From Thiomonas sp. FB-6 (lineage in GTDB: Bacteria; Pseudomonadota; Gammaproteobacteria; Burkholderiales; Burkholderiaceae_C): a stretch of DNA of 64,000 nt. The notes below the pieces were generated by a model. The model was given only the letters and a program-made list of their open reading frames with translations, did no database searches and was not told the DNA's origin. The translations under genes and the position numbers were made by a program. The stretch lies in contig NZ_KB898479.1 of the NCBI RefSeq assembly GCF_000377645.1, positions 1 through 64,000 on the forward strand, given 5' to 3'. Below, piece after piece: positions 1 to 64,000 of the stretch (position 1 is the first letter of the stretch; the number at the start of each line of letters is the position of its first letter).

Positions 1-721
1 AGCACCGTGACGCGATCGCACAGCCCCATGACCAGCTTGACGTCGTGCTCGATCAGCAGGATCGTGCGCCCGTCCTGGCGAATGGTCACCAGCAACTCGC
101 GCAACTGCAGCTTCTCGGTGGCGTTCATGCCGGCGGCCGGCTCGTCCAGCGCCAGCAGCTTGGGCTCGGTGGCCAGCGCGCGCGCGATCTCCAGACGCCG
201 CTGGTCGCCGTAGGACAGCGTGCGCGCGCGGTAGTCGGCGTACTGCTCGATGCCCACGTACTGCAGCAACTCGTAGGCGCGCTCGCGGATGGCGCGCTCC
301 TCCTGGCGAAAGCGCGGCGTGCGCAGCACCGCCCCCAGCACCGCGCTCTTCGTGCGCGTGTGGCGCCCCACCATCACGTTCTCCAGCGCCGTCATGTCCG
401 GGAACAGGCGGATGTTCTGGAAGGTGCGCGCGATGCCCTCGTGCGCCACCTGGTGCACCGCCTCGGGCTTGTAGGCGCGCCCTTCCAGCAGGAACTCGCC
501 CCCGTCGGGCTTGTACATGCCGGTGATCACGTTGAAAAAGGTGGTCTTGCCCGCCCCGTTGGGGCCGATCAGGCCGTAGATCTGGCCCCGGTGGATCTCC
601 AGGCCCACCTCCGACAGCGCCTGCAGGCCGCCGAAGCGCTTGGAAGCGCCCGAGACCTTCAGCGTCGGCACGCCACCGCCAGCCGCCGGCGGCTGCTCCT
701 CGATCACGTCGAGTTGCGCGC

Positions 722-725
<4 letters not shown>
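1..725 (-). CDS. livG: Branched-chain amino acid ABC transporter ATP-binding protein LivG (3' end cut by window edge)
   Basis: ATPase subunit that energises uptake of leucine, isoleucine, valine or related substrates through the LivH/LivM channel at the inner membrane. About 241 codons are visible. The Walker A loop GPNGAGKT lies at about residues 54-61, the ABC signature is LSYGDQRR, and Walker B reads LLALDEP followed by AAGMN, which is typical of LivG rather than LivF. The start at 725 overlaps the livM stop in an ATGA, so the two are translationally coupled. The C-terminal end lies beyond position 1, where livF would be expected. The substrate is inferred from the family; no binding-protein gene is in view. 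Confidence 0.95.
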
Positions 726-1879
<1,154 letters not shown>

Positions 1880-1892
1880 GCTCGTCTCCCGC

Positions 1893-2822
1893 TCAGGCGC
1901 GATCGGCCACGCGCTCGCCCAGCAGCCCCTGCGGGCGCAGCGTGAGCACCAGGATCAGCACGATGAACGCGAAGATGTCCTGGTAGTTGCTGCCGAACAT
2001 CCCGTGCGTGAAGGTGCCGATGTAGCCCGCCCCCAGCACCTCGATCACCCCCAGCAGAACCCCCCCCACCATCGCCCCGCCCATGTTGCCGATGCCTCCC
2101 AGCACCGCCGCCGTGAAGGCCTTCAGCCCCGGCGTGAAGCCCATGTAGAAGTTCGCCGTCGAGAAGTTCGCGTACCACATCACCCCCGCGATCGCCGCCA
2201 GCACCGCGCCGATCACGAAGGCCGCCGAAATCACCAGGTTCGGGTTCACCCCCATCAGCGAGGCCACCCGCGGGTTCTCCGCCGTCGCCCGCATCGCGCG
2301 CCCCAGCTTGGTGTGGTTGATCAGCACCGTCAGCCCCACCAGCAGCACCACCGTGACCACCAGAATGGCAATCTGCACCTGCGTGATCACCACCCCGTCC
2401 ATGTTGATCACGCGGTTCGGGAACATCTCCGGGAACACCTTGTAGTCGCGCCCCCACACCACCATCGCCAGCGTCTCCAGCAGGATCGACATGCCGATGG
2501 CCGTCACCAGCGGCGCCAGCTTGGGCGCGTTGCGCAGCCGCCGGTACGCCAGGCGCTCGATGAAAAAGTTCAGCGTCCCGCACACCGCCATCGCCGCCAC
2601 CAGCGCGATCGCCAGCACCAGCGGCCAGGGCATCCCCGGCGTCACCGCGTGCAGGAACCGGAACATGCTGTACGACGTCAGCGCCCCCACCATCATCACG
2701 TCGCCATGGGCGAAGTTGATCAGGTTGACGATCCCGTAGACCATCGTGTAGCCCAGGGCGACTAGGGCATACATGCTGCCCAGCACCAGGCCGTTCACCA
2801 ACTGTTGAATAAGTGTTTGCAT
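1893..2822 (-). CDS. livH: Branched-chain amino acid ABC transporter permease LivH
   Basis: First gene of the liv operon, 309 residues, the usual LivH length. The open frame continues upstream, but I chose the ATG at 2822 because the product then begins MQTLIQQLVNGLVLGSMYAL, the standard LivH N-terminus, and an AAGGA ribosome site stands just before it. Signature segments are GYTMVYGIVNLINFAHGDV and the loop NTKLGRAMRA-like stretch HTKLGRAMRATAEN. It forms the transmembrane channel with LivM. No periplasmic binding protein gene lies upstream, so that subunit must be encoded elsewhere. Confidence 0.95.
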   Translation of the reverse strand: MQTLIQQLVNGLVLGSMYALVALGYTMVYGIVNLINFAHGDVMMVGALTSYSMFRFLHAVTPGMPWPLVLAIALVAAMAVCGTLNFFIERLAYRRLRNAPKLAPLVTAIGMSILLETLAMVVWGRDYKVFPEMFPNRVINMDGVVITQVQIAILVVTVVLLVGLTVLINHTKLGRAMRATAENPRVASLMGVNPNLVISAAFVIGAVLAAIAGVMWYANFSTANFYMGFTPGLKAFTAAVLGGIGNMGGAMVGGVLLGVIEVLGAGYIGTFTHGMFGSNYQDIFAFIVLILVLTLRPQGLLGERVADRA

Positions 2823-3206
2823 CCCGAAAGTCCTTGTGGGTACGGTGCACGCGATGCGGCTACCCATGCGACCTCGGGGTCTCGCGGAAGGTGATTCCGC
2901 GCTTCCCCCGCCGGGGCTCCGCCCGTGCCTGGTGGGCTCGGACAGGACTCCGGCATGCCGATGAGTCTCCTGGTGGCAGACCACACAGGCGCACCCGTGA
3001 TCTTGCCGACTTTGTAGGTTTAACCGGTAATGATAACCACGGGGATTAACCCGCCTCCCCCACAGGCCGGGGGCAAAACTTGTTGCGCGATGTTCCCGAG
3101 CTGTGCTCGCTTGCGCGCGCCTGCGGAAGCAGCAGCAAGATGCATGCCTGAATGCTGCGACGCACAATGCGAGTGCGCACGGCGCGGCGGCGCGAGCCCG
3201 CGGCGC
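2823..3206 (-). other. Gene-free leader/intergenic stretch upstream of livH
   Basis: I see no convincing gene in these 384 bases. On the livH strand the leader can form two short perfect hairpins: GACC-TCGG-GGTC near 2870-2881 and CGCGGAA with a 5-base loop and TTCCGCG at 2883-2901. Both lie between rarA and the livH start and could shape the liv transcript, but no T-run follows, so they are not obvious terminators. A third hairpin, CCCCC-7-GGGGG at 3057-3073, lies nearer rarA. I could not identify a clear -10/-35 pair. Confidence 0.5.
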
Positions 3207-4649
3207 TCAATCGCTGGGACCGCCGCCCGGATCGTCGGCCCGATCGCCGGCCGCATCGCCGCTCGCGTCCTCCCCGGCGGCCGCGCCGGGCAGGCCCGCG
3301 CGGGCCTGGCGGTTCAGGCGCCGCAACTCGGCCAGGCGCTCGCCCAGGCGCGCCTCCAGACCGCGGGGCGTGGGGCGGTACAGGCGCGCTTCCGGCATGC
3401 TCTGCGGGAAGTAGCGCTCGCCGGCGGCGAAGGCGCCCGGTTCGTCGTGGGCATAGCGGTACGCCGCGCCCGCACCAATTTCGCGCATCAGGCGCGTCGG
3501 TGCATTGCGCAGGTGCATGGGCACCGGCGCGCTGCCGTGCCGGCGCACCAGTTCGCGCGCCTCGCCGGCGGCCACGTAGGCGGCGTTGGACTTCGGCGCC
3601 AGCGCCAGGTACAGCACGGCCTGCGCCAGCGCCAGTTCGCCCTCGGGGCTGCCCAGGCGCTCGTAGGCGGCCATCGCGTCCAGGCTCAGCGACAGCGCGC
3701 GCGGATCGGCCAGCCCGATGTCCTCGCTGGCCATGCGGATCAGGCGCCGGCCGATGTAGGCCGCGTCCACGCCGCCGTCGACCATGCGCGTGAACCAGTA
3801 CAGCGAGGCGTCGGGATCGCTGCCGCGCACCGATTTGTGCAAGGCCGAGATGACGTCGTAGAACTGATCGCCGCCCTTGTCGTAGCGCCTCAGGGTCTCG
3901 GCCAGCGCCGATTGCAGCAGCGCCATGTCCACGCTGGCGCTGCCCGCGGCGCGCGCCGTGGCGGCCACCGCCTCGACCGCGTTGAGCAGGCGCCGGCCGT
4001 CGCCGTCGGCGTGCTCGGCCAGCAGGCGCAGCGCGTCGGGCTCGATGTCCGCAACGCCGCTGGCCTGCAGGCCGCGGCGCGCGAGCAACTCGAGCTCGGG
4101 GGGCTGCAGCGGCTGCAGCACGTACACGGTGGCACGCGACAGCAGCGCGCTGTTGACCTCGAAGGAGGGGTTCTCGGTGGTCGCGCCGATGAAGGTGAAC
4201 AGGCCCGATTCGACGTGCGGCAGGAAGGCGTCCTGCTGGCTCTTGTTGAAGCGGTGCACCTCGTCGACGAACACCAGCGTGGGCTGGCCCCCGGCGCGCG
4301 CCGCCTGCGCCTGCACCACCGCCTCGCGGATTTCCTTGACCCCGGCGAGCACCGCGGAAATGGCGATGAAATGGGCGCCGAAGCGCTGCGCGATGAGCCG
4401 GGCCAGCGTGGTCTTGCCCACCCCGGGCGGGCCCCACAGGATCATCGAATGCAGGCGCCTGGTGTCGAAGGCCAGGCGCAGCGGCCTGCCGGGGGCCAGC
4501 AGGTGGGTCTGCCCGATCACCTCGTCGATGCCGCGCGGGCGCAGGCGCTCGGCCAGCGGCGCCTCGGCACCCGCGTCGGCCGGGCCCGGGCCTTGCGGCC
4601 TCGCGGGCTCGCTCGGGTCGGGATCGAACAGGTCGGCGCTGCGGACCAT
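3207..4649 (-). CDS. rarA: Replication-associated recombination protein A (RarA/MgsA AAA+ ATPase)
   Basis: AAA+ ATPase of the RarA/WRNIP1 family that acts at stalled forks and single-stranded DNA gaps; 480 residues. Visible motifs are the N-terminal box [20 protein letters not shown], Walker [12 protein letters not shown] near residue 75, Walker [16 protein letters not shown] and the sensor stretch [14 protein letters not shown]. The C-terminal MgsA tetramerisation part follows ([34 protein letters not shown]). The last 30 residues are a low-complexity Gly/Ala/Asp tail that probably adds nothing to activity. It sits 19 bases after lolA in the same direction, the usual ftsK-lolA-rarA order of Burkholderiales. 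Confidence 0.96.
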
Positions 4650-4668
4650 GGGCGGAGCGCGCGAGGCT

Positions 4669-5343
4669 TCAGGCGCCGCCGGGGCGGATCACCGCGGCCC
4701 CGGGCGGCGGGGTGAATTCGAAGGTCCCGGCGGGAAAGCTCGGGTTGTCCCGCTGCGCACTGAAGCGGATGGTCGAGGTGCGGCGGAAGGCATCGCGCAG
4801 CACCATCTGCTCCAGCTGCGGCCCCCGCGCGCCCTCGCGCAGGCCCAGGCGCACCCAGACAAAGGAACCGTCGGCACTGCGCGGCGTGGCCTGCACCCAT
4901 TGCAGCCCGCCCTGCGCGGGCAGCGCCTGCAGCCGGAACACCCGCTGCACGTCGGCGCCGGCCAGCAAGGCCGCCGGCGTGCCGCCCAGGGCCTGGGACT
5001 GGCTGCTGACGGTCACCTGGTCCAGGTCGTGGTCGTAGGTCCAGATGGTGCTGCCGTCGCTGACGATGTCCTGCCGGTAGGGCTTGAGGTACACCCAGCG
5101 GAAGCGTCCCGGGCGCTCGAAGGAGAAGCTGCCGGAGGACACTTGCGGCGTGCCGCCGTTGGCGGTGGCCACGCTTTGCGTGAAGTCGGCCTGCGCGCCG
5201 TGGGTGTCGCGCAGCCACTGCTGCAGCAGCGCCAGTCCGTCGGGCGGCGCCGCGGAGGCGGCCAGCGGCAGGGCCGCGCCGAACAGGGCCAGGCCCGCCA
5301 GCAGGCGCCGGCGGGCGGGAAGGAATGCGGGGATGCGGGACAT
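4669..5343 (-). CDS. lolA: Outer-membrane lipoprotein carrier protein LolA
   Basis: Periplasmic chaperone that takes lipoproteins from the LolCDE complex to LolB at the outer membrane. The 224-residue product starts with a signal peptide (RRR, then [17 protein letters not shown], cleavage predicted near residue 30). The mature part shows the LolA pattern: [30 protein letters not shown] and the strand [13 protein letters not shown]. It lies between ftsK and rarA on the same strand, 81 bases downstream of ftsK. Length is normal. Confidence 0.95.
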
Positions 5344-5424
5344 CGGCGGGTGCCTCGGAGATGGGAAAATGTCTTGGAACCAGGAAGCCGGTCGCGGCGG
5401 CGCGCCCCGCGCGGGGCCCGGGAC

Positions 5425-7758
5425 TCAGGGCTCGCCGCGCGCCGGCACCAGGATGTCGCGGTTGCCGTTGCTCGACAGCGGCGAGACCAGGCCGGCCTTC
5501 TCCATCTGGTCCAGCAGGCGCGCCGAGCGGTTGTAGCCGATGCGCAGATGGCGCTGCACCAGCGAGATCGAGGCCTTGCGGTTCTGCAGCACGATCTGCA
5601 CCGCCTGGTCGTACAGCGGGTCGCTCTCGGCGTCGCCGCCGCCCTCGAATCCGCCGGCCTCGCCGTCGGCACCGAGCTCGGGCTCGAGCAGGCCGGGCAC
5701 GTAGTCGGGCTCGCCCTGGGTCTTGAGCTGCTCGACCACGCGGTGCACCTCGGAGTCGGAGACGAAGGCGCCGTGCACGCGCTGCGGCGCGCCGGAGCCG
5801 GGCGGCAGGTACAGCATGTCGCCCATGCCCAGCAGGCTTTCCGCGCCCATCTGGTCGAGAATGGTGCGCGAGTCGACCTTGCTCGACACCTGAAAGGCGA
5901 TGCGCGTGGGAATGTTGGCCTTGATCAGCCCGGTGATCACGTCCACGCTGGGGCGCTGCGTGGCCAGGATCAGGTGGATGCCCGCGGCGCGCGCCTTCTG
6001 CGCCAGGCGCGCGATGAGTTCCTCGATCTTCTTGCCCACCACCATCATCAGGTCGGCCAGTTCGTCGATGACCACCACGATGAAGGGCATGTGCTGCAGC
6101 GGCTCCGGGCTCTCCGGGGTCAGCGACAGCGGGTTGGGCACGTGCTCGCCGCGCTGCGCCGCCTCGGCGATGCGCGCGTTGTAGCTGGCCAGGTTGCGCA
6201 CGCCCAGCTTGCTCATGACCTTGTAGCGCCGGTCCATCTCGCCCACGCACCAGTTCAGCGCGTGCGCCGCCTGCTTCATGTCGGTGACCACCGGAGCCAG
6301 CAGGTGAGGGATGCCCTCGTAGACGCTCAGCTCGAGCATCTTCGGGTCGATCATGATCAGGCGCACCTGGCGCGCCTCGGCCTTGTACAGCAGGCTGAGG
6401 ATCATCGCGTTGATGCCCACCGACTTGCCCGAGCCGGTCGTGCCCGCCACCAACAGGTGCGGCATGCGCGCCAGGTCGGCGACCACCGGCTTGCCCACGA
6501 TGTCCTTGCCCAGGCCCATGGTGAGCATGGACTGCGCGTCGTTGTAGACCTGCGAGCCCAGGATCTCGCCCAGCCCGATGGTCTGGCGCTTGGCGTTGGG
6601 CAGTTCCAGCGCCATGGTGTTCTTGCCGGGGATGGTCTCCACCACGCGGATGCTCACCAGCGACAGCGCGCGCGCCAGGTCGCGCGACAGCGTCACCACC
6701 TGGGAGCCCTTCACGCCGGGCTCGGGCTCGACCTCGTAGCGGGTGATCACCGGGCCGGGCAGCGCCGCGACCACGCGCACCGACACGCCGAAGTCCTTGA
6801 GCTTCTTCTCGATCAGGCGGGAGGTGAACTCCAGGGTCTCGGCCGACACCGCGTCGCGCGCGGCCTGCGCCTGATCCAGCAGATCCAGCGTGGGCAGGGC
6901 CGAGTTGGGCATTTCCTGGAACAGCGGCTTCTGGCGTTCGCGCTGCACCCGCGGCGACTGCGCCACCTGCACCACCGCCGGCTCGATGAACACGGGGGCG
7001 AACACCTCCTCGGCCTCGCGCGCCGCCTGGTCCTGCACGTCGGCCTCGCGCTCGCGCAGCGCCTGCTGGCCGGCCTCGCGGTCCTGGCGCAGCGCGCGGC
7101 GCGCACGCAGGCGGGTCCAGGCCCATTCGATGCCCGCGCCGGTGCGCTCCGCGGCGTCCACCCAGCTGAAGCGGGCGAACCAGGACAGCGACAACAGGAA
7201 CATGGCCAGCAGCACGATGGCGCTGCCGGTGAATCCCAGCAGATGCTGCAGGGCAACACCCAGCCAGGAGCCGACCACCCCGCCGGCCTGGCCCGGCAGC
7301 AGCGCGCCCAGGTGCCACAGGCGCGTGGCTTCCAGCGCCGCGCTGGACAGCGGGAGCAGCGCGAGCCCGGCCGCGAAACCCAGGCGGCGCCACCAAGGCG
7401 CGGCTTCGGCCTCTTCGGCGGGCTCCAGCGCGGCCGGGTGGGCGTGGCGCCAGGCCCGCAGCAGCGCGTACAGGCCCATGGGCAGGATCCACAGGGCCGA
7501 GAAGCCGAGCAGGAAGTACAGGATGTCGGCGACCCAGGCGCCGGCCGCGCCCACCAGGTTCGCGGTGGCATGGGCGGCGGTGCCGGAGGTCGACCAGGAG
7601 GGGTCGTCGCGGTGGTAGCTGAGCAAGGCCAGCAGCAGCAGCAGCCAGGCGATGGCGCCGCTGGCCAGGCGGAGTTCGGCGAGCAGGCGGCTCTTGCGCG
7701 CGGCGGGACGGCGCGGCTCGTTGCGCGGACCGATCCAGGGCAGGGAAAAACGACTCAA
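5425..7758 (-). CDS. ftsK: DNA translocase FtsK
   Basis: Septal DNA pump that helps segregate chromosome ends and activates XerCD at dif; 777 residues. Four to five hydrophobic segments lie within the first 190 residues, then a short acidic linker, then the motor: [14 protein letters not shown] (Walker A), [13 protein letters not shown], and [12 protein letters not shown] (Walker B). The C-terminal gamma winged helix that reads KOPS sites is intact ([23 protein letters not shown]). The linker is much shorter than in E. coli FtsK, as is usual in betaproteobacteria. It is the first gene of ftsK-lolA-rarA and its start is 43 bases from the stop of the Crp/Fnr gene upstream. Confidence 0.97.
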
Positions 7759-7801
7759 GGTTGCAACGGAGTAGTACGCGGCCGGTGCTCGCCCGCGCGG
7801 C

Positions 7802-9587
<1,786 letters not shown>

Positions 9588-9654
9588 GGACATCAGCCCC
9601 CACGCTCGCTGCGCTCGCTGCCTCCCGAGGGGCCGCGGTCGGCCGCGACGCCAG

Positions 9655-10260
9655 CTACGGCGCCCCGGCAGCTTCGGGCGCGGGCGGCGCCGCGTCGAGC
9701 CAGTTCGCGCGGTAGTGCAGCAGCTCGTCGATGGACTCGTGGATGTCGGCCAGCGCGGTGTGCTCCTGGCGCTTCTTGAACGATGCCGCCACTTCCGGGC
9801 GCCAGCGCCGGGCCAGTTCCTTGAGGGTGCTGACGTCCAGGTTGCGGTAGTGGAAAAAGGCTTCCAGCCGGGGCATGCAGCGCGCCATGAAGCGCCGGTC
9901 CTGGCAGATGCTGTTGCCGCACATGGGGCTCTTGCCCGCCGGTACGTAGCGGGACGCGAATTCGATCATCGCCTGTTCCGCCCGGGCCTCGTCCACGGTG
10001 CTGGCGGCGACCCGCGCGGTCAGCCCGGAGCGCCCATGGGTGCCCTGGTTCCACGCGTCCATCGCGGCCATCACCTCGGCCGGCTGGTGCACCGCCACCA
10101 CCGGGCCCTCGACCCGGCGCGTGACCTGGGCATCGGTGACCACCAATGCGACCTCGATGATGCGGTCGTTCAGCGGATCCAGGCCGGTCATCTCCATGTC
10201 GACCCACAGGAGGTTGGATTCGTGCAAAGGCAGATCGGAGGAGTTCAGGAGGGTGCTCAT
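9655..10260 (-). CDS. orn: Oligoribonuclease
   Basis: 3'-5' exoribonuclease that clears 2- to 5-mer RNAs and pGpG, the last product of cyclic-di-GMP breakdown, so it links to the signalling genes later in the window. 201 residues. DEDDh motifs are visible: [10 protein letters not shown] (D, E), NSICQDRRF (D) and [10 protein letters not shown] (H, D). I start it at 10260 ([21 protein letters not shown]), with the GGAG-rich stretch upstream acting as ribosome site. About 20 extra residues at the C-terminus are Ala/Pro-rich. Confidence 0.95.
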
Positions 10261-10421
10261 GCGCGCGGGGCGCGGGGCCGACCGTGCCGCGAGCCGCGGC
10301 CGCGCGTCGGCACCACGCGGATGGGATAATGGGCGCACCGCGCGAGCCCGCGCGGCGCCTTGGATCCGCATTCTCGCATGAGCCCTTTCCCCGCACCGCG
10401 CCCCGCCGCCCGCATGCATTC

Positions 10422-11708
10422 ATGAACGCCTTGCACCTGTCCCTGCTGTGCAGCGCGGGTTTCGCCGCCGCCTTGCTGCTGGCCACGGCGCTGCGCCTGT
10501 GGCTGGGCCTGCGCCAGATCCGCCATGTGCGGCTGCATCGCGAGCACGTACCCCAGGCCTTCGCCGGAGTCATCGGGGTGGAGGCCCACCGCAAGGCGGC
10601 CGACTACACCAGCGCGCGCCAGCGCCAGGATCTGTGGCATGCGCTGTTCTCCGCCGCGGTGGTGCTGGCCTGGACCCTGCTGGGCGGGCTGCAGCTGCTG
10701 GCGGGACTGAACGCGGCATGGTTCGGCGGCGGCGTGGGCGCGCAGTTGCTGCTGCTGGCCGAATTCGGGCTGCTCGGCGCCCTGCTCGATCTACCCTGGG
10801 ACATCTGGCGCACCTTCGGGCTGGAGTCGCGCTTCGGCTTCAACCGCAGCACCCCCGCGCTGTTCGCGGCGGACCAGCTCAAGGGCCTGCTGCTCGGCGC
10901 GGCGCTGATGGCGCCGCTGGCGCTGCTGGTGCTGTGGCTGATGCGCCTCGGCCCGCTGTGGTGGCTGTGGGCCTGGGCCGGTTTCGCCGGCTTCAGCCTG
11001 GCGATGATGGTGATCTTCCCCACCTGGATCGCGCCCTGGTTCAACCGCTTCGAGCCCCTGCCGGACGGCGAAGTGAAGACCCGCGCGCAGGCGCTGATGC
11101 AGCGCTGCGGCTTCGCGCTGCAGGGCCTGTACGTGATGGACGGCTCGCGCCGCAGCGCGCATGCCAACGCCTATTTCACCGGCATCGGCTCGGCCCGCCG
11201 CGTGGTGCTGTTCGACACCCTGCTGGGCCAGCTCGACGCGCAGCAGATCGAGGCCGTGCTGGCGCACGAGGTCGGCCACTACAAGCGGCGCCACATCCAG
11301 CAGCGCCTGCTGCTGACCCTGGCGATGAGCCTGGGCGGCTTCGCGCTGCTGGGGTGGCTGGCCTCGCGCAGCTGGTTCTACTCCGGGCTGGGTTTTGAGC
11401 CCGACCTGCTGGGCAGCAACGCCGCCGCGGCGCTGATCCTGTTCAGCCTGGCGCTGCCGGTGTTCGGGGTGTTCCTGACGCCGCTGGGCTCCGGCTGGTC
11501 GCGCCGGCACGAGTTCGAGGCCGACGCCTACGCGGCCGAGCACAGCGACGCACGCGCGCTGGGCAGCGCGCTGCTGCGCATGTACCGCGACAACGCCTCC
11601 ACGCTCACGCCGGACCCCTGGTTCGTGCGCTTCTACTACAGCCACCCGCCGGCGCTGCAGCGCCTGGCCCGCCTGGGCCTGCCCGCGGCAGCGCCCGCGA
11701 CCGCCTGA
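10422..11708 (+). CDS. M48-family membrane metalloprotease (Ste24/CAAX-protease-like)
   Basis: 428-residue integral-membrane zinc protease. Several hydrophobic segments flank the zinc motif HEVGH (VLAHEVGHYKRRH, near residue 285), and the distal zinc ligand lies in HEFEADAYAAEH. This N-terminal membrane bundle plus HEVGH and EFEAD is the Ste24/CAAX prenyl protease 1 layout found widely in proteobacteria, where it is thought to act in membrane protein quality control. It is 8 bases upstream of rsgA and divergent from orn, as in many Burkholderiales. The substrate is unknown. Confidence 0.9.
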   Translation: MNALHLSLLCSAGFAAALLLATALRLWLGLRQIRHVRLHREHVPQAFAGVIGVEAHRKAADYTSARQRQDLWHALFSAAVVLAWTLLGGLQLLAGLNAAWFGGGVGAQLLLLAEFGLLGALLDLPWDIWRTFGLESRFGFNRSTPALFAADQLKGLLLGAALMAPLALLVLWLMRLGPLWWLWAWAGFAGFSLAMMVIFPTWIAPWFNRFEPLPDGEVKTRAQALMQRCGFALQGLYVMDGSRRSAHANAYFTGIGSARRVVLFDTLLGQLDAQQIEAVLAHEVGHYKRRHIQQRLLLTLAMSLGGFALLGWLASRSWFYSGLGFEPDLLGSNAAAALILFSLALPVFGVFLTPLGSGWSRRHEFEADAYAAEHSDARALGSALLRMYRDNASTLTPDPWFVRFYYSHPPALQRLARLGLPAAAPATA

Positions 11709-11716
11709 GCGCGCGC

Positions 11717-12655
11717 GTGCGGCCCCCGCCGATCCAGCGCTCGACCGCGGCCCCGGCGTCCGCGCAGGGCGTGCGTGCGCGCATCGTCGGCGCCTTCGGG
11801 CGCAACTACCTGGCCGACAGCGGCGCCGGACCGGCGTTCCCCTGCGTGGCGCGCGGCAAGCGCAGCGATGTGGTCTGCGGAGACGAGGTGCTGCTGCAGC
11901 CCGGCGACCCGGCGCTGATCCTGCAGGTTCTTCCCAGGCGCAACGTGCTGTGGCGCGAGGACGCGTGGCGCAGCAAGGTGTTCGCGGCCAACCTGGACCT
12001 GTTGCTGGTGGTCACCGCACCGGAGCCGTCGCCCAACCTGGACCTGGTGGGACGCGCGCTGATCGCGGCGCGCGCCGAGGGCATCGAGACCCTCGTGCTG
12101 CTGAACAAATGCGAACTGCCCAGCGGCGCCGCGCTGCGCCAGCGCCTGCGCCCGCTGGAGTCCTGCGGGCAGGCGCTGCTGGAGCTGTCGGCGCGCCAGC
12201 AGCCGCAGCAGGCGCTGGAGCGGTTGCGCCCCTGGCTGGCCTCGCGTACCTGCATGCTGATCGGCGCCTCCGGCGTGGGCAAGTCCACGCTGGCCAACGC
12301 GCTGGTGCCGGGCCTGCAGGCGCAGACCCAGGCCTTGAGCGAGGCGCTCAACGCCGGGCGACACACGACGACCAGCACGCGGCTGTGGAAACTACCGGGG
12401 ATGCCCGAAGGCAGCGCGCTGCTGGATTCCCCCGGCTTCCAGGCCTTCGGCCTGCATCACCTGAGCGTCACCCAGTTGCAGCACGCGCTGCCGGAACTGG
12501 CGGCCCGCCTCGGGCAGTGCCGGTTCCAGAACTGCACCCACCGCCAGGAACCCGGCTGCGTGGTGCGGGAAGCCGTGCAGGCGGGCGGCATCGACCCCGA
12601 GCGCTACGCGCTGTATCTGCGGGTGCTGGAAGAACTGCTGGCGCCGCGGCACTGA
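11717..12655 (+). CDS. rsgA: Small ribosomal subunit biogenesis GTPase RsgA
   Basis: Circularly permuted GTPase that checks maturation of the 30S subunit; 312 residues. The GTP motifs appear in permuted order: NKCE (G4), SAR (G5), GASGVGKST (G1) and DSPGFQAFGL (G3). An N-terminal OB fold (VVCGDEVLLQPGD) and a C-terminal zinc site (CRFQNCTH, EPGC) complete the family pattern. The start is GTG at 11717, 8 bases after the protease gene, which suggests cotranscription. Confidence 0.95.
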   Translation: MRPPPIQRSTAAPASAQGVRARIVGAFGRNYLADSGAGPAFPCVARGKRSDVVCGDEVLLQPGDPALILQVLPRRNVLWREDAWRSKVFAANLDLLLVVTAPEPSPNLDLVGRALIAARAEGIETLVLLNKCELPSGAALRQRLRPLESCGQALLELSARQQPQQALERLRPWLASRTCMLIGASGVGKSTLANALVPGLQAQTQALSEALNAGRHTTTSTRLWKLPGMPEGSALLDSPGFQAFGLHHLSVTQLQHALPELAARLGQCRFQNCTHRQEPGCVVREAVQAGGIDPERYALYLRVLEELLAPRH

Positions 12656-12657
12656 GA

Positions 12658-12679
12658 GGCCGCGCGCCAGGGCGCGGCC
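12658..12679. terminator. GC hairpin between convergent rsgA and argF
   Basis: GGCCGCGC (12658-12665) pairs perfectly with GCGCGGCC (12672-12679) around a 6-base loop, exactly in the gap between the two stop codons. There is no T-run on either side, so it may only slow polymerase or protect 3' ends. Confidence 0.45.
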
Positions 12680-12684
12680 CTGCC

Positions 12685-13626
12685 TCAGTCGGGCAGCTGG
12701 CCCAGGAGCATGAACTCCATCAGCGCCTTCTGCACGTGCAGCCGGTTCTCGGCTTCGTCCCACACCACGCTTTGCGGGCCGTCGATGACCTCGCCCTGCA
12801 CTTCCTCGCCGCGATGCGCGGGCAGGCAATGCATGAACAGGGCCTGGGGGTCGGCGCGCGCCATCATGCGGGTGTCGACCATGAAGCCCTGGAAAGCCCG
12901 CATGCGCTGCGCGTTCTCGGCCTCGTAGCCCATGCTGGTCCACACGTCGGTGGTCACCAGGTGGGCGCCCTCGCAGGCCTGAAGGGGATCGTCGAAACAG
13001 CCCAGGCAGGCGCGTTCGGCCTCGGTCACCGGGTAGCCGGCGCGCTGCAGGTCCACGCCGTAGCCGGCGGGGCCGCTGAAGTGCACGCGGAAGCCCAGGA
13101 TGGCCGCGGCCTGCAGCCAGGTGTAGAGCATGTTGTTGGCGTCTCCCACCCAGGCCACGACCTTGCCGGCGATGTCCCCGCGGTGCTCGATGTAGGTGAA
13201 TACGTCGGCCAGCACCTGGCAGGGGTGGAATTCGTTGGTCAGGCCGTTGATCACCGGCACGCGCGAATGGGCCGCGAAGCGCTCGACGATGTCGTGGCCG
13301 TAGGTGCGGATCATCACCAGGTCGACCATGCGCGAGAACACCTGCGCGGCATCCTCGATGGGCTCGCCGCGCCCGAGCTGGCTGTCCCGGGTGTTGATGT
13401 AGATGGCGGCGCCGCCGAGCTGGTGCATGCCGGCCTCGAAACTCAGCCGGGTGCGCGTGGAGTGCTTCTCGAAAATCATCGCCAGCGTGCGGTCCACCAG
13501 CGGCTGGTGCATCTCGTAGCGCTTGAAACGGGCCTTGATCAGCGAACTGCGGCGGAACAGGTAGGCGTATTCCTCGCGGTCGAGGTCGCTGAACTGCAGG
13601 TAATGGCGGGGCGCTTGACGGCTCAT
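12685..13626 (-). CDS. argF: Ornithine carbamoyltransferase
   Basis: Forms citrulline from ornithine and carbamoyl phosphate in arginine synthesis; 313 residues. The carbamoyl-phosphate loop STRTRLSFE is near residue 57, and the ornithine-side motif HCLPAHRGEEV is near residue 265, with VWTSMGYE upstream. It begins 12 bases after the argD stop, so argD-argF is an operon. Length and motifs are normal for the anabolic enzyme. Confidence 0.96.
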   Translation of the reverse strand: MSRQAPRHYLQFSDLDREEYAYLFRRSSLIKARFKRYEMHQPLVDRTLAMIFEKHSTRTRLSFEAGMHQLGGAAIYINTRDSQLGRGEPIEDAAQVFSRMVDLVMIRTYGHDIVERFAAHSRVPVINGLTNEFHPCQVLADVFTYIEHRGDIAGKVVAWVGDANNMLYTWLQAAAILGFRVHFSGPAGYGVDLQRAGYPVTEAERACLGCFDDPLQACEGAHLVTTDVWTSMGYEAENAQRMRAFQGFMVDTRMMARADPQALFMHCLPAHRGEEVQGEVIDGPQSVVWDEAENRLHVQKALMEFMLLGQLPD

Positions 13627-13638
13627 CGCGTGGGCTCC

Positions 13639-14817
13639 TCAGGCGGCGGCGACGAAACGCTGCACCAGCGGCACCAGCAGCGCCAGCAGCTGCTCGGCCT
13701 CCTCGCGCCGCAGCACCAGCGCCGGCAGCAACCGGATCACGGTGTCGTGCGTGACATTGATCAGCAACCCGGCCTCGCGCGCCTGCGCCACGAGTTCGCC
13801 GCAGGCACGGTCGAGCTCGATGCCGATCATCAGGCCGCTGCCGCGCACATCGCGCACCCCCGGCAGGCCTCCCAGGCGCTCGCGCAGCTGCGCCATCATC
13901 CAGCCGCCCACGCGGGCGGCGCTGTCCAGCAGGCCCTCGTCCTCGATGATGGACAGGGTTTCCAGCGCGGCGCGGCAGGCCAGCGGGTTGCCGCCGAAGG
14001 TGCTGCCATGCTGGCCGGGGCCGAATACGCGTGCCGCCTCGCCGTAGCCCAGCAGCGCTCCGATGGGCACGCCCGAGGCCAGTCCCTTGGCCATCGCCAC
14101 CACGTCGGGCCGCAGCTCGGCCCACTGGTGGGCCAGCCACTTGCCGGTGCGGCCCATGCCGCACTGCACTTCGTCGATCATCAGCAGCCAGCCGTGGCGG
14201 TCGCAGATGCGGCGCAGGAAGCGCAGGAATTCCAGCTGCGCGGGACGGATGCCCCCTTCGCCCTGGATGGCCTCGATGAACACCGCGCTTAAGCCCGGGT
14301 TGTCGCGCGCGGCGGCTTCCACCGCCGCCTCGTCGTTGAGTTCGACGCGCACGAAGCCTTCGACCAGCGGTTCGAAACCCTTTTGCACCTTGGGATTGCC
14401 GGTGGCCGACAAGGTGGCCAGCGAACGGCCGTGGAAGGCGCCTTCGAACACCAGGATCTGCGGCAACGCATGGCCGCGGCGATGGCCCCAAAGGCGCGCC
14501 AGCTTGATCGCCGCCTCGTTGGCCTCGAGGCCGGAATTGCAGAAAAACGCCGCATCGGCGCCGGACAGCGCGCACAGGCGGTCTGCCAGCTGGTCCTGCA
14601 ACTCGATCTCGTAGACGTTGGAGCAGTGGATCAGCTTGCCCACCTGGTCGCGCAGGGCGGCCACCAGGCGCGGGTGCGCGTGCCCGACGGTGTTGACCGC
14701 GATGCCGCTGAGTCCGTCCAGGTAGCGCCGGCCCTGCGTATCCCACACCCAGACGCCCTCGCCGTGGCTGAGCGCCAGCGGCTGGCGGGAATAGTTCTGC
14801 ATCAGGTGGCCGGGCAT
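13639..14817 (-). CDS. argD: Acetylornithine aminotransferase
   Basis: PLP-dependent class III aminotransferase that makes N-acetylornithine from the semialdehyde; 392 residues. FCNSGLEANEAAIKLAR, DEVQCGMGRTG and the PLP lysine stretch MAKGLASGVPIGA are visible. I choose the ATG at 14817 because GAGGAA stands 6 bases before it and the product starts MPGHLMQNYSRQPLALSHGE as in homologues; an ATG at 14802 is the alternative. First gene of argD-argF. Confidence 0.95.
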   Translation of the reverse strand: MPGHLMQNYSRQPLALSHGEGVWVWDTQGRRYLDGLSGIAVNTVGHAHPRLVAALRDQVGKLIHCSNVYEIELQDQLADRLCALSGADAAFFCNSGLEANEAAIKLARLWGHRRGHALPQILVFEGAFHGRSLATLSATGNPKVQKGFEPLVEGFVRVELNDEAAVEAAARDNPGLSAVFIEAIQGEGGIRPAQLEFLRFLRRICDRHGWLLMIDEVQCGMGRTGKWLAHQWAELRPDVVAMAKGLASGVPIGALLGYGEAARVFGPGQHGSTFGGNPLACRAALETLSIIEDEGLLDSAARVGGWMMAQLRERLGGLPGVRDVRGSGLMIGIELDRACGELVAQAREAGLLINVTHDTVIRLLPALVLRREEAEQLLALLVPLVQRFVAAA

Positions 14818-14983
14818 GGGCTGTTCCTCGATGATGGGCCATGGGCAGGGGCCGGCGGCGGGCGGGCACCGGCCTGCGCTGGCCTGCGTTGCAGGGAACG
14901 CGCATCGCGGCAGCGGCGCCGCGGCTCGCCCGCTCCGGGCACGCCGCCTTGCTGCCGCCCGCGAACTCGCGCGCAAGCGTCGA

Positions 14984-15480
14984 TTATAGGAAGCGGCGCT
15001 CGCGCACCCACGCGGTGAGCTCGCCGATCAGGCCGCAGCCCTCGGCCACCGCCACGAAACTCGAAGGCGGCACCAGGCTGCCGTCGTCGCGGCTCCAGCG
15101 CACTTGCGCTCGGTGATGTCGCGCACCACTTCCCAGATACCCACCGGCTCGCCTGCGGCATCGCGGCGCAGCATGGCCGAGGCCTCGATCCAGCGCTCCG
15201 CGCCATCGCCCGTGCGGGCATGATCCTCTCAAGAAAACGCCGGGCCGCCCCAAGTTTTCTTGACCCCCTCGGGGGGCGGGCTGGGCGCAGCCCGGCCCTG
15301 GGGCTCTCATGGCGCCCGAGGGTCTGCCACAGCAGGCAGTCGCCCCGCAGGCCCTGCCAATCGGGGCCCGCCGCGGCATCGAAGGCATGCGCCTCGTCGT
15401 GCCAGCTGCCGAGCACGGTGGCGTTCAGCCCCTCGGCCCACATCCTGCTGCCCGGCATGTCCCCTCTCCAGCACGATGGA
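14984..15480 (-). pseudogene. Remnant of a PAS-EAL cyclic-di-GMP protein
   Basis: Three broken pieces can be read on the minus strand. Near 15350-15460 there is MWAEGLNATVLGSWHDEAHA followed by GDCLLWQTLG, which I cannot assign. Near 15113-15225 there is a PAS/PAC tail (RWIEASAMLRRDAAGEPVGI, then EVVRDITER). After a frameshift, the start of an EAL domain follows (GSLVPPSSFVAVAEGCGLIG, ending at a TAA at 14984-14986). The GGDEF part and most of the EAL domain are gone. A dispersed repeat (15226-15309) interrupts the first and second pieces. The relic lies between rpsT and argD with no promoter evident. It is clearly non-functional as a signalling enzyme. Confidence 0.75.
15226..15309 (+). repeat. 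Dispersed structured repeat, copy A
   Basis: About 84 bases, closely alike to 39187-39271 and more loosely to 42034-42114. Stem 1 pairs TCAAGAAAAC (15229-15238) with GTTTTCTTGA (15254-15263) around a 15-base loop with GGCCGCCCCAA. A C-run/G-run foldback follows (CCCCCTCGGGGGG). Stem 3 pairs GGGCT (15278-15282) with AGCCC (15289-15293). The end reads CCGGCCCTGGGG. It has no reading frame of its own and lies inside the PAS/EAL remnant. Confidence 0.8.
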
Positions 15481-15522
15481 GGTGCCCGCGGCGCTCGGAC
15501 CGCCAAGGAAGCGACGCGCAGC

Positions 15523-15546
15523 AAAAAGCCCGCGCGAGGCGGGCTT
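15523..15546 (-). terminator. Intrinsic terminator of rpsT
   Basis: On the minus strand AAGCCCGC-5-GCGGGCTT is followed by TTTTT. An almost identical hairpin core (15558-15574) lies between it and rpsT, so the stop signal looks like a tandem duplication of one 17-base hairpin. Only the distal copy has a T-run. Confidence 0.85.
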
Positions 15547-15593
15547 CCCGGTACCTGGCCCGCGCGAGGCGGGCTGCCGTGCATGGAAAGGCC

Positions 15594-15890
15594 TCAGGCC
15601 CCCATCGACTTCAGCGCGGCGTTCAGGCGGCTCTTGTCGCGAGCGGCCTTGTTGGGGTGGAACAGGCCCTTGCGGGCGATGGAGTCCAGCACCGGCACGG
15701 CCGCCTTGAAGGCTTCCGCGGCACGCTCCTTGTCGCCGGCGGCGATGGCCTTGCGCACCGACTTGACCGCGGTGCGAAAGCGCGAACGCATCGCCGAGTT
15801 CGCGGCATTGAGCTTGATGTCCTGACGCGCGCGCTTGCGCCCGGAGGGCGTGCGGGCGCTCTTCTTTTTCGCTTGCGCGGATGTCGCCAT
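15594..15890 (-). CDS. rpsT: 30S ribosomal protein S20
   Basis: 98-residue basic protein that binds 16S rRNA early in 30S assembly. I use the ATG at 15890, giving [20 protein letters not shown], the conserved S20 start; the longer upstream frame would overlap the promoter. The C-terminus [20 protein letters not shown] is also typical. It is monocistronic, with its own promoter and terminator, and divergent from murJ. Confidence 0.97.
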
Positions 15891-15927
15891 GGAAATGGTC
15901 CTCGAAAAAATTCCGGGAAAAGTGTCA

Positions 15928-15956
15928 AGTATAGCGTCAAGCGCCCCTTGCGCCAA
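15928..15956 (-). promoter_or_regulatory. Sigma-70 promoter of rpsT
   Basis: Reading the minus strand, -35 TTGGCG (15951-15956) and -10 TATACT (15928-15933) are separated by 17 bases. Transcription would start near 15921, leaving a leader of about 30 bases. A TTGACG lies inside the spacer but has no -10 at a proper distance. Confidence 0.8.
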
Positions 15957-15999
15957 GGCCGGCCGCCGCCAAGCCGCGGGAAAGGCCGGACTTCGCCCC

Positions 16000-16005
16000 T
16001 ATAAT
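16000..16005 (+). promoter_or_regulatory. Consensus -10 box just ahead of murJ
   Basis: A perfect TATAAT lies only 8 bases before the GTG start of murJ at 16014; the -35 position (15977-15982) is poor. If used, the start point would be at or a base or two from the start codon, giving a nearly leaderless message. Confidence 0.5.
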
Positions 16006-16013
16006 CCGTCCCC

Positions 16014-17561
16014 GTGAACCTGCTGCGCGCCGCCTACACCGTCTCGCTGATGACCCTGGTGTCGCGCATCACGGGCCTGGCGCGCGAGGTGCTGATCGCA
16101 CGCTACTTCGGCGCCACCGCGTGGACCGACGCCTTCAACGTCGCCTTCCGGCTGCCCAACCTGTTGCGCCGGCTGTTCGCGGAAGGCGCCTTCTCGCAGG
16201 CTTTCATTCCCATCCTGGCGGCGTCGCGCGAGAACGACAGCGCGGAAGCCAACCGCCGGCTGATCGACGACGTGGCCACGGCGCTGGCCTGGATCCTGGC
16301 CGCGGTCAGCGTGGTCGGCGTGATCGCCGCGCCCCTGCTGGTGCTGCTCACCGCCTCCGGGCTGCACCCGGCCGCCTTCGACGCCGCCGCCTGGATGACC
16401 CGGCTGATGTTCCCCTACGCCGGCATCATTTCGCTGGTGGCGCTGTCGGCCGGGATCCTCAACACCTGGAAGCACTTCACGGTCTCGTCACTGACGCCGG
16501 CGCTGCTCAACCTGAGCGTGATCGCCGCCGCCGTGCTGCTGCACGGCGTCATGCACCCGCCGGTGTACGCGCTGGCGCTGGGGGTGATGGTCGGGGGCGT
16601 CGTGCAACTGGCCGTGCAGGTGCCGGCGCTGCGGCGCTATGCGGTGCTGCCGCGCCTGCACCTGAACTTCCGGGCGGCCTGGCGCTCGCCCGGGGTGCGC
16701 CGCGTGGTCCAGCAGATGCTTCCGGCCAGCCTGTCGGTGTCGGTGGCGCAGGTGTCGCTGGTCATCAACACCCAGATCGCCTCGCACCTGCGCCCGGGCA
16801 GCGTGTCGTGGCTGGCCTATGCCGACCGCCTGATGGAATTTCCCACCGCGCTGCTGGGCGTGGCCCTGGGCTCGGTGCTGCTGCCCAGCCTGTCGCGCGC
16901 GCACGCGGCCGGCGATACCCTGCGCTACAGCTCGCTGCTGGACTGGGGGTTGCGCCTGGCGCTGCTGCTGGCGCTGCCGGCGGCGATCGCGCTGGGGGTG
17001 TTCGCCACGCCGCTGGTGGCCATCCTGTTCCAGTACGGACATTTCAACGCCGCCGACGTGGAGCAGACCACGCGCGCGCTGCGCGCCTACGGCCTCGGCC
17101 TGCTCGGGCTGATCGGCGTGAAGATCCTGGCACCGGGCTTCTACGCCCGGCGCGACATCCGCACCCCGGTGAAAATGGCCCTGGTCGTGCTGGTGTGCAC
17201 CCAGTTGCTCAACATCGTGTTCGTGCCCCGCCTGGCGCACGCGGGGCTGGCGCTGGCCATTTCCTGCGGGGCGCTGCTCAACGCCGGGCTGCTGCTGCAC
17301 GGCCTGTGGCGCCGCGGCAGCTACCGCGCCCAAGCCGGCTGGGCCGGCTTCGGCTCCCGGGTGCTGCTGGCGCAGCTTCCGCTGGGACTGGTGCTCGGCT
17401 GGGGCGCCGCCCGCCTGCCCTGGCTGGACTGGCCCGGGCCCCACGCCCACCTGCTGCGCCTGGGCGCCGCCTTCGGGCTGCTCGCGGCGGCGGCCATCGC
17501 GTATTTCGCGACCCTGGCGCTGCTGGGCCTGCGTCCCGGACACTTCCGCCACGCGGAGTGA
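16014..17561 (+). CDS. murJ: Lipid II flippase MurJ
   Basis: Moves lipid II across the inner membrane for peptidoglycan synthesis; 515 residues with about 14 hydrophobic segments. The start is GTG (VNLLRAAYTVSLMTLVSRIT), typical for MurJ/MviN. Conserved charged residues appear in TLVSRITGLAREVLIA, AFRLPNLLRRLFAEGAFSQA and SYADRLMEFP-like LAYADRLMEFPTALLG. It is divergent from rpsT, the standard neighbourhood in betaproteobacteria. Confidence 0.96.
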   Translation: MNLLRAAYTVSLMTLVSRITGLAREVLIARYFGATAWTDAFNVAFRLPNLLRRLFAEGAFSQAFIPILAASRENDSAEANRRLIDDVATALAWILAAVSVVGVIAAPLLVLLTASGLHPAAFDAAAWMTRLMFPYAGIISLVALSAGILNTWKHFTVSSLTPALLNLSVIAAAVLLHGVMHPPVYALALGVMVGGVVQLAVQVPALRRYAVLPRLHLNFRAAWRSPGVRRVVQQMLPASLSVSVAQVSLVINTQIASHLRPGSVSWLAYADRLMEFPTALLGVALGSVLLPSLSRAHAAGDTLRYSSLLDWGLRLALLLALPAAIALGVFATPLVAILFQYGHFNAADVEQTTRALRAYGLGLLGLIGVKILAPGFYARRDIRTPVKMALVVLVCTQLLNIVFVPRLAHAGLALAISCGALLNAGLLLHGLWRRGSYRAQAGWAGFGSRVLLAQLPLGLVLGWGAARLPWLDWPGPHAHLLRLGAAFGLLAAAAIAYFATLALLGLRPGHFRHAE

Positions 17562-17666
17562 GGCGGGCCGAAGCCCGGCACCGCGCTTGCCGCGGATCAA
17601 GGCCCGCGGGACGCGCAGCGGCCACAATGCGCCTCAGGACGGTCATCGCCGTCGGCGGAGAACACC

Positions 17667-18035
17667 ATGTCGCTCAGTCCTGAAGACCTGCAAAGCATCG
17701 AAGGCGCACTTCGCGAGCGGCGCGCCGCCGTGGTCGAGGAATTGCGGCGCGAGACCCGCGACGAGGACGGCCTGCTCAGCCTGCCCAGCCACCGCGGCGA
17801 AAGCGACCGCGGCGTGGATTTCGAGATGGAGGCGGTGGACCTGGCGCAAAGCCTGCGCGACGCCGGGGAGATCCAGGCCATCGACGCCGCGCTGGAGCGC
17901 CTGCGCGACGGCAGCTACGGGCGATGCCCCGACTGCGGTGAGGCCATCGACGCGCAGCGCCTGCTCGCGCAGCCCGCCGCGCTGCGCTGCGCCGACTGCC
18001 AGCAGCGCTTCGAACGCAGCCACGCCGGGAGCTGA
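17667..18035 (+). CDS. TraR/DksA-type zinc-finger protein
   Basis: 122-residue relative of DksA/TraR that could bind the RNA polymerase secondary channel. The four-cysteine finger reads CPDCG, then CADCQ 21 bases-worth of residues on, and is complete. The upstream part is a predicted helical hairpin rich in Glu and Arg, with DRGVDFEMEAVDLA in place of the acidic DxxDxA tip of DksA. It is shorter than true DksA (about 150). It follows murJ by 105 bases and converges on purM. Its exact role is not known from sequence. Confidence 0.85.
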   Translation: MSLSPEDLQSIEGALRERRAAVVEELRRETRDEDGLLSLPSHRGESDRGVDFEMEAVDLAQSLRDAGEIQAIDAALERLRDGSYGRCPDCGEAIDAQRLLAQPAALRCADCQQRFERSHAGS

Positions 18036-18054
18036 GCCCGGCCCGAAGCCCGGC

Positions 18055-18059
<5 letters not shown>
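18031..18059. terminator. Bidirectional hairpin spanning the stops of the DksA-like gene and purM
   Basis: GCTGAGCC (18031-18038) pairs with GGCTCAGC (18052-18059). The stem contains both stop codons of the two convergent genes. No T-run is present on either strand. Confidence 0.5.
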
Positions 18060-19107
<1,048 letters not shown>

Positions 19108-19195
19108 GTCGGGGTGGTCTTGGCCGCGCCTGCAGGCCCGGCGGGCCGTGACGCCTAAAATAGCCTGGCATTGTAGGGTGCGCGCCACGCCGCCG

Positions 19196-20320
19196 ATGCG
19201 CCCGCTTTCCTCGCCACCTGCGCTTTCCTCGCCACCCGCGCTCCCCCCGCCGCCGTCCGTGCCCATTTCCCCATCCGTCCGTATCCGCATCGCCTGGCTG
19301 CTGCTGCTCGCGGCCCTGCTGGGCACCGGCTGGCTGCTCGGCGCGGTGCTGATGCCCTTCCTGCTGGCCCTCACCGTGGCCTACGCGCTGCACCCGGCGG
19401 TCGAGCGCATGGCTCGCTGGCATATCCCCCGGCTGCTCGGCGCCAGCGTGGCGCTGGTGCTGCTGGCCGTGGCGCTGGTCGCCCTGGGCAGCCTGATCGT
19501 GTCGGTGCTGGACACCACGCTGCCGCAGTTGCAGCGCCAGGTGCCCGGGCTGCTGAGCAAGCTCACCGACTGGCTGGGCGCCGTGGCCGCGCGCATGGGC
19601 CTGCAGAGCCATTTCGACCTCGCCACGCTGGGCACGGCGCTGAGCCGCAGCATCTCGGGCGACCCGCAGCGCTGGGCGATGCAGGTGCTGAGCTCGGCCC
19701 GCACCGGGGGCAGCACGCTGCTGAGCGTGCTGGGCAACGCCGTGCTGGTGCCCGTGCTCACGCTGTACCTGCTGCTGGACTGGCGCGAACTCATGCAGCG
19801 CGCGACAGGGCTCGTGCCGCCGCGCCACCGGGAGCGCCTGGGCGGGCTGCTCGACGAATGCGACGAGGTGCTGGGACGCTACCTGCGCGGCCAGATCACG
19901 GTGATGCTGCTGCTGGCCGCCTTCTATGCCGTGGGCCTGAGCCTGGCCGGCTTCCAGCTCGCGGTGCCCATCGGCGTGTTCACCGGGCTGGCGGTGGCCG
20001 TGCCCTTCATCGGCTTCGGCATCGGGCTGCTGCTGGCCTTGCTGGCCGGCGCACTGCAGTTCCAGAGCCTGTATGCGCTGGGCGCGGTGGCCGTGGTCTA
20101 CGGCCTGGGCCAGGTGCTGGAGAGTTCCTACCTGACGCCGCGCCTGCTCGGCCGGCGCATCGGCCTGCATCCGCTGTTCGTCATTTTCCTGCTGCTGGCC
20201 TTCGGCGACCTGTTCGGCTTCCTCGGCGTGCTGCTGGCACTGCCGGCGGGAGCCTTGATGCTGGTGGTGGCCCGGCACCTGGTGCACTGGTACCGCGGCA
20301 GCGCCCTGTACCTGCCCTGA
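19196..20320 (+). CDS. AI-2E family transporter (PerM-like permease)
   Basis: 374-residue membrane protein with about eight hydrophobic segments. The family signature appears in the C-terminal half ([16 protein letters not shown], then [25 protein letters not shown]). A Pro/Ser-rich stretch lies before the first helix. The ATG at 19196 lies downstream of the divergent gap; earlier starts would run into the purM start. It is followed by hda after 8 bases, and this purM / perM-hda order is normal in Burkholderiales. Its substrate is unknown despite the family name. Confidence 0.88.
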
Positions 20321-20328
20321 CCCCCGCG

Positions 20329-21102
20329 GTGAGCCCTTCCGCCTCGCTTTCCCCGGCGCGCCAACTGCTGCTGGAACTGCAGTGGATCGACGAGCCCACG
20401 CTGGACAATTTCGAGCCCGGCGCCAACGCCATGGCGCTGCAGGCCCTGCGCGCGCTGCTGGCGGGCGAGGCCGCGGCCGCGGCCGGCCGCGCGCTGTACC
20501 TGTGGGGCGGCGCGGCCAGCGGCAAGACCCACCTGCTGCGCGCGGCCTGCGCGGCGGTACAGGGGCAGGGCCATGCGGCCTGGCTTCTGGGGCCGCACAT
20601 CCCGCCTTCGCACTGGCCCTCGCTGGACCAGGTGGCGCAGGCGAGCCGCCTGGCGCTGCTGGCGGTGGACGATGTGCAGGACTTCAACGACTGGCAGCAG
20701 GACTGGCTGTTCGGCCTGTACAACGCCGCCCGCCAGCTCGGCTGCGGCTTCCTCGCCGCGGGCGACCGGGCGCCGGCGGAACTGGCGCTGCGCGAGGACC
20801 TGCGCACCCGCATGGCCTGGGGCCTGGGCCTGCGCCTGCAGCCGCTGGACGACGCCGCCAAGCAAAGAGTGCTGGCTCGCATCGCCGCGGCACACGGCCT
20901 GCAGCTGCGCGACGAGCTGAGCCGCTATATTCTCGATCATCACGCCCGGGACATGGCCTCGCTGGTGGAGCTGCTGCGCCGGCTCGACACCTACGCGCTG
21001 CGCCACGGCCGTGCCGCCAGCATTCCGCTGCTCAAGTCGATGCTGAACGAGACGGCCGCCGATTCCGGGGCCCTGCCGCGGCCCTGCCCGGCCCAACCCT
21101 GA
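20329..21102 (+). CDS. hda: DnaA regulatory inactivator Hda
   Basis: 257-residue DnaA-domain-III-only protein that, with the sliding clamp, triggers ATP hydrolysis by DnaA after initiation. The start is GTG at 20329. A clamp-binding hexapeptide-like QLLLEL occurs at residues 12-17. The P-loop is GAASGKTHLL and the Walker B region LLAVDDVQDFN; the DNA-binding domain IV of DnaA is absent. It sits 8 bases after the permease and 12 before the HAD phosphatase, so these probably form one operon. Confidence 0.92.
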   Translation: MSPSASLSPARQLLLELQWIDEPTLDNFEPGANAMALQALRALLAGEAAAAAGRALYLWGGAASGKTHLLRAACAAVQGQGHAAWLLGPHIPPSHWPSLDQVAQASRLALLAVDDVQDFNDWQQDWLFGLYNAARQLGCGFLAAGDRAPAELALREDLRTRMAWGLGLRLQPLDDAAKQRVLARIAAAHGLQLRDELSRYILDHHARDMASLVELLRRLDTYALRHGRAASIPLLKSMLNETAADSGALPRPCPAQP

Positions 21103-21114
21103 TACCTCGCGCGC

Positions 21115-21792
21115 ATGCCGCACCGCAACCTGGCCCTGTTCGATCTCGACAACACCCTGCTGCCCTTCGACTCGGACCATGCCTGGGGCGAATTCTGCGT
21201 GCGCCTGGGCTGGGTGGACGGCGAGCAGCACTGCGAGGCCAACGACCGCTTCTACGCCGAATACCGCGCGGGCACGCTGGACCTGGAGGCCTACCTGCGA
21301 TTCTCGCTGGCGCCGCTGGTCGGACGCTCGCCGGCGGAACTCGAAGGGGCCCACGCGGAATTCATGCGCGAGATCGTGCTTCCGCAGCTGCGCCCGGCGG
21401 CGCTGGACCTGGTGCGCAGGCACCAGGCCCAGGGCGACCTGTGCGCCATCGTCACCGCGACCAACGATTTCGTCACCGGGCCGATCGCCCGCGCCTTCGG
21501 CGTGCAGCACCTGATCGCGGTACGCACCGAGCGCGATGCGCTGGGCCGCTACACCGGCGGCTGGGTGGGCGTGCCCTCCTTCCGCGAAGGCAAGGTGCAA
21601 CGCACCACCGAGTGGCTGCGCCAGCAGTCGCTGCAGTGGGGCGACATCGACCAATCGTGGTTCTACTCGGATTCGATCAACGACCGGCCGCTGCTCGAGC
21701 ACGTCAGCCACCCCGTAGCGGTGCATCCCGACCCGCTGCTGTCCGAGCTGGCCACGCAACGCGGCTGGCCCGTCCTGAGCCTTTTCCCATGA
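21115..21792 (+). CDS. HAD-superfamily IB hydrolase (phosphoserine-phosphatase-like)
   Basis: 225 residues. Motif I is FDLDNTLL (nucleophile Asp10, acid Asp12), motif II lies in IVTATNDF, the motif III lysine in REGKVQRT, and motif IV is SDSINDRPLL. The subfamily IB layout resembles SerB, but members next to hda in betaproteobacteria have no firm substrate. The stop overlaps the pcnB start in an ATGA. Confidence 0.88.
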   Translation: MPHRNLALFDLDNTLLPFDSDHAWGEFCVRLGWVDGEQHCEANDRFYAEYRAGTLDLEAYLRFSLAPLVGRSPAELEGAHAEFMREIVLPQLRPAALDLVRRHQAQGDLCAIVTATNDFVTGPIARAFGVQHLIAVRTERDALGRYTGGWVGVPSFREGKVQRTTEWLRQQSLQWGDIDQSWFYSDSINDRPLLEHVSHPVAVHPDPLLSELATQRGWPVLSLFP

Positions 21793-23270
21793 TCCGCAAA
21801 CTCATCGACCGCCTGTTTTCCCCCAAGAAGTCCGCCGGCACGCAGGGCAGACGCATGGAGACGCCGGGCGCCAGCCTGGGCATCGACCCCTCGCGCCTGC
21901 CCAACTCCGCGCTCACCGTGGTGCGCTCGCTGCAGCAGGGCGGCTTCGAGGCCTACATCGTCGGCGGCGCGGTGCGCGACATGCTGCTGGGGCTCAAGCC
22001 CAAGGACTTCGACGTGGCCACCAACGCCACGCCGGAGCAGGTCAAGCCGCTGTTCCGCCGCGCCCTGCTCATCGGCCGGCGCTTCCGCATCGTGCACGTG
22101 ATGTTCGGGCGCGAGGTCATCGAGGTGTCCACCTTCCGCTCCAATCCGGACGAGCCGGCGGCGGCGGTCGACGGCGACGAACGCGACGGCCGCAAGCTGG
22201 CCGGGCGCCACCACGCGGTGGACACCAGCGGGCGCGTGCTGCGCGACAACGTCTGGGGCAGCCAGGAAGAGGACGCGGCCCGGCGCGACTTCACCGTCAA
22301 TGCGCTGTACTACGACCCCTCGCGCGACCTGGTGGTGGACTACCACCACGGCCTGCGCGACCTCAAGGCGCGCACCCTGCGCATGATCGGCGAGCCCTCG
22401 CGGCGCTACCGCGAGGATCCGGTGCGCCTGCTGCGCGTGGCGCGCTTCGCCGCCAAGCTGGGCTTCGAGATCGCGCCGGGCACGCTGCACCCCATCGCCT
22501 CGCAGGCCGAACTGCTGCGCAACGTGCCTTCGGCCCGGCTGTTCGACGAGACCATCAAGCTGCTGCAGACCGGCCATGCGCTGGCCTCGCTGGACAACCT
22601 GCGCCGCCTGGGACTGCACAAGGGGCTGCTGCCGCTGATCGACCTGGCGCTGAGCCAGCCGCGCGGCGAGGCCTTCGTGATGGCTGCCCTGGGTGACACC
22701 GACGCGCGCATCGCCGCCGGCAAGACGGCCAGCCCGGCCTTCCTGTTCGCCTGCCTGCTGTGGCCCCAGGTGGGACAGCGCTGGGCGCAACTGCAGGTCG
22801 AGGGCGTGCCGCTGATCGCGGCGCTGGACCAGGCGGCCGACGAGGTGCTGGCGGCCCAGGCCGAACGCCTGGCCATTCAGCGCCGCATCAGCGTGGACAT
22901 GCGCGAGATCTGGGCGCTGCAGCCGCGCCTGGCGCGGCGCAGTTCGCGCTACGCCTACGGTGCGCTGGAGCATCCGCGTTTCCGCGCCGGCTTCGACTTC
23001 CTGCTGCTGCGCGCGCGCACCGGCGAAGCGGCGCCCGAGCTGGCTCAATGGTGGCAGGATTTCCAGGACGCCGACGAAGCCGGACGCGCCGAGCTTCTGG
23101 AGCAGGCGGCCCGCGGGTCTCCCGCGGAAGCCCCGAAAAAGCGCCGGCGCCGCCGGCGCAAGCCCGCGGGCGAGGCGGGGGACGGCGCGGCGCCACGTGA
23201 AGATGGCGACGGCGGAGATGGCGACGACCGCGATGCCGCGCCGCACGACGGGCGGCCGGACCACGCATGA
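21789..23270 (+). CDS. pcnB: Poly(A) polymerase I
   Basis: Adds poly(A) tails that speed RNA decay; 493 residues. The nucleotidyltransferase core shows GGAVRDMLLG, DFDVATNATPEQ (catalytic DxD) and ARRDFTVNALYYDP, followed by the RNA-binding part YREDPVRLLRVARFAAKLGF. The C-terminus is very basic (KKRRRRRRK) and then acidic and Gly-rich, as in many PcnB proteins. Four-base ATGA overlaps link it to the HAD gene upstream and folK downstream. Confidence 0.95.
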   Translation: MIRKLIDRLFSPKKSAGTQGRRMETPGASLGIDPSRLPNSALTVVRSLQQGGFEAYIVGGAVRDMLLGLKPKDFDVATNATPEQVKPLFRRALLIGRRFRIVHVMFGREVIEVSTFRSNPDEPAAAVDGDERDGRKLAGRHHAVDTSGRVLRDNVWGSQEEDAARRDFTVNALYYDPSRDLVVDYHHGLRDLKARTLRMIGEPSRRYREDPVRLLRVARFAAKLGFEIAPGTLHPIASQAELLRNVPSARLFDETIKLLQTGHALASLDNLRRLGLHKGLLPLIDLALSQPRGEAFVMAALGDTDARIAAGKTASPAFLFACLLWPQVGQRWAQLQVEGVPLIAALDQAADEVLAAQAERLAIQRRISVDMREIWALQPRLARRSSRYAYGALEHPRFRAGFDFLLLRARTGEAAPELAQWWQDFQDADEAGRAELLEQAARGSPAEAPKKRRRRRRKPAGEAGDGAAPREDGDGGDGDDRDAAPHDGRPDHA

Positions 23271-23800
23271 CGGCGCAAGCCCCGCGGCCGGCGGGTGCGG
23301 GCGAGATCGCCCTGGTCGGCCTGGGCGCCAACCTGGGCGACGCCCAGGCCACGCTGCGCGCCGCGCTGCGCGAGCTGGCCGCTTGCCCCGGTTGCACCCT
23401 GCTGGGCTGCTCGAGCCTGTGGAGCAGCGCCCCGGTCGACGCCGAAGGCCCGGACTTCTGCAACGCGGTCGCGCAATTGCGCTGCGCCTGCGAGCCCCAC
23501 GAACTGCTGCGGCAGCTGCAGCGCATCGAGCAACGCCACGGGCGCCTGCGCCCGGACGGCGTGCGCAACGCCCCCCGCAGCCTCGACCTGGATCTGCTGT
23601 GCTTCGGCGATCGCCGGCTGGACACCCCGGAGCTCGGCCTGCCGCACCCCCGCATGCACCAGCGCGCCTTCGTGCTCGGCCCGCTGGCCGAGCTGCGCCC
23701 GCAGTGGCGCCTGCCGGACGGCGAGGCCATCGCCGAGGCGCTGGCACGCCTGAGGGCCGGCGGCCAGCAGCTGCGGCGCATCGGCCCGCTGCGTCCCTGA
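23267..23800 (+). CDS. folK: 6-hydroxymethyl-7,8-dihydropterin pyrophosphokinase (HPPK)
   Basis: Folate pathway kinase that transfers pyrophosphate from ATP to hydroxymethyl-dihydropterin; 177 residues. Seen are [10 protein letters not shown], the catalytic [15 protein letters not shown] (the family has RxxPRxLDLD), and [18 protein letters not shown]. It overlaps pcnB by four bases, a classic pairing. Confidence 0.95.
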
Positions 23801-23845
23801 ACCCCCGCCGCCGGGCGGAAAGCCGGAATCGCCTCCTTTTGGGGC

Positions 23846-23851
23846 TATAAT
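23846..23851 (+). promoter_or_regulatory. -10 box ahead of rpsP
   Basis: Perfect TATAAT 145 bases before the rpsP start, right after the folK stop. The -35 region is weak (CCGGAA at 17 bases). It implies a leader of about 140 bases for the rpsP-rimM-trmD transcript, in which I recognise no known riboregulator. Confidence 0.5.
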
Positions 23852-23996
23852 GAAATGTTTCCCGGCGACCCACGCCTGCATGCCAGGCGCGAGAGTCCGT
23901 GGATTGTGGTTGCCCGAACGAGCTGGCCGAAGCCGGCCACCGGGGCTACCGATTTCTCGCAGCAACCGATTCGAAGCAATCGCAGGAATTCCGATC

Positions 23997-24272
23997 ATGG
24001 TCGTCATTCGTCTGTCCCGCGCCGGCGCCAAGGGCCGCCCCTTCTACCACATCGTCGCCACCGACTCGCGCAACCGCCGCGACGGCCGCTACATCGAGCG
24101 CCTGGGTTTCTACAACCCGGTGGCCCGCGGCCAGGAGCAAGGCCTGCGCCTGTCGCTGGAACGCCTGCAGTACTGGGCCGGCGTCGGTGCCCAGCTGTCC
24201 GACACCGTGCAGCGCCTGGTCAAGCAGCAGGCCAAGCAGACGCCCCAGGAACCGGCCGCCGCCGCGGCCTGA
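23997..24272 (+). CDS. rpsP: 30S ribosomal protein S16
   Basis: 91 residues starting [20 protein letters not shown], the diagnostic S16 N-terminus; the ATG at 23997 is chosen over longer upstream frames for this reason. [14 protein letters not shown] is also conserved. The alanine-rich C-terminal tail is not. First gene of the conserved rpsP-rimM-trmD-rplS cluster. Confidence 0.97.
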
Positions 24273-24320
24273 TGCCCGCCTGATGCCCGGTTCGGCCCGG
24301 CCGCGGCCGGGCAAGGCGCG

Positions 24321-24947
24321 ATGAGCCCAGCCCCGCGCAAGACTTCCCGGCCGGCCGCGCCCGTGGCGACCGCGCCGGCCGCCGAGACGCCGGCCGCCGT
24401 GCATTGGCCCGAAGGGCTGATCGAGGTGGGCCACGTGCTCGACGCCTGGGGCACGCGCGGCTGGATCAAGGTCGCGCCCGACGCGGCCGATCCGGCCGCG
24501 CTGCTCAAGGCTCCCACCTGGTGGCTGCAAAGTCCCGCCGCACGCGGCGCGTCGCGGCGCCTGGAACTGCCGCGGCGCCTGGCCCGGCGCCACGCCCAGA
24601 GCGTGGTGGCCCTGCTCGAGGGCATCCCCGGACGCGACCAGGCCGAGGCCCTCAAGGGCTGGAGCATCCATCTGCGCCGCGAGGACTTCCCGCCCCCGGA
24701 GGGCGACGAGTTCTACTGGGTCGACCTGATCGGCTGCGAGGTCTGCAACCGCGAGGGCGCGGCCCTGGGCCGCGTGATCGGCCTGCTCGACAGCGGCGCG
24801 CAATCGGTGCTGCGCATCCGGCGCCCCGAGGCCGGGAACGGCGCGCAGGCGGCTGAGCGGTTGATTCCCTTCGTCGGCGCCTACATCGTCTCGGTCGAGC
24901 TGGACGCGCGGCGCATCGTCGCCGACTGGCAACCCGACTACGACTGA
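24321..24947 (+). CDS. rimM: Ribosome maturation factor RimM
   Basis: 16S rRNA processing protein that binds S19 in the 30S head; 208 residues. The RimM N-domain begins at [18 protein letters not shown] after about 30 extra Ala/Pro-rich residues. The PRC-barrel follows ([14 protein letters not shown]), and the C-terminus has the usual [20 protein letters not shown]. It sits between rpsP and trmD. Confidence 0.95.
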
Positions 24948-24957
24948 AGCGCCGTCG

Positions 24958-25743
24958 ATGCCCCGCTTCGACGTTCTCACGCTGTTCGCGGGCTACTTCG
25001 AGCCGCTGCGCAGCCAGGGCATCTGCCGCCGCGCCTTCGACAGCGGCGCGCTGCAACTGCATGCGTGGAATCCGCGCGACCATGCCAGCGGAGCGCACCG
25101 CAGCGTGGACGACCGCCCCTACGGCGGCGGCCCCGGCATGGTGATGCTGGCCGAACCGCTGCTGGGAGCGCTGCGCGCGGCGCAGGCGGCACGAGCCGCC
25201 GCCGGGCTGCGCGAGGCTCCCGTGCTGTTGTTCAGCCCGGCCGGGCGCGTGCTGCGCCAGGCCGAGGTGCAGCGCCTGGCCGGCTCCGAGGGGGCCGTGC
25301 TGGTGTGCGGGCGCTACGAGGGCGTGGACCAGCGCTTCGTCGACCGCTACGTGGACCAGGAAGTGAGCCTGGGGGATTTCGTGCTGTCCGGCGGCGAGAT
25401 CCCGGCCATGGCCCTGCTCGACGCGGTGGCCCGGCTGCAGCCCGGGGTGCTCGGCGACGAGCAGTCGGCGCTGCAGGACAGCTTCTCCGACGGGCTGCTG
25501 GACTGCCCCCACTACACGCGCCCGCCGGTGTTCGAGGAGGTCGAGGTGCCGCCGGTGCTGCTCGGCGGCGACCACGCGCGCATCGCGCGCTGGCGCCGCG
25601 ACCGCATGCTCGAGCTGAGCTGGCGCCGGCGTCCCGAGCTGGTGCTCGAGCTCGAGCGCGCCGGGCGCCTCGACCGGCATGACCTGCGCCTGCTGCAGCT
25701 GTTGCGCGCGCAGGACGCCCAGGACCCCACGGCCGGCGCCTGA
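24958..25743 (+). CDS. trmD: tRNA (guanine-N1)-methyltransferase
   Basis: SPOUT methyltransferase making m1G37 in tRNAs, which prevents frameshifting; 261 residues. The trefoil-knot motifs [15 protein letters not shown] and [19 protein letters not shown] are intact, and the N-terminus has [13 protein letters not shown]. It begins 10 bases after rimM. Confidence 0.97.
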
Positions 25744-25862
25744 GGCGGGTCGGGCGGGGCCTTGGGGTATACTTGAGCGTTTTTCGCGATCCTCTGCCCG
25801 GCACAAGAGTTCCTAGAACCAGTTCCTACAACCCGCGCGGCGCAAGATCCCAGGAGTCTTTG

Positions 25863-26228
25863 ATGAGCACCCACCTGATCCAGCAACTCGAGCAGGAAGA
25901 AATCCAGCGCCTGACCCAGGGCAAGCCGATCCCCGATTTCGCCCCCGGCGACACCGTGGTGGTCAGCGTCAACGTGGTCGAAGGCTCGCGCAAGCGCGCC
26001 CAGGCCTACGAAGGCGTGGTGATCGCGCGCAGCAACCGCGGGCTGAACTCCAGCTTCATCGTGCGCAAGATCTCCTCCGGCGAAGGTGTCGAGCGCACCT
26101 TCCAGCTGTACTCGCCGATGATCGCCTCCATCCAGGTCAAGCGCCGCGGCGACGTGCGCCGCGCCAAGCTGTACTACCTGCGCGGGCGCACCGGCAAGTC
26201 GGCCCGCATCAAGGAAAAGCTGGCCTGA
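25863..26228 (+). CDS. rplS: 50S ribosomal protein L19
   Basis: 121 residues, [20 protein letters not shown], with the conserved [20 protein letters not shown] and [20 protein letters not shown]. The gap of 119 bases from trmD contains a possible extra promoter with a TATACT -10 at 25768-25773 but a poor -35, so rplS may have its own start as well as read-through. Confidence 0.97.
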
Positions 26229-26269
26229 CCATCGTCGCGCCGATGCCCCAGGCATCCCGCCCGATGCGC

Positions 26270-26299
26270 AGCCGACCCGAGGGTCGGCTGTTTGCTTTT
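26270..26299 (+). terminator. Intrinsic terminator after rplS
   Basis: AGCCGACCC-GA-GGGTCGGCT forms a 9-bp stem followed by GTTTGCTTTT. It closes the rpsP-rimM-trmD-rplS unit. Confidence 0.85.
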
Positions 26300-26325
26300 G
26301 GACGGCCGGCGAGGCCCGCACTTCG

Positions 26326-27078
26326 ATGACCGCACCCGGTCCCCTGCCCACCACGCAGGCCGAACAGGCCCCGGTGCTGGAGCGCCACGGGCACTTGCCC
26401 GCGGTGCCGCCCCGGCGCCTGCAGCCGCAGGCGCTGCGCGAGACCTTCGCGCGCTGGCGCGGCGCCGGCGCGCCCGGAAGCGCCGCGGCCTGGCTGCCCG
26501 AGCACGCCGGCGACCTGGCAGCCCACGAGCGCCGCGCGGCGCGCCAGGCCTCGGTGCTGGTGCCCCTGGTGCTGCGCGAACAGGGGCCGCAACTGCTGCT
26601 CACCCGGCGCGACGCACGGCTTTCCGTGCATGCCGGGCAGATCAGCTTCCCCGGCGGCGGACGCGACCCCGGCGACCGCGACGCGGTGCACACCGCCTTG
26701 CGCGAAGCCGAGGAGGAGATCGGACTGGACCCGGCGCTGGCGGAGACCCTGGGCTGCATGCCGTTGTACACCACGGTCACCGGCTTCGCCGTCACCCCGG
26801 TGGTGGCGCTGGTCGACGCGCGCGCCCGCTGGCGCCTGCAGCAAAGCGAGGTCGCCGAGGTGTTCGAGGTGCCGCTGGAGTTCCTGATGGACCCCCGGCA
26901 CCACGAACTGCGCGGCTGGGACAGCCCGGAGGCCGCCGCCGCGGTTCCCGGCGCCGGCCCGGGGCGGCGCGTGTTCTTCGCCATGCCCTGGCAGGACGCG
27001 CACAGCGGCCGCAGCTACTTCATCTGGGGCGCCACCGCCGCGATGATCCGCAACCTGTACCGGCTGCTCATCGCTTAG
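26326..27078 (+). CDS. NUDIX hydrolase, CoA-pyrophosphatase type (NudL-like)
   Basis: 250 residues. The NudL/PCD1 signature LLTRRDARLSVHAGQISFPG runs into the NUDIX box (DPGDRDAVHTALREAEEEIG), whose spacing matches CoA pyrophosphatases that hydrolyse CoA and acyl-CoA. The first 90 residues form an N-terminal extension seen in Burkholderiales members. It ends 9 bases before the CobD/CbiB-like gene, so the two are likely cotranscribed. Substrate assignment is by family only. Confidence 0.85.
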   Translation: MTAPGPLPTTQAEQAPVLERHGHLPAVPPRRLQPQALRETFARWRGAGAPGSAAAWLPEHAGDLAAHERRAARQASVLVPLVLREQGPQLLLTRRDARLSVHAGQISFPGGGRDPGDRDAVHTALREAEEEIGLDPALAETLGCMPLYTTVTGFAVTPVVALVDARARWRLQQSEVAEVFEVPLEFLMDPRHHELRGWDSPEAAAAVPGAGPGRRVFFAMPWQDAHSGRSYFIWGATAAMIRNLYRLLIA

Positions 27079-27087
27079 CATGCGCAC

Positions 27088-28059
27088 ATGGCGTTCTTCT
27101 CCGTCCTGCTTTCGTTGCTGCTGGAACAGGTCAAGCCCCTCGGGCGCCTGAGCCTGGTCTATACGTTGCGCACCTGGGTCGCCGACTTCGCGTCGCGCAA
27201 TTTCGACGCCGGCGAGCGTCGCCACGGGCTGGCCGCCTGGTTCATCGCGGTGGTGCTGCCGGCCCTGCTGACCCTGGGGGTGTACTGGGCCGCGCTGCGC
27301 GTGAACCTGTTGCTGGCCTTCGCCTGGAACGTCGCGGTGCTGTACTTCACGCTGGGCTTCCGGCAGTTCTCCCACTATTTCACCGACATCAGCGATGCGT
27401 TGAACCGCGGCGACGTTCCCGGCGCGCGCGCCATCCTGCGCCAGTGGAAGTCCCTGGACACGCTGGAGATGTCGGCCGACGACGTGGTGCAGCAGACCAT
27501 CGAGCATGCGCTGGTGGCCGCGCAGCGCTACGTGCTGGGGGTGTTCTTCTGGTTCCTGCTGCCGCTGGGCCCGGCCGGCGCGGTGCTCTACCGCATGGCC
27601 GAGTTCACCGCCGGCAAGTGGAACTCCAGCGGCTCCGAGGCCAGCCCCTGGTTGCGCGAATTCGCCAGCCGCGCCTTTTTCGTGCTCGACTGGCTGCCGG
27701 CCCGGCTGACCGCGGTGGGCTACGCGGTGGTGGGCAATTTCGAGGAAGCGGCCGATATGTGGCGCAACTACGCGCGCCTGTGGCCCGACAGCAATACCGG
27801 CGCCATGCTGGCCTCGGCCGCAGGCGCGGTGGGCATCCGCCTGGGCGCCACCGCCAACCCGGTGCCCGCGGAAGGGCCGGAGCCGGGAGAACACAGTTGG
27901 GGCGAGGCGATCGACGCCGAACCCCTGATGGCCCCGCAGATGCCCGGGGCGGTGCCCCAGTCCGGGCACCTGCGCAGCGTGGTCGGCCTGGTGTGGCGCT
28001 CGGTGCTGCTGTGGATGCTGCTGCTGGCCGTCGTCACCATCACCATGTGGGTGTCCTGA
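27088..28059 (+). CDS. CobD/CbiB-like integral membrane protein
   Basis: 323 residues with hydrophobic segments near residues 50-85, 150-170 and at the extreme C-terminus. FRQFSHYFTDISDALNRGD and the stretch LPLGPAGAVLYRMAEF followed by DWLPARLTAVGYAVVGNF are the CobD/CbiB (adenosylcobinamide-phosphate synthase) pattern. No other cobalamin gene is nearby and the neighbour is a NUDIX protein, so the role may not be B12 synthesis. Function is uncertain; the homology is reasonably clear. Confidence 0.75.
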   Translation: MAFFSVLLSLLLEQVKPLGRLSLVYTLRTWVADFASRNFDAGERRHGLAAWFIAVVLPALLTLGVYWAALRVNLLLAFAWNVAVLYFTLGFRQFSHYFTDISDALNRGDVPGARAILRQWKSLDTLEMSADDVVQQTIEHALVAAQRYVLGVFFWFLLPLGPAGAVLYRMAEFTAGKWNSSGSEASPWLREFASRAFFVLDWLPARLTAVGYAVVGNFEEAADMWRNYARLWPDSNTGAMLASAAGAVGIRLGATANPVPAEGPEPGEHSWGEAIDAEPLMAPQMPGAVPQSGHLRSVVGLVWRSVLLWMLLLAVVTITMWVS

Positions 28060-28086
28060 GCGCCGGCCCTGCCCGGGTGCCGGCGC
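28060..28086. terminator. Hairpin between convergent cobD-like gene and htpG
   Basis: GCGCCGGC (28060-28067) pairs with GCCGGCGC (28079-28086), starting right after the cobD-like stop. No T-run follows on either strand. Confidence 0.5.
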
Positions 28087-28101
28087 CCATGCCCCCCTCG
28101 C

Positions 28102-30072
28102 TCAGCCCACGGCCCGCAGCAGCCAGCGGTTGACCCGCTGCACGTAGGCGGAGGGATCCTCCGGCATGCCGCCCTCGGCCAGCAGCGCCTGGTCGAACAG
28201 GATGCGGCTGAGCTCGCCGAAGGCCTCGGCCTGCGCCTCCCCGGCCGCCGCCTGCCCCTGCAGGCGCTTGACCAGTTCATGCTCGGGGTTGATCTCCAGG
28301 ATCGGCTGGGCGCGCGGCGCCTCCTGTCCGGCCTGGCGCAGCAGGCGCGCCAGATGCGAGCTCAGCTCGCCCTCGTCGGCCACCAGGCAGGCGGGCGACT
28401 CCACCAGGCGCGAGCTGATGCGCACGTCCTTCGCCAGGCCCTGCAGCGCCGCCTTCATGCGCTCCAGCAGTTCCTTGTGGGTCTGCGCGGCCTCCTCGGC
28501 CTGGCGCTTGTCCTGCTCGTCCTGCAGCGCGCCCAGGTCGGCGCCGCCTCGCGCCACCGATTGCAGCGGCTTGCCGCCGAACTCGTGCAGCGAGCCGAGC
28601 ATCCATTCGTCCACGCGGTCGGTCAGCAGCAGCACCTCGACGCCCTTGCGGCGGAACATCTCCAGCTGCGGGCTGGAGCGCGCGGCGCGCGCATTGTCGG
28701 CGGTGATGTAGTAGATGGCCGTCTGCTCCGGCTTCATGCGCGCCACGTAGTCGGCCAGCGACACGTCCTGGGCGTCGCCCTCCTGGTGGGTGGAGGCGAA
28801 GCGCAGCAGCCCGGCGAGGCGCTCGCGGTTGGCGAAGTCCTCTCCCACGCCTTCCTTGAGCACCTGGCCGAACTCGCTCCAGAAGCGGGAGTACTTGTCG
28901 CGCTGGGCGGCGTCCTCGCTGCCGGCCATGTCCTCGAGCATCTGCAGCACGCGGCGCGTGCTGCCGTCGCGGATGGCGCGCATGTCGCGGCTTTCCTGCA
29001 ACAGCTCGCGCGACACGTTCAGCGGCAGGTCGGCACTGTCGATGACCCCGCGCACGAAGCGCAGGTAGCCGGGCAGCAGGCTGCTGGCGTCGTCCAGGAT
29101 GAACACGCGCTTGACGTACAGCTTGACCCCTTCGTGGTGGTCGCGGTTGTACAGGTCGAAAGGGGCCTTGGCCGGCACGTACAGCAGCTGGGTGTATTCG
29201 CTGCGGCCCTCCACGCGGTTGTGGGTCCAGGCCAGCGGCGCCACGTCGTCGTGGGCGATCTGCTTGTAGAAGTCCACGTACTGCTGCTCGTCGAGCTCGG
29301 ACCTGGGCCGCGCCCACAGGGCCGCGGCCTTGTTGACCTGCTCCCATTCGTCGCGCACGACGTCCTGCTTGCTCTCGTCGTCCCACTCGCGCTTGCGCAT
29401 CTCGATGGGCAGGGAGATGTGGTCGGAGTAGCGCCCGATGATGCTCTTGAGCTTCCACTGCGCCAGCAGGTCCCCGAATTGCTGCTCCTCTGCGTCGGCG
29501 CGCAGGTGCAGGATCACGTCGGTGCCGCGCACCGGGCGCTCGAGGGCCTCGACGCTGAATTCGCCGCTTCCGTCGGAGGACCAGCGCACCCCCTGCGCGG
29601 CCGGCAGCCCGGCGCGGCGGCTCTCCACGACGATGCGCTCGGCGACGATGAAGCCCGAGTAGAAGCCCACGCCGAACTGGCCGATCAGGTTGGCGTCGCC
29701 CTTGCGGTCCTCGCCCAGGCGCTGCATGAATTCGCGCGTGCCCGATTTGGCGATGGTGCCCAGGTGCTCGATCGCGTCCTCCATGGACAGGCCGATGCCG
29801 TTGTCGCTGACCGTGATGGTGCGCGCCTGGGGGTCGAAATCGATGCGGATGCGCAGTTCCGAGTCGCCTTCCCACAGCGCGCTGTCGTCGATGGCCAGGT
29901 AGCGCAGCTTGTCGCAGGCGTCCGAGGCGTTGGATACGAGCTCGCGCAGGAAGATGTCCCGGTTGGAATACAGGGAATGCGCGACCAGATGCAGCAGTTG
30001 CCGCACCTCGGCCTGGAAGGCATGGGTGTGCGGCGCGCCGGCCTGCGGAGGATTCGAGGTGCTTGTGCTCAT
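28102..30072 (-). CDS. htpG: Chaperone protein HtpG (Hsp90)
   Basis: 656-residue bacterial Hsp90. The ATP-binding Bergerat fold is intact ([40 protein letters not shown] region, [11 protein letters not shown]). The middle and C-terminal parts are normal ([19 protein letters not shown]). I start it at 30072 ([20 protein letters not shown]); the frame is open further upstream but without Hsp90 similarity. No sigma-32-type promoter was confidently recognised upstream. Confidence 0.96.
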
Positions 30073-30202
30073 GGTGGGCGGGTCAGGAACGGAAAAAGGG
30101 CCAAGGCCAGGGAGGCCGCCGGAGGCGGCCGGGAACCCGGGCGCGCGGCGTGCACCGCAGCGCGCCCTCGTTGCGCGAAAGATGGGGGTGCCCGGGCGCT
30201 TT

Positions 30203-31048
30203 TCAAGCCCGCGCGGGCGGCGCCGCGCCGGCACCGGCAAGCAGCGCGGCCAGGCGCGGCAGCACGCGCAGCGCGTTGGCGGCGGTCAGCGCGGCGGTGC
30301 GTTGCGGGGTCCAGCCGCGCAGCCCGGCCAGCACGGCACCGATGCGCGGCAGTTCGGCCGGCTCGTTGGGGCGGGGCTCCGGGCCATGGGCGATCCACTG
30401 CGGGGCCATGTCGGGGGCATCGGTCTCCAGCACCATCGCCTCCTCGGGCAGGCCCTGCGCGAGCCGGCGGATGTTGCGCGAGCGCTCGAAGCTCAAGGTG
30501 CCGCCGAAGCCCAGGCACAAACCCTGGGCCAGGAAGGCCCGCGCCTGCTGCTCGCTGCCGTTGAAGGCATGGGCGATACCGCCCCGCCCTTGCGCGCCCC
30601 AGGCGCGGCGCCGCAGGGCCGCGGCCACAGCGTCCTGCGCGCGGCGCACGTGCAGCAGCACCGGCAGCGCGAACTCGGCCGCCAGTTCCAGCTGCGCCTC
30701 CAGCCACCAGGCCTGTTCGGCGCGCCCGGCCGGATCCTGCTCGACGAAATGGTCCAGCCCGACCTCGCCCACGGCCACCAGGCGCGGGTCGCCGGCGCGG
30801 CACTGCAGTTCCTCGCGCAGCAGCCGCAGGTCCTCGCGGCGCAGCCGCGCCACGTACAGCGGGTGCACGCCCAGCGCGTAGGCGTGGCCGTGCGCATGGG
30901 CCAGTTCGCGCACCGCGGCGAAATTCGAGGGTTCCACCGCCGGCACCACCACGCAGCCGACCCCCGCGCGCGCAGCGCGTTCCAGCACGGCCGCGCGCCC
31001 CGCGTCGAACTCGGCGGCGTCGAGATGGGCATGGGTGTCGATCCACAT
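30203..31048 (-). CDS. tatD: TatD-family metal-dependent DNase
   Basis: 281 residues from the ATG at 31048 ([15 protein letters not shown]). Metal-site residues are visible in order: [28 protein letters not shown] and ETDAPDM. The family acts as a 3'-5' DNase or RNase in repair or RNA turnover. It is divergent from tRNA-Ser. Length is normal. Confidence 0.93.
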
Positions 31049-31172
31049 GGGCAGGAAGCTCGGCCGGATATGCAATAATGGATGGCTGTATTGTGCGGCA
31101 GGCCAGAAGCCTGGGCACGGCACGCGGGAACCAGCTGGGTCCTGCTGCCCGTGCGCTGTCCGCGCAGCACAA

Positions 31173-31263
31173 GGAGACGTGACCGAGTGGCCGAAGGTGC
31201 TCCCCTGCTAAGGGAGTATGTGCCAAAAGCGCATCGAGGGTTCGAATCCCTCCGTCTCCGCCA
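31173..31263 (+). tRNA. tRNA-Ser, anticodon GCU
   Basis: 91 bases with CCA encoded. Acceptor GGAGACG pairs with CGTCTCC, the anticodon stem is CTCCC/GGGAG around CTGCTAA (anticodon GCT at loop positions 3-5), a long class II variable arm follows, and the T loop is GGTTCGAATCC. It reads AGC and AGU codons. Confidence 0.97.
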
Positions 31264-31270
31264 GACATGA

Positions 31271-31302
31271 AGCCCGAGTCCTGCGAAGGACTCGGGCTTT
31301 TT
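31271..31302 (+). terminator. Intrinsic terminator after tRNA-Ser
   Basis: AGCCCGAGTCC (31271-31281) pairs with GGACTCGGGCT (31288-31298) around a 6-base loop and is followed by TTTTT. It begins 7 bases past the CCA end. Confidence 0.92.
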
Positions 31303-31362
31303 CATGGGCGTAGCGCTGACGGCACTGCGCGGCGTATCGACCGGCAACCGCGCGCGCCGGGC

Positions 31363-32580
31363 TCAGCCCCCGGCGCGCCTTCCCGTGCCGAGCGCAGCGG
31401 CGAGCAGCAGCCCCAGCATGACCACCAGGAAGCGCCCTTCGTTGACGTCCATCAGCAGCGAATTGAACAGGCTGCCCACGCCGATGGTCACGAGCACGCC
31501 GTGCGCGAAATCGCGCTCCATGCGATCCAGGCCACGGGCATCGCGCCAAGCCGCCGCGGCCATGCCCAGCAGCAGCAGCAGGCCCACAGCACCGAGTTGC
31601 TCGGCGCTGTTCAGGTATTCGTTGTGGGGATTCGAGGTGTGCAGGTCATGCGGGGCGACGCGCGCGTATTGCACGTCCATGCTGCCGGTGCCGCTGCCGA
31701 CCAGCGGGTGCTGCGCGATGATGCGCAGGGTATTGCTCCAGAACTGCAGGCGCAGGCCCCAGGAGGTGTTGACCTGGTTCTGGTCGTGGTCCGCCTCGGC
31801 GCGCTGGTACTGACGCAGGTTCTGCACGCCCTGCTCCATGCGCATGCGCGCCACCGGAAAGGCGCTGAAGGCCACCGCGGCCAGCAGCAGCGCGAGGCCT
31901 CCGCCGGCCAGCAGGCCCCTGGCACCCAGGCGTTGCGCGCCCAGCAGCACGATCAGGGCAAGCACGATCACGTAGCCGGTGCGCGCGATGCCGACGTAGA
32001 CCACGTCGAAGGCCAGCAAGGCCGCCAGCAGCACCCACAGCGCGCGCCGCCTGCCCGGCTCGAAGGCCATGCGCGCGAAGGCATAGGCCGCGAAGGCCTC
32101 GATGGTGCCGAAGTGGATGTGGCCCTGCACGATGCTGTCGGACCATCGCCCGGGAACCAGCCCGAAAAAGCGCGCGTAGGACAGCGCCGAGGCCAGCACC
32201 GCACCCCACAGGAAGGCCTGCAGCGCGCGCCGGCGCCAGGGGCCGTCGCCCACGCTGACGATGAGCACCGGCACCAGCAGCAGCTTGGCGTATTTGCCCA
32301 TCACCTCCATCTGCTGGGCACGGGTGCCGCTGCCGTAGACCATGCCCAGCACGAACATGAGCAACAGCGCCGTGGCCCACAGCGCCGTGGGGCTGGCGCG
32401 CAAGCGCCGCCACTGCCAGGCCCAACCCCCGCCCAGCAGCCAGGCGACCAGGAACAGCAGCGCCGCGGCCGAGCCGGTCGCGGTGGGAAGGCTGAGGGTG
32501 AAGGCCAGCAGCACGGCCGCCGGGCCCAGGATGCTCATGCGCGGCGGTCGGGCCCGGGCGACGAAGAGGTCTGTGGACAT
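31363..32580 (-). CDS. O-antigen ligase/polymerase family membrane protein (Wzy_C type)
   Basis: 405 residues with ten or more hydrophobic segments and the large periplasmic loop typical of WaaL-type enzymes. That loop holds HDLHTSNPHNEYLNSAEQLG, with the conserved His-Asn-x-x-Leu-like motif, and GSGTGSMDVQYARV. Such proteins attach O-antigen or other glycans to lipid A core or to pilin. The next gene downstream in the same direction of the locus is glycosyltransferase-like, supporting a surface-glycan role. WaaL, Wzy and pilin glycosylases cannot be separated by sequence alone. I start at 32580; no strong ribosome site is visible. Confidence 0.8.
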   Translation of the reverse strand: MSTDLFVARARPPRMSILGPAAVLLAFTLSLPTATGSAAALLFLVAWLLGGGWAWQWRRLRASPTALWATALLLMFVLGMVYGSGTRAQQMEVMGKYAKLLLVPVLIVSVGDGPWRRRALQAFLWGAVLASALSYARFFGLVPGRWSDSIVQGHIHFGTIEAFAAYAFARMAFEPGRRRALWVLLAALLAFDVVYVGIARTGYVIVLALIVLLGAQRLGARGLLAGGGLALLLAAVAFSAFPVARMRMEQGVQNLRQYQRAEADHDQNQVNTSWGLRLQFWSNTLRIIAQHPLVGSGTGSMDVQYARVAPHDLHTSNPHNEYLNSAEQLGAVGLLLLLGMAAAAWRDARGLDRMERDFAHGVLVTIGVGSLFNSLLMDVNEGRFLVVMLGLLLAAALGTGRRAGG

Positions 32581-32726
32581 GGAATCTGGAGAAAACGCAG
32601 GCCCCCCGGAACCGTCTGGCTCGCCGCGGGCGCGCATGCGGTCTGCGCGTCTTGTGCTTCTGGCCATGGATGCTAGCAGGCTGCCGATACCCGGCACCCG
32701 GCCCTCCCGGCGACTCGCGGGCCGAA

Positions 32727-33545
32727 TCAGGCCTCGGCGAATTCCGCCGGATCCCAGTCCTTGCGGAAAAACTCCAGCAACTCGCTCATCAGCCCCACAC
32801 GGTCGCCGGAAATGGCGGATTCGAGCGTGTTGGCCAGGCTCTTGCGGCGCCCGGTTGCGACCTGGGTCTTCACCACGCCGTTGCGGCTCAGGTGTCCGCT
32901 GAACCAGACGTCGTCATCGAACCAGGCGCGCGCGGGCGCGCCGCGCAGGTCCAGCAAGGCCTCCGCATCCAGCAGGTCGGCGCGCAGGCAGTAGCCGCCG
33001 GCGCCCTGCATGACGGCCACGCGGCGGCTCCCGCTCCTGAGCGCGCGGTCGCCGCGGCAGTCCTGCGCGCGCAGGCTGCGCGGCAGCAGCAGGCCGTTGG
33101 CGCAGAAGCACTCGCGGCCGCTGCCGCCGGCCTCGGCATCGACCAGCTGGCCCAGCAGGGCGCGGTGGTAGTACATGTCGTCGTCCACCACGACGATGCG
33201 CTGGCGCGTGCCGCGCAGGCGCTCCAGCGTGGGAATCAGCTTGGTCGCCGGCCCCAGGTCGCGCGCGACCCGCTGCACCTGGACCACCCGCAAGCCCTCC
33301 AGGAAGGCGGGAACCGGCTGCTGGCCGAACAGGTCCAGGCCGATGTTGACGTGGATTTCCCGCGGGGCCAGGTCCTGGAGCAGCAGGCTGACCAGCGTGG
33401 GCCGCAGCCCGGCGATGCGCCCCGGCGTGGTCGACAGCGTGACCAGCGGGCTGTCGTCGCCGCGGCGCGCGGCGGCGCGCGCGTCCAGGCGCCGCAGGTC
33501 GCGCAGTTCGAGCAGGCGCGAGCGCAGCATCTTGGTGAATTGCAT
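32727..33545 (-). CDS. Putative GT-A-type glycosyltransferase
   Basis: 272 residues. SPLVTLSTTPGRIAGLRPTL near the N-terminus, then RIVVVDDDMYYH near residue 117-128 (a DxD-like metal/nucleotide-sugar motif), and FDDDVWFSGHLSRNG later, give the pattern of small bacterial glycosyltransferases. No signal peptide. It lies upstream of the O-antigen-ligase-type gene on the same strand, 146 bases apart. Donor and acceptor are unknown. Confidence 0.65.
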   Translation of the reverse strand: MQFTKMLRSRLLELRDLRRLDARAAARRGDDSPLVTLSTTPGRIAGLRPTLVSLLLQDLAPREIHVNIGLDLFGQQPVPAFLEGLRVVQVQRVARDLGPATKLIPTLERLRGTRQRIVVVDDDMYYHRALLGQLVDAEAGGSGRECFCANGLLLPRSLRAQDCRGDRALRSGSRRVAVMQGAGGYCLRADLLDAEALLDLRGAPARAWFDDDVWFSGHLSRNGVVKTQVATGRRKSLANTLESAISGDRVGLMSELLEFFRKDWDPAEFAEA

Positions 33546-33583
33546 GGTTCGTGCGCGGGCAGGAGCTTGCGGGGCGGCCAGGC

Positions 33584-34885
33584 TCAGGCGGCCTGGTCGC
33601 GGGTCTCGGGCATCATCAGCATGGCGCCGATGGCCACCACGCTGGCCGCCGTGGCGTACCAGGCCGGCGCGATCGGGTTGCCCGTGGCGTGGATCAGCCA
33701 GGTGACGATGAACTGGGTGGTGCCGCCGAAGATCGACACGCCGATCGCATAGGCCACGCCCAGGCCGACGGCGCGGTGCCTTCGCTCGAACACCTCGGGC
33801 ACGGCCACCAGCGTGGCCGCTCCCGTGATGGCGTTGATCGCCGCCAGCACCGAGGTGACCGCCACCAGGGTCCACGCTCCCGGCGACGCGTCCAGCAGCA
33901 TGAAGGCCGGCACCGTGGCCAGGGCGGAGATCACGCGCGGCCACAGCATCGCCGGCTTGCGCCCGAAGCGGTCGCAGAGCAGCCCGCCCAGCACCGAGAA
34001 CACCAGCGTGAACAGGCCCAGCGCCACGGTCGCGGCCATGGCCGCGGTGGGGGGCATCCCGAGCGTGGCGATGGCATAGGTGGTCATGTAGCTGCCGACA
34101 TAGGCCGACACGGTGCCGCCGAGGATCACGCCCACGGCGATCAGCACGTAGCGCACCGGCGCGCGCCGGGCACGCGGCGACGGTTCCGCGGCGCGGGCGT
34201 GCAGGGTCTCGGGCATGGAGCGGCGCAGGTACAGCGCCAGCGGCACCACCAGCAGGCCCAGCAGGAAGGCCGCGCGCCAGCCCCAGGCCAGCATGGCCTC
34301 GTGCCCGAGCAGGCGGCCGAACAGCACGCCCATGAGGCCGGCGACCAGGATGCCGGCCCCCTGGCTGGCGAACTGCCAACTGGCGTACAGGCCGCGCCTG
34401 TCGCGCGGCGCCGCCTCGATCAGGAAGGCGCTGGACGGGCCGATCTCGCCGCCCAGCGCGAAGCCCTGCACCAGGCGCGCCAGCACCACGATGACCGGCG
34501 CGGCCACGCCGATGCTGGCATACGAGGGCGTCAGCGCCACGCCCAGCGTGCCCAGGGTCATCAGCGCCAGGGTCAGGATCAGGCTGGCGCGGCGCCCGAC
34601 GCGGTCGCCCATCAGCCCGAACACCACGCCGCCCACGGGGCGCGCGAAAAAGCCGAAGCCGAACACCGCCAGCGACAGCAGCAGGCTCATGTAGCTGCTG
34701 TGCACCGGGAAGAAGGTCTTGCCGATGTACACCGCGAAAAAGGCGTAGCTGAGAAAGTCGTAGAACTCCAGCGCGTTGCCCGCCACGGCCGCGGCCACCA
34801 CGCGGCGCGGCGCGGCCGCCAGCAGGCCCGCGGCCTGCGCGCCCCGGGCGGCTTCCGGATCGGTTTTCGGGATGGTCGAATGCAT
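33584..34885 (-). CDS. MFS transporter of the metabolite:H+ symporter (MHS) family
   Basis: 433 residues, about 12 hydrophobic segments. MHS hallmarks are AGNALEFYDFLSYAFFAVYI in helix 1, the loop GDRVGRRASL, ARLVQGFALGGEIGPS, and the second half repeat CDRFGRKPAM. Relatives import citrate, shikimate, proline/betaine or alpha-ketoglutarate by proton symport; the substrate here is not decidable. It is on the same strand as the DUF2817 gene 87 bases upstream, so the two may be cotranscribed. Confidence 0.88.
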   Translation of the reverse strand: MHSTIPKTDPEAARGAQAAGLLAAAPRRVVAAAVAGNALEFYDFLSYAFFAVYIGKTFFPVHSSYMSLLLSLAVFGFGFFARPVGGVVFGLMGDRVGRRASLILTLALMTLGTLGVALTPSYASIGVAAPVIVVLARLVQGFALGGEIGPSSAFLIEAAPRDRRGLYASWQFASQGAGILVAGLMGVLFGRLLGHEAMLAWGWRAAFLLGLLVVPLALYLRRSMPETLHARAAEPSPRARRAPVRYVLIAVGVILGGTVSAYVGSYMTTYAIATLGMPPTAAMAATVALGLFTLVFSVLGGLLCDRFGRKPAMLWPRVISALATVPAFMLLDASPGAWTLVAVTSVLAAINAITGAATLVAVPEVFERRHRAVGLGVAYAIGVSIFGGTTQFIVTWLIHATGNPIAPAWYATAASVVAIGAMLMMPETRDQAA

Positions 34886-34972
34886 GGTGTCGTCTCCTCC
34901 GTGGAAGCTTGCCGTGGCGGCGCGGATCGAAGGCCTCCGGCGTGCGCGATCGGGCTGCGAGCGGGCCCGGCC

Positions 34973-36076
34973 TCAGGCGGTCCGCAGGCCCTGCACGGCC
35001 TGCAGCAACGCCACCCGCGTCTGGCCCAGCACCATGCCCCGCCATGCCTGGCTGTCGCAGCAGAAGGCATCGAGCGTGCGCTGCCCGATCTGCTCGCGCA
35101 GCGCCTGGGGCGCCTCGGGGTGGCGCCGCAGCCAGGCCTGGGCGCGCAGGCAGCCCAGCACCTCCTCCTGCTCGACGGTGCCGAACTCCAGGCCCATCAG
35201 CGCCAGGCGGGCTCCCGGGCATTCGTCGCAGGCGGCGGTGACCACCGGGCCGGACACGTCGGCCGAGACCGAGTCTCCCGCGAAGGGCGCGAACAGGTCG
35301 GCGCCCCACCAGGCCCGGGCCATCGCGTGGTCCTGCTCCAGCGGGCGGCCGGCGTAGATCTTCTCGCCATGGCCCCAGGGGCCCAGCCCGGTGTGGATGT
35401 CCACCCAGCCCAGGTGCGTGGCCGCGCCGGCGTGGCGGCGCAGCATCGCGCGCAGGCTGCGATTGCTCCAGGTCGGTCCGGTGCCGCCGTAGAACACGCC
35501 GTCCGGCGAACCGTACTGGCCCGCCGTGACGGCCTTGCGGTAGGCCGGCATGCCGTGGCTCTCGATCCACTGTTGCAGGGCCTGCCGCTCGGCCGGGCCC
35601 GGCGGCCACTGCGCCGGAATCAGCAGCGGCTCCAGCTCCGCGTACACGGGATTGGAGGGCAGCGGACGGCTGAAGTCGATGTGGTTGCGGTTGAGGTCGA
35701 CGTTGTCCTCGTTGGTGCGCTGCAGATGCGAGAAGCCGTAGGGGTTGACCCCGTGCACCAGCAGCAGCGCCACCTCGGCGCGCTGCGCGCGCTCCAGCAG
35801 CTCCGTGTCCTCCAGCAGCGCGAGCTGCGCCGCCGACCCGGCGAAACCCTCCGGCCCGTGGGTGCCGGAGCTCACCACCAGCACCTTGCGCGAGCCGCGG
35901 CCGCCGATCACCGCGGTGTCGATCGCCAGTTCCTCGCCGCGCGCTCCGCGCAGCCCGGGCAGCACGGCCGAGTCCAGCAGGGCGCCGCGCGCCGCGGCCG
36001 CCTCCAGGAAGCGCTCGCGCGCCTGCTCGTAGTGAAGGGAGAAATTGCGCGAAACGGAGGTGTCGGGCGATGGCAT
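34973..36076 (-). CDS. DUF2817 / M14-like zinc carboxypeptidase family protein
   Basis: 367 residues. Likely zinc ligands are the pair in SSGTHGPEGFAGS (H, E) and a later His in GWVDIHTGLGPWG, with EFGTVEQEE as a candidate catalytic Glu. This matches the M14-type fold of DUF2817 and related succinylglutamate-desuccinylase-like proteins, which act on amide-linked small molecules. No signal peptide. Adjacent to an MHS symporter, it may process an imported metabolite, but this is inference. Confidence 0.75.
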   Translation of the reverse strand: MPSPDTSVSRNFSLHYEQARERFLEAAAARGALLDSAVLPGLRGARGEELAIDTAVIGGRGSRKVLVVSSGTHGPEGFAGSAAQLALLEDTELLERAQRAEVALLLVHGVNPYGFSHLQRTNEDNVDLNRNHIDFSRPLPSNPVYAELEPLLIPAQWPPGPAERQALQQWIESHGMPAYRKAVTAGQYGSPDGVFYGGTGPTWSNRSLRAMLRRHAGAATHLGWVDIHTGLGPWGHGEKIYAGRPLEQDHAMARAWWGADLFAPFAGDSVSADVSGPVVTAACDECPGARLALMGLEFGTVEQEEVLGCLRAQAWLRRHPEAPQALREQIGQRTLDAFCCDSQAWRGMVLGQTRVALLQAVQGLRTA

Positions 36077-36199
36077 GCCCCCTAGCTTAAGTCAGGCGCA
36101 CGCGCGGCGCGCGAACCTGGAACCCCTCAAGACCATTCAGCAATAATGGGATCCAGGCAGGCGGACGGCCCGCCGGCCGGACAACGCGAATGGGGAGCG

Positions 36200-36505
36200 A
36201 TGGTGCTGCTGCGATGGTTCGACGCCGCTCAGGCGAGTGCGTTCGGCGAGGAACTCGCCCGGTATTGCGATTCCGAACTGCGCGCCATCGCGGCGGCCAG
36301 CCCCGGCAAGCGCGAGGACAAGCGCCGCAAGCTGCTCGCCAGGGTGTTGCAACGCGCGCGCGATTTCGCGGCCGCCCATCCGCTCAACACCTACAAGAAG
36401 GCCAAGTTGAGCAACCGCCTGAAGTGGACCCTGAAGGACCTGGGGCACGAGGACGATTTCGTCGACCTGCTGGTCAAGGAAATCGTGCTGGCCCTGGCCC
36501 GCTGA
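36200..36505 (+). CDS. Small conserved-looking protein of unknown function
   Basis: 101 residues, soluble, helical, rich in Lys/Arg around KREDKRRKLLARVLQRARDF and KKAKLSNRLKWTLKDLG. I recognise no domain. I start at the ATG at 36200, which follows GGGGAGCG. It ends 16 bases before the TPR-glycosyltransferase gene and shares its direction, so it is probably coexpressed with it. Coding character (strong third-position G/C) supports a real gene. Confidence 0.65.
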   Translation: MVLLRWFDAAQASAFGEELARYCDSELRAIAAASPGKREDKRRKLLARVLQRARDFAAAHPLNTYKKAKLSNRLKWTLKDLGHEDDFVDLLVKEIVLALAR

Positions 36506-36521
36506 AGCCCCGGGAGCCGCC

Positions 36522-38627
36522 ATGCTGCGTTCGATTCGCCGACTGCTGGGCCAGGCGCCGCGACACGAGACCCCCGACGCGCCGAATGCCGCCGCCGAGA
36601 CCGCGCCGGCAGCGGCCGCCGATGGGCGCGACGAGGCCCGGCTCGCCGAGGCCGCGAACCATGCCACGCGCGGCAACCGCTGCGTGGCCGAGGGGCGGCT
36701 GCAGGAAGCTGTGGCCTGCTACGAACAGGCGCTGGCGCTGGACCCGCGCCACGTCGTCGCCTGCTCCAACCTGGGTTTCGCGCTGAAGCAACTGGGGCGC
36801 CTGGACGAAGCGGCGTCCTGGCTGGACAAGGCCGTGGAACTGGACCCGGGGCGCGAGGAGCCCTATCTGTTCCTGGGCCAGATCGCCGAGCTGCGCGGCG
36901 ACGCCGCCACGGCCGTGCGCCGCCTGCGCGAGGCGCTGCGGCGCAAGCCGGACTTCGCCTTCGCCTGGCAGGAGCTGTGCCGGCTGCAGTTCCAGGCCGG
37001 CGACGCGGCACAGGCGCTGCAATCGGCCCGCAACGGCCTGCACGCCGCGCCGGAATCGGCCATGCTGAACTTCTACCTGGGCAACCTGCTGTTCGAGCAG
37101 CGCGACTACCGCGGCGCGGCGGCGGCCTACCGGCGCGCGCTGCAGGCCGCGCCGGATTTCGCGCAGGCCCACGTGAACCTGGGGCGCACGCTGCTCAAGC
37201 TCCACGAGGCGCAGGAAGCTGCCGACGCGTTGAAGCGCGCGACCGAAATCGACTCCGAGCTCGCAGAGGCTCAATTCCATCTAGGACACGCTCTTCAGCT
37301 TCTGGCGCGTTTCGAGGAGGCTGCCGCAGCGTTCGAAATTGCGCTGAAATCTCGTCCCGATGATGCGGAGAGCTGGTATGCGCTGGGCGAGTTGGCCGTG
37401 CATCGGCACTGGTTCGAGCGCGCCAGGGAGTGCTTTGACCGCGCGTATGCCTTGGATGGAGACAGCACGCGCCGCCTCATGGTCACGGGAAATCTGCTCC
37501 AGCGGCAGGGACGCATCAACGACGCCGAGGCCGCTTATCGCGAAGCTCTGGCAATACAGCCGAACTTCTTCGACGCCTACAACAATCTAGGAGCGTTGCT
37601 TGAGTTGGATCGGCCACGCGAAGCCGAAGCCGCATACCGCGAGGCGCTACGTTTGGAGCCCACCAACCCGACAAGCCGCTGGAATTTGAGCGTGTTACTG
37701 CTGCGCCTGGGGCGTCTGCGGGAAGCATGGCCGTTTCACGAAGCCCGCTATGACCCTGCGCTTCCGAGACCACTGACCTACGTTCCCGCGCTGTCATTTC
37801 CGGTGTGGCGCGGCGAATCCCTGGCTGGGCGATCAGTGATCGTAGTGGGCGAGCAGGGATTCGGCGATCAGATCCAGCTTGCGCGCTACGCACAAGTTCT
37901 CAAGGAACGGGGTGCGGCGCTTGTTTCGCTGCAATGCAGGACTGCATTGAAGAACCTTCTGGCCTCGGCACCGGGCGTCGACGCGGTATTCGGCGATGAG
38001 GAGGTCTTCCCGACACACGATTACTGGGTACTGGCGTTCAGCCTGCCGGGATTGCTCGGCACCACGCTGGATACGATTCCTGCGCAACTCCCCTACCTGG
38101 CTGCCGACCCGTTGCGCATCGCGGCCTGGGCGCCCCGGCTTCCGGTTGCCCGCCGCCGCGTCGGCCTGGTCTGGAAAGGCGCCGCCGGCCACGGCAACGA
38201 CCTGAACCGTTCGCTGCCGGGCCTGCAGGTGCTGGCGCCGCTGTGGTCCTGCCCCGACACGGCCTTCGTCAGCCTGCAAAAGGGCCAGGGCGAGGACGAG
38301 GCCGCGCGCGCCGGGGACGCGCAGCCCATCACCGATCTGGCGCCGGGGGTTTCCGATTTCGGCGACACCGCGGCCATCCTCGCGCAACTGGACCTGCTGA
38401 TCTGCGTGGACACCTCCGCCGCGCACGTCGCGGGCGCGCTGGGCCGGCCCTGCTGGGTGCTGCTGCCCGCGGTGGGCTGCGACTGGCGCTGGATGCTGGA
38501 GCGCGAGGACTCGCCCTGGTATCCCGGGGTGATGCGCCTGTTCCGCCAGGCCCCGGGCGAGCCCTGGGACGCGGTGGTCGGGCGCGTCGCCCAGGCCCTG
38601 CGGGCCTGGAGCGCCGCGCAAGCCTGA
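36522..38627 (+). CDS. TPR-repeat protein with C-terminal GT9/GT41-like glycosyltransferase domain
   Basis: 701 residues. About ten tetratricopeptide repeats span residues 45-420 (for example AVACYEQALALDPRHVVACS and AEAAYREALAIQPNFFDAYN). The C-terminal half has VVGEQGFGDQIQLARYAQVL, SLQKGQGEDEA and LICVDTSAAHVAGALGRPCW, the pattern of TPR-linked glycosyltransferases acting on proteins or glycans. Positions about 37210-38100 differ in base and codon use from the rest: lines I counted there have 55-68% G+C, against 78-80% in the flanks. This suggests the middle was exchanged with a divergent allele. The reading frame stays intact. Confidence 0.82.
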   Translation: MLRSIRRLLGQAPRHETPDAPNAAAETAPAAAADGRDEARLAEAANHATRGNRCVAEGRLQEAVACYEQALALDPRHVVACSNLGFALKQLGRLDEAASWLDKAVELDPGREEPYLFLGQIAELRGDAATAVRRLREALRRKPDFAFAWQELCRLQFQAGDAAQALQSARNGLHAAPESAMLNFYLGNLLFEQRDYRGAAAAYRRALQAAPDFAQAHVNLGRTLLKLHEAQEAADALKRATEIDSELAEAQFHLGHALQLLARFEEAAAAFEIALKSRPDDAESWYALGELAVHRHWFERARECFDRAYALDGDSTRRLMVTGNLLQRQGRINDAEAAYREALAIQPNFFDAYNNLGALLELDRPREAEAAYREALRLEPTNPTSRWNLSVLLLRLGRLREAWPFHEARYDPALPRPLTYVPALSFPVWRGESLAGRSVIVVGEQGFGDQIQLARYAQVLKERGAALVSLQCRTALKNLLASAPGVDAVFGDEEVFPTHDYWVLAFSLPGLLGTTLDTIPAQLPYLAADPLRIAAWAPRLPVARRRVGLVWKGAAGHGNDLNRSLPGLQVLAPLWSCPDTAFVSLQKGQGEDEAARAGDAQPITDLAPGVSDFGDTAAILAQLDLLICVDTSAAHVAGALGRPCWVLLPAVGCDWRWMLEREDSPWYPGVMRLFRQAPGEPWDAVVGRVAQALRAWSAAQA

Positions 38628-38633
38628 GGCGCC

Positions 38634-39071
38634 TCAGGCGCCCTGCACCTCCACCTGCACGTCCACGTTGTTGCGCGTGGCGTGCGAATAGGGGCAGACC
38701 TTCTCGTGCGCCTCCATGGCCAGGGCCTGGAGTTCCTGCTGGGGCAGCGAGCGGTCCTCCACGTGCAGTTTCACCGCCAGTCCGAAGCCCCCCTCGGCGC
38801 GCGGGCCGATGGACACCGAACAGGTCACGGTGGCGCCGGAGGCGTTCTTCTTGTGCTGCTTGGCCACGAAGTCCAGCGCGCCGCCGAAGCAGGCGGCGTA
38901 GCCGGCCGCGAACAGGTCTTCCGGAGTGGTCGTGGCCGGACGCCCCGGTCCGCCCATGGCCTTGGGCACGGACAGGTCCACGCTGACCTGACCGTCCTGC
39001 GAACGGGTGTGTCCGTTGCGTCCGCCGGTGGCGGTGGCGCTGGTGGTGTACACGACCTGGATGCTGTCCAT
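38634..39071 (-). CDS. ohr: Organic hydroperoxide resistance protein Ohr
   Basis: 145-residue thiol peroxidase of the Ohr subfamily. The two catalytic cysteines lie in AACFGGALDF (near residue 60) and KVCPYSHATRNN (near residue 125), and an Arg/Glu pair fits Ohr. AGGAGAT stands just before the ATG at 39071. It reduces fatty-acid hydroperoxides with lipoyl partners. No MarR-type ohrR is adjacent. It converges on the TPR gene with 6 bases between the stops. Confidence 0.93.
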   Translation of the reverse strand: MDSIQVVYTTSATATGGRNGHTRSQDGQVSVDLSVPKAMGGPGRPATTTPEDLFAAGYAACFGGALDFVAKQHKKNASGATVTCSVSIGPRAEGGFGLAVKLHVEDRSLPQQELQALAMEAHEKVCPYSHATRNNVDVQVEVQGA

Positions 39072-39186
39072 GGCTGGGATCTCCTGGGGGGTGATGGAAC
39101 ACGGTTTCGCCGGCGCGGCTCCGCGAGCCACGGACGCAACCCCAGCCGCAGTCTAGGGCGGTCCGGCGCAATTTTCAGGAGGCGGG

Positions 39187-39271
39187 CTCTCAAGGAATCG
39201 CAGGGCCGCCCCAAGATTCCTTGACCCCCACGGGGGGCGGGCCGGGCATGGCCCGGCCCTGGGGGCCCCCA
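39187..39271 (+). repeat. Dispersed structured repeat, copy B
   Basis: Very like copy A at 15226-15309. Stem 1 is TCAAGGAATC (39190-39199) with GATTCCTTGA (39215-39224), again with a 15-base loop ending GGCCGCCCCAA. Stem 3 is GGGCC (39239-39243) with GGCCC (39250-39254). Where its arms differ from copy A, both sides of the pair change. It lies between ohr and the dinB control region. Confidence 0.8.
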
Positions 39272-39296
39272 GAAGGCCGCGGTGGATGCTCCGCCA

Positions 39297-39316
39297 TACT
39301 GTGGATATGATCAGTC
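39297..39316 (+). promoter_or_regulatory. LexA (SOS) box of dinB
   Basis: TACTGTGGATATGATCAGTC matches the E. coli-type LexA consensus at 14 of 20 positions, including CTGT on the left and the CAG on the right at the correct spacing. A TATGAT -10-like hexamer (39306-39311) lies inside it, so LexA would block polymerase directly. Confidence 0.75.
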
Positions 39317-39345
39317 CCGCGGTGCCGCAGCCGCAGCCTTCCCGC

Positions 39346-40518
39346 ATGGACTCCGCCCCCGCCCAGACCCCGCCCCGGCGCATCGCCCATCTCGACATGG
39401 ACGCCTTCTTCGCGTCGGTCGAATTGCTGCGCTATCCCGAGTTGCGCGGCCTGCCGGTGGTGGTGGGAGGACGCCACCGCTGGCAGCCGCAACGCCTGGC
39501 CGACGGGTCCTGGCGCTTCGCCCGCCTGCGCGACTACAGCGGGCGCGGCGTGGTCACCACCTCCACCTACGAGGCGCGCGCGCTCGGCGTGTTCTCCGCC
39601 ATGGGCATGATGAAGGCGGCCCGGCTGGCCCCCGACGCGATCCTGCTGCCGGCCCGCTTCGAGGCCTACCGCGAGTATTCCCGGCGCTTCAAGGCCGCGG
39701 TGGCGGCCATCGCGCCGCGCATCGAGGACCGCGGCATCGACGAGATCTACATCGACCTGAGCGGGCATGCGCAAAGCGATACCGAGACGCTGGCCCGCGA
39801 CATCCAGGCCGCCGTTCGCGAGGCCACCGGCCTGAGCTGCTCCATCGGCGTGAGCCCGAACAAGCTGCTGTCCAAGATCGCCTCCGAACTGCGCAAGCCC
39901 GGCGGCGTCACGGTGCTGCACATGCACGAGCTGGCCGAGCGCATCTGGCCCCTGCCGGCGGCGCGGGTCAACGGAATCGGGCCCAAGGCGGCCGAACGCC
40001 TGCGCGGGCTGGGCATCGTCACCGTCGGCGAACTCGCCGCCGCGCCGCCCGAACGGCTGCAGGAGCACTTCGGCCGCGGCTACGCGGCCTGGCTGCACGC
40101 GGTCGCGCACGGCCGCGACGACCGCCCGGTGCAGACCCATTCGGAGCCCAAGTCGGTGAGCCGGGAGACCACCTTCGAGCACGATCTGCATCCGCGGCGC
40201 GACCGTGCCGAGCTGTCGCGCCTGTTCACCGAGCTGTGCTCCCAGCTGGCCGAGGACCTGCGGCGCAAGGGCTGCGCGGCGCGCACCATCGGCATCAAAC
40301 TGCGCTTCGAGGACTTCCGCACGGTCACGCGCGACCTGTCGCTGCCGCGGCCGGTGGCCGACGCGCGCGCCATCCGCGACGCGGCCGGGCAGTGCCTGCG
40401 CCGCGTCGAACTCGACCGCAGGCTGCGCCTGCTGGGCGTGCGCGCGGCCGCGCTGCAGGACGCCGCCGGGCTCGGCAGCGACCCGGCGTCGATGCAGCTG
40501 AGCCTGCTGGACCCGTAG
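39346..40518 (+). CDS. dinB: DNA polymerase IV (Y family)
   Basis: 390-residue translesion polymerase. Catalytic motifs are HLDMDAFFASVE (near residue 16), STYEARALGV and IDEIYIDLSG; the helix-hairpin-helix stretch is VNGIGPKAAERLRGLG. The C-terminal QLSLLDP is a sliding-clamp binding motif. In-frame ATGs exist at 39286 and 39307, but the LexA box covers 39297-39316, so I place the start downstream at 39346 (MDSAPAQTPPRRIAHLDMDA). The insert GGRHRWQPQRLADGSWRFAR near residue 32 is somewhat longer than in E. coli DinB. Confidence 0.93.
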   Translation: MDSAPAQTPPRRIAHLDMDAFFASVELLRYPELRGLPVVVGGRHRWQPQRLADGSWRFARLRDYSGRGVVTTSTYEARALGVFSAMGMMKAARLAPDAILLPARFEAYREYSRRFKAAVAAIAPRIEDRGIDEIYIDLSGHAQSDTETLARDIQAAVREATGLSCSIGVSPNKLLSKIASELRKPGGVTVLHMHELAERIWPLPAARVNGIGPKAAERLRGLGIVTVGELAAAPPERLQEHFGRGYAAWLHAVAHGRDDRPVQTHSEPKSVSRETTFEHDLHPRRDRAELSRLFTELCSQLAEDLRRKGCAARTIGIKLRFEDFRTVTRDLSLPRPVADARAIRDAAGQCLRRVELDRRLRLLGVRAAALQDAAGLGSDPASMQLSLLDP

Positions 40519-40548
40519 GGGCCCCGGGTCGGCCGGGCCCGCCGCGCC

Positions 40549-42921
40549 TCAGGATGCGCGCGACGGGGACACCATCTGCCATGGCGGCACGGCGCGCGGG
40601 CCGGTGGCCTCCAGCCGGGCGACCGACGCGGGTGCCAGTTGCCACCAGCGCGCGCGGTCGCCCTTGTGCAGCTTGGCCTGGTACATCGCCGCATCGGCCT
40701 GGCGCAGCAGGCCCTCGGGGTCCTGCGCATCCAGCGGGAACAGGGCCAGGCCCATGGACATGCCCACGCTGGCGCGGCATCCCGGCGCCAGCTCGAAGGG
40801 CTGTTCGACCGCCGCGTGCAGGCGGCCCAGCACGTCGCTCAGCTGGGCCAGCACCTGGGCGGAGTCGATCTGTTCGATGACCACGACGAACTCGTCGCCG
40901 CCCAGGCGCGCCAGCACGTCGAACTTGCGGATCGCGCCGCGCAGGCGCTGCCCGATCTCGCGCAGCAGCACGTCGCCCACATCGTGGCCCCAGGTGTCAT
41001 TGACCGGCTTGAAATCGTCCAGGTCGAGCATGCCCACCGCCAGCACGGTGCCGTCGCGCCGCGCCGCCGCCAGTGCCTGCGGAAGGTACTGGTTGAGCGC
41101 GAAGCGGTTGGGCAGGCCGGTCAGCAGGTCATGGCGCGCGCGGTGCGATTCCTCCAGTTGCAGGTCGTTGAGCCGGCGCTTGGTGTCCAGCTCGTCCAGC
41201 CCGTGGCCCAGCAGTTCGGCCACGCGCTGGCACAGCTCCGTGGTCGCGTCGTCGAAGGCCTCGGGCTGCGGGGACACGAACACCAGCACCGCCCAGATGG
41301 AGGCGCCGCGGAACACCGGCGCGGCCAGCGCAGCGCGCCATTCGTGGCGCCGCATCGACCCGCGCCACGGCGCCAGGCTGGCATCGCCCAGCAGGTCGTT
41401 GCAGCAGACGTTGCGATGGCTGTTCCACACCCGGATCACCAGCGGGGACTTGTCGGCGTCGTGCAGGCTGATGCGCAGCGCGTCGAGCTGATCGGCCCCG
41501 CTGCCGGCGCGCGCGATCACCTCGATGCGCCCGGCCTCGTCCGGGCGCGCCATCCACGCGGCGTGGAACTGCGTGCCCTCGGTGAGGGTCTGGCAAGTGC
41601 GCAGCAGCATGTCGGGCACGCTGCGCGCCTGCAACAGCACGTCGACCTCGCGCATCAGCGCGCGGTACAGGCTTTGCAGTTGCTCCATGCGCCGGCGCTG
41701 CTCCAGGCCCTGCAAGGCGCGCTGCACCGCCAGGCCCGCGTTGACCAGCACGTCCGCGGTGGCCGCATCGAGGGCCTCGGCTTCGTCCAGGCACAAGACC
41801 AGCACCAGGCTGCCCCCCGCGCGCCCGGGTCCGTCGCCGCGCAGCGGCAACGCGGCCACCGACGCGCCGGGCAGGCCCGCGCCGCCTCCGGCCGGCGTCC
41901 GTGCAGGATCCCGCGGCGCCTCCAGGCCGCAGAAGCAGGGCTGGGCCGCATCGCAGGCCCGCAGCGCCTGCTCACGCCCGGGCAGGGTCCGCGAGCCCTC
42001 GCGCGCCGCGAAGCTGGCCAGCACGGTCAGATCCCGGGAAACCGCGGGGCCGCCCCAAGCGTTCTCGAGCCCCTGGGCGGGCGCGCCGGACGCGGCCCGG
42101 CCCTGGGGGCGGTCTTCCACGGGCTCGCTCGCACGGGCGATCCAGGCCTGGCTCAGGCCGCCGCGCTGCACCGCCACCCGGCACACGGTGTGGAGGTAGT
42201 TCTCCAGGTCCTCGGCCTGCGCGCCGAGCTGGCCCAGTTCCGCGAGCAGGGCGTTCAGGCGCGCCAGACGGTGCGCGCGCAGCGATTGGTGCTCGCGCAA
42301 TTGCAATTCCTGCTGGGCCCGCAGGCGCCAGGCCTGGCCGCGCGCGAAGCGCTGCTGCGCCCCGCGCACCGCCAGCACCACGAACAACAGGTAACCCGCG
42401 GCCAGCACGGCCGCCCCGTGCGCGGCCGGGGCATCGATCAGGCTCAGCCAGAGCACCAGGGGCAACAGCGCGCCGGCCGCGAAACCCAGGGCGGCGACGG
42501 CATCGAAGGCCAGCGCCAGCGCGACGCCTCCGGCCACGCAGGCGACGACGAAGGCGGCCAGGCCCGCCGCCAGCCCCGCGCGCGGCGCGATCCACCACGG
42601 CGCGAGTCCCCACAGCAGGCCGTTGAGTGCGGCGGCCACGCGCAGCAGGCGGTGCATGCGCGCGGGCCGCCAGGGCCGCGACGCGCGCCGGGACAGCAGC
42701 AGCGCCGGGGATTGCGAGGCCAGCACCAGCAGCGCCCAGGCCGTCACCGCCAGCTCGCCCGCCGCGGGAGCGAACAACCATGCGCAGGCCGCGCAGGCGG
42801 CCGCCTGCGCGAGGGCCACCAGGCCCAGCGAGGCCCGCAGACGGGCCTCCTGCTCCGCGCCAAGCGGCATGCCCGGAGACGGGGACGGCGTCGCGGCCTG
42901 CGATGAATGCTCGTGCTGCAC
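40549..42921 (-). CDS. Membrane-anchored GAF-GAF-GGDEF diguanylate cyclase
   Basis: 790 residues. Five to six hydrophobic segments (about 30-190), a coiled-coil linker, a GAF-like domain (about 235-405), a second (about 430-575), and GGDEF (about 595-755) with RLGGDEF at 672-678 and DLDDFKPVND upstream. All signature residues for cyclic-di-GMP synthesis are present. I see no RxxD I-site at the usual place five residues before the motif (RKFD occurs at 666-669 and could serve). Residues about 270-296 are encoded by a dispersed repeat copy inside the first GAF domain. It is divergent from the large GGDEF-EAL gene. Confidence 0.88.
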   Translation of the reverse strand: MQHEHSSQAATPSPSPGMPLGAEQEARLRASLGLVALAQAAACAACAWLFAPAAGELAVTAWALLVLASQSPALLLSRRASRPWRPARMHRLLRVAAALNGLLWGLAPWWIAPRAGLAAGLAAFVVACVAGGVALALAFDAVAALGFAAGALLPLVLWLSLIDAPAAHGAAVLAAGYLLFVVLAVRGAQQRFARGQAWRLRAQQELQLREHQSLRAHRLARLNALLAELGQLGAQAEDLENYLHTVCRVAVQRGGLSQAWIARASEPVEDRPQGRAASGAPAQGLENAWGGPAVSRDLTVLASFAAREGSRTLPGREQALRACDAAQPCFCGLEAPRDPARTPAGGGAGLPGASVAALPLRGDGPGRAGGSLVLVLCLDEAEALDAATADVLVNAGLAVQRALQGLEQRRRMEQLQSLYRALMREVDVLLQARSVPDMLLRTCQTLTEGTQFHAAWMARPDEAGRIEVIARAGSGADQLDALRISLHDADKSPLVIRVWNSHRNVCCNDLLGDASLAPWRGSMRRHEWRAALAAPVFRGASIWAVLVFVSPQPEAFDDATTELCQRVAELLGHGLDELDTKRRLNDLQLEESHRARHDLLTGLPNRFALNQYLPQALAAARRDGTVLAVGMLDLDDFKPVNDTWGHDVGDVLLREIGQRLRGAIRKFDVLARLGGDEFVVVIEQIDSAQVLAQLSDVLGRLHAAVEQPFELAPGCRASVGMSMGLALFPLDAQDPEGLLRQADAAMYQAKLHKGDRARWWQLAPASVARLEATGPRAVPPWQMVSPSRAS
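42034..42114 (+). repeat. Dispersed structured repeat, copy C, inside a coding sequence
   Basis: Shares GGGGCCGCCCCAAG and CCCGGCCCTGGGGG with copies A and B at matching spacing, but its stem 1 is decayed (GGGAAAC against GTTCTCGAG). It is read in frame, antisense to the repeat, as part of the 790-residue GGDEF protein. Confidence 0.75.
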
Positions 42922-43234
42922 CTTGTTGCGGCCCTGGTCGGTTGCTGGGAACTACGCTTCGAAGTCCTGCGGACGGGCCGACCCCGAAGTCGCGCCCTCG
43001 TCTGCGTGAGAGGGATTTTGCGTCCTCGGCGCGGCCATGGCATCGGGCGCGGCTCGCAAAACCGCAATGGGCCCGGGTTTTCGTGACATTGTTCACGCAT
43101 GCGTGGCGGCGATGCATCCGACAATGGCCTGCCGTTCGCGCCTGGACCCTCCCCGGGGTGGAGCTCATGCCTGCGTGCGGCCGGATCCTGCGGGCCGATG
43201 CCTCCGCAGACCTCGCCCGACGCCCCGACCCGCG
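42922..43234. other. Divergent control region between two cyclic-di-GMP genes
   Basis: 313 bases with no gene I trust. It contains GTGACATTGTTCAC at 43083-43096, a perfect GTGA-N6-TCAC half-site pair as bound by CRP/Vfr-type proteins. No clear -10/-35 pair was identified for either gene. Confidence 0.5.
43083..43096. promoter_or_regulatory. CRP/Vfr-like site
   Basis: GTGA-CATTGT-TCAC, symmetric and with the 6-base spacer of CRP sites; flanks are C and G rather than T and A. About 140-160 bases from both starts. Confidence 0.45.
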
Positions 43235-46200
43235 ATGAAACCGCAGACCGCGCAGCAAGCCCCGCCTCGGCGCACGCCGGCGGCCGCCGAAGCGGCCTGG
43301 CAGCCCGCGGACGAGGCGGCCGAGCCCGACGCCGCCTGGCTCGACCAGGCCGCCGCACTGGCCGCGCAGGCCCTGGACGTGAGGGCCGCCCTGTCGCGCC
43401 TGCGCGACGACGACCAGGAATGGCTGCAGGGGCTGCACGGGGACGCCGAAACCTGCCGGGCCTTGCTGCGAGCCGCGCAGGGCCTGCCCGCGCCGCGCGT
43501 CGAGGGGCTCGACGCGGCCAGCGCGCCCGGCGCCGAAGCCGGCCCCTGCTCGCCGCAGCCGCCGCGGCTCGGTCTGTGCGAGCTCGAGACCCTGTGCGAT
43601 GCGCAGGGCCGCGAACTCGCCGCGCTGTGGATCGGAGACCCCGAGGCGCGTTCGCCCAGCCCGCGCCAGCGCGAACTGCTGCGCGGCATCGCGCGCCAGG
43701 CCCTGGATCTGCTGCAGGCCCGGCGTGCCGCGCAGCACCTGAGCCGCGAGCGGCGGCGCCTGCAGCGCCGCGCGGATTTCACCGCGGTACTGGCCCGCTC
43801 CAACCAGCTGATCGCGCAGGCGGCCGACGAACAGCTCATGCTGCAGGACATCTGCGACATGACCGTATCCGACGGAGGCCTGCGCCTGGCCTGGGTGGGG
43901 CGCCCCGACGACGAGGGTGAGCTGCGCTACCTGGCCACCGCCGGCGAGCGCGACTACCTGGAGGGACTGCGCCTGTCCATCCGCCCCGAGCGCCCCGAGG
44001 GGCGTGGCGCGGCGGGGCGCGCCTGGCGCGAGCAGCGCGCGTATTTCCTGGCTTCCTTCGCGCGCTCGCCGATGCTCGAGCCCTGGCGCGAGCGCGCCGC
44101 GCGCTGCGGCATGCGCGCCACGGCCACGCTGCCCATCCGCCGCGGCGGGGGTATGTGGGGGGTGTTCACGGTCATGCACGGCGACGAGGACGCCTTCGAC
44201 GAGCAGTTGCAGACCCTGCTCACCGAACTGGCGCACAACATCTCGCGCGGCCTCGATCGCCTGGACGCCGCGCGCCGCGAACGGGAACTGACCGGCCTGC
44301 AGCATGCGCTGCTGGACCATACGCTGGCCGGCATCGTGGTCGTGCGGGGGCGTTTCATCGTCAGCGCCAACCGGCGCTTCGCCCACATGCTGGGTTACGA
44401 CGACGCCGAGCAACTGGTCGGGCGCTCCACGCGCATGGTCTACGCCTCGCAGGCCGAGTACCTGCGCGTGGGCAACCTGTATCCGGGCCTGCGCCAGCAC
44501 GGCAGCGCGCTGGCCATGGACGTTCGCGTGCTGCGCCGCGACGGCGAGGAACTGCTGTGCGACGTCTCCGCGGGCCTGACCCGCGACGACGAGGCCACCT
44601 CGGTGTGGACCTTCCAGGACGTCACCGAACGCGCCCGGCTGCAGCAGCGCCTGCGCCACGAGGCGCTGCACGACCTGCTGACCGACCTGCCCAACCGGCG
44701 CGCGCTGGAGCAATACCTGCCGCAGGCGCTGGCGCGCGCACGGCGCAACGGCCGCGTGGTCGCGGTGGGCATGCTCGACCTGGACGATTTCAAGCCGGTC
44801 AACGACAGTTTCGGCCACGACGCCGGCGACCGCCTGCTGCAGGAGGTCGCGCAGCGCCTGCGTTCGCTGCTGCGCGAATGCGATTTCCTGGCGCGCCTGG
44901 GAGGCGACGAATTCGTCGTGGTCGTCGAGGAACTCGAGGCGCGGCACCTGGCGCGCCAGCTCAGCCGGCTGCTGCGCCGCCTGCACGCCGCGGTGGAGCG
45001 CCCCTTCGGCCTCGGCGCGACGGTGCAGGCCAGCGTGGGCATGACCATGGGCCTGGCCGCCTTTCCCGGCGACGGCGCCGACGGCGACACCCTGCTGCGC
45101 CAGGCCGACGCCGCGCTGTACCAGGTGAAGGCGCGCAAGCAGCAGCGCCGGCGCTGGTGGCAGCTCGGCGTGCGCCAGGCGGCCGAGCCGGGCGAGAACT
45201 CCGCCTTCGACCCCTACGGCCCGGAGGCCGCCCAGCTGCTGGGCCAGGTGCGCGCGCTGCTGGCCGAGGCCAGCGAGCGCTTCGCGCAGGCCTTCTACGA
45301 CGACGCGGGGCGGGACGGGCAGACGCGGGCCATCCTCGAGTCCCTGCAGCCCCGCGAGCTGCAGGGACTGCGCGCGCGCCACGCCGAGCATCTGCGCTTC
45401 GTGCTGGACGCGGCGACGCCGCGCGAGGCCGTGCTGCGCCAGGCGCGGCGCCTGGGCGAGGTCCACGCGCTGGTGGGAGTCAGCGCCGAGCACATGATCC
45501 GCCCGCAGGGTCTGTACCGCCGCCTGGCCGGCGAGGCCCTGGGGGACTCCGGGCTGCCGGCGCGCGCGCGCTTCCAGCTGCTGCGCCTGATCGAGGAGCG
45601 CCTGGAGGACGACCTGCAGGCCCAGATGGGCGCGCTGGCCGAGGTCGCCTCGGCCTATTTCTCGGCGCTGACCCCGGAGGCGCTGCCGGCGCGCGCGCTG
45701 TGGCGCGACGCGGTGCACGAGCTCATCGCCCCCATCGGCCGCCTGCCGGGCCTGCTGGCCTGCCACGTGATGCGCCCGGACACCCAGGGCGTGTTCCAGC
45801 GCGAGGCCGGCAGCGGCCCGCGCTCGGCGGCCATCGTCGAGTGGCTGGGGCGCGCACGCTTCAACGCCTGCCTGGAGAACACCGGCTCCGACGACAGCGG
45901 GCTGCTGGTGCAGGCCTGGCACAGCGCGCGCATCCACCACTGCGACTCCTATGCCTCGGACCCCCGCGTGCGGCACTGGAGCGGCATGGCCGACGAACTC
46001 GGCGTGCGCAGCGCGCTGGCCATTCCGGTGCCCGGCGAGCTGGGGCAGCCGGTGTTCGTGCTCGGCCTCTTCGGCGCCTGGCCGAACCAGTTCTCCAGCC
46101 CGGGCATGCAGCAGTTCGCGCGCACGCTGCAGCAGCATGCGGCGCGGGTGTGGCAATCCTGCCGGCGCGCGAGTTCCTGCGAACCCCTGGCCCAGGCGCA

Positions 46201-47206
46201 GGCGCAGGTGTGCCGCGAGCGCCTGTTCTCCGGCGGCCTGGAGATGTTCGTGCAGCCGGTGGTGGACCTGGTCGACGGGTCCTGTCGCCGCGTGGAAGCC
46301 CTGGCGCGCCTGCGCCTGGCCGACGGCACGCTGCTGGCGCCCTCGCGCTTCCTGCCCATCCTGGGCGATACCGAGCTCGACCGGCTGCTGCGCCTGGGAC
46401 TCGACCAGGTCTGCCAGCAACTGCGCGCCTGGGATGCGCAGGGCCTGGGCATGGAGGCCGCGCTGAACCTGCCTCCGTCCACGCTGCTGGACCCCGAATG
46501 CACGCGCTGGGTGGAGCAGGCGCTGCGGCGCCACGGCATCGCGCCGCAGCGCCTGACCCTGGAACTGCTGGAGAACCAGGACGTGGACATGCGCACCCAG
46601 AGCGCCGCGCTGCATGGGCTCAAGGCCCTGGGCGTGCGCCTGGCGATGGACGACCTCGGCTCCGGCTACAGCAGCCTGCAGCGCCTGTCCATGCTGCCCT
46701 TCGACAGCATCAAGCTGGACCAGGGCCTGACCCTGGAACTGCGCCGCGCGCCGCTGCAGACCCTGGGCCTGATGCGGGCGATCATCCAGCTGGGCCACGA
46801 CCTGCAGCGCCAGATCGTGGTGGAGGGGGCGGAGGACGACGGCGTGCTGGAGGCCGTGCTGGCGCTGGGCGCGACGCGCGCCCAGGGCTACGGCCTGGCC
46901 CGCCCCATGCCCGCGGCCGAGTTCCCGCGCTGGCTGGCCGGCTTCCGCCTGGGGGTCGACGCCACCCGGGTGAGCACCTGGCTGGGCGCGCTGGCGGCGC
47001 ACTGGGTGGGCCTTCGCATGCCGCGGCGCGAGGTCTCGGCGGCGCTGCAGCGCTTCCTGGCGCGCTCGGCGCCGCCCGAGGTGCGCACCTGGCATGCGCA
47101 GGCCCGCGGCCACGGCGTCACCGCCGAGCTGGCCCGCGAACGCCTGACCGACTGGCTGGTGGGACGGGTGCGCGCGGAGCAGGCCCCGGCGGCGGCGCGG
47201 GAGTGA
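43235..47206 (+). CDS. GAF-PAS-GGDEF-globin-GAF-EAL cyclic-di-GMP protein
   Basis: 1323 residues, no membrane segment. In order: GAF-like (185-345), PAS (355-465), GGDEF (475-635; RLGGDEF at 554-560), globin-coupled-sensor-like domain (660-800) with LGEVHALVGV and a candidate proximal heme ligand His744, a second GAF-like domain (825-975), EAL (990-1235) and an 80-residue tail. EAL residues look complete: EAL at 1021-1023, N1078, E1110, DD 1139-1140, K1160, E1197, Q1217. So it may both make and break cyclic-di-GMP, with a gas- or redox-sensing heme between. Start at 43235 (MKPQTAQQ); the upstream frame is open but not conserved in style. GGDEF part is a close paralogue of the divergent 790-residue protein (both end with RWWQL). 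Confidence 0.87.
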   Translation: MKPQTAQQAPPRRTPAAAEAAWQPADEAAEPDAAWLDQAAALAAQALDVRAALSRLRDDDQEWLQGLHGDAETCRALLRAAQGLPAPRVEGLDAASAPGAEAGPCSPQPPRLGLCELETLCDAQGRELAALWIGDPEARSPSPRQRELLRGIARQALDLLQARRAAQHLSRERRRLQRRADFTAVLARSNQLIAQAADEQLMLQDICDMTVSDGGLRLAWVGRPDDEGELRYLATAGERDYLEGLRLSIRPERPEGRGAAGRAWREQRAYFLASFARSPMLEPWRERAARCGMRATATLPIRRGGGMWGVFTVMHGDEDAFDEQLQTLLTELAHNISRGLDRLDAARRERELTGLQHALLDHTLAGIVVVRGRFIVSANRRFAHMLGYDDAEQLVGRSTRMVYASQAEYLRVGNLYPGLRQHGSALAMDVRVLRRDGEELLCDVSAGLTRDDEATSVWTFQDVTERARLQQRLRHEALHDLLTDLPNRRALEQYLPQALARARRNGRVVAVGMLDLDDFKPVNDSFGHDAGDRLLQEVAQRLRSLLRECDFLARLGGDEFVVVVEELEARHLARQLSRLLRRLHAAVERPFGLGATVQASVGMTMGLAAFPGDGADGDTLLRQADAALYQVKARKQQRRRWWQLGVRQAAEPGENSAFDPYGPEAAQLLGQVRALLAEASERFAQAFYDDAGRDGQTRAILESLQPRELQGLRARHAEHLRFVLDAATPREAVLRQARRLGEVHALVGVSAEHMIRPQGLYRRLAGEALGDSGLPARARFQLLRLIEERLEDDLQAQMGALAEVASAYFSALTPEALPARALWRDAVHELIAPIGRLPGLLACHVMRPDTQGVFQREAGSGPRSAAIVEWLGRARFNACLENTGSDDSGLLVQAWHSARIHHCDSYASDPRVRHWSGMADELGVRSALAIPVPGELGQPVFVLGLFGAWPNQFSSPGMQQFARTLQQHAARVWQSCRRASSCEPLAQAQAQVCRERLFSGGLEMFVQPVVDLVDGSCRRVEALARLRLADGTLLAPSRFLPILGDTELDRLLRLGLDQVCQQLRAWDAQGLGMEAALNLPPSTLLDPECTRWVEQALRRHGIAPQRLTLELLENQDVDMRTQSAALHGLKALGVRLAMDDLGSGYSSLQRLSMLPFDSIKLDQGLTLELRRAPLQTLGLMRAIIQLGHDLQRQIVVEGAEDDGVLEAVLALGATRAQGYGLARPMPAAEFPRWLAGFRLGVDATRVSTWLGALAAHWVGLRMPRREVSAALQRFLARSAPPEVRTWHAQARGHGVTAELARERLTDWLVGRVRAEQAPAAARE

Positions 47207-47309
47207 GAAGCCAGGGCGCGCCGAGGCCACGCCAGACTGTTCGAAGCTTGATACCGATTTAATGGGTCCGGCAGAAGAATAGCCTGCAACATCCTGGTTG
47301 CGGGGAAGC

Positions 47310-49703
47310 ATGAGCGCAGGTCCCTTTCCATTCATCGCCGAGCACGGCGGACGCTTCGCGGCGGCCCGGCTGCTGGCCGCCCTGACGCGCAGGGACCGCG
47401 GAGCGCGCGACGCGCTCACCGGGCTGGCCACCCGCGTCGCCCTCGAGCGCCGCGTGGCCGAGCTCGCGGCCTCCCCGGCCGCGGGCGAGCGCCTGGCGGT
47501 GCTGGTGCTGGACGTGTACCGTTTCGGCAGCATCAACGAGGCCTGGGGCTGGAAGGCCGGCGACGCGGTGCTGGTCGAACTGGCGCGGCGCCTGCGCGGG
47601 CTCGGCGGCAGCGAGATGCTGGCGCGGGTGGGGGCGGACTCCATCGGGGTGCTGCTGCGCGGCAGCGCCGCCGACGACTGGCGCGGCGTGGTCGAGCGCA
47701 TGATCAAGAGCCTGCGCGAGCCTTTCGCGGTCGCCGCGGCCAGCTCGCGCAAGCTGTCCGCCTCGGTGGGCTGCGCCTTGTTCCCGCAGGACGCCACCAG
47801 CGCCTCACGCCTGCTCGGGCTGGCCGAAGCGGCCGTTTTCAGCCAGGCCGAGCGCGACCTGCAGCAGCGCAGCGAGGACCTCGACCCCTACGGCGAGCAA
47901 AGCGCCGACACCATGGCCTGGCTGCAGCGCTTCCTGGGGCCGCAGCAGCCGCGCCTGAACCAGGAATTCCTCGAAGGCCTCGGACTGTGCGAAGCCCCCC
48001 CCGAGGGCGGCGCCAGCGGGCTGCCGGCGCGCGAGGCCGTGCGCCTGCTGCCCGAGCTGGACGGCTACGTGCCCCTGCTGCTGGCGCCGGGACTGCGCCA
48101 GGCCCGGCACCGCGAACACGCCGAGGCCCTGGGGCGCCTGCTGGCGGCCCTGGGCCTGCCCGCGCAGGTGGGGGTGGGGGCGATGGGCCGGCTGTACCAG
48201 GCCGTGGCGGGGCTGGCGCACCGCATCCCCGCGCGCCTGAGCGAGCGCGCGCTGCTGCTGGGCACGCTGCTGCGGCGCATGGAGGCCGACATCGGCTTCC
48301 AGCACCAGGGCGCGGAGGCGCTGCGCCACGAACTGATCGAGCGCCTGCGCCAGCTAGCCGCGGGCATGCAGGCGGCGCGCCGGCGCAGCGACCTGCTGGA
48401 CATGGTGGTGGAGGCGCTGCAGCACCTGCCCTACCTGGCCTGCTGCGCCATCTACACGCAGGACGCGCGCGGCGGCTTCGTGCTGGAGGCGCAAAGCCCG
48501 GGCCACGAAGCCTGGGGCGGCGGGAGCACGCCGTCGGCGCACGACCCCGACACCGCGCAGGCCCGCGGCGGCGCGCTGGCGCGCTGCTGGCTGCGCGCGG
48601 GCATCGAGCTCGGCCCGGACATCGCGCGCGCGGCGCGCCAGGGCCAGGACTGGGCCGGGCAACTGCTGCGCCAGGGGGTGCGCAGCTCGGTGGCGGTGCC
48701 GGTGCTCGACGCCGCCGGCAACATGCTGGTGGTGCTGCAGCTGTACGGACGCCTGCCCGGGCAGTTCTCCACCCAGCTGATGCGCCATGCGCTGGACTCG
48801 CTGAGCGCCTCGCTGGCCGCGGAGCTGGCGCGCGTGGGCGAGGGCATCGCGCTGCCGGCGGTGGCCGCCGACGAGCGTGCGCTGTGGCGCCAGCGCCTGT
48901 TCGGCGGCGGGCTGCGCATGTTCATGCAGCCCATCGTCGACCTGCGGGAGCAGCGCTGCACCCGGGTGGAGGCGCTGGCGCGGCTGCAGCTCGACGAGCG
49001 CTCGCTGCTCACGCCCGGGCGCTTCCTGCCGGTGCTGGGCCAGCACGAGCTCGACCGGCTGTTCCTCGACGGCCTGCACCAGTCGCTGCAGGCGCTGGCC
49101 GACTGGGAGCGCCAGGGCCTGAAACTGGACCTTTCGCTCAACCTGCCTCCGTCCACGCTGCGCCACGCCGATTGCGCGGACTGGGTGCGTTCGGCACTGG
49201 AGCGCCGCGGCATCGACCCGCGCCGGCTCAGCCTGGAGATCCTGGAGGACCGCGACGTGGCCACGCAGGCCACCATGCGCGACACCACCGACCGCCTGCG
49301 CGCGCTGGGCGTGCGCCTGGCGCTGGACGACCTGGGCGCCGGCTACAGCAGCCTGCTGCGGCTCAACAGCCTTCCCATCGACATGGTCAAGGTGGACCAG
49401 GGCCTGGTGCACGGCATCGTCGCCAACAACCCGCGCGCGGTGCCGCTGGTCACCGGGCTGGTCGACCTGGCCCGGCGCCTCGACCTGAGCGTGACCATCG
49501 AGGGCCTGGAGACGCAGATCCTGCTGGAATACGCGCAGTACCTGCAGGCCGACTTCGGCCAGGGCATGGCGATCTCGCCGCCGCTGGAGCCGCGGCGCCT
49601 GCCGGGGTGGCTGCGCGCCTGGCGCATGCCGGCGCTGTCGGGCATCGCGCCCTTCGCCTCGATGTTCGGCCCCGACGCGCGCGCCACCGGCCGCCTGTTG
49701 TGA
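47310..49703 (+). CDS. Degenerate GGDEF - degenerate globin - GAF - EAL protein
   Basis: 797 residues, paralogue of the preceding protein without its GAF-PAS front. The GGDEF signature is RVGADSI (106-112), so cyclase activity is not expected. In the globin-like part (190-345) LGRLLAALGLPAQ aligns with LGEVHALVGVSAE of the neighbour, placing Leu278 at the heme histidine, so heme binding is probably lost. The EAL domain (525-765) keeps EAL (554-556), N611, E643, DD 673-674, K694, E731 and Q751, so phosphodiesterase activity is plausible. GGGGAAGC precedes the ATG at 47310; an upstream in-frame TTG exists. Nearest in style to FimX-type regulators, but this is by analogy only. Confidence 0.85.
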   Translation: MSAGPFPFIAEHGGRFAAARLLAALTRRDRGARDALTGLATRVALERRVAELAASPAAGERLAVLVLDVYRFGSINEAWGWKAGDAVLVELARRLRGLGGSEMLARVGADSIGVLLRGSAADDWRGVVERMIKSLREPFAVAAASSRKLSASVGCALFPQDATSASRLLGLAEAAVFSQAERDLQQRSEDLDPYGEQSADTMAWLQRFLGPQQPRLNQEFLEGLGLCEAPPEGGASGLPAREAVRLLPELDGYVPLLLAPGLRQARHREHAEALGRLLAALGLPAQVGVGAMGRLYQAVAGLAHRIPARLSERALLLGTLLRRMEADIGFQHQGAEALRHELIERLRQLAAGMQAARRRSDLLDMVVEALQHLPYLACCAIYTQDARGGFVLEAQSPGHEAWGGGSTPSAHDPDTAQARGGALARCWLRAGIELGPDIARAARQGQDWAGQLLRQGVRSSVAVPVLDAAGNMLVVLQLYGRLPGQFSTQLMRHALDSLSASLAAELARVGEGIALPAVAADERALWRQRLFGGGLRMFMQPIVDLREQRCTRVEALARLQLDERSLLTPGRFLPVLGQHELDRLFLDGLHQSLQALADWERQGLKLDLSLNLPPSTLRHADCADWVRSALERRGIDPRRLSLEILEDRDVATQATMRDTTDRLRALGVRLALDDLGAGYSSLLRLNSLPIDMVKVDQGLVHGIVANNPRAVPLVTGLVDLARRLDLSVTIEGLETQILLEYAQYLQADFGQGMAISPPLEPRRLPGWLRAWRMPALSGIAPFASMFGPDARATGRLL

Positions 49704-49734
49704 TGTCACCGCATTGTCATGAACCTGTACGAAG

Positions 49735-51564
49735 ATGGGCGACAAAGTTCCCTTTGCCGCCATGGCCGCCATCGCCCTGCCCTTGCCCCCAGTAGACGCC
49801 GAGGCGGATCTGCTTTCGGCCTTTCATGAGATCCTGGATCGGAAAGGGGTCCACACGGTGTTCCAGCCGGTGCTGGACTTGCGCAACCGAAGCTTCCACG
49901 GCTTCGAGGCGCTGATCCGCGGCCCCGCCGGAAGCCCGCTGGAACGCCCCGACCGCCTGTTCGACTGCGCGCGGCGCAGCGGGCGCGTGGCCGAATTCGA
50001 TCGCCTGTGCGTGCAGACCGGCATCGAGGCCTTCGCCGCCGCCGCGCTGCCCGGGCACCTGTTCCTGAACGTCACCGAGGCGCTGTTCGACTCGGGCTGG
50101 TTCGCGCTGGAACCCACGCTGCGCTGGCTGCAGGAGCGGGGGCTGCCGCCGTCGCGCCTGGTGCTCGAGCTGCTGGAGTCGGATTCGCTGGCCGAGGACA
50201 CCCAGGCCTTCACCGCGGCGCGCTTCCTGCGCGACCTGGGCTACGGCCTGGCGCTGGACGACCTGGGCCAGGGCTTCGGGCGCTTCGCGCTGTGGAAACG
50301 CCTGCGTCCGCGCTACCTGAAGGTGGACCGCAGCTACACCGCCGACCTGGCCTCCGACCCCTTCAAGGCCGCCTTCGTGCGCTCCATGCTGCTGCTGGCC
50401 GAGGCCAGCCAGTCGGTGGTGGTGGCCGAGGGCGTGGAGTCCGAGCGCGACCTGCTGACCCTGCGCGAGATCGGCGTGAGCATGGCCCAGGGCTACTTCA
50501 TCGCGCGCCCGCAGAGCAGCCCCGCCACCGAGCCCGGCGCGCACACCCGCGAGGTGCTGGGCAACCCGCAGCCGGCGCTGCACGCGCTGGCCAGCCGCGG
50601 CAGCATCGAGCAATCGGTGCTGGGGCTGGCGCGGCCCATCACCCCGGTGCAGCCGCAGGTCAAGCTGGACCACGTGCTGCGCATGCTGGAGCAGGACCCG
50701 GACCTGACCTCGGTGCCCATCGTCGACGGCCTGGGCCAGGCGCTGGGCATCATCAACCGCTACGTGGTCGCCGACCGGCTGTTCCGCCCGCATGTGCGCG
50801 ACCTGTTCGGCAACAAGCCCTGCACCCTGGTGATGAGCAGCGACGTGCTGCGCCTGGACGCCAAGAGCAGCCTGCAGCAGGCCAGCAGCCTGATCGCCGA
50901 CTCCAGCTACCGCCACGCCACCGAGGGCGTGCTGGTCACCGACGGCGGGCAGTACCGCGGGCTGCTGCTGGTGGGCGACCTGCTGCGCCTGGTGACCGAG
51001 TTCCAGGTGCAGGCGGCTCGCTACGCCAACCCGCTGACCCTGCTGCCGGGCAACGTGCCGATCAACGACTGCATCGACCGCTGGCTGCACGAGGAGCGCC
51101 TGTTCGCGGCGGCCTACGCCGACATCGACAATTTCAAGCCCTTCAACGACAAGTTCGGCTACCGCATGGGCGACGAGATCATCCTCATGCTGGCCGACCT
51201 GCTGCGCACCCACCTGCCCCCGGGAGAGCAGTTCCTGGCGCATATCGGGGGCGACGATTTCGTCGTGCTGTCCGGCTCGCGGGACTGGGAGGCGCAGTTG
51301 CAGGCGGTGCTGCGGGCCTTCGAGGCCGGCGTGGCGCAGTTCTTCGAGCCCGCGGTGCTGGAACAGAAGGGCTACTGGTCGGAGAACCGGCGCGGCGACG
51401 CGATGTTCTTTCCCGTGCCCACGCTGTCCATCGGGGCCTTCGTGGTCAACCCCGGCCACTTCGACTCCCACCGCGAGGTGGCCAACGTGCTGGCCGAACT
51501 CAAGCGCGCGGCCAAGCGCCTGCCCGGAAACGCCCTGTTCGTGGACCGGCGGCGCTACGGCTGA
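49735..51564 (+). CDS. EAL-CBS-GGDEF protein
   Basis: 609 residues, soluble. An EAL domain comes first (25-260; FEALIRG at 57-63, DD at 175-176, VAEGVES), then a pair of CBS-type repeats (295-425), then GGDEF (430-609; HIGGDDF at 503-509, ADIDNFKPFND). In EAL, VLELLES, LALDDLGQGFGRF and YLKVDRS keep the catalytic set, and the DDLGQGFG variant of DDFGxGYS is noted. CBS pairs bind adenine nucleotides in other proteins, so energy sensing is possible. It starts 31 bases after the previous gene in the same direction. ATG at 49735; 49762 is possible. Confidence 0.88.
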   Translation: MGDKVPFAAMAAIALPLPPVDAEADLLSAFHEILDRKGVHTVFQPVLDLRNRSFHGFEALIRGPAGSPLERPDRLFDCARRSGRVAEFDRLCVQTGIEAFAAAALPGHLFLNVTEALFDSGWFALEPTLRWLQERGLPPSRLVLELLESDSLAEDTQAFTAARFLRDLGYGLALDDLGQGFGRFALWKRLRPRYLKVDRSYTADLASDPFKAAFVRSMLLLAEASQSVVVAEGVESERDLLTLREIGVSMAQGYFIARPQSSPATEPGAHTREVLGNPQPALHALASRGSIEQSVLGLARPITPVQPQVKLDHVLRMLEQDPDLTSVPIVDGLGQALGIINRYVVADRLFRPHVRDLFGNKPCTLVMSSDVLRLDAKSSLQQASSLIADSSYRHATEGVLVTDGGQYRGLLLVGDLLRLVTEFQVQAARYANPLTLLPGNVPINDCIDRWLHEERLFAAAYADIDNFKPFNDKFGYRMGDEIILMLADLLRTHLPPGEQFLAHIGGDDFVVLSGSRDWEAQLQAVLRAFEAGVAQFFEPAVLEQKGYWSENRRGDAMFFPVPTLSIGAFVVNPGHFDSHREVANVLAELKRAAKRLPGNALFVDRRRYG

Positions 51565-51577
51565 AGCGCAGGCGCCA

Positions 51578-52006
51578 TCACGAGTTGCAGGACTCGGGCC
51601 GGTAGACGGGCAGCACGGTGCCCTGGCTGCAGTTCCACAGCAAGGCCCCGGCCGTGGAGTACACGGAAAGGATCAGCGTGCTCCCCGAGATCTTGCTGCT
51701 GGCCCTGTTCCCGTAGGTCACCGTGATCTTGCCGTTGGCCAGGTTCACGTCCTTGACGTAGCTGCCCTGGATCGACCCCGACAGCGCGAGGCCGGCGGAC
51801 TGGTTGCTCGCGGGAAACTTTCCGTAGGTGGTGTAGTAGTCCCACAAGGCCGGCTTGAAACCGTCGGTCAGGGAAATGCCCTCGGCCACCTGCGCGCGAA
51901 TGGTGTAGTTCTGGTAGGCCGGGATGGCGATGGCGGCCAGGATGCCGATGATCGCCACCACGATCATCAGTTCGATCAGGGTGAAGCCGCGGGACTTGTT
52001 GTTCAT
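51578..52006 (-). CDS. Type IV pilin (second of a tandem pair)
   Basis: 142 residues. Prepilin leader MNNKSRG is cut before F ([20 protein letters not shown]), Glu5 is present, and the hydrophobic N-helix is intact. Two cysteines near the C-terminus (WNCSQ and ESCNS) form the usual D-loop. The GGAG ribosome site lies 7 bases before the ATG. It shares nearly identical first 45 residues with the upstream pilin and diverges afterwards. It lies behind the terminator of the first pilin gene, and I see no promoter of its own, so expression may depend on read-through. Confidence 0.92.
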
Positions 52007-52046
52007 GGCGAACTCCGGGACACGAACGTCGAGATTGGCCGTGCCT

Positions 52047-52073
52047 AGAAAAAACCCGCCTTGCGGCGGGTTC
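52047..52073 (-). terminator. Terminator between the tandem pilin genes
   Basis: On the minus strand AACCCGCC-GCAA-GGCGGGTT is followed directly by a T-run (TTTTTT overlapping the stem end). Lies 25 bases after the pilA stop and 41 before the next pilin start. Confidence 0.85.
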
Positions 52074-52097
52074 TGAAGAATCACACTCTGGAGATGA

Positions 52098-52541
52098 TTA
52101 GGTGCAGGAGGACGGCAGGTACACCGTCGAAATGGCCTTCGTACCACCGGATACGCAGGTCCAGGTGATCGACCCGGCCGTGGTCTTCGCCGACAGCAGG
52201 AGGGTGGCGCCGCTGATCTTGGCGTTGGCTTTGTTGCCGTAAGTGATGGTGATCACGCCTTTCGTCGTGCCGATGTCCACGCTCGAGACATAATTACCGG
52301 TGATCGAACCAGCACTCGCCAGACCAGCGGAACCATTCGCCGTCGGGTAGAGGCCTCGGTCCGTGTAGAACTCGGCGATGCCGGTCTTCGCCGCATCGGC
52401 CAGCGACAGGCCTTCAGTCACTTGCGCGCGGATGGTGTAGTTCTGGTAGGCGGGGATCGCGATCGCGGCCAGGATGCCGATGATCGCCACGACGATCATC
52501 AGTTCGATCAGCGTGAAGCCTTGTTGCAATTGCTTTTTCAT
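52098..52541 (-). CDS. pilA: Type IV major pilin PilA
   Basis: 147 residues. Leader MKKQLQQG, then mature N-terminus [20 protein letters not shown] with Glu5. C-terminal disulfide loop between TCVSGG and SSCT. It polymerises into the pilus fibre for twitching, attachment and DNA uptake. It has its own sigma-54 promoter about 120 bases upstream, a rho-independent terminator downstream, and lower G+C than neighbours (57% in one line counted), as is common for pilins. Being first behind the promoter, it is the likely major pilin. Confidence 0.94.
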
Positions 52542-52660
52542 ATGCGGATCCTTGGTTGTTGAAACTTGCCGGGCCTGCGGCTGGCCTCGCGTGCATCACC
52601 GGTGTACGAAACCGGCCGCTGCCGGGTCGACGTCAACCCCTGCCGGGGCGATGTACAGGA

Positions 52661-52676
52661 AGCAAGCGGCGTGCCA
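52661..52676 (-). promoter_or_regulatory. Sigma-54 promoter of pilA
   Basis: On the minus strand TGGCACGCCGCTTGCT matches the RpoN consensus TGGCACG-N4-TTGCW at every fixed position. The start point would be near 52650, leaving a leader of about 110 bases to pilA. Fits PilR/RpoN control of pilA as known in Pseudomonas. Confidence 0.9.
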
Positions 52677-52855
52677 GGCCCGATCCAGGCCCCTGGACGG
52701 GATTTCGGAGCCATTTCGAAGCCTTTGCGGAGGATGTCCAGGCCCCCGAGCGGCCAGCGCCGGCACCGTGTCCAGGCTGCGGGCTGGCCACGGGCGGCCG
52801 TGTCAGGGCAAAATAGCTGGACACGGCGCCCGCGGCGGCGCCAGGGGGAGGGAGC

Positions 52856-53407
52856 TTGGACATCAATGCATGCAGCCGGCGCATGGCCTCGGTGGTGCTG
52901 GGCAGGAGCGAGCGCACGGTGCGGCGCTGGTGCGACGAGGGCACGCTGCGCCTGGTGGGCAGCGACGCCGCCGGGCGCGCGCTGGTGGCGCTGGAACAGG
53001 TGCTGGACATGCTCGACGGCCTGGGAGCGCTGGCCCCCTGCGGCGGCGAGGCGCAGTTGCCGCGCGGCGAATGGATGCGCCTGGTGCTGGACGCCGACGC
53101 CGGCGACGCCGACGCGCTGGCCGGCCTGGGCACCCAGCTGCTGCACGAAGGCCGCGCCGCCGGCGCCGTGAGCCTGCTGCAGGAGGCCGCGCAACTGCAG
53201 CACGCCGACGCCATGCACTGGCTGTGCCACTGCCACCTGCGCGGCCTGGGCGTGGCGCGCGACCCCGACCTGGCGCTGATGTGGCTGCACCGCGCGGCCG
53301 CGCAGGGCCACGTGCTGGCGCGTGCGCAGGCGCGCGCGCTGCGCCGGCTGTCGCTGCGCGCGCCCGGCGCGGCGCCGGATCAGCGTAGCGCGTACATCGG
53401 GCCGTAG
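52856..53407 (+). CDS. HTH-Sel1-repeat protein divergent from pilA
   Basis: 183 residues. The N-terminus has a MerR-like helix-turn-helix pattern (VVLGRSERTVRRWCDEGTLR), and the C-terminal half has Sel1-type repeats (DALAGLGTQLLHEGRAAGAV; YLRGLGVARDPDLAL-like LRGLGVARDPDLALMWLHRA). The start is TTG at 52856 behind GGGGGAGGGAGC. It is divergent from pilA across the sigma-54 promoter, so it may act on pilin expression; this is inference. Its 3' end overlaps the convergent DUF3443 gene by 28 bases. Confidence 0.72.
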   Translation: MDINACSRRMASVVLGRSERTVRRWCDEGTLRLVGSDAAGRALVALEQVLDMLDGLGALAPCGGEAQLPRGEWMRLVLDADAGDADALAGLGTQLLHEGRAAGAVSLLQEAAQLQHADAMHWLCHCHLRGLGVARDPDLALMWLHRAAAQGHVLARAQARALRRLSLRAPGAAPDQRSAYIGP

Positions 53408-54597
53408 CCCAGCGGGCTGTTCATGCCCTGGATCACGTAGGCCACGCCGCGGCCGTAGAAAAAGGGCAGGCCCAGGTCCACCGGGCTGCTGCTGGACGCC
53501 ACCTGCGCGGCAAGGTCGTTGAAGGCCGTGTCGTGCGCGAAATCCATGCTCGAGTAGTCGCCCACGTACATCTGGGCGTTCAGCGAGCCCGGGGGTGTCA
53601 CGAGCGACGAGGTGCTCAGGGTGATCGGCAGGTTCAGCAGCGAGGCCGGCGTGTAGTTGCCGCTGGAATCGGCGGGCACGCCGTTGAGCCAGGCGAAGTT
53701 GAAGTTCGATCCGCTGTCCAGGAAGGAGCCCGGATAGGACAGGCCCTGCACCGTCACCGTGATGTTGCCGCCGCTGTCGGCCTTCAGCGCCGTGTAGCCG
53801 GTCACCGCGTTGTCCGCCTGCGTGCCCACGCCCAGGCTGAGCACCCCGTAGGTGGTGCCGGCGCCCCCGGTGGGGATCGCCGGCATCTGCAGCACCACGC
53901 CGTTGGTGTCGCTGCTGTTCAGGTAGGGGACCGGGTTGGACACCTGCGCGCTGTCCGGCGGCGGCGTCGTGAGTTCGGTACAGCTGCCGCCGCCGCAGGC
54001 GTAGTAGGGCTGCCCGTCGGCGACGAACTGCCCCACGCCGAGCAGGCCGTTGCCCCCCAGGGCCTGCAGGGTGCCGATGTCGGAACCCGCGTTGGTGCAG
54101 CCGCTGGGGGCGGCCGGCAGCGTGGTGGCGCCGATGACCTGGATGGGCAGCGCGCTCGTGCCCTGGCCGCCCAGTTGCAGGCTCGCGTGGCTCACCCCGC
54201 CCCAGATGTAGCCGCTCAGGAAACGCGCGCACTCGGCCAGTTGGGTCCCGCCGGAGGCCGTGTCCGGGGGCAGGCTCAGCCCGCCCAGCGCCGACTCCAG
54301 CACGCGCAGTCCGTAGGAGCCGGTGTCCAGCACCACGTGGTCCACCACGACGCAGCGGCCCCCGGCATCGCACACGGTGACCGTGACGTAGGGAATGTTC
54401 ACGGTGGGCACCGAACCGGCCAGGGCCGGATTCTGCTCGATGCTCACCAGCATCTGGTTGGCCCCCACCGCCGGCACCACCGGGGCCGTGCCGGAACTGC
54501 CCCCTCCCCCGCCGCAGCCGTCCAGCAGCCCGAGCAAGCCGACGCCCAGCGCCGCGCCGGCCGCGCGCAGCGCACGGCCCCAGCCGCGGCGGCTCAT
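53380..54597 (-). CDS. DUF3443 family lipoprotein
   Basis: 405 residues. Signal sequence with lipobox LLDGC followed by GGGGGSS, so probably a lipoprotein. The body has VVLDTGSYGLRVLES and FLDSGSNFNFAW, two Asp-Thr/Ser-Gly motifs at the spacing of pepsin-like aspartic proteases, and many cysteines. Function is unknown. Its start overlaps the DUF2844 stop by four bases. Confidence 0.88.
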   Translation of the reverse strand: MSRRGWGRALRAAGAALGVGLLGLLDGCGGGGGSSGTAPVVPAVGANQMLVSIEQNPALAGSVPTVNIPYVTVTVCDAGGRCVVVDHVVLDTGSYGLRVLESALGGLSLPPDTASGGTQLAECARFLSGYIWGGVSHASLQLGGQGTSALPIQVIGATTLPAAPSGCTNAGSDIGTLQALGGNGLLGVGQFVADGQPYYACGGGSCTELTTPPPDSAQVSNPVPYLNSSDTNGVVLQMPAIPTGGAGTTYGVLSLGVGTQADNAVTGYTALKADSGGNITVTVQGLSYPGSFLDSGSNFNFAWLNGVPADSSGNYTPASLLNLPITLSTSSLVTPPGSLNAQMYVGDYSSMDFAHDTAFNDLAAQVASSSSPVDLGLPFFYGRGVAYVIQGMNSPLGYGPMYALR

Positions 54598-55082
54598 GGC
54601 TGCACCCCCAGCGAGGCCAGGTCCACGCCGGGCGGCAGCAGCGCGGGGACGTAGGCCGAACCGGCATAGTCGCGCATGTGCCCCCAGGCGTGGGCCACCA
54701 GTTGCGCGCCGCGCAGGCGCACCGGGGCCCGGTAGGCGCCGGGCGCGCGGGCGTCGCGTGCCGCGGCGTAGCTGGGGAAGTAGCTGCCGTAGAGCCGCTG
54801 CAGGTCGGGCAGCGTGGGGCCCGACCAGCTCAGCGCGAACACCACGCCGTCGGCGCCCGCGTATTCCTGCACGGTGACGCCCGAGGCCGTGAGCACGGTG
54901 GCGTGGCTCAGCCCGGGCGCGGCCCCGGCGCGCAGGCTGTGCGCCGATACGGTGACGCTGCCGTCGGCCCCGGCGCCGGCCAACGGCGCACCCAGGGCGG
55001 CCAGCGCCGGCGCGGCGCCGGCGGCCAGCAGCGCGCACGCGCCCGCGCCCAGGCGGGCGAAAGATTTCCAGCTCGATGTCAT
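54594..55082 (-). CDS. DUF2844 family secreted protein
   Basis: 162 residues with a signal peptide (LGAGACALLAAGAAPALAAL). Conserved stretch VQEYAGADGVVFALSWSGPT and RLYGSYFPSYAAA identify DUF2844. It is first in a two-gene operon with DUF3443, a pairing seen in Burkholderiales. Function unknown. Confidence 0.87.
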   Translation of the reverse strand: MTSSWKSFARLGAGACALLAAGAAPALAALGAPLAGAGADGSVTVSAHSLRAGAAPGLSHATVLTASGVTVQEYAGADGVVFALSWSGPTLPDLQRLYGSYFPSYAAARDARAPGAYRAPVRLRGAQLVAHAWGHMRDYAGSAYVPALLPPGVDLASLGVQP

Positions 55083-55145
55083 GGTGTGTTTCCGGGGCGC
55101 ATCCTGCGCCGATCGCGAAACACTATAGCCGCGGCTGCGCGGCGT

Positions 55146-55616
55146 TCAGGCGCGTGCGAACTCGATCAGGCCCTGCGGGAGCAGATACAGCACGCGCGCG
55201 CGCCCTCCGCGCACCGTGGGCCGGTGCGCGCTGCCGGGGCCGTAGACCACCCAGGGCGTGGCGTGGCCGTCGAAGCTCGCCTCGGGGTCCAGGGGCATGA
55301 GCAGGTCGATCTCCCCCAGCGGATGCACATGCTGCGGACCTGCAATGTCTTGCATGTCGACCAGGTCCACCGAAAAGCCCTGCAGGGCCTCTTCGGGCTT
55401 GAACAGCCTGCCGTAGCGAATGCCCCCGGCCTCGCGCTGGCACATCAGGCCTTCGGCCACGCCCTGGTCGCAGGCCGCGCGAATGCGCTGCATCAGCGGA
55501 CTGTCAGCGGGGAATTCATGGTTGAGCCGCGCCTGCAGCGCCTCGTCCAGGGCTTGGCTGGCAATGGCCGCGGTCAATTCGGCCACGGCTTGATGCAGAT
55601 CGGACAAGCAGGACAT
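55146..55616 (-). CDS. DUF4863 family protein beside boxR
   Basis: 156 residues, soluble. Conserved-looking segments are RLNHEFPADSPLMQRIRAAC, GPQHVHPLGEIDLLMPLD (two His and a Glu in a cupin-like strand) and WVVYGPGSAHRPTV. DUF4863 includes 4-hydroxylaminobenzoate lyase-type proteins and, as I recall, members near benzoyl-CoA (box) genes. I start it at 55616, downstream of a TTGACA-17-TAGATT promoter. It is divergent from boxR and shares its operator region. Confidence 0.75.
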   Translation of the reverse strand: MSCLSDLHQAVAELTAAIASQALDEALQARLNHEFPADSPLMQRIRAACDQGVAEGLMCQREAGGIRYGRLFKPEEALQGFSVDLVDMQDIAGPQHVHPLGEIDLLMPLDPEASFDGHATPWVVYGPGSAHRPTVRGGRARVLYLLPQGLIEFARA

Positions 55617-55650
55617 CGCGCGGGTTCCGTGGTTGTGGGACGGGTCGATA

Positions 55651-55713
55651 TGCAGTATTGTGCTTGCCGTCAATCTAAAATTCCGCCCGCTCGATGTCAA
55701 GCACTATATTGCA
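55651..55713. promoter_or_regulatory. Promoter of the DUF4863 gene framed by an inverted pair of BoxR-like operators
   Basis: On the minus strand -35 TTGACA (55695-55700) and -10 TAGATT (55672-55677) are 17 bases apart. TGCAGTATTGTGCTTG (55651-55666) and CAAGCACTATATTGCA (55698-55713) are inverted copies of one site, 14 of 16 bases alike, centred 47 bases apart. One covers the -35 and the other the start point. The TGCA-N6-TGC core resembles BzdR/BoxR operators. Confidence 0.75.
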
Positions 55714-56650
55714 TGATTCTCCGGTTTCCGAGGCCGGCGCGACCGCGCCGGACGAGGGAGCGCGCGCGCTGCGCGCTGGCGCGCCGGGGCGCAACCCCTT
55801 CCTGGTCGCGCTTGGCGAGCGGGTGCGCGCGCTGCGCGCGCGCCGCGGGCTGACGCGCAAGGCCGTGGCGCAGGCCTCGGAGGTCTCCGAGCGCCACCTG
55901 GCGAACCTGGAGAGCGGCGTGGGCAATGCCTCGGTGCTGGTGCTGCTGCAGGTGGCGCAGGCGCTGCAGTGCTCGCTGGCCGAGTTGCTGGGCGACGTCA
56001 CCGCATCCTCGCCCGAGTGGGTGCTGATCCGCGAACTGCTGGAGCACCGCGACGAAGCCACGCTGCAGCGTGTGCGCGCGGCCATCGGCGAGATGCTGGG
56101 CACCGGCGGCGACAACGCGGCGCGCAGTTCGCGCATCGCGCTGGTGGGCCTGCGCGGCGCCGGCAAGTCCACGCTGGGGCGCATGCTCGCCGAGGACCTG
56201 GGTTTCGCCTTCGTCGAACTCAGCCGGGAGATCGAGCAGTTCGCCGGCTGCAGCGTGGCGGAGATCCAGTCGCTGTACGGCATGAACGCCTACCGGCGCT
56301 ACGAGCGCCGCGCGCTGGAAGAGACCGTCCAGCTGTACACCGAGGCGGTGATCGCCACGCCGGGCGGGCTGGTCTCCGAACCCGCCACCTTCAATCTGCT
56401 GCTCGCGCACTGCACGACCATCTGGCTGCGCGCCACGCCGCAGGACCACATGCAGCGCGTGATCAACCAGGGCGACCTGCGCCCGATGGCCGCCAGCGCC
56501 GAGGCCATGGGGGACCTGCGTACCATCCTGGCCGGACGCGAGCCCTTCTACGCCAAGGCCGAGTTCTCGCTCGACACCAGCGCCCAGGCGCTGCAGCCGA
56601 CCTTCGTCGCGCTGCGCGCGCTGGCGCGCGAAGCCCTGCACCTGGCCTGA
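55694..56650 (+). CDS. boxR: BoxR-type regulator (XRE HTH fused to shikimate-kinase-like domain)
   Basis: 318 residues. N-terminal XRE helix-turn-helix (LGERVRALRARRGLTRKAVA, SERHLANLESG), then a shikimate-kinase-like domain with P-loop GLRGAGKSTLG, ELSREIEQFAG and EPATFNLLL. In BzdR/BoxR this domain binds benzoyl-CoA and relieves repression of aerobic or anaerobic benzoate genes. The first codons overlap one of the operators, so the annotated start at 55694 or a later non-ATG codon implies autoregulation. No boxABC or benzoate-CoA ligase gene is in the window. Confidence 0.88.
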   Translation: MSSTILHDSPVSEAGATAPDEGARALRAGAPGRNPFLVALGERVRALRARRGLTRKAVAQASEVSERHLANLESGVGNASVLVLLQVAQALQCSLAELLGDVTASSPEWVLIRELLEHRDEATLQRVRAAIGEMLGTGGDNAARSSRIALVGLRGAGKSTLGRMLAEDLGFAFVELSREIEQFAGCSVAEIQSLYGMNAYRRYERRALEETVQLYTEAVIATPGGLVSEPATFNLLLAHCTTIWLRATPQDHMQRVINQGDLRPMAASAEAMGDLRTILAGREPFYAKAEFSLDTSAQALQPTFVALRALAREALHLA

Positions 56651-56689
56651 GTCCGCACGCCGCCCCCCCTTTCCCACGGAGTTCCTTCG

Positions 56690-57493
56690 ATGCCCGATAC
56701 CCTGTCCGTCCTCCGCCACGCCGGCGGCGTCGCCGAGTTGCGCATGGCCCGCCCGCAGGTGTTCAACGCCTTCGACGAGGCCATGATCGCCGAGCTCGAC
56801 GCCGCCTTCGCGCAGGCGGCGGCCGACCCCGCGGTGCGCGTGGTCGTGCTGTCGGGCGAGGGCAAGCATTTCAGCGCCGGAGCCGACCTGAAGTGGATGC
56901 AGCGCGCCAGCGAGGCCGACGAGGCGTGGAACCTGGCCGACGCGCGGCGCTTCGCCGCGATGCTGCGGCGCATCGACACCTGCCCCAAGCCCACGCTGGC
57001 ACGCATCCAGGGCGCGGCGCTGGGCGGCGGTTTCGGGCTGGCCTGCGTGTGCGACATCGCCATCGCCTCCGAGCAGGCCAGCTTCGCGGTGAGCGAGGCG
57101 CGATTCGGCATCCTGCCCTCGGTCATCGGCCCCTACGTGGTCAACGCCGTGGGCCGGCGCCAGGCGCGGCGCCTGGCCCTGAGCATGCGGCGCATCGGCG
57201 CCGCCGAGGCGCTGGCCATCGGCCTGGTGCACGAGGTGGTGGCGCCCGACGCGCTGGACGCCGCGGTGCAGCGCACGGTGGACGAACTGCTGCAAGGCGG
57301 GCCGCAGGCGCAGCGCGAGATCAAGCAGCTGTTCGCCGCGCTGGAGGTGGGCCCGGTGAGCGACGAGGTGGTGGAGCTCACCGCCCGCACCATCAGCCGC
57401 GTGCGCGGCACCGAGGAGGCGCGCAAGGGCTTCGCCGCCTTCCTCGCCAAGCAGCCGGCGCCGTGGGCGCCGCCCGGCACCGGAGGACGCTGA
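56690..57493 (+). CDS. Enoyl-CoA hydratase/isomerase family protein
   Basis: 267-residue crotonase. The oxyanion hole stretches are SGEGKHFSAGADLKWMQRA and ARIQGAALGGGFGLACVCDI; catalytic Glu candidates lie in SEARFGILPSVIGPYV. The AGADLKWM pattern and length match methylglutaconyl-CoA hydratases of leucine breakdown, but enoyl-CoA hydratases of aromatic routes are similar. It follows boxR by 39 bases, so it may share its transcript. Confidence 0.82.
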   Translation: MPDTLSVLRHAGGVAELRMARPQVFNAFDEAMIAELDAAFAQAAADPAVRVVVLSGEGKHFSAGADLKWMQRASEADEAWNLADARRFAAMLRRIDTCPKPTLARIQGAALGGGFGLACVCDIAIASEQASFAVSEARFGILPSVIGPYVVNAVGRRQARRLALSMRRIGAAEALAIGLVHEVVAPDALDAAVQRTVDELLQGGPQAQREIKQLFAALEVGPVSDEVVELTARTISRVRGTEEARKGFAAFLAKQPAPWAPPGTGGR

Positions 57494-57566
57494 GGCCGTT
57501 CCGGCGCGGGAGATCCGGCCCAGGCGCCTTGGCCCAGACGCTTTCCGACCCCGTCGGGGGCCGCCT

Positions 57567-58316
57567 TCAGTGAAAGGTGCCGCCCTCGCCCGGCGTGCCC
57601 GGGTCGGCGGCCATGGCCTCGCGCCACACGCGCAGCGGCACGTAGGTGCGCAGGCGCTGCAGCAGGCAGCGCGCCACCTCCGGCCCCGCTTCGTGGCCCA
57701 CGAAGGGCAGCACGTCGGCGGTGACGTCGGCGCCCAGGCGCACCAGGTGCTCGGCCGCCTCGACGGTCAGCGCGTAGGGCATGACCGGGTCGCGCTTGCC
57801 GTGCAGCAGGTGCAGCGTGGTGCCGGCGCTGGGCCGCGTGGGCAGCAGCGCGAAGCGCGCGCCGATGCCGGCCACGCGCCCGGCCGGCGCCTCGCGATCG
57901 CGCGTGGATTCCAGCGCCATGATGCCGCCCTGGGAGAAACCGACCAGCGCGGTCTGCGCCACCGTGGTGCCGGTCTCGCGCTGCCAGTGGCGGATCGCGT
58001 CGAGAAAACCGGGCATGGCCCGGGCCACCCGCTCGGCCCGGTTAGCTTCCGTGATGCCCTGCAGCTCGAACCACTGGTAGCCGCGCCCGGCGGCGCAGGG
58101 CTCGGGGGAACGCAGGCTGACCACGCAGGCCTGCGGGAATTCGGCCGCCAGGCTGCGCCCCAGGGGTTCCAGGTCGGCTTCGTCGGCACCGTAGCCGTGG
58201 AACAGCAGCACCAGCTGCTGCGCCTGGCCGGCGGGGCGGGCGATGACCCGCGAGGCAGGCGCCTGGGCGGGGATGGCGGCAGGGGCCGAAGTCGGGGTCG
58301 AGGCGGAAGGCGGCAT
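57567..58316 (-). CDS. Alpha/beta-hydrolase esterase (phospholipase/carboxylesterase family, YpfH-like)
   Basis: 249 residues. Nucleophile elbow GFSQGG, Asp in LLHGKRDPVMPYA and His in FVGHEAG form the triad; LFHGYGADEADLEPLG carries the oxyanion loop. A 25-residue Ala/Pro/Ser N-terminal tail is unusual but not a clear signal peptide. It converges on the enoyl-CoA hydratase gene. Confidence 0.88.
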   Translation of the reverse strand: MPPSASTPTSAPAAIPAQAPASRVIARPAGQAQQLVLLFHGYGADEADLEPLGRSLAAEFPQACVVSLRSPEPCAAGRGYQWFELQGITEANRAERVARAMPGFLDAIRHWQRETGTTVAQTALVGFSQGGIMALESTRDREAPAGRVAGIGARFALLPTRPSAGTTLHLLHGKRDPVMPYALTVEAAEHLVRLGADVTADVLPFVGHEAGPEVARCLLQRLRTYVPLRVWREAMAADPGTPGEGGTFH

Positions 58317-58412
58317 GTCAGTGCAGGGTCCGGGCGTGCGTGCATGCCCAGCATGCCATAGTGCACGCCGCCCGGCCAGTAGCGCGTCGCGGCAGGGGTT
58401 TTGCCGGCGGTC

Positions 58413-59027
58413 TCAGGACTTCCTGGCCTCGCGCTCGGCGGCCAGCGTGGCGGCCACCGCCGGGCGCTGGGCCACGCGCTCGAGGTAGGCCTGCAGCGCG
58501 GGCCAGCGCGACAGGTCCAGCTTCACGTGGTCCGACCAGCCCAGCACCGTGAACAGGTAGGCGTCGGCCACCGTGAACTGCGTGCCCATCAGGAAGTCCT
58601 GGGCGCCGAGGACCTGCGCCAGGTAGTCGAAGCGGCCGTACAGGCGCTGGCGCTGCAGTTCCTTGACCTCTTCGGAGAACTGGGGATTGAACAGCGGGCT
58701 GTACTGCTTGTGCAGTTCGGTGGAGATGAAGTTGAGCCACTCCTGCAGGCGGTAGCGTTCGAGGCTGCCGTTGGCCGGCGCCAGGCCCGACGCGGGCTTC
58801 TGGTCGGCCAGGTACTGCACGATGGCCGGGCCTTCGGTGAGCACCGAGCCGTCGTCGAGCTGCAGCACGGGCACGTAGCCCTTGGGGTTGACGGCGCGGA
58901 AGTCCTGGCCGCCGTCATAGGTCTTGGCGCCCAGGTCCACCTTCACCAGCTCGGCCGGCAGGCCGAGTTCGCGCAGCACGATGTGCGGGGACAGCGAGCA
59001 GGCGCCGGGGGAGAAATACAGTTTCAT
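58413..59027 (-). CDS. Glutathione S-transferase (beta class)
   Basis: 204 residues, MKLYFSPGACSLSPHIVLRE. Cys10 in PGACS is the beta-class catalytic residue, and GYVPVLQLDDGSVLTEGPAI with YLADQ is the glutathione site. It lies 12 bases after a YceI gene, so it is the last member of the marR-b561-yceI-yceI-gst run. Confidence 0.93.
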   Translation of the reverse strand: MKLYFSPGACSLSPHIVLRELGLPAELVKVDLGAKTYDGGQDFRAVNPKGYVPVLQLDDGSVLTEGPAIVQYLADQKPASGLAPANGSLERYRLQEWLNFISTELHKQYSPLFNPQFSEEVKELQRQRLYGRFDYLAQVLGAQDFLMGTQFTVADAYLFTVLGWSDHVKLDLSRWPALQAYLERVAQRPAVAATLAAEREARKS

Positions 59028-59039
59028 GGGAAGGGCTCC

Positions 59040-59699
59040 TCAGGAGGGGTTGCGCACGGATTCGAGGGCCACGCGCACGTGGATCTTGTGGCCGATGCCG
59101 GCCGAGTAGGTGTCGATGCCGAACTGGGTGCGGTCGATCACGCCGTCGGCGACGAAACCGCTGAGATAGCCGCCCCAGGGCTTGGGCAGCGAAGGCACGT
59201 CGCCGGCGCCGATCAGGCGCACGCGAAAGCTCACCGGACGGGTCACGCCGTGCAGCGTCAGCTCGCCGTGCAGCACGCCGCCGCGCGGGCCGTGCGGCAC
59301 GTAGCGGGTGCCGACGAAGTGCATGGTCGGGTACTTCGCGGCGTCGAGGAAGCCGGCGCCGGCGACCATCTTGTCACGCGCCGGCAGATAGGTGGTGACG
59401 CTGTCCACCTGCACCGTGATGTCGGCCTTGTCGGCCTTCGGGTCGCGCGGGTCGAAGTGGAAGCTGCCGCTGAGCCTGGTGAAAGCGCCGTCCACCAGCG
59501 CGACGCCGGCGTGGCCGATGCTGAACTGCACGCTCGAATGGTCGGGGTCGATCGTGTAGCTGCCGGCCGCATCGGCGTGTTGCACCGTATAGGCCTGCAC
59601 CGGCGCGGGCGCGTCGGCCGCGCCGGCGGGTGCCGCCAGCGCGACCAGCGAAAACGCGCCGCAGCCCAGCGCGAGACTCAGTCGGGAAAGGATGTTCAT
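59040..59699 (-). CDS. YceI-family periplasmic protein
   Basis: 219 residues with a signal peptide (LALGCGAFSLVALAAPAGAA). YceI lipocalin-like features: YTIDPDHSSVQFSIGHAGVA, KADITVQVDSVTTYLPARDK and GELTLHGVTRPVSF. Such proteins bind isoprenoid chains such as quinones. Second of two adjacent, divergent YceI paralogues in one operon. Confidence 0.92.
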   Translation of the reverse strand: MNILSRLSLALGCGAFSLVALAAPAGAADAPAPVQAYTVQHADAAGSYTIDPDHSSVQFSIGHAGVALVDGAFTRLSGSFHFDPRDPKADKADITVQVDSVTTYLPARDKMVAGAGFLDAAKYPTMHFVGTRYVPHGPRGGVLHGELTLHGVTRPVSFRVRLIGAGDVPSLPKPWGGYLSGFVADGVIDRTQFGIDTYSAGIGHKIHVRVALESVRNPS

Positions 59700-59733
59700 C
59701 GGAGATTTCCTGCTTGTCATGGGGGAAGGGAGA

Positions 59734-60327
59734 TCAGGGGGCGACCACCAGGTGCACGTGCACCGGAATGTCCGCCGCCACCACGCTGGTATCGGCCCAG
59801 CTGCCGCTGCCCAGGCCCCAGATGCCGCGCTGGAGCTTGAAATCGGCGTCCATGGCCAGCGCCTGGCCCTGCGCATGGGTGCTCACGAGCACGCGCAGCG
59901 GGTGCGTGACCCCGCGCACGGTGAACTGCCCGTCCACCCAGTAGCGCCCCGGACCGGCGGCACTCCAGGCGCTGGACACGAAGCGCGCCTGGGGGTCGGC
60001 CTTGGCGTCGAGCCAGTCGGCGCCGCGCAACAGCTCGTTGGTCTGGCCGCTGCCGGCGTCGACACTGGCCGTGTCCACCGAGACCTGCACGCTGTTGGTC
60101 TTCGGATCCTGCGGCGTGAAATGCACTTGCGCGTGCACGGTGCCGAAATGCCCCTTCATGGCCACGCCCATCTGCGTGGCCTGGAAGTCCACCTGGGCGC
60201 CGGGCTGCACCTGCGCATAGACCGCGGGAGCGGCCTGCGCTGCGGCGGAAAGGCCGAGCGCGGCCAGCGGGACGATGAAGGGGCGCGCGAGAGCCCGCGC
60301 GACACACGGGAAGGCCGAGTCGTACAT
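59734..60327 (-). CDS. YceI-family periplasmic protein
   Basis: 197 residues with a signal peptide ending near AAQAAPAVYA. Core: VDFQATQMGVAMKGHFGTV, VSVDTASVDAGSGQTNELLR and FTVRGVTHPLRV. AAGGAG stands 7 bases ahead of the ATG at 60327; a GTG three bases earlier is the alternative. It follows the b561 gene by 4 bases, a common pairing. Confidence 0.92.
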   Translation of the reverse strand: MYDSAFPCVARALARPFIVPLAALGLSAAAQAAPAVYAQVQPGAQVDFQATQMGVAMKGHFGTVHAQVHFTPQDPKTNSVQVSVDTASVDAGSGQTNELLRGADWLDAKADPQARFVSSAWSAAGPGRYWVDGQFTVRGVTHPLRVLVSTHAQGQALAMDADFKLQRGIWGLGSGSWADTSVVAADIPVHVHLVVAP

Positions 60328-60331
60328 CACC

Positions 60332-60880
60332 TCACTCCTTGGAAGGGCCGGGCAGCATGCGCAGCAGCACGCCGTCGCGGTCGATGAACTGGTGCTTCAG
60401 AGCCGCGCCCACGTGGGCCGCGACCACCGCGGCCATCGTGTAGTTCAGCAGGCCGTGCAGGCGCGCCAGGTCGCGGGCCAGCGCGTGGTCGGGCGCCAGC
60501 AGATTGGGCAGCGGCAGCACGCCCCACCACACCACCTGGACGCCCGCGGCCGAGCTCAGCGCCCAGCCGGACAGGGGGATGGCCAGGATCAGCAGGTACA
60601 GCAGGCCGTGCAGGGACTCGGCGGCACGTGCCTGCCAGCGCGGCACCGAGCCGGGCAGCGGCGGAGGCCGATGGCCGACGCGCCAGACGATGCGCAGCAC
60701 CACCAGCAGCAGCACGGTGATGCCGAACCACTTGTGCCAGGAATACAGCTCGAGCTTGCGCGGCGACAGTTGCAGCCCGTGCATGTACAGGCCGAGGGGA
60801 AACATCCCGAAGATCAGCAGGGCGACGAGCCAGTGCAACAGCATGGCGATACCGGTGTAGCGCCGGGACGGCTGGACCAT
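60332..60880 (-). CDS. Cytochrome b561 family protein
   Basis: 182 residues, four hydrophobic helices. Heme-ligand histidines fit HWLVALLIFG (helix 1), YSWHKWFGI (helix 2), LHGLLNYTM and AAHVGAALKH (helix 4). It can carry electrons between the quinone pool and superoxide or periplasmic partners such as YceI. It starts 2 bases after the marR stop, so it is under the same promoter. Confidence 0.92.
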   Translation of the reverse strand: MVQPSRRYTGIAMLLHWLVALLIFGMFPLGLYMHGLQLSPRKLELYSWHKWFGITVLLLVVLRIVWRVGHRPPPLPGSVPRWQARAAESLHGLLYLLILAIPLSGWALSSAAGVQVVWWGVLPLPNLLAPDHALARDLARLHGLLNYTMAAVVAAHVGAALKHQFIDRDGVLLRMLPGPSKE

Positions 60881-60882
60881 GG

Positions 60883-61389
60883 TCAGGATTCCTCGTGAGG
60901 GCCGGCAGGGCCGGGTTGCGCGCGCTGCGCCTGCTCGAAGGCCAGCCGGATCGCGTGCAGCAGTTCGGTGGCGCGGGCGAAGTCGACATCGGAAAGTCGT
61001 TCGAAGACCCGGCCCACGTGGGCGCCGTGCGCCGGGAACACCTGCTCGAACAGGGCCTGCCCGCGCTCGGTCAGGCACACGATCTGGCCGCGGCCGTCCT
61101 GCGGGTCCGGATCGCGGCGCACCAGTCCCTTCGCCAGCATACGGTCCACCACCCCGGTCAGCGTGCCCTTGGTGATCAGGGTCCTGGCGCCCAGGGTCTT
61201 GGGGTTCATGCCCGGGGTGTTGCCCAGCGTGGCCAGCACGTCGAACTGGGCCGGGGTCAGGCCTAGCTGAGCCACGTGCGCGGCCGAATAGCGCTCGAAA
61301 GCCTGGTAGGCGCGCACGAGTTCGCGCAGCAGCGGCAGGTGGGCGCGGGCGGAGCACATCGCGGGGCCAGGCGGGGGTGAGGGATGCAT
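60883..61389 (-). CDS. MarR-family transcriptional regulator
   Basis: 168 residues. Winged helix: GLTPAQFDVLATLGNTPGMN, KTLGARTLITKGTLTGVVDR and the wing RRDPDPQDGRGQIVCLTERG. First gene of a five-gene run with b561, two yceI and a gst. A symmetric site in its own promoter suggests autoregulation. The inducer is unknown; no conserved peroxide-sensing Cys of OhrR type is at the N-terminus apart from Cys12, which is not in the usual context. Confidence 0.9.
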   Translation of the reverse strand: MHPSPPPGPAMCSARAHLPLLRELVRAYQAFERYSAAHVAQLGLTPAQFDVLATLGNTPGMNPKTLGARTLITKGTLTGVVDRMLAKGLVRRDPDPQDGRGQIVCLTERGQALFEQVFPAHGAHVGRVFERLSDVDFARATELLHAIRLAFEQAQRAQPGPAGPHEES

Positions 61390-61407
61390 GCAAGGAAGGG
61401 ATAGCAG

Positions 61408-61437
61408 ATACTAGTTCGCGTTAGAACAATATGTAAT
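61408..61437 (-). promoter_or_regulatory. marR promoter with symmetric operator in the spacer
   Basis: On the minus strand -35 ATTACA (61432-61437) and -10 TAGTAT (61408-61413) lie 18 bases apart. The spacer holds GTTC-N6-GAAC (61414-61427), an inverted repeat well placed for repression by a MarR dimer. Confidence 0.6.
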
Positions 61438-61469
61438 GCCCCGATATTTCGTAGGGCTTTTGACCCGGA

Positions 61470-63521
61470 TCAGGCCTCCGTGTCCTCGGCCCGCGGGCCC
61501 AGGCGCCACGACAGGCCGCTGCTGCGCCGGGTCACGCGCTCCAGGCCCTGGCGCAGCGCGCCCTCCTGCGCGGTGAACAGGCTCAGGCGCGAGCGCGCGC
61601 GGGTCACGCCGGTGTAGACCAGTTCGCGGGTCACGCCCAGCCCGTCGCCCAGCACCAGCAGGGCATGCGCGAACTCCGAACCCTGCGACTTGTGCACGGT
61701 CGTGGCGAAGGCCGTCTCCACGTGGGCCAGGCGCCCGGGGGACACCCAGCGCACCCCCGCGGCCTGCGCGAAGGCCACGCGCAGCGCGCCTGCCGGCCCG
61801 CGCAGCGCGATGCCCACGTCTCCGTTGAACAAGCCCAGTTCGGGATCGTTGCGCGTGACCATCACCGGACGTGCCTCGTACCACGGCGCGCCCTCGCCCA
61901 GCAGCGAACGTGCGCGCAGCGCCTGCTCGATCTGGCGATTCATCGCCTCGACCCCCCAGGGCCCCTGGCGCAAGGCGCACAGCACGCGCAGCGCATCGAA
62001 ACCCTGCAGCACGCGCAGGGCCCAGGCATCGGCCTGTCCGCGCTCGCCTTCGACGCCGGCACGCGCCAGTTGCAGGCAGGCGCGCAGCCCCGCGTCGGCC
62101 AGCACGGCCTCGCACACATCGCGCGGCTGCGCCTCGGCGTGCCAGCGCAGGTCCTCATGCCCGCGCAGTTGCGTCTGAGCCAGGCCCGCATCGCCGCGAT
62201 TGACCGCGTCGGCCAGCGCGGCGATGCCCCCGCCGAAACGCCGGCTGCGACGCAGCATCGACACCTGCTGGGCCAGCAGCGGCCCGGCCGCGTCCTGCAA
62301 CTCCGGCGGGATGGTCTGCCCGCACAGTTCGCGTACCTCGCACACCGTCTGCGGCCGGTAGTGTCCATCGCGCGCATGCGCGCACAACTCGCCGAGCACG
62401 GCACCCGCCTCCACGCTGGCCAGCTGGTCGCTGTCGCCCAGCAGCACCAGGCGCGCATGCGCGGGCAGCGCATCGAGCAGGTCGGCCATCATTTCCAGGT
62501 GCACCATGGAGGCCTCGTCCACCAGCAGCACGTCCAGGTCCAGCGGGTTGCCGGCGTGATGCCGCAGACGCCGCGTGTCGCCGCGCGCGCCCAGCAGTGC
62601 GTGCAGGGTGCGCGCGGGAGCGATACGCGAGGCCAGGCGCAGCGCGGACTCGTGCTCGCCCAGGCGGCCGGCGAGCTCGCGCAGCGCGCCGTCGATGGAC
62701 TGCTTCAGGCGCGCGGCGGCCTTGCCCGTGGGCGCCGCCAGCGCCACGCGCAACTGTTCGGGCCGGGGCGCGGTGGCGAACAGCAGCACCAGCAGGCGCG
62801 CGGCGGTGAAGGTCTTGCCCGTGCCGGGCCCGCCGGTGATCACGCCCACCCCGGAGCGCAGCGCCAGCGCGCAGGCGATGCGCTGCCAGTCGAGCGGCGC
62901 ATCGGCAGGCGCATCGGCCGGGGCGTCGGTTGCGGCGTCGGTTGCGGCGTCGGTTGCGGCGTCGGTTGCGGCGCACGCGGCGCCCGCTTCGCCGAACAGC
63001 AGGCGCAGCGCCGCCGCCGTGCGCGGCGCGCCCGGCGCCTCGCGGCGCCGGGCGCGCGCAAGCCATTGCCCGGCCAGGCGCCGCTCGTACTCCCGATAGC
63101 GCCGCAGGTACAGGCGCCCCTGCTCGAACACCAGCGGCTGGCCCCGGTCGGCGCCGTCGCCCGCATCCACGCACCACACCGCCTCGGCGTCGCGCAGCGC
63201 GCGCGTCCACGCCGTCGCCGGGTCCTCGCCCGCCGGTGCCAGCTCGCCCGCCAGCTCCAGCAGCTGCGCGGCCAGCGCCGGCTGCAGGCCCAGTTCCGCC
63301 CAGGCCGGCCCGTGCAGGTCCAGGCAGACATGCCCGAGACCTTCGAGCTGCGCCACCAGCGCGGCCGCCAGCAGCACCTGCGGGTCGTCGCGCGGCGCGG
63401 CCTCGGCGACGAAGCCGGCGAAGCCCGCGTCCAGATGGCGCAACCATCCGGCCTGCGCCCAGGCGCGCAGGCAGCGCAGCACGCGCTCGCGCTCGGCCGC
63501 GGCGAACAGGGGCAGATTCAT
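61470..63521 (-). CDS. recD: RecBCD enzyme subunit RecD (exodeoxyribonuclease V alpha)
   Basis: 683-residue 5'-3' helicase of double-strand break repair. Walker A GGPGTGKTFTA, APTGKAAARLKQS, Walker B LLVDEASMVHLEMMADLL, GDSDQLASVEAGAVLG and the C-terminal VHKSQGSEF are present. A stretch of ATDA/APADA repeats (encoded by 12-base units at 62899-62970) sits just before the helicase core as a flexible linker. The start overlaps the recB stop by four bases (recB-recD order). Confidence 0.95.
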   Translation of the reverse strand: MNLPLFAAAERERVLRCLRAWAQAGWLRHLDAGFAGFVAEAAPRDDPQVLLAAALVAQLEGLGHVCLDLHGPAWAELGLQPALAAQLLELAGELAPAGEDPATAWTRALRDAEAVWCVDAGDGADRGQPLVFEQGRLYLRRYREYERRLAGQWLARARRREAPGAPRTAAALRLLFGEAGAACAATDAATDAATDAATDAPADAPADAPLDWQRIACALALRSGVGVITGGPGTGKTFTAARLLVLLFATAPRPEQLRVALAAPTGKAAARLKQSIDGALRELAGRLGEHESALRLASRIAPARTLHALLGARGDTRRLRHHAGNPLDLDVLLVDEASMVHLEMMADLLDALPAHARLVLLGDSDQLASVEAGAVLGELCAHARDGHYRPQTVCEVRELCGQTIPPELQDAAGPLLAQQVSMLRRSRRFGGGIAALADAVNRGDAGLAQTQLRGHEDLRWHAEAQPRDVCEAVLADAGLRACLQLARAGVEGERGQADAWALRVLQGFDALRVLCALRQGPWGVEAMNRQIEQALRARSLLGEGAPWYEARPVMVTRNDPELGLFNGDVGIALRGPAGALRVAFAQAAGVRWVSPGRLAHVETAFATTVHKSQGSEFAHALLVLGDGLGVTRELVYTGVTRARSRLSLFTAQEGALRQGLERVTRRSSGLSWRLGPRAEDTEA
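62899..62970. repeat. 12-bp tandem repeat inside recD
   Basis: Six 12-base units: two variants (GCATCGGCAGGC, GCATCGGCCGGG) then four perfect copies of GCGTCGGTTGCG. Unit length is a multiple of three, so copy changes keep frame and only change the linker length. Confidence 0.9.
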
Positions 63522-64000
63522 CGCCGCGGCTCCTCCAGGGTCTCGCCCTCGCTCAGCAGGCGATCCAGCCGGTCCAGCCAGTCCACGTCGGCCGGCATGG
63601 CGAAACAGCCGCGTTCGGGCCCCTCGATGCCGCGCAGGAACAGGCACAGCGCGCCGCCGAGCTGGCGCCGCGGCTCGTAGGCGGCGCCCAGGCGCTGGCG
63701 CAGCAGGCGGTGCAGCGCCAGCAGGTACAGCATGGCCTGCACGTCGTAGCGATGCGCGGCCATCGCCTGCGCCAGCGCCTCGGCGTGGTAGTCGGCATCG
63801 CGATCGCCCAGCGCGTTGGACTTGTAGTCCAGCACCCAGTAGCGCCCTTCGTGCTCGAACACGAGGTCGGCGAAGCCCATGACCAGCCCGTGCACGCGGC
63901 GCTCGTCCAGGCGCGCGCGCTCGCGGGTGCCCAGCCAGGCCTGCGCGCACAGGCGGTCCAGCGCCGCCGCGCTGGCGGCGTCCACGGGGAACCAGAATTC
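63518..64000 (-). CDS. recB: RecBCD enzyme subunit RecB, C-terminal nuclease part (5' end beyond window)
   Basis: About 160 codons are visible and the frame stays open to the right edge. The nuclease motif is intact: MGFADLVFEHEGRYWVLDYK followed by SN, with YDVQAMLYLLALHRLLRQRL, the QxxxY-type motif. This is the single RecB nuclease site that cuts both strands. It overlaps recD by four bases. Confidence 0.93.
   Translation of the reverse strand, partial: EFWFPVDAASAAALDRLCAQAWLGTRERARLDERRVHGLVMGFADLVFEHEGRYWVLDYKSNALGDRDADYHAEALAQAMAAHRYDVQAMLYLLALHRLLRQRLGAAYEPRRQLGGALCLFLRGIEGPERGCFAMPADVDWLDRLDRLLSEGETLEEPRR

Follow-up and report, generated by a model that had tools for sequence, protein, structure and literature searches.

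The window, a stretch of 64,000 nucleotides of Thiomonas sp. FB-6 (contig NZ_KB898479.1), encodes a protein in which a globin-like region lies between a c-di-GMP synthase and a c-di-GMP hydrolase, and the question is whether this region is a globin-coupled sensor (GCS) domain and, if so, which of the two enzymes it would address. A preliminary description had proposed that a heme sensor in this central place could act as a shared switch, favouring synthesis or breakdown depending on O2, NO, or redox.

Domain order and output domains

The frame encodes 1323 aa with zero internal stops, and its features are given below with their coordinates in the window.

43235–47206, + strand: GAF-PAS-GGDEF-globin-GAF-EAL protein with a further C-terminal domain, 1323 aa (open frame, Pfam, dN/dS)
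43823–44254, + strand: GAF domain, residues 197–340 (Pfam GAF_2, E 3.7e-26)
44306–44623, + strand: PAS domain, residues 358–463 (Pfam PAS, E 7e-7)
44663–45145, + strand: GGDEF (diguanylate cyclase) domain, residues 477–637 (Pfam, E 2.8e-44, motif, dN/dS)
45155–45214, + strand: GGDEF-globin linker, residues 641–660 (low model confidence, dN/dS)
45215–45670, + strand: GCS-type globin domain, residues 661–812 (Pfam Protoglobin, PDB sequence matches, AlphaFold, Foldseek)
45716–46189, + strand: second GAF domain, residues 828–985 (Pfam count of two GAF_2 stretches, family profile, model fold)
46217–46906, + strand: EAL (phosphodiesterase) domain, residues 995–1224 (Pfam, E 1.2e-49, eight positions, dN/dS)
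46931–47203, + strand: C-terminal helical domain, residues 1233–1323 (alignment, model helices)

The limits of the second GAF domain come from a family profile built with the window protein's own sequence among its rows, and they agree with an alpha/beta stretch of the model. The GGDEF motif is intact at residues 556–560, with the I-site RECD at 547–550, and E1021, N1078, E1110, D1139, D1140, K1160, E1197, and Q1217, which we take to be the catalytic EAL positions, are all present; the earlier claim that both sets of residues are complete is thus borne out. All eight EAL positions are kept in 99 of the 106 rows of the family collected here (one row has a single change; six are cut, gapped, or degenerate), and by this measure the EAL domain is the best-kept output of the family. 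The window protein probably both synthesises and degrades c-di-GMP. Among the NCBIfam matches listed, only TIGR00254, a general GGDEF domain model, exceeded its cut-off, all equivalog models remaining below their own.

The dN/dS ratio between the window protein and its six orthologs is below 0.6 in each named domain: 0.04–0.20 for PAS, 0.085–0.156 for GGDEF, 0.07–0.105 for EAL, and 0.23–0.36 for the globin. Purifying selection acts strongly on both catalytic domains, and the globin shows clear selection as well; the GGDEF-globin linker, of 20 codons only, gives 0.40–1.46.

The C-terminal domain carries a family motif, HW...CPL...WH...H, which is partly lost in the window protein. It was defined on 20 of 24 sequences hand-picked from rows with at least 70 residues after EAL (L012, L017, L019, and L040, in which the motif is poorer, were dropped). 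None of the 20 members gave a convincing Pfam match to this domain, and its hhalign comparison with the sole CZB-bearing paralog gave a probability of 1.1%; its identification as CZB is supported by neither.

The globin domain and its candidate heme residues

On the single sequence, the Pfam Protoglobin match at residues 664–784 is weak (E 2.2e-5, 24.9 bits versus the curated cut-off of 25), while a DNA-level genome scan gave 28.8 bits at the window globin, above the cut-off. Compared alone with the PDB, the domain matched GsGCS (E 0.0032), Tlr1989 (0.031), BpeGReg (0.39), and one unrelated protein (0.48). The 92-row family profile matched Tlr1989, HemAT, an anti-anti-sigma factor (7o0i), GsGCS, and AfGcHK with E values between 1.2e-5 and 0.0042. 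The remaining six matches of this profile, at E of at least 0.035, were unrelated. The structure prediction suggested in the preliminary description returned a 3-over-3 globin fold akin to HemAT, DosC, and GsGCS, with a pLDDT of 86.9. Foldseek placed DosC, Tlr1989, BpeGReg, and GsGCS closest to this model, and its top 24 matches are all sensor globin domains with probability 1.00. Pfam order, PDB matches, and the modelled fold agree that the globin stands between a GAF-PAS-GGDEF half and a GAF-EAL half, as had been described. It occupies residues 661–812 of 1323, behind GGDEF, and is N-terminal solely within the globin-GAF-EAL half.

The candidate heme residues and one further conserved histidine are as follows.

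45296–45298, + strand: Tyr688, aligned with distal TyrB10 (PDB alignments; Tyr kept in 81 of the 106 rows)
45380–45382, + strand: His716, aligned with HisE11 (His66) of GsGCS (PDB alignments; across the 106 rows, Gln 69 times and His 23 times)
45389–45391, + strand: His719, a histidine at E11 + 3 that 85 of the 106 family rows share
45464–45466, + strand: His744, aligned with the proximal heme ligand HisF8 (PDB alignments; His in 87 of 106 rows)

The LGEVHALVGV stretch and His744 lie mid-protein where they had been placed before, His744 within helix 730–747 of the AlphaFold model, and this residue supplies the proximal HisF8 of a GCS globin. The window protein and all six orthologs retain both TyrB10 and HisF8. 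We regard Tyr688, His716, and His744 as candidate heme residues, and the domain may bind heme and a gas ligand.

The family, its variants, and the half probably addressed by the globin

The search for further proteins of this order found GGDEF-globin-GAF-EAL in 90 of the 106 collected family ORFs, and the same order occurs in other families of the class, so that a unique or artefactual domain order is rejected. Of the central heme sensor originally proposed, the GCS-type globin with candidate heme residues stands, but the protein is not a one-off. The family is large, little described, and multiplied in one bacterial group related to Thiomonas: the globin profile found 2–20 matches in each of the 28 genus genomes searched (28/28), with all candidates scored, while further genome searches scored up to 9, 8, or 5 first-look candidates per genome and listed long sets of matches in part, so that their counts are lower bounds. 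A plasmid origin gained no support: among the matches listed, the whole protein found no plasmid place covering 80% of the query, and at E 1e-3 globin-GAF matched a single plasmid, of Caballeronia, with 28.5% identity over 79%.

It should be noted that L034–L113 come from a scan with one GAF motif that kept 80 of 126 relatives, so the frequencies given here are not unbiased. Organism names of relatives are record titles, many of them of metagenome bins. Own-genome members and L025–L028 supplied the rows of the domain profiles (for GGDEF, nine own-genome members only), so these rows match by construction. The 106 rows include near-copies (L025 equals L053 within the module); the family alignment holds 92 of them, 14 near-copies or cut copies having been dropped, and the alignment with references uses 65 of the 75 listed. 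The family tree is quick and unrooted, carries a long-branch warning, and leaves out five of the 106 rows with incomplete EAL.

The C-terminal half also stands by itself. Globin-GAF-EAL without GGDEF is found in 12 of 106 family ORFs, and the own genome has four such paralogs: L010, L011, and L013, with Protoglobin over the Pfam cut-off, and L021, detected only by the family profile, of which it is itself a row. Among the fused paralogs, the inputs before GGDEF differ (GAF-PAS, FIST-PAS, MASE1-GAF), and globin-GAF-EAL is constant. In L145, globin-GAF precedes GAF-GGDEF-EAL, which argues that globin-GAF acts as a sensor unit ahead of its output.

Two genes flank the protein.

47310–49703, + strand: tandem paralog with degenerate GGDEF (GADSI), globin-like domain, GAF, and intact EAL (Pfam, family profile)
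40549–42921, − strand: divergent neighbour of GAF-GGDEF architecture, lacking both globin and EAL (Pfam)

The tandem paralog is taken from the in-frame ATG at 47310 (the listed ORF starts at TTG 47298) and has Leu in place of HisF8; a tandem copy lies complete beside five orthologs and is cut by the contig end at a sixth. The GGDEF of the divergent neighbour is the nearest non-family match in the genome among the matches listed (64%), and we counted this gene as support for separate halves.

We consider it reasonably probable that the protein is a hybrid c-di-GMP enzyme whose two halves each have sensors of their own. The N-terminal one would be a GGDEF cyclase with an inhibitory I-site, governed by a GAF-PAS input, and the C-terminal one an EAL phosphodiesterase, presumably the main output, governed by a GCS-type heme globin and a GAF. 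HisF8 would serve as the proximal ligand, with TyrB10 and HisE11 on the distal side. A ligand (O2 or NO) or redox change at the heme would shift the dimer bundle of the globin G and H helices, and this shift would pass through the following GAF to alter EAL activity. Because the globin-GAF-EAL half exists without GGDEF in the same genome, the globin is most simply read as the N-terminal sensor of that half, which is where we depart from the shared switch of the preliminary description. The globin may also shift the balance between cyclase and phosphodiesterase, since the length of the GGDEF-globin linker is rather constant.

The alternatives differ in what they make of the middle position. An internal heme driving GGDEF and EAL oppositely, for example O2 towards breakdown and NO or reduced heme towards synthesis, seems to us rather unlikely: the GGDEF half owns a GAF-PAS sensor, the globin of DcpG is N-terminal, the C-terminal half occurs without GGDEF as noted above, and the linker is predicted at low confidence (below 50 at residues 650–655). 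Linker lengths on either side of the globin nevertheless favour such a two-way switch, being rather constant (17–18 residues from GGDEF to globin in 62 of 94 and 15 residues from globin to GAF in 74 of 104), and so do the correlated divergence of GGDEF and globin (r = 0.60, reached in 0 of 1000 permutations) and the opposite effects of O2 and NO on DcpG, a GCS with GGDEF and EAL (PMC10882959, seen in part). The correlation of EAL with the globin is similar (r = 0.61); the constant gap and similar r values both point to a possible coupling of the globin to GGDEF as well.

A globin with a mainly dimerising or structural role, its heme dispensable or absent and the real signals carried by GAF and PAS, appears improbable. 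HisF8 is missing in 19 of 106 family rows and in three of 14 own-genome members. The tandem neighbour is one of these three, and its HisF8-less globin is as constrained as that of the window protein (dN/dS 0.18–0.23 versus 0.23–0.36); against this, most family rows, the window protein, and its six orthologs keep HisF8, the last two with TyrB10. That the central helical domain is no globin is hardly credible. The borderline single-sequence score and the lack of a Pfam Protoglobin match in five of 14 own-genome members (L019, L020, L021, L022, and the tandem neighbour) favour it, but seven own-genome members exceed the cut-off, and a chance match is rejected on the family profile, AlphaFold model, and Foldseek, which all rank sensor globins first.

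Counted against separately sensed halves are the gap constancy, the similar r values, the Pfam score, the five members without Protoglobin, the sensor domains described as N-terminal in Acidithiobacillus, and the pTM of 0.48 of an 860-aa model, from which relative domain placement is therefore not readable. A further point against them is that F8 is Gln in the closest two paralogs of the own genome, which means that this architecture can do without that heme ligand. As a speculative and doubtful extension, heme-bearing and heme-less members might form a genus-wide tuned array, dimerising mutually, and the tandem paralog, with its dead GGDEF, its globin lacking HisF8, and its live EAL, might be a dedicated hetero-partner of the window protein; the HisF8/HisE11 pair would make the window protein a redox or NO switch and not simply an O2 sensor, and a sister group with conserved Gln at F8 and His kept at E11 may hold heme from the distal side.

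The family puts a globin sensor between two opposing c-di-GMP enzymes, an arrangement common among the ORFs collected. Its members differ naturally in whether they have the heme ligands, whether they have GGDEF, and whether globin-GAF opens the protein or lies inside it, and these differences make it directly testable which half a sensor addresses in GGDEF-EAL hybrids. The family suggests O2, NO, or redox as a main c-di-GMP input in these bacteria, some of whose named relatives are sulfur oxidisers.

Comparison with known globin sensors

A literature search by hyphenated architecture names, which are a poor search key, returned no paper. To our knowledge, and as far as the accessible parts of the literature go, those c-di-GMP enzymes whose globin sensor has been characterised carry it at the N-terminus. 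DosC/YddV, BpeGReg, and PccGCS have an N-terminal globin and a single GGDEF output and, in the portions of the sources available, differ from the window protein by this position and by having no EAL. DosC and BpeGReg share the GCS fold of the window globin in Foldseek, and TyrB10 and HisF8 of BpeGReg align with Tyr688 and His744. GsGCS of Geobacter sulfurreducens (2w31), the best single-sequence PDB match, has a different output part; its HisE11 and HisF8 align with His716 and His744, a bis-His state being only predicted for the window globin. In GsGCS, His66(E11) ligates heme, giving hexacoordination (PMC4476040, seen in part).

The GCS-HD-GYP of Vibrio fluvialis, as described in the part of the source at hand, has a GCS globin ahead of a c-di-GMP phosphodiesterase, as in the C-terminal half of the window protein, but with HD-GYP instead of EAL, without GGDEF, and with the globin N-terminal. 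Among Acidithiobacillus, which are acidophiles, Protoglobin was counted at 80 versus 387 GGDEF-EAL proteins (Table 2, PMC6416229), with AFE_1712 given as Protoglobin-GGDEF-EAL-CZB and a GCS-EAL on an A. caldus element (text and Table 3 of the same paper). The domain set of AFE_1712-type proteins is close to that of the window protein; compared by description, the globin is first as written there and in the middle here, and the Acidithiobacillus papers, in the parts available, write or describe sensor domains, Protoglobin among them, as lying at the N-terminus.

DcpG of Paenibacillus dendritiformis shares with the window protein a GCS globin, GGDEF, and EAL, and in the available part of its description gas controls both activities (PMC10882959). 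Globin sensors with GGDEF and EAL are known already from DcpG and Acidithiobacillus; new here is the globin between GGDEF and EAL. The order of DcpG is globin-GGDEF-EAL, whereas that of the window protein is GGDEF-globin-GAF-EAL, with an extra GAF.

Domain organization and the central globin

The domains of the 1323-residue protein (the window protein) were assigned from Pfam, supplemented by a family profile for the second GAF domain.

Domain assignment of the window protein
43235–47206, + strand: open frame, 1323 aa
Residues 197–340: GAF (Pfam)
Residues 358–463: PAS (Pfam)
Residues 477–637: GGDEF (Pfam)
Residues 664–784: Protoglobin (Pfam)
Residues 828–985: second GAF (second stretch counted by Pfam, placed by family profile)
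Residues 995–1224: EAL (Pfam)

The preliminary description of a globin between GGDEF and EAL is confirmed, and its statement that both enzymatic domains keep their full residues also holds: the GGDEF motif occupies 556–560 and RECD 547–550, and all eight EAL positions, which we take to have catalytic roles, are present (E1021, N1078, E1110, D1139, D1140, K1160, E1197, and Q1217). EAL is followed by a helical domain that is conserved but has no name in Pfam. At 46931–47203 and the equivalent place in relatives (C-terminal alignment A6), this domain shows the conserved pattern HW...CPL...WH...H, for which Pfam gave no convincing match; the pattern resembles a Cys-His metal or redox site, and its Cys is absent from the window protein.

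Sequence and structural predictions agree in assigning the central domain to the sensor globins. The weakest line is single-sequence Pfam, where the 24.9 bits fall just short of the cut-off (25) and a scan at the DNA level scores 28.8 bits; for the 14 proteins of this genome that share the globin-GAF-EAL module, seven are above the cut-off, two below it (the window protein and L017), and five have no match. As a single query, the domain matched GsGCS (E = 0.0032), Tlr1989 (0.031), and BpeGReg (0.39); the penicillin-binding protein that followed at 0.48 is unrelated. A 92-row family profile matched Tlr1989 (1.2e-5), HemAT (1.4e-4), the anti-anti-sigma factor 7o0i (8.1e-4), GsGCS (0.0026), and AfGcHK (0.0042), the remaining six of 11 matches being unrelated at E of 0.035 or worse. 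The AlphaFold model (mean pLDDT 86.9, pTM 0.79; helices 663–671, 673–691, 695–702, 706–723, 730–747, 752–770, and 776–812) has a globin fold: the top 24 Foldseek matches are all sensor globin domains, among them DosC, Tlr1989, BpeGReg, GsGCS, AfGcHK, and HemAT, with probability 1.00 and a TM-score on the query of 0.59–0.66.

Candidate heme residues and their loss

In two alignments, His744, Tyr688, and His716 of the window protein align with HisF8, TyrB10, and His66 of GsGCS, the last being described as an E11 heme ligand (PMC4476040). His744, which the preliminary description had expected to face heme, is the candidate HisF8. Among the 106 family open reading frames (ORFs), F8 is His in 87 and B10 is Tyr in 81, while E11 is Gln in 69 and His in 23; the position of His719 is His in 85. 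The six nearest orthologs (L034–L039) all retain HisF8 and TyrB10, and five have HisE11 (Arg in L039).

Eleven of the 14 own-genome members have HisF8. The closest paralogs, L014 (49%) and L019 (48%), carry Gln at F8, and the seven tree neighbors of L014 (L041–L046 and L048) likewise combine GlnF8 with HisE11, which indicates that this loss of HisF8 is old and has been kept. On these residues, the globin of L014 and its seven tree-mates is possibly heme-less or distally ligated. All eight have His both at E11 and three residues later.

Distribution and inheritance of the family

The module is preceded by GGDEF in 10 of the 14 own-genome proteins and not in four (L010, L011, L013, and L021). 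Together with L016, a globin-GGDEF protein of classical order, the 14 would account for the 15 globin-profile matches in this genome. The fused proteins differ in their N-terminal inputs (GAF-PAS, FIST-PAS, MASE1-GAF): L022 (2399–7723, −) has FIST-PAS in front of GGDEF-globin-GAF-EAL, and L012 has MASE1. The C-terminal CZB match of L017 is weak and does not reach its cut-off. One fused member, the tandem paralog at 47310–49703 (+), has a degenerate GADSI in place of GGDEF and a globin without HisF8 and TyrB10, with EAL intact; the pair is retained beside the orthologs in L034 and L036–L039, with a contig-cut copy in L035. Four successive c-di-GMP genes occupy 40549–51564: GAF-GGDEF (−), the window protein, the tandem paralog, and EAL-CBS-GGDEF (49735–51564), of reversed domain order. 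The 4.2 Mb genome has 77 places matching the window protein's domains.

The order GGDEF-globin-EAL is shared by 90 of the 106 ORFs (14 own, the rest from other genomes); 12 are globin-EAL, and in four GGDEF-globin ORFs no EAL was scored in frame. All 28 genomes of the genus, own included, have 2–20 globin-profile matches at E of 0.001. Since only part of the candidates was scored per genome, the wider counts are lower bounds: at least five of 150 sampled genomes of the taxonomic family have a full-length globin-GAF-EAL match, at least 36 of 369 genomes of the class match globin-GAF at 1e-10 (the own genome and at least 12 others exceeding 100 bits), and at least 51 of 398 in the phylum sample match the globin profile. 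Among the phylum matches listed, all outside the own genome reach at most 42.2 bits, as expected for other sensor globins. The public-genome scan gave 126 relatives, 80 of which were kept; the titles of the records mention Thiomonas, Halothiobacillus, Aquitalea, Acetobacter, Komagataeibacter, Parasulfuritortus, Rhodanobacter, Oleiagrimonas, Nitrospirae bins, and many Proteobacteria bins. Other families of the class contributed 11 loci, eight of them GGDEF-globin-GAF-EAL. In L140 the GGDEF match in front is only partial, in L143 GGDEF is missing, and L145, with an N-terminal globin-GAF cassette before GAF-GGDEF-EAL, is another arrangement of this sensor unit. Globin-GGDEF-EAL order occurs in five of 19 loci from other phylum genomes (L115, L123, L125, L127, and L130).

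On a quick unrooted tree of 101 rows, GGDEF presence requires two changes (shuffled mean 11.5, 0/500 as low) and HisF8 five. Distances in 52 of 88 fused rows, near-copies removed, correlate between GGDEF and globin (r = 0.60), GGDEF and EAL (0.50), and globin and EAL (0.61), with 0/1000 permutations as high in each case. The few GGDEF changes and the correlated distances suggest that the fused form is old and has been passed on as one unit. In comparison with the six orthologs, dN/dS is 0.085–0.156 for GGDEF, 0.07–0.105 for EAL, 0.23–0.36 for the globin, 0.34–0.53 for the C-terminus, and 0.31–0.53 for the N-terminal 190 residues; for the linker (0.40–1.46), 20 codons are too few to fix a value. 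The globin of the tandem paralog, which lacks HisF8, is equally constrained (0.18–0.23 against five orthologs).

Proposed mode of action and comparison with known systems

The preliminary interpretation of the central globin as a switch between synthase and hydrolase is partly supported: the globin does lie between them, and the simplest reading is that one chain would combine two sensed halves, the EAL half receiving its input from the globin. Purely by analogy, EAL activity would be expected to rise with O2 or on oxidation of the heme. A true two-way switch, in which the heme globin would act on both GGDEF and EAL, is a less likely rival that we keep alive; it draws on the rather constant spacing on either side of the globin and on DcpG, in which O2 favors breakdown and NO favors synthesis (PMC10882959).

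The interest of these data lies more in the family than in the single gene, namely in the internal position, the copy number, and the natural loss of heme ligands. The titles and abstract openings surveyed, a scope excluding figures and most subscription journals, contained neither an internal globin order nor a genus-wide expansion; further literature drawn on was PMC3680402, PMC3770913, PMC2829063, PMC6956133, and PMC8357829. N-terminal protoglobin or PAS domains are described as common O2 sensors of c-di-GMP proteins (PMC8846402), and in A. caldus sensor domains are placed in N-terminal regions (PMC4331095). In Acidithiobacillia, Protoglobin is counted at 80 against 387 GGDEF-EAL proteins, AFE_1712 is written as Protoglobin-GGDEF-EAL-CZB, and a GCS-EAL protein is located on an A. 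caldus element (PMC6416229). Beside these systems, the window protein is a new variant of the globin-coupled c-di-GMP enzymes.
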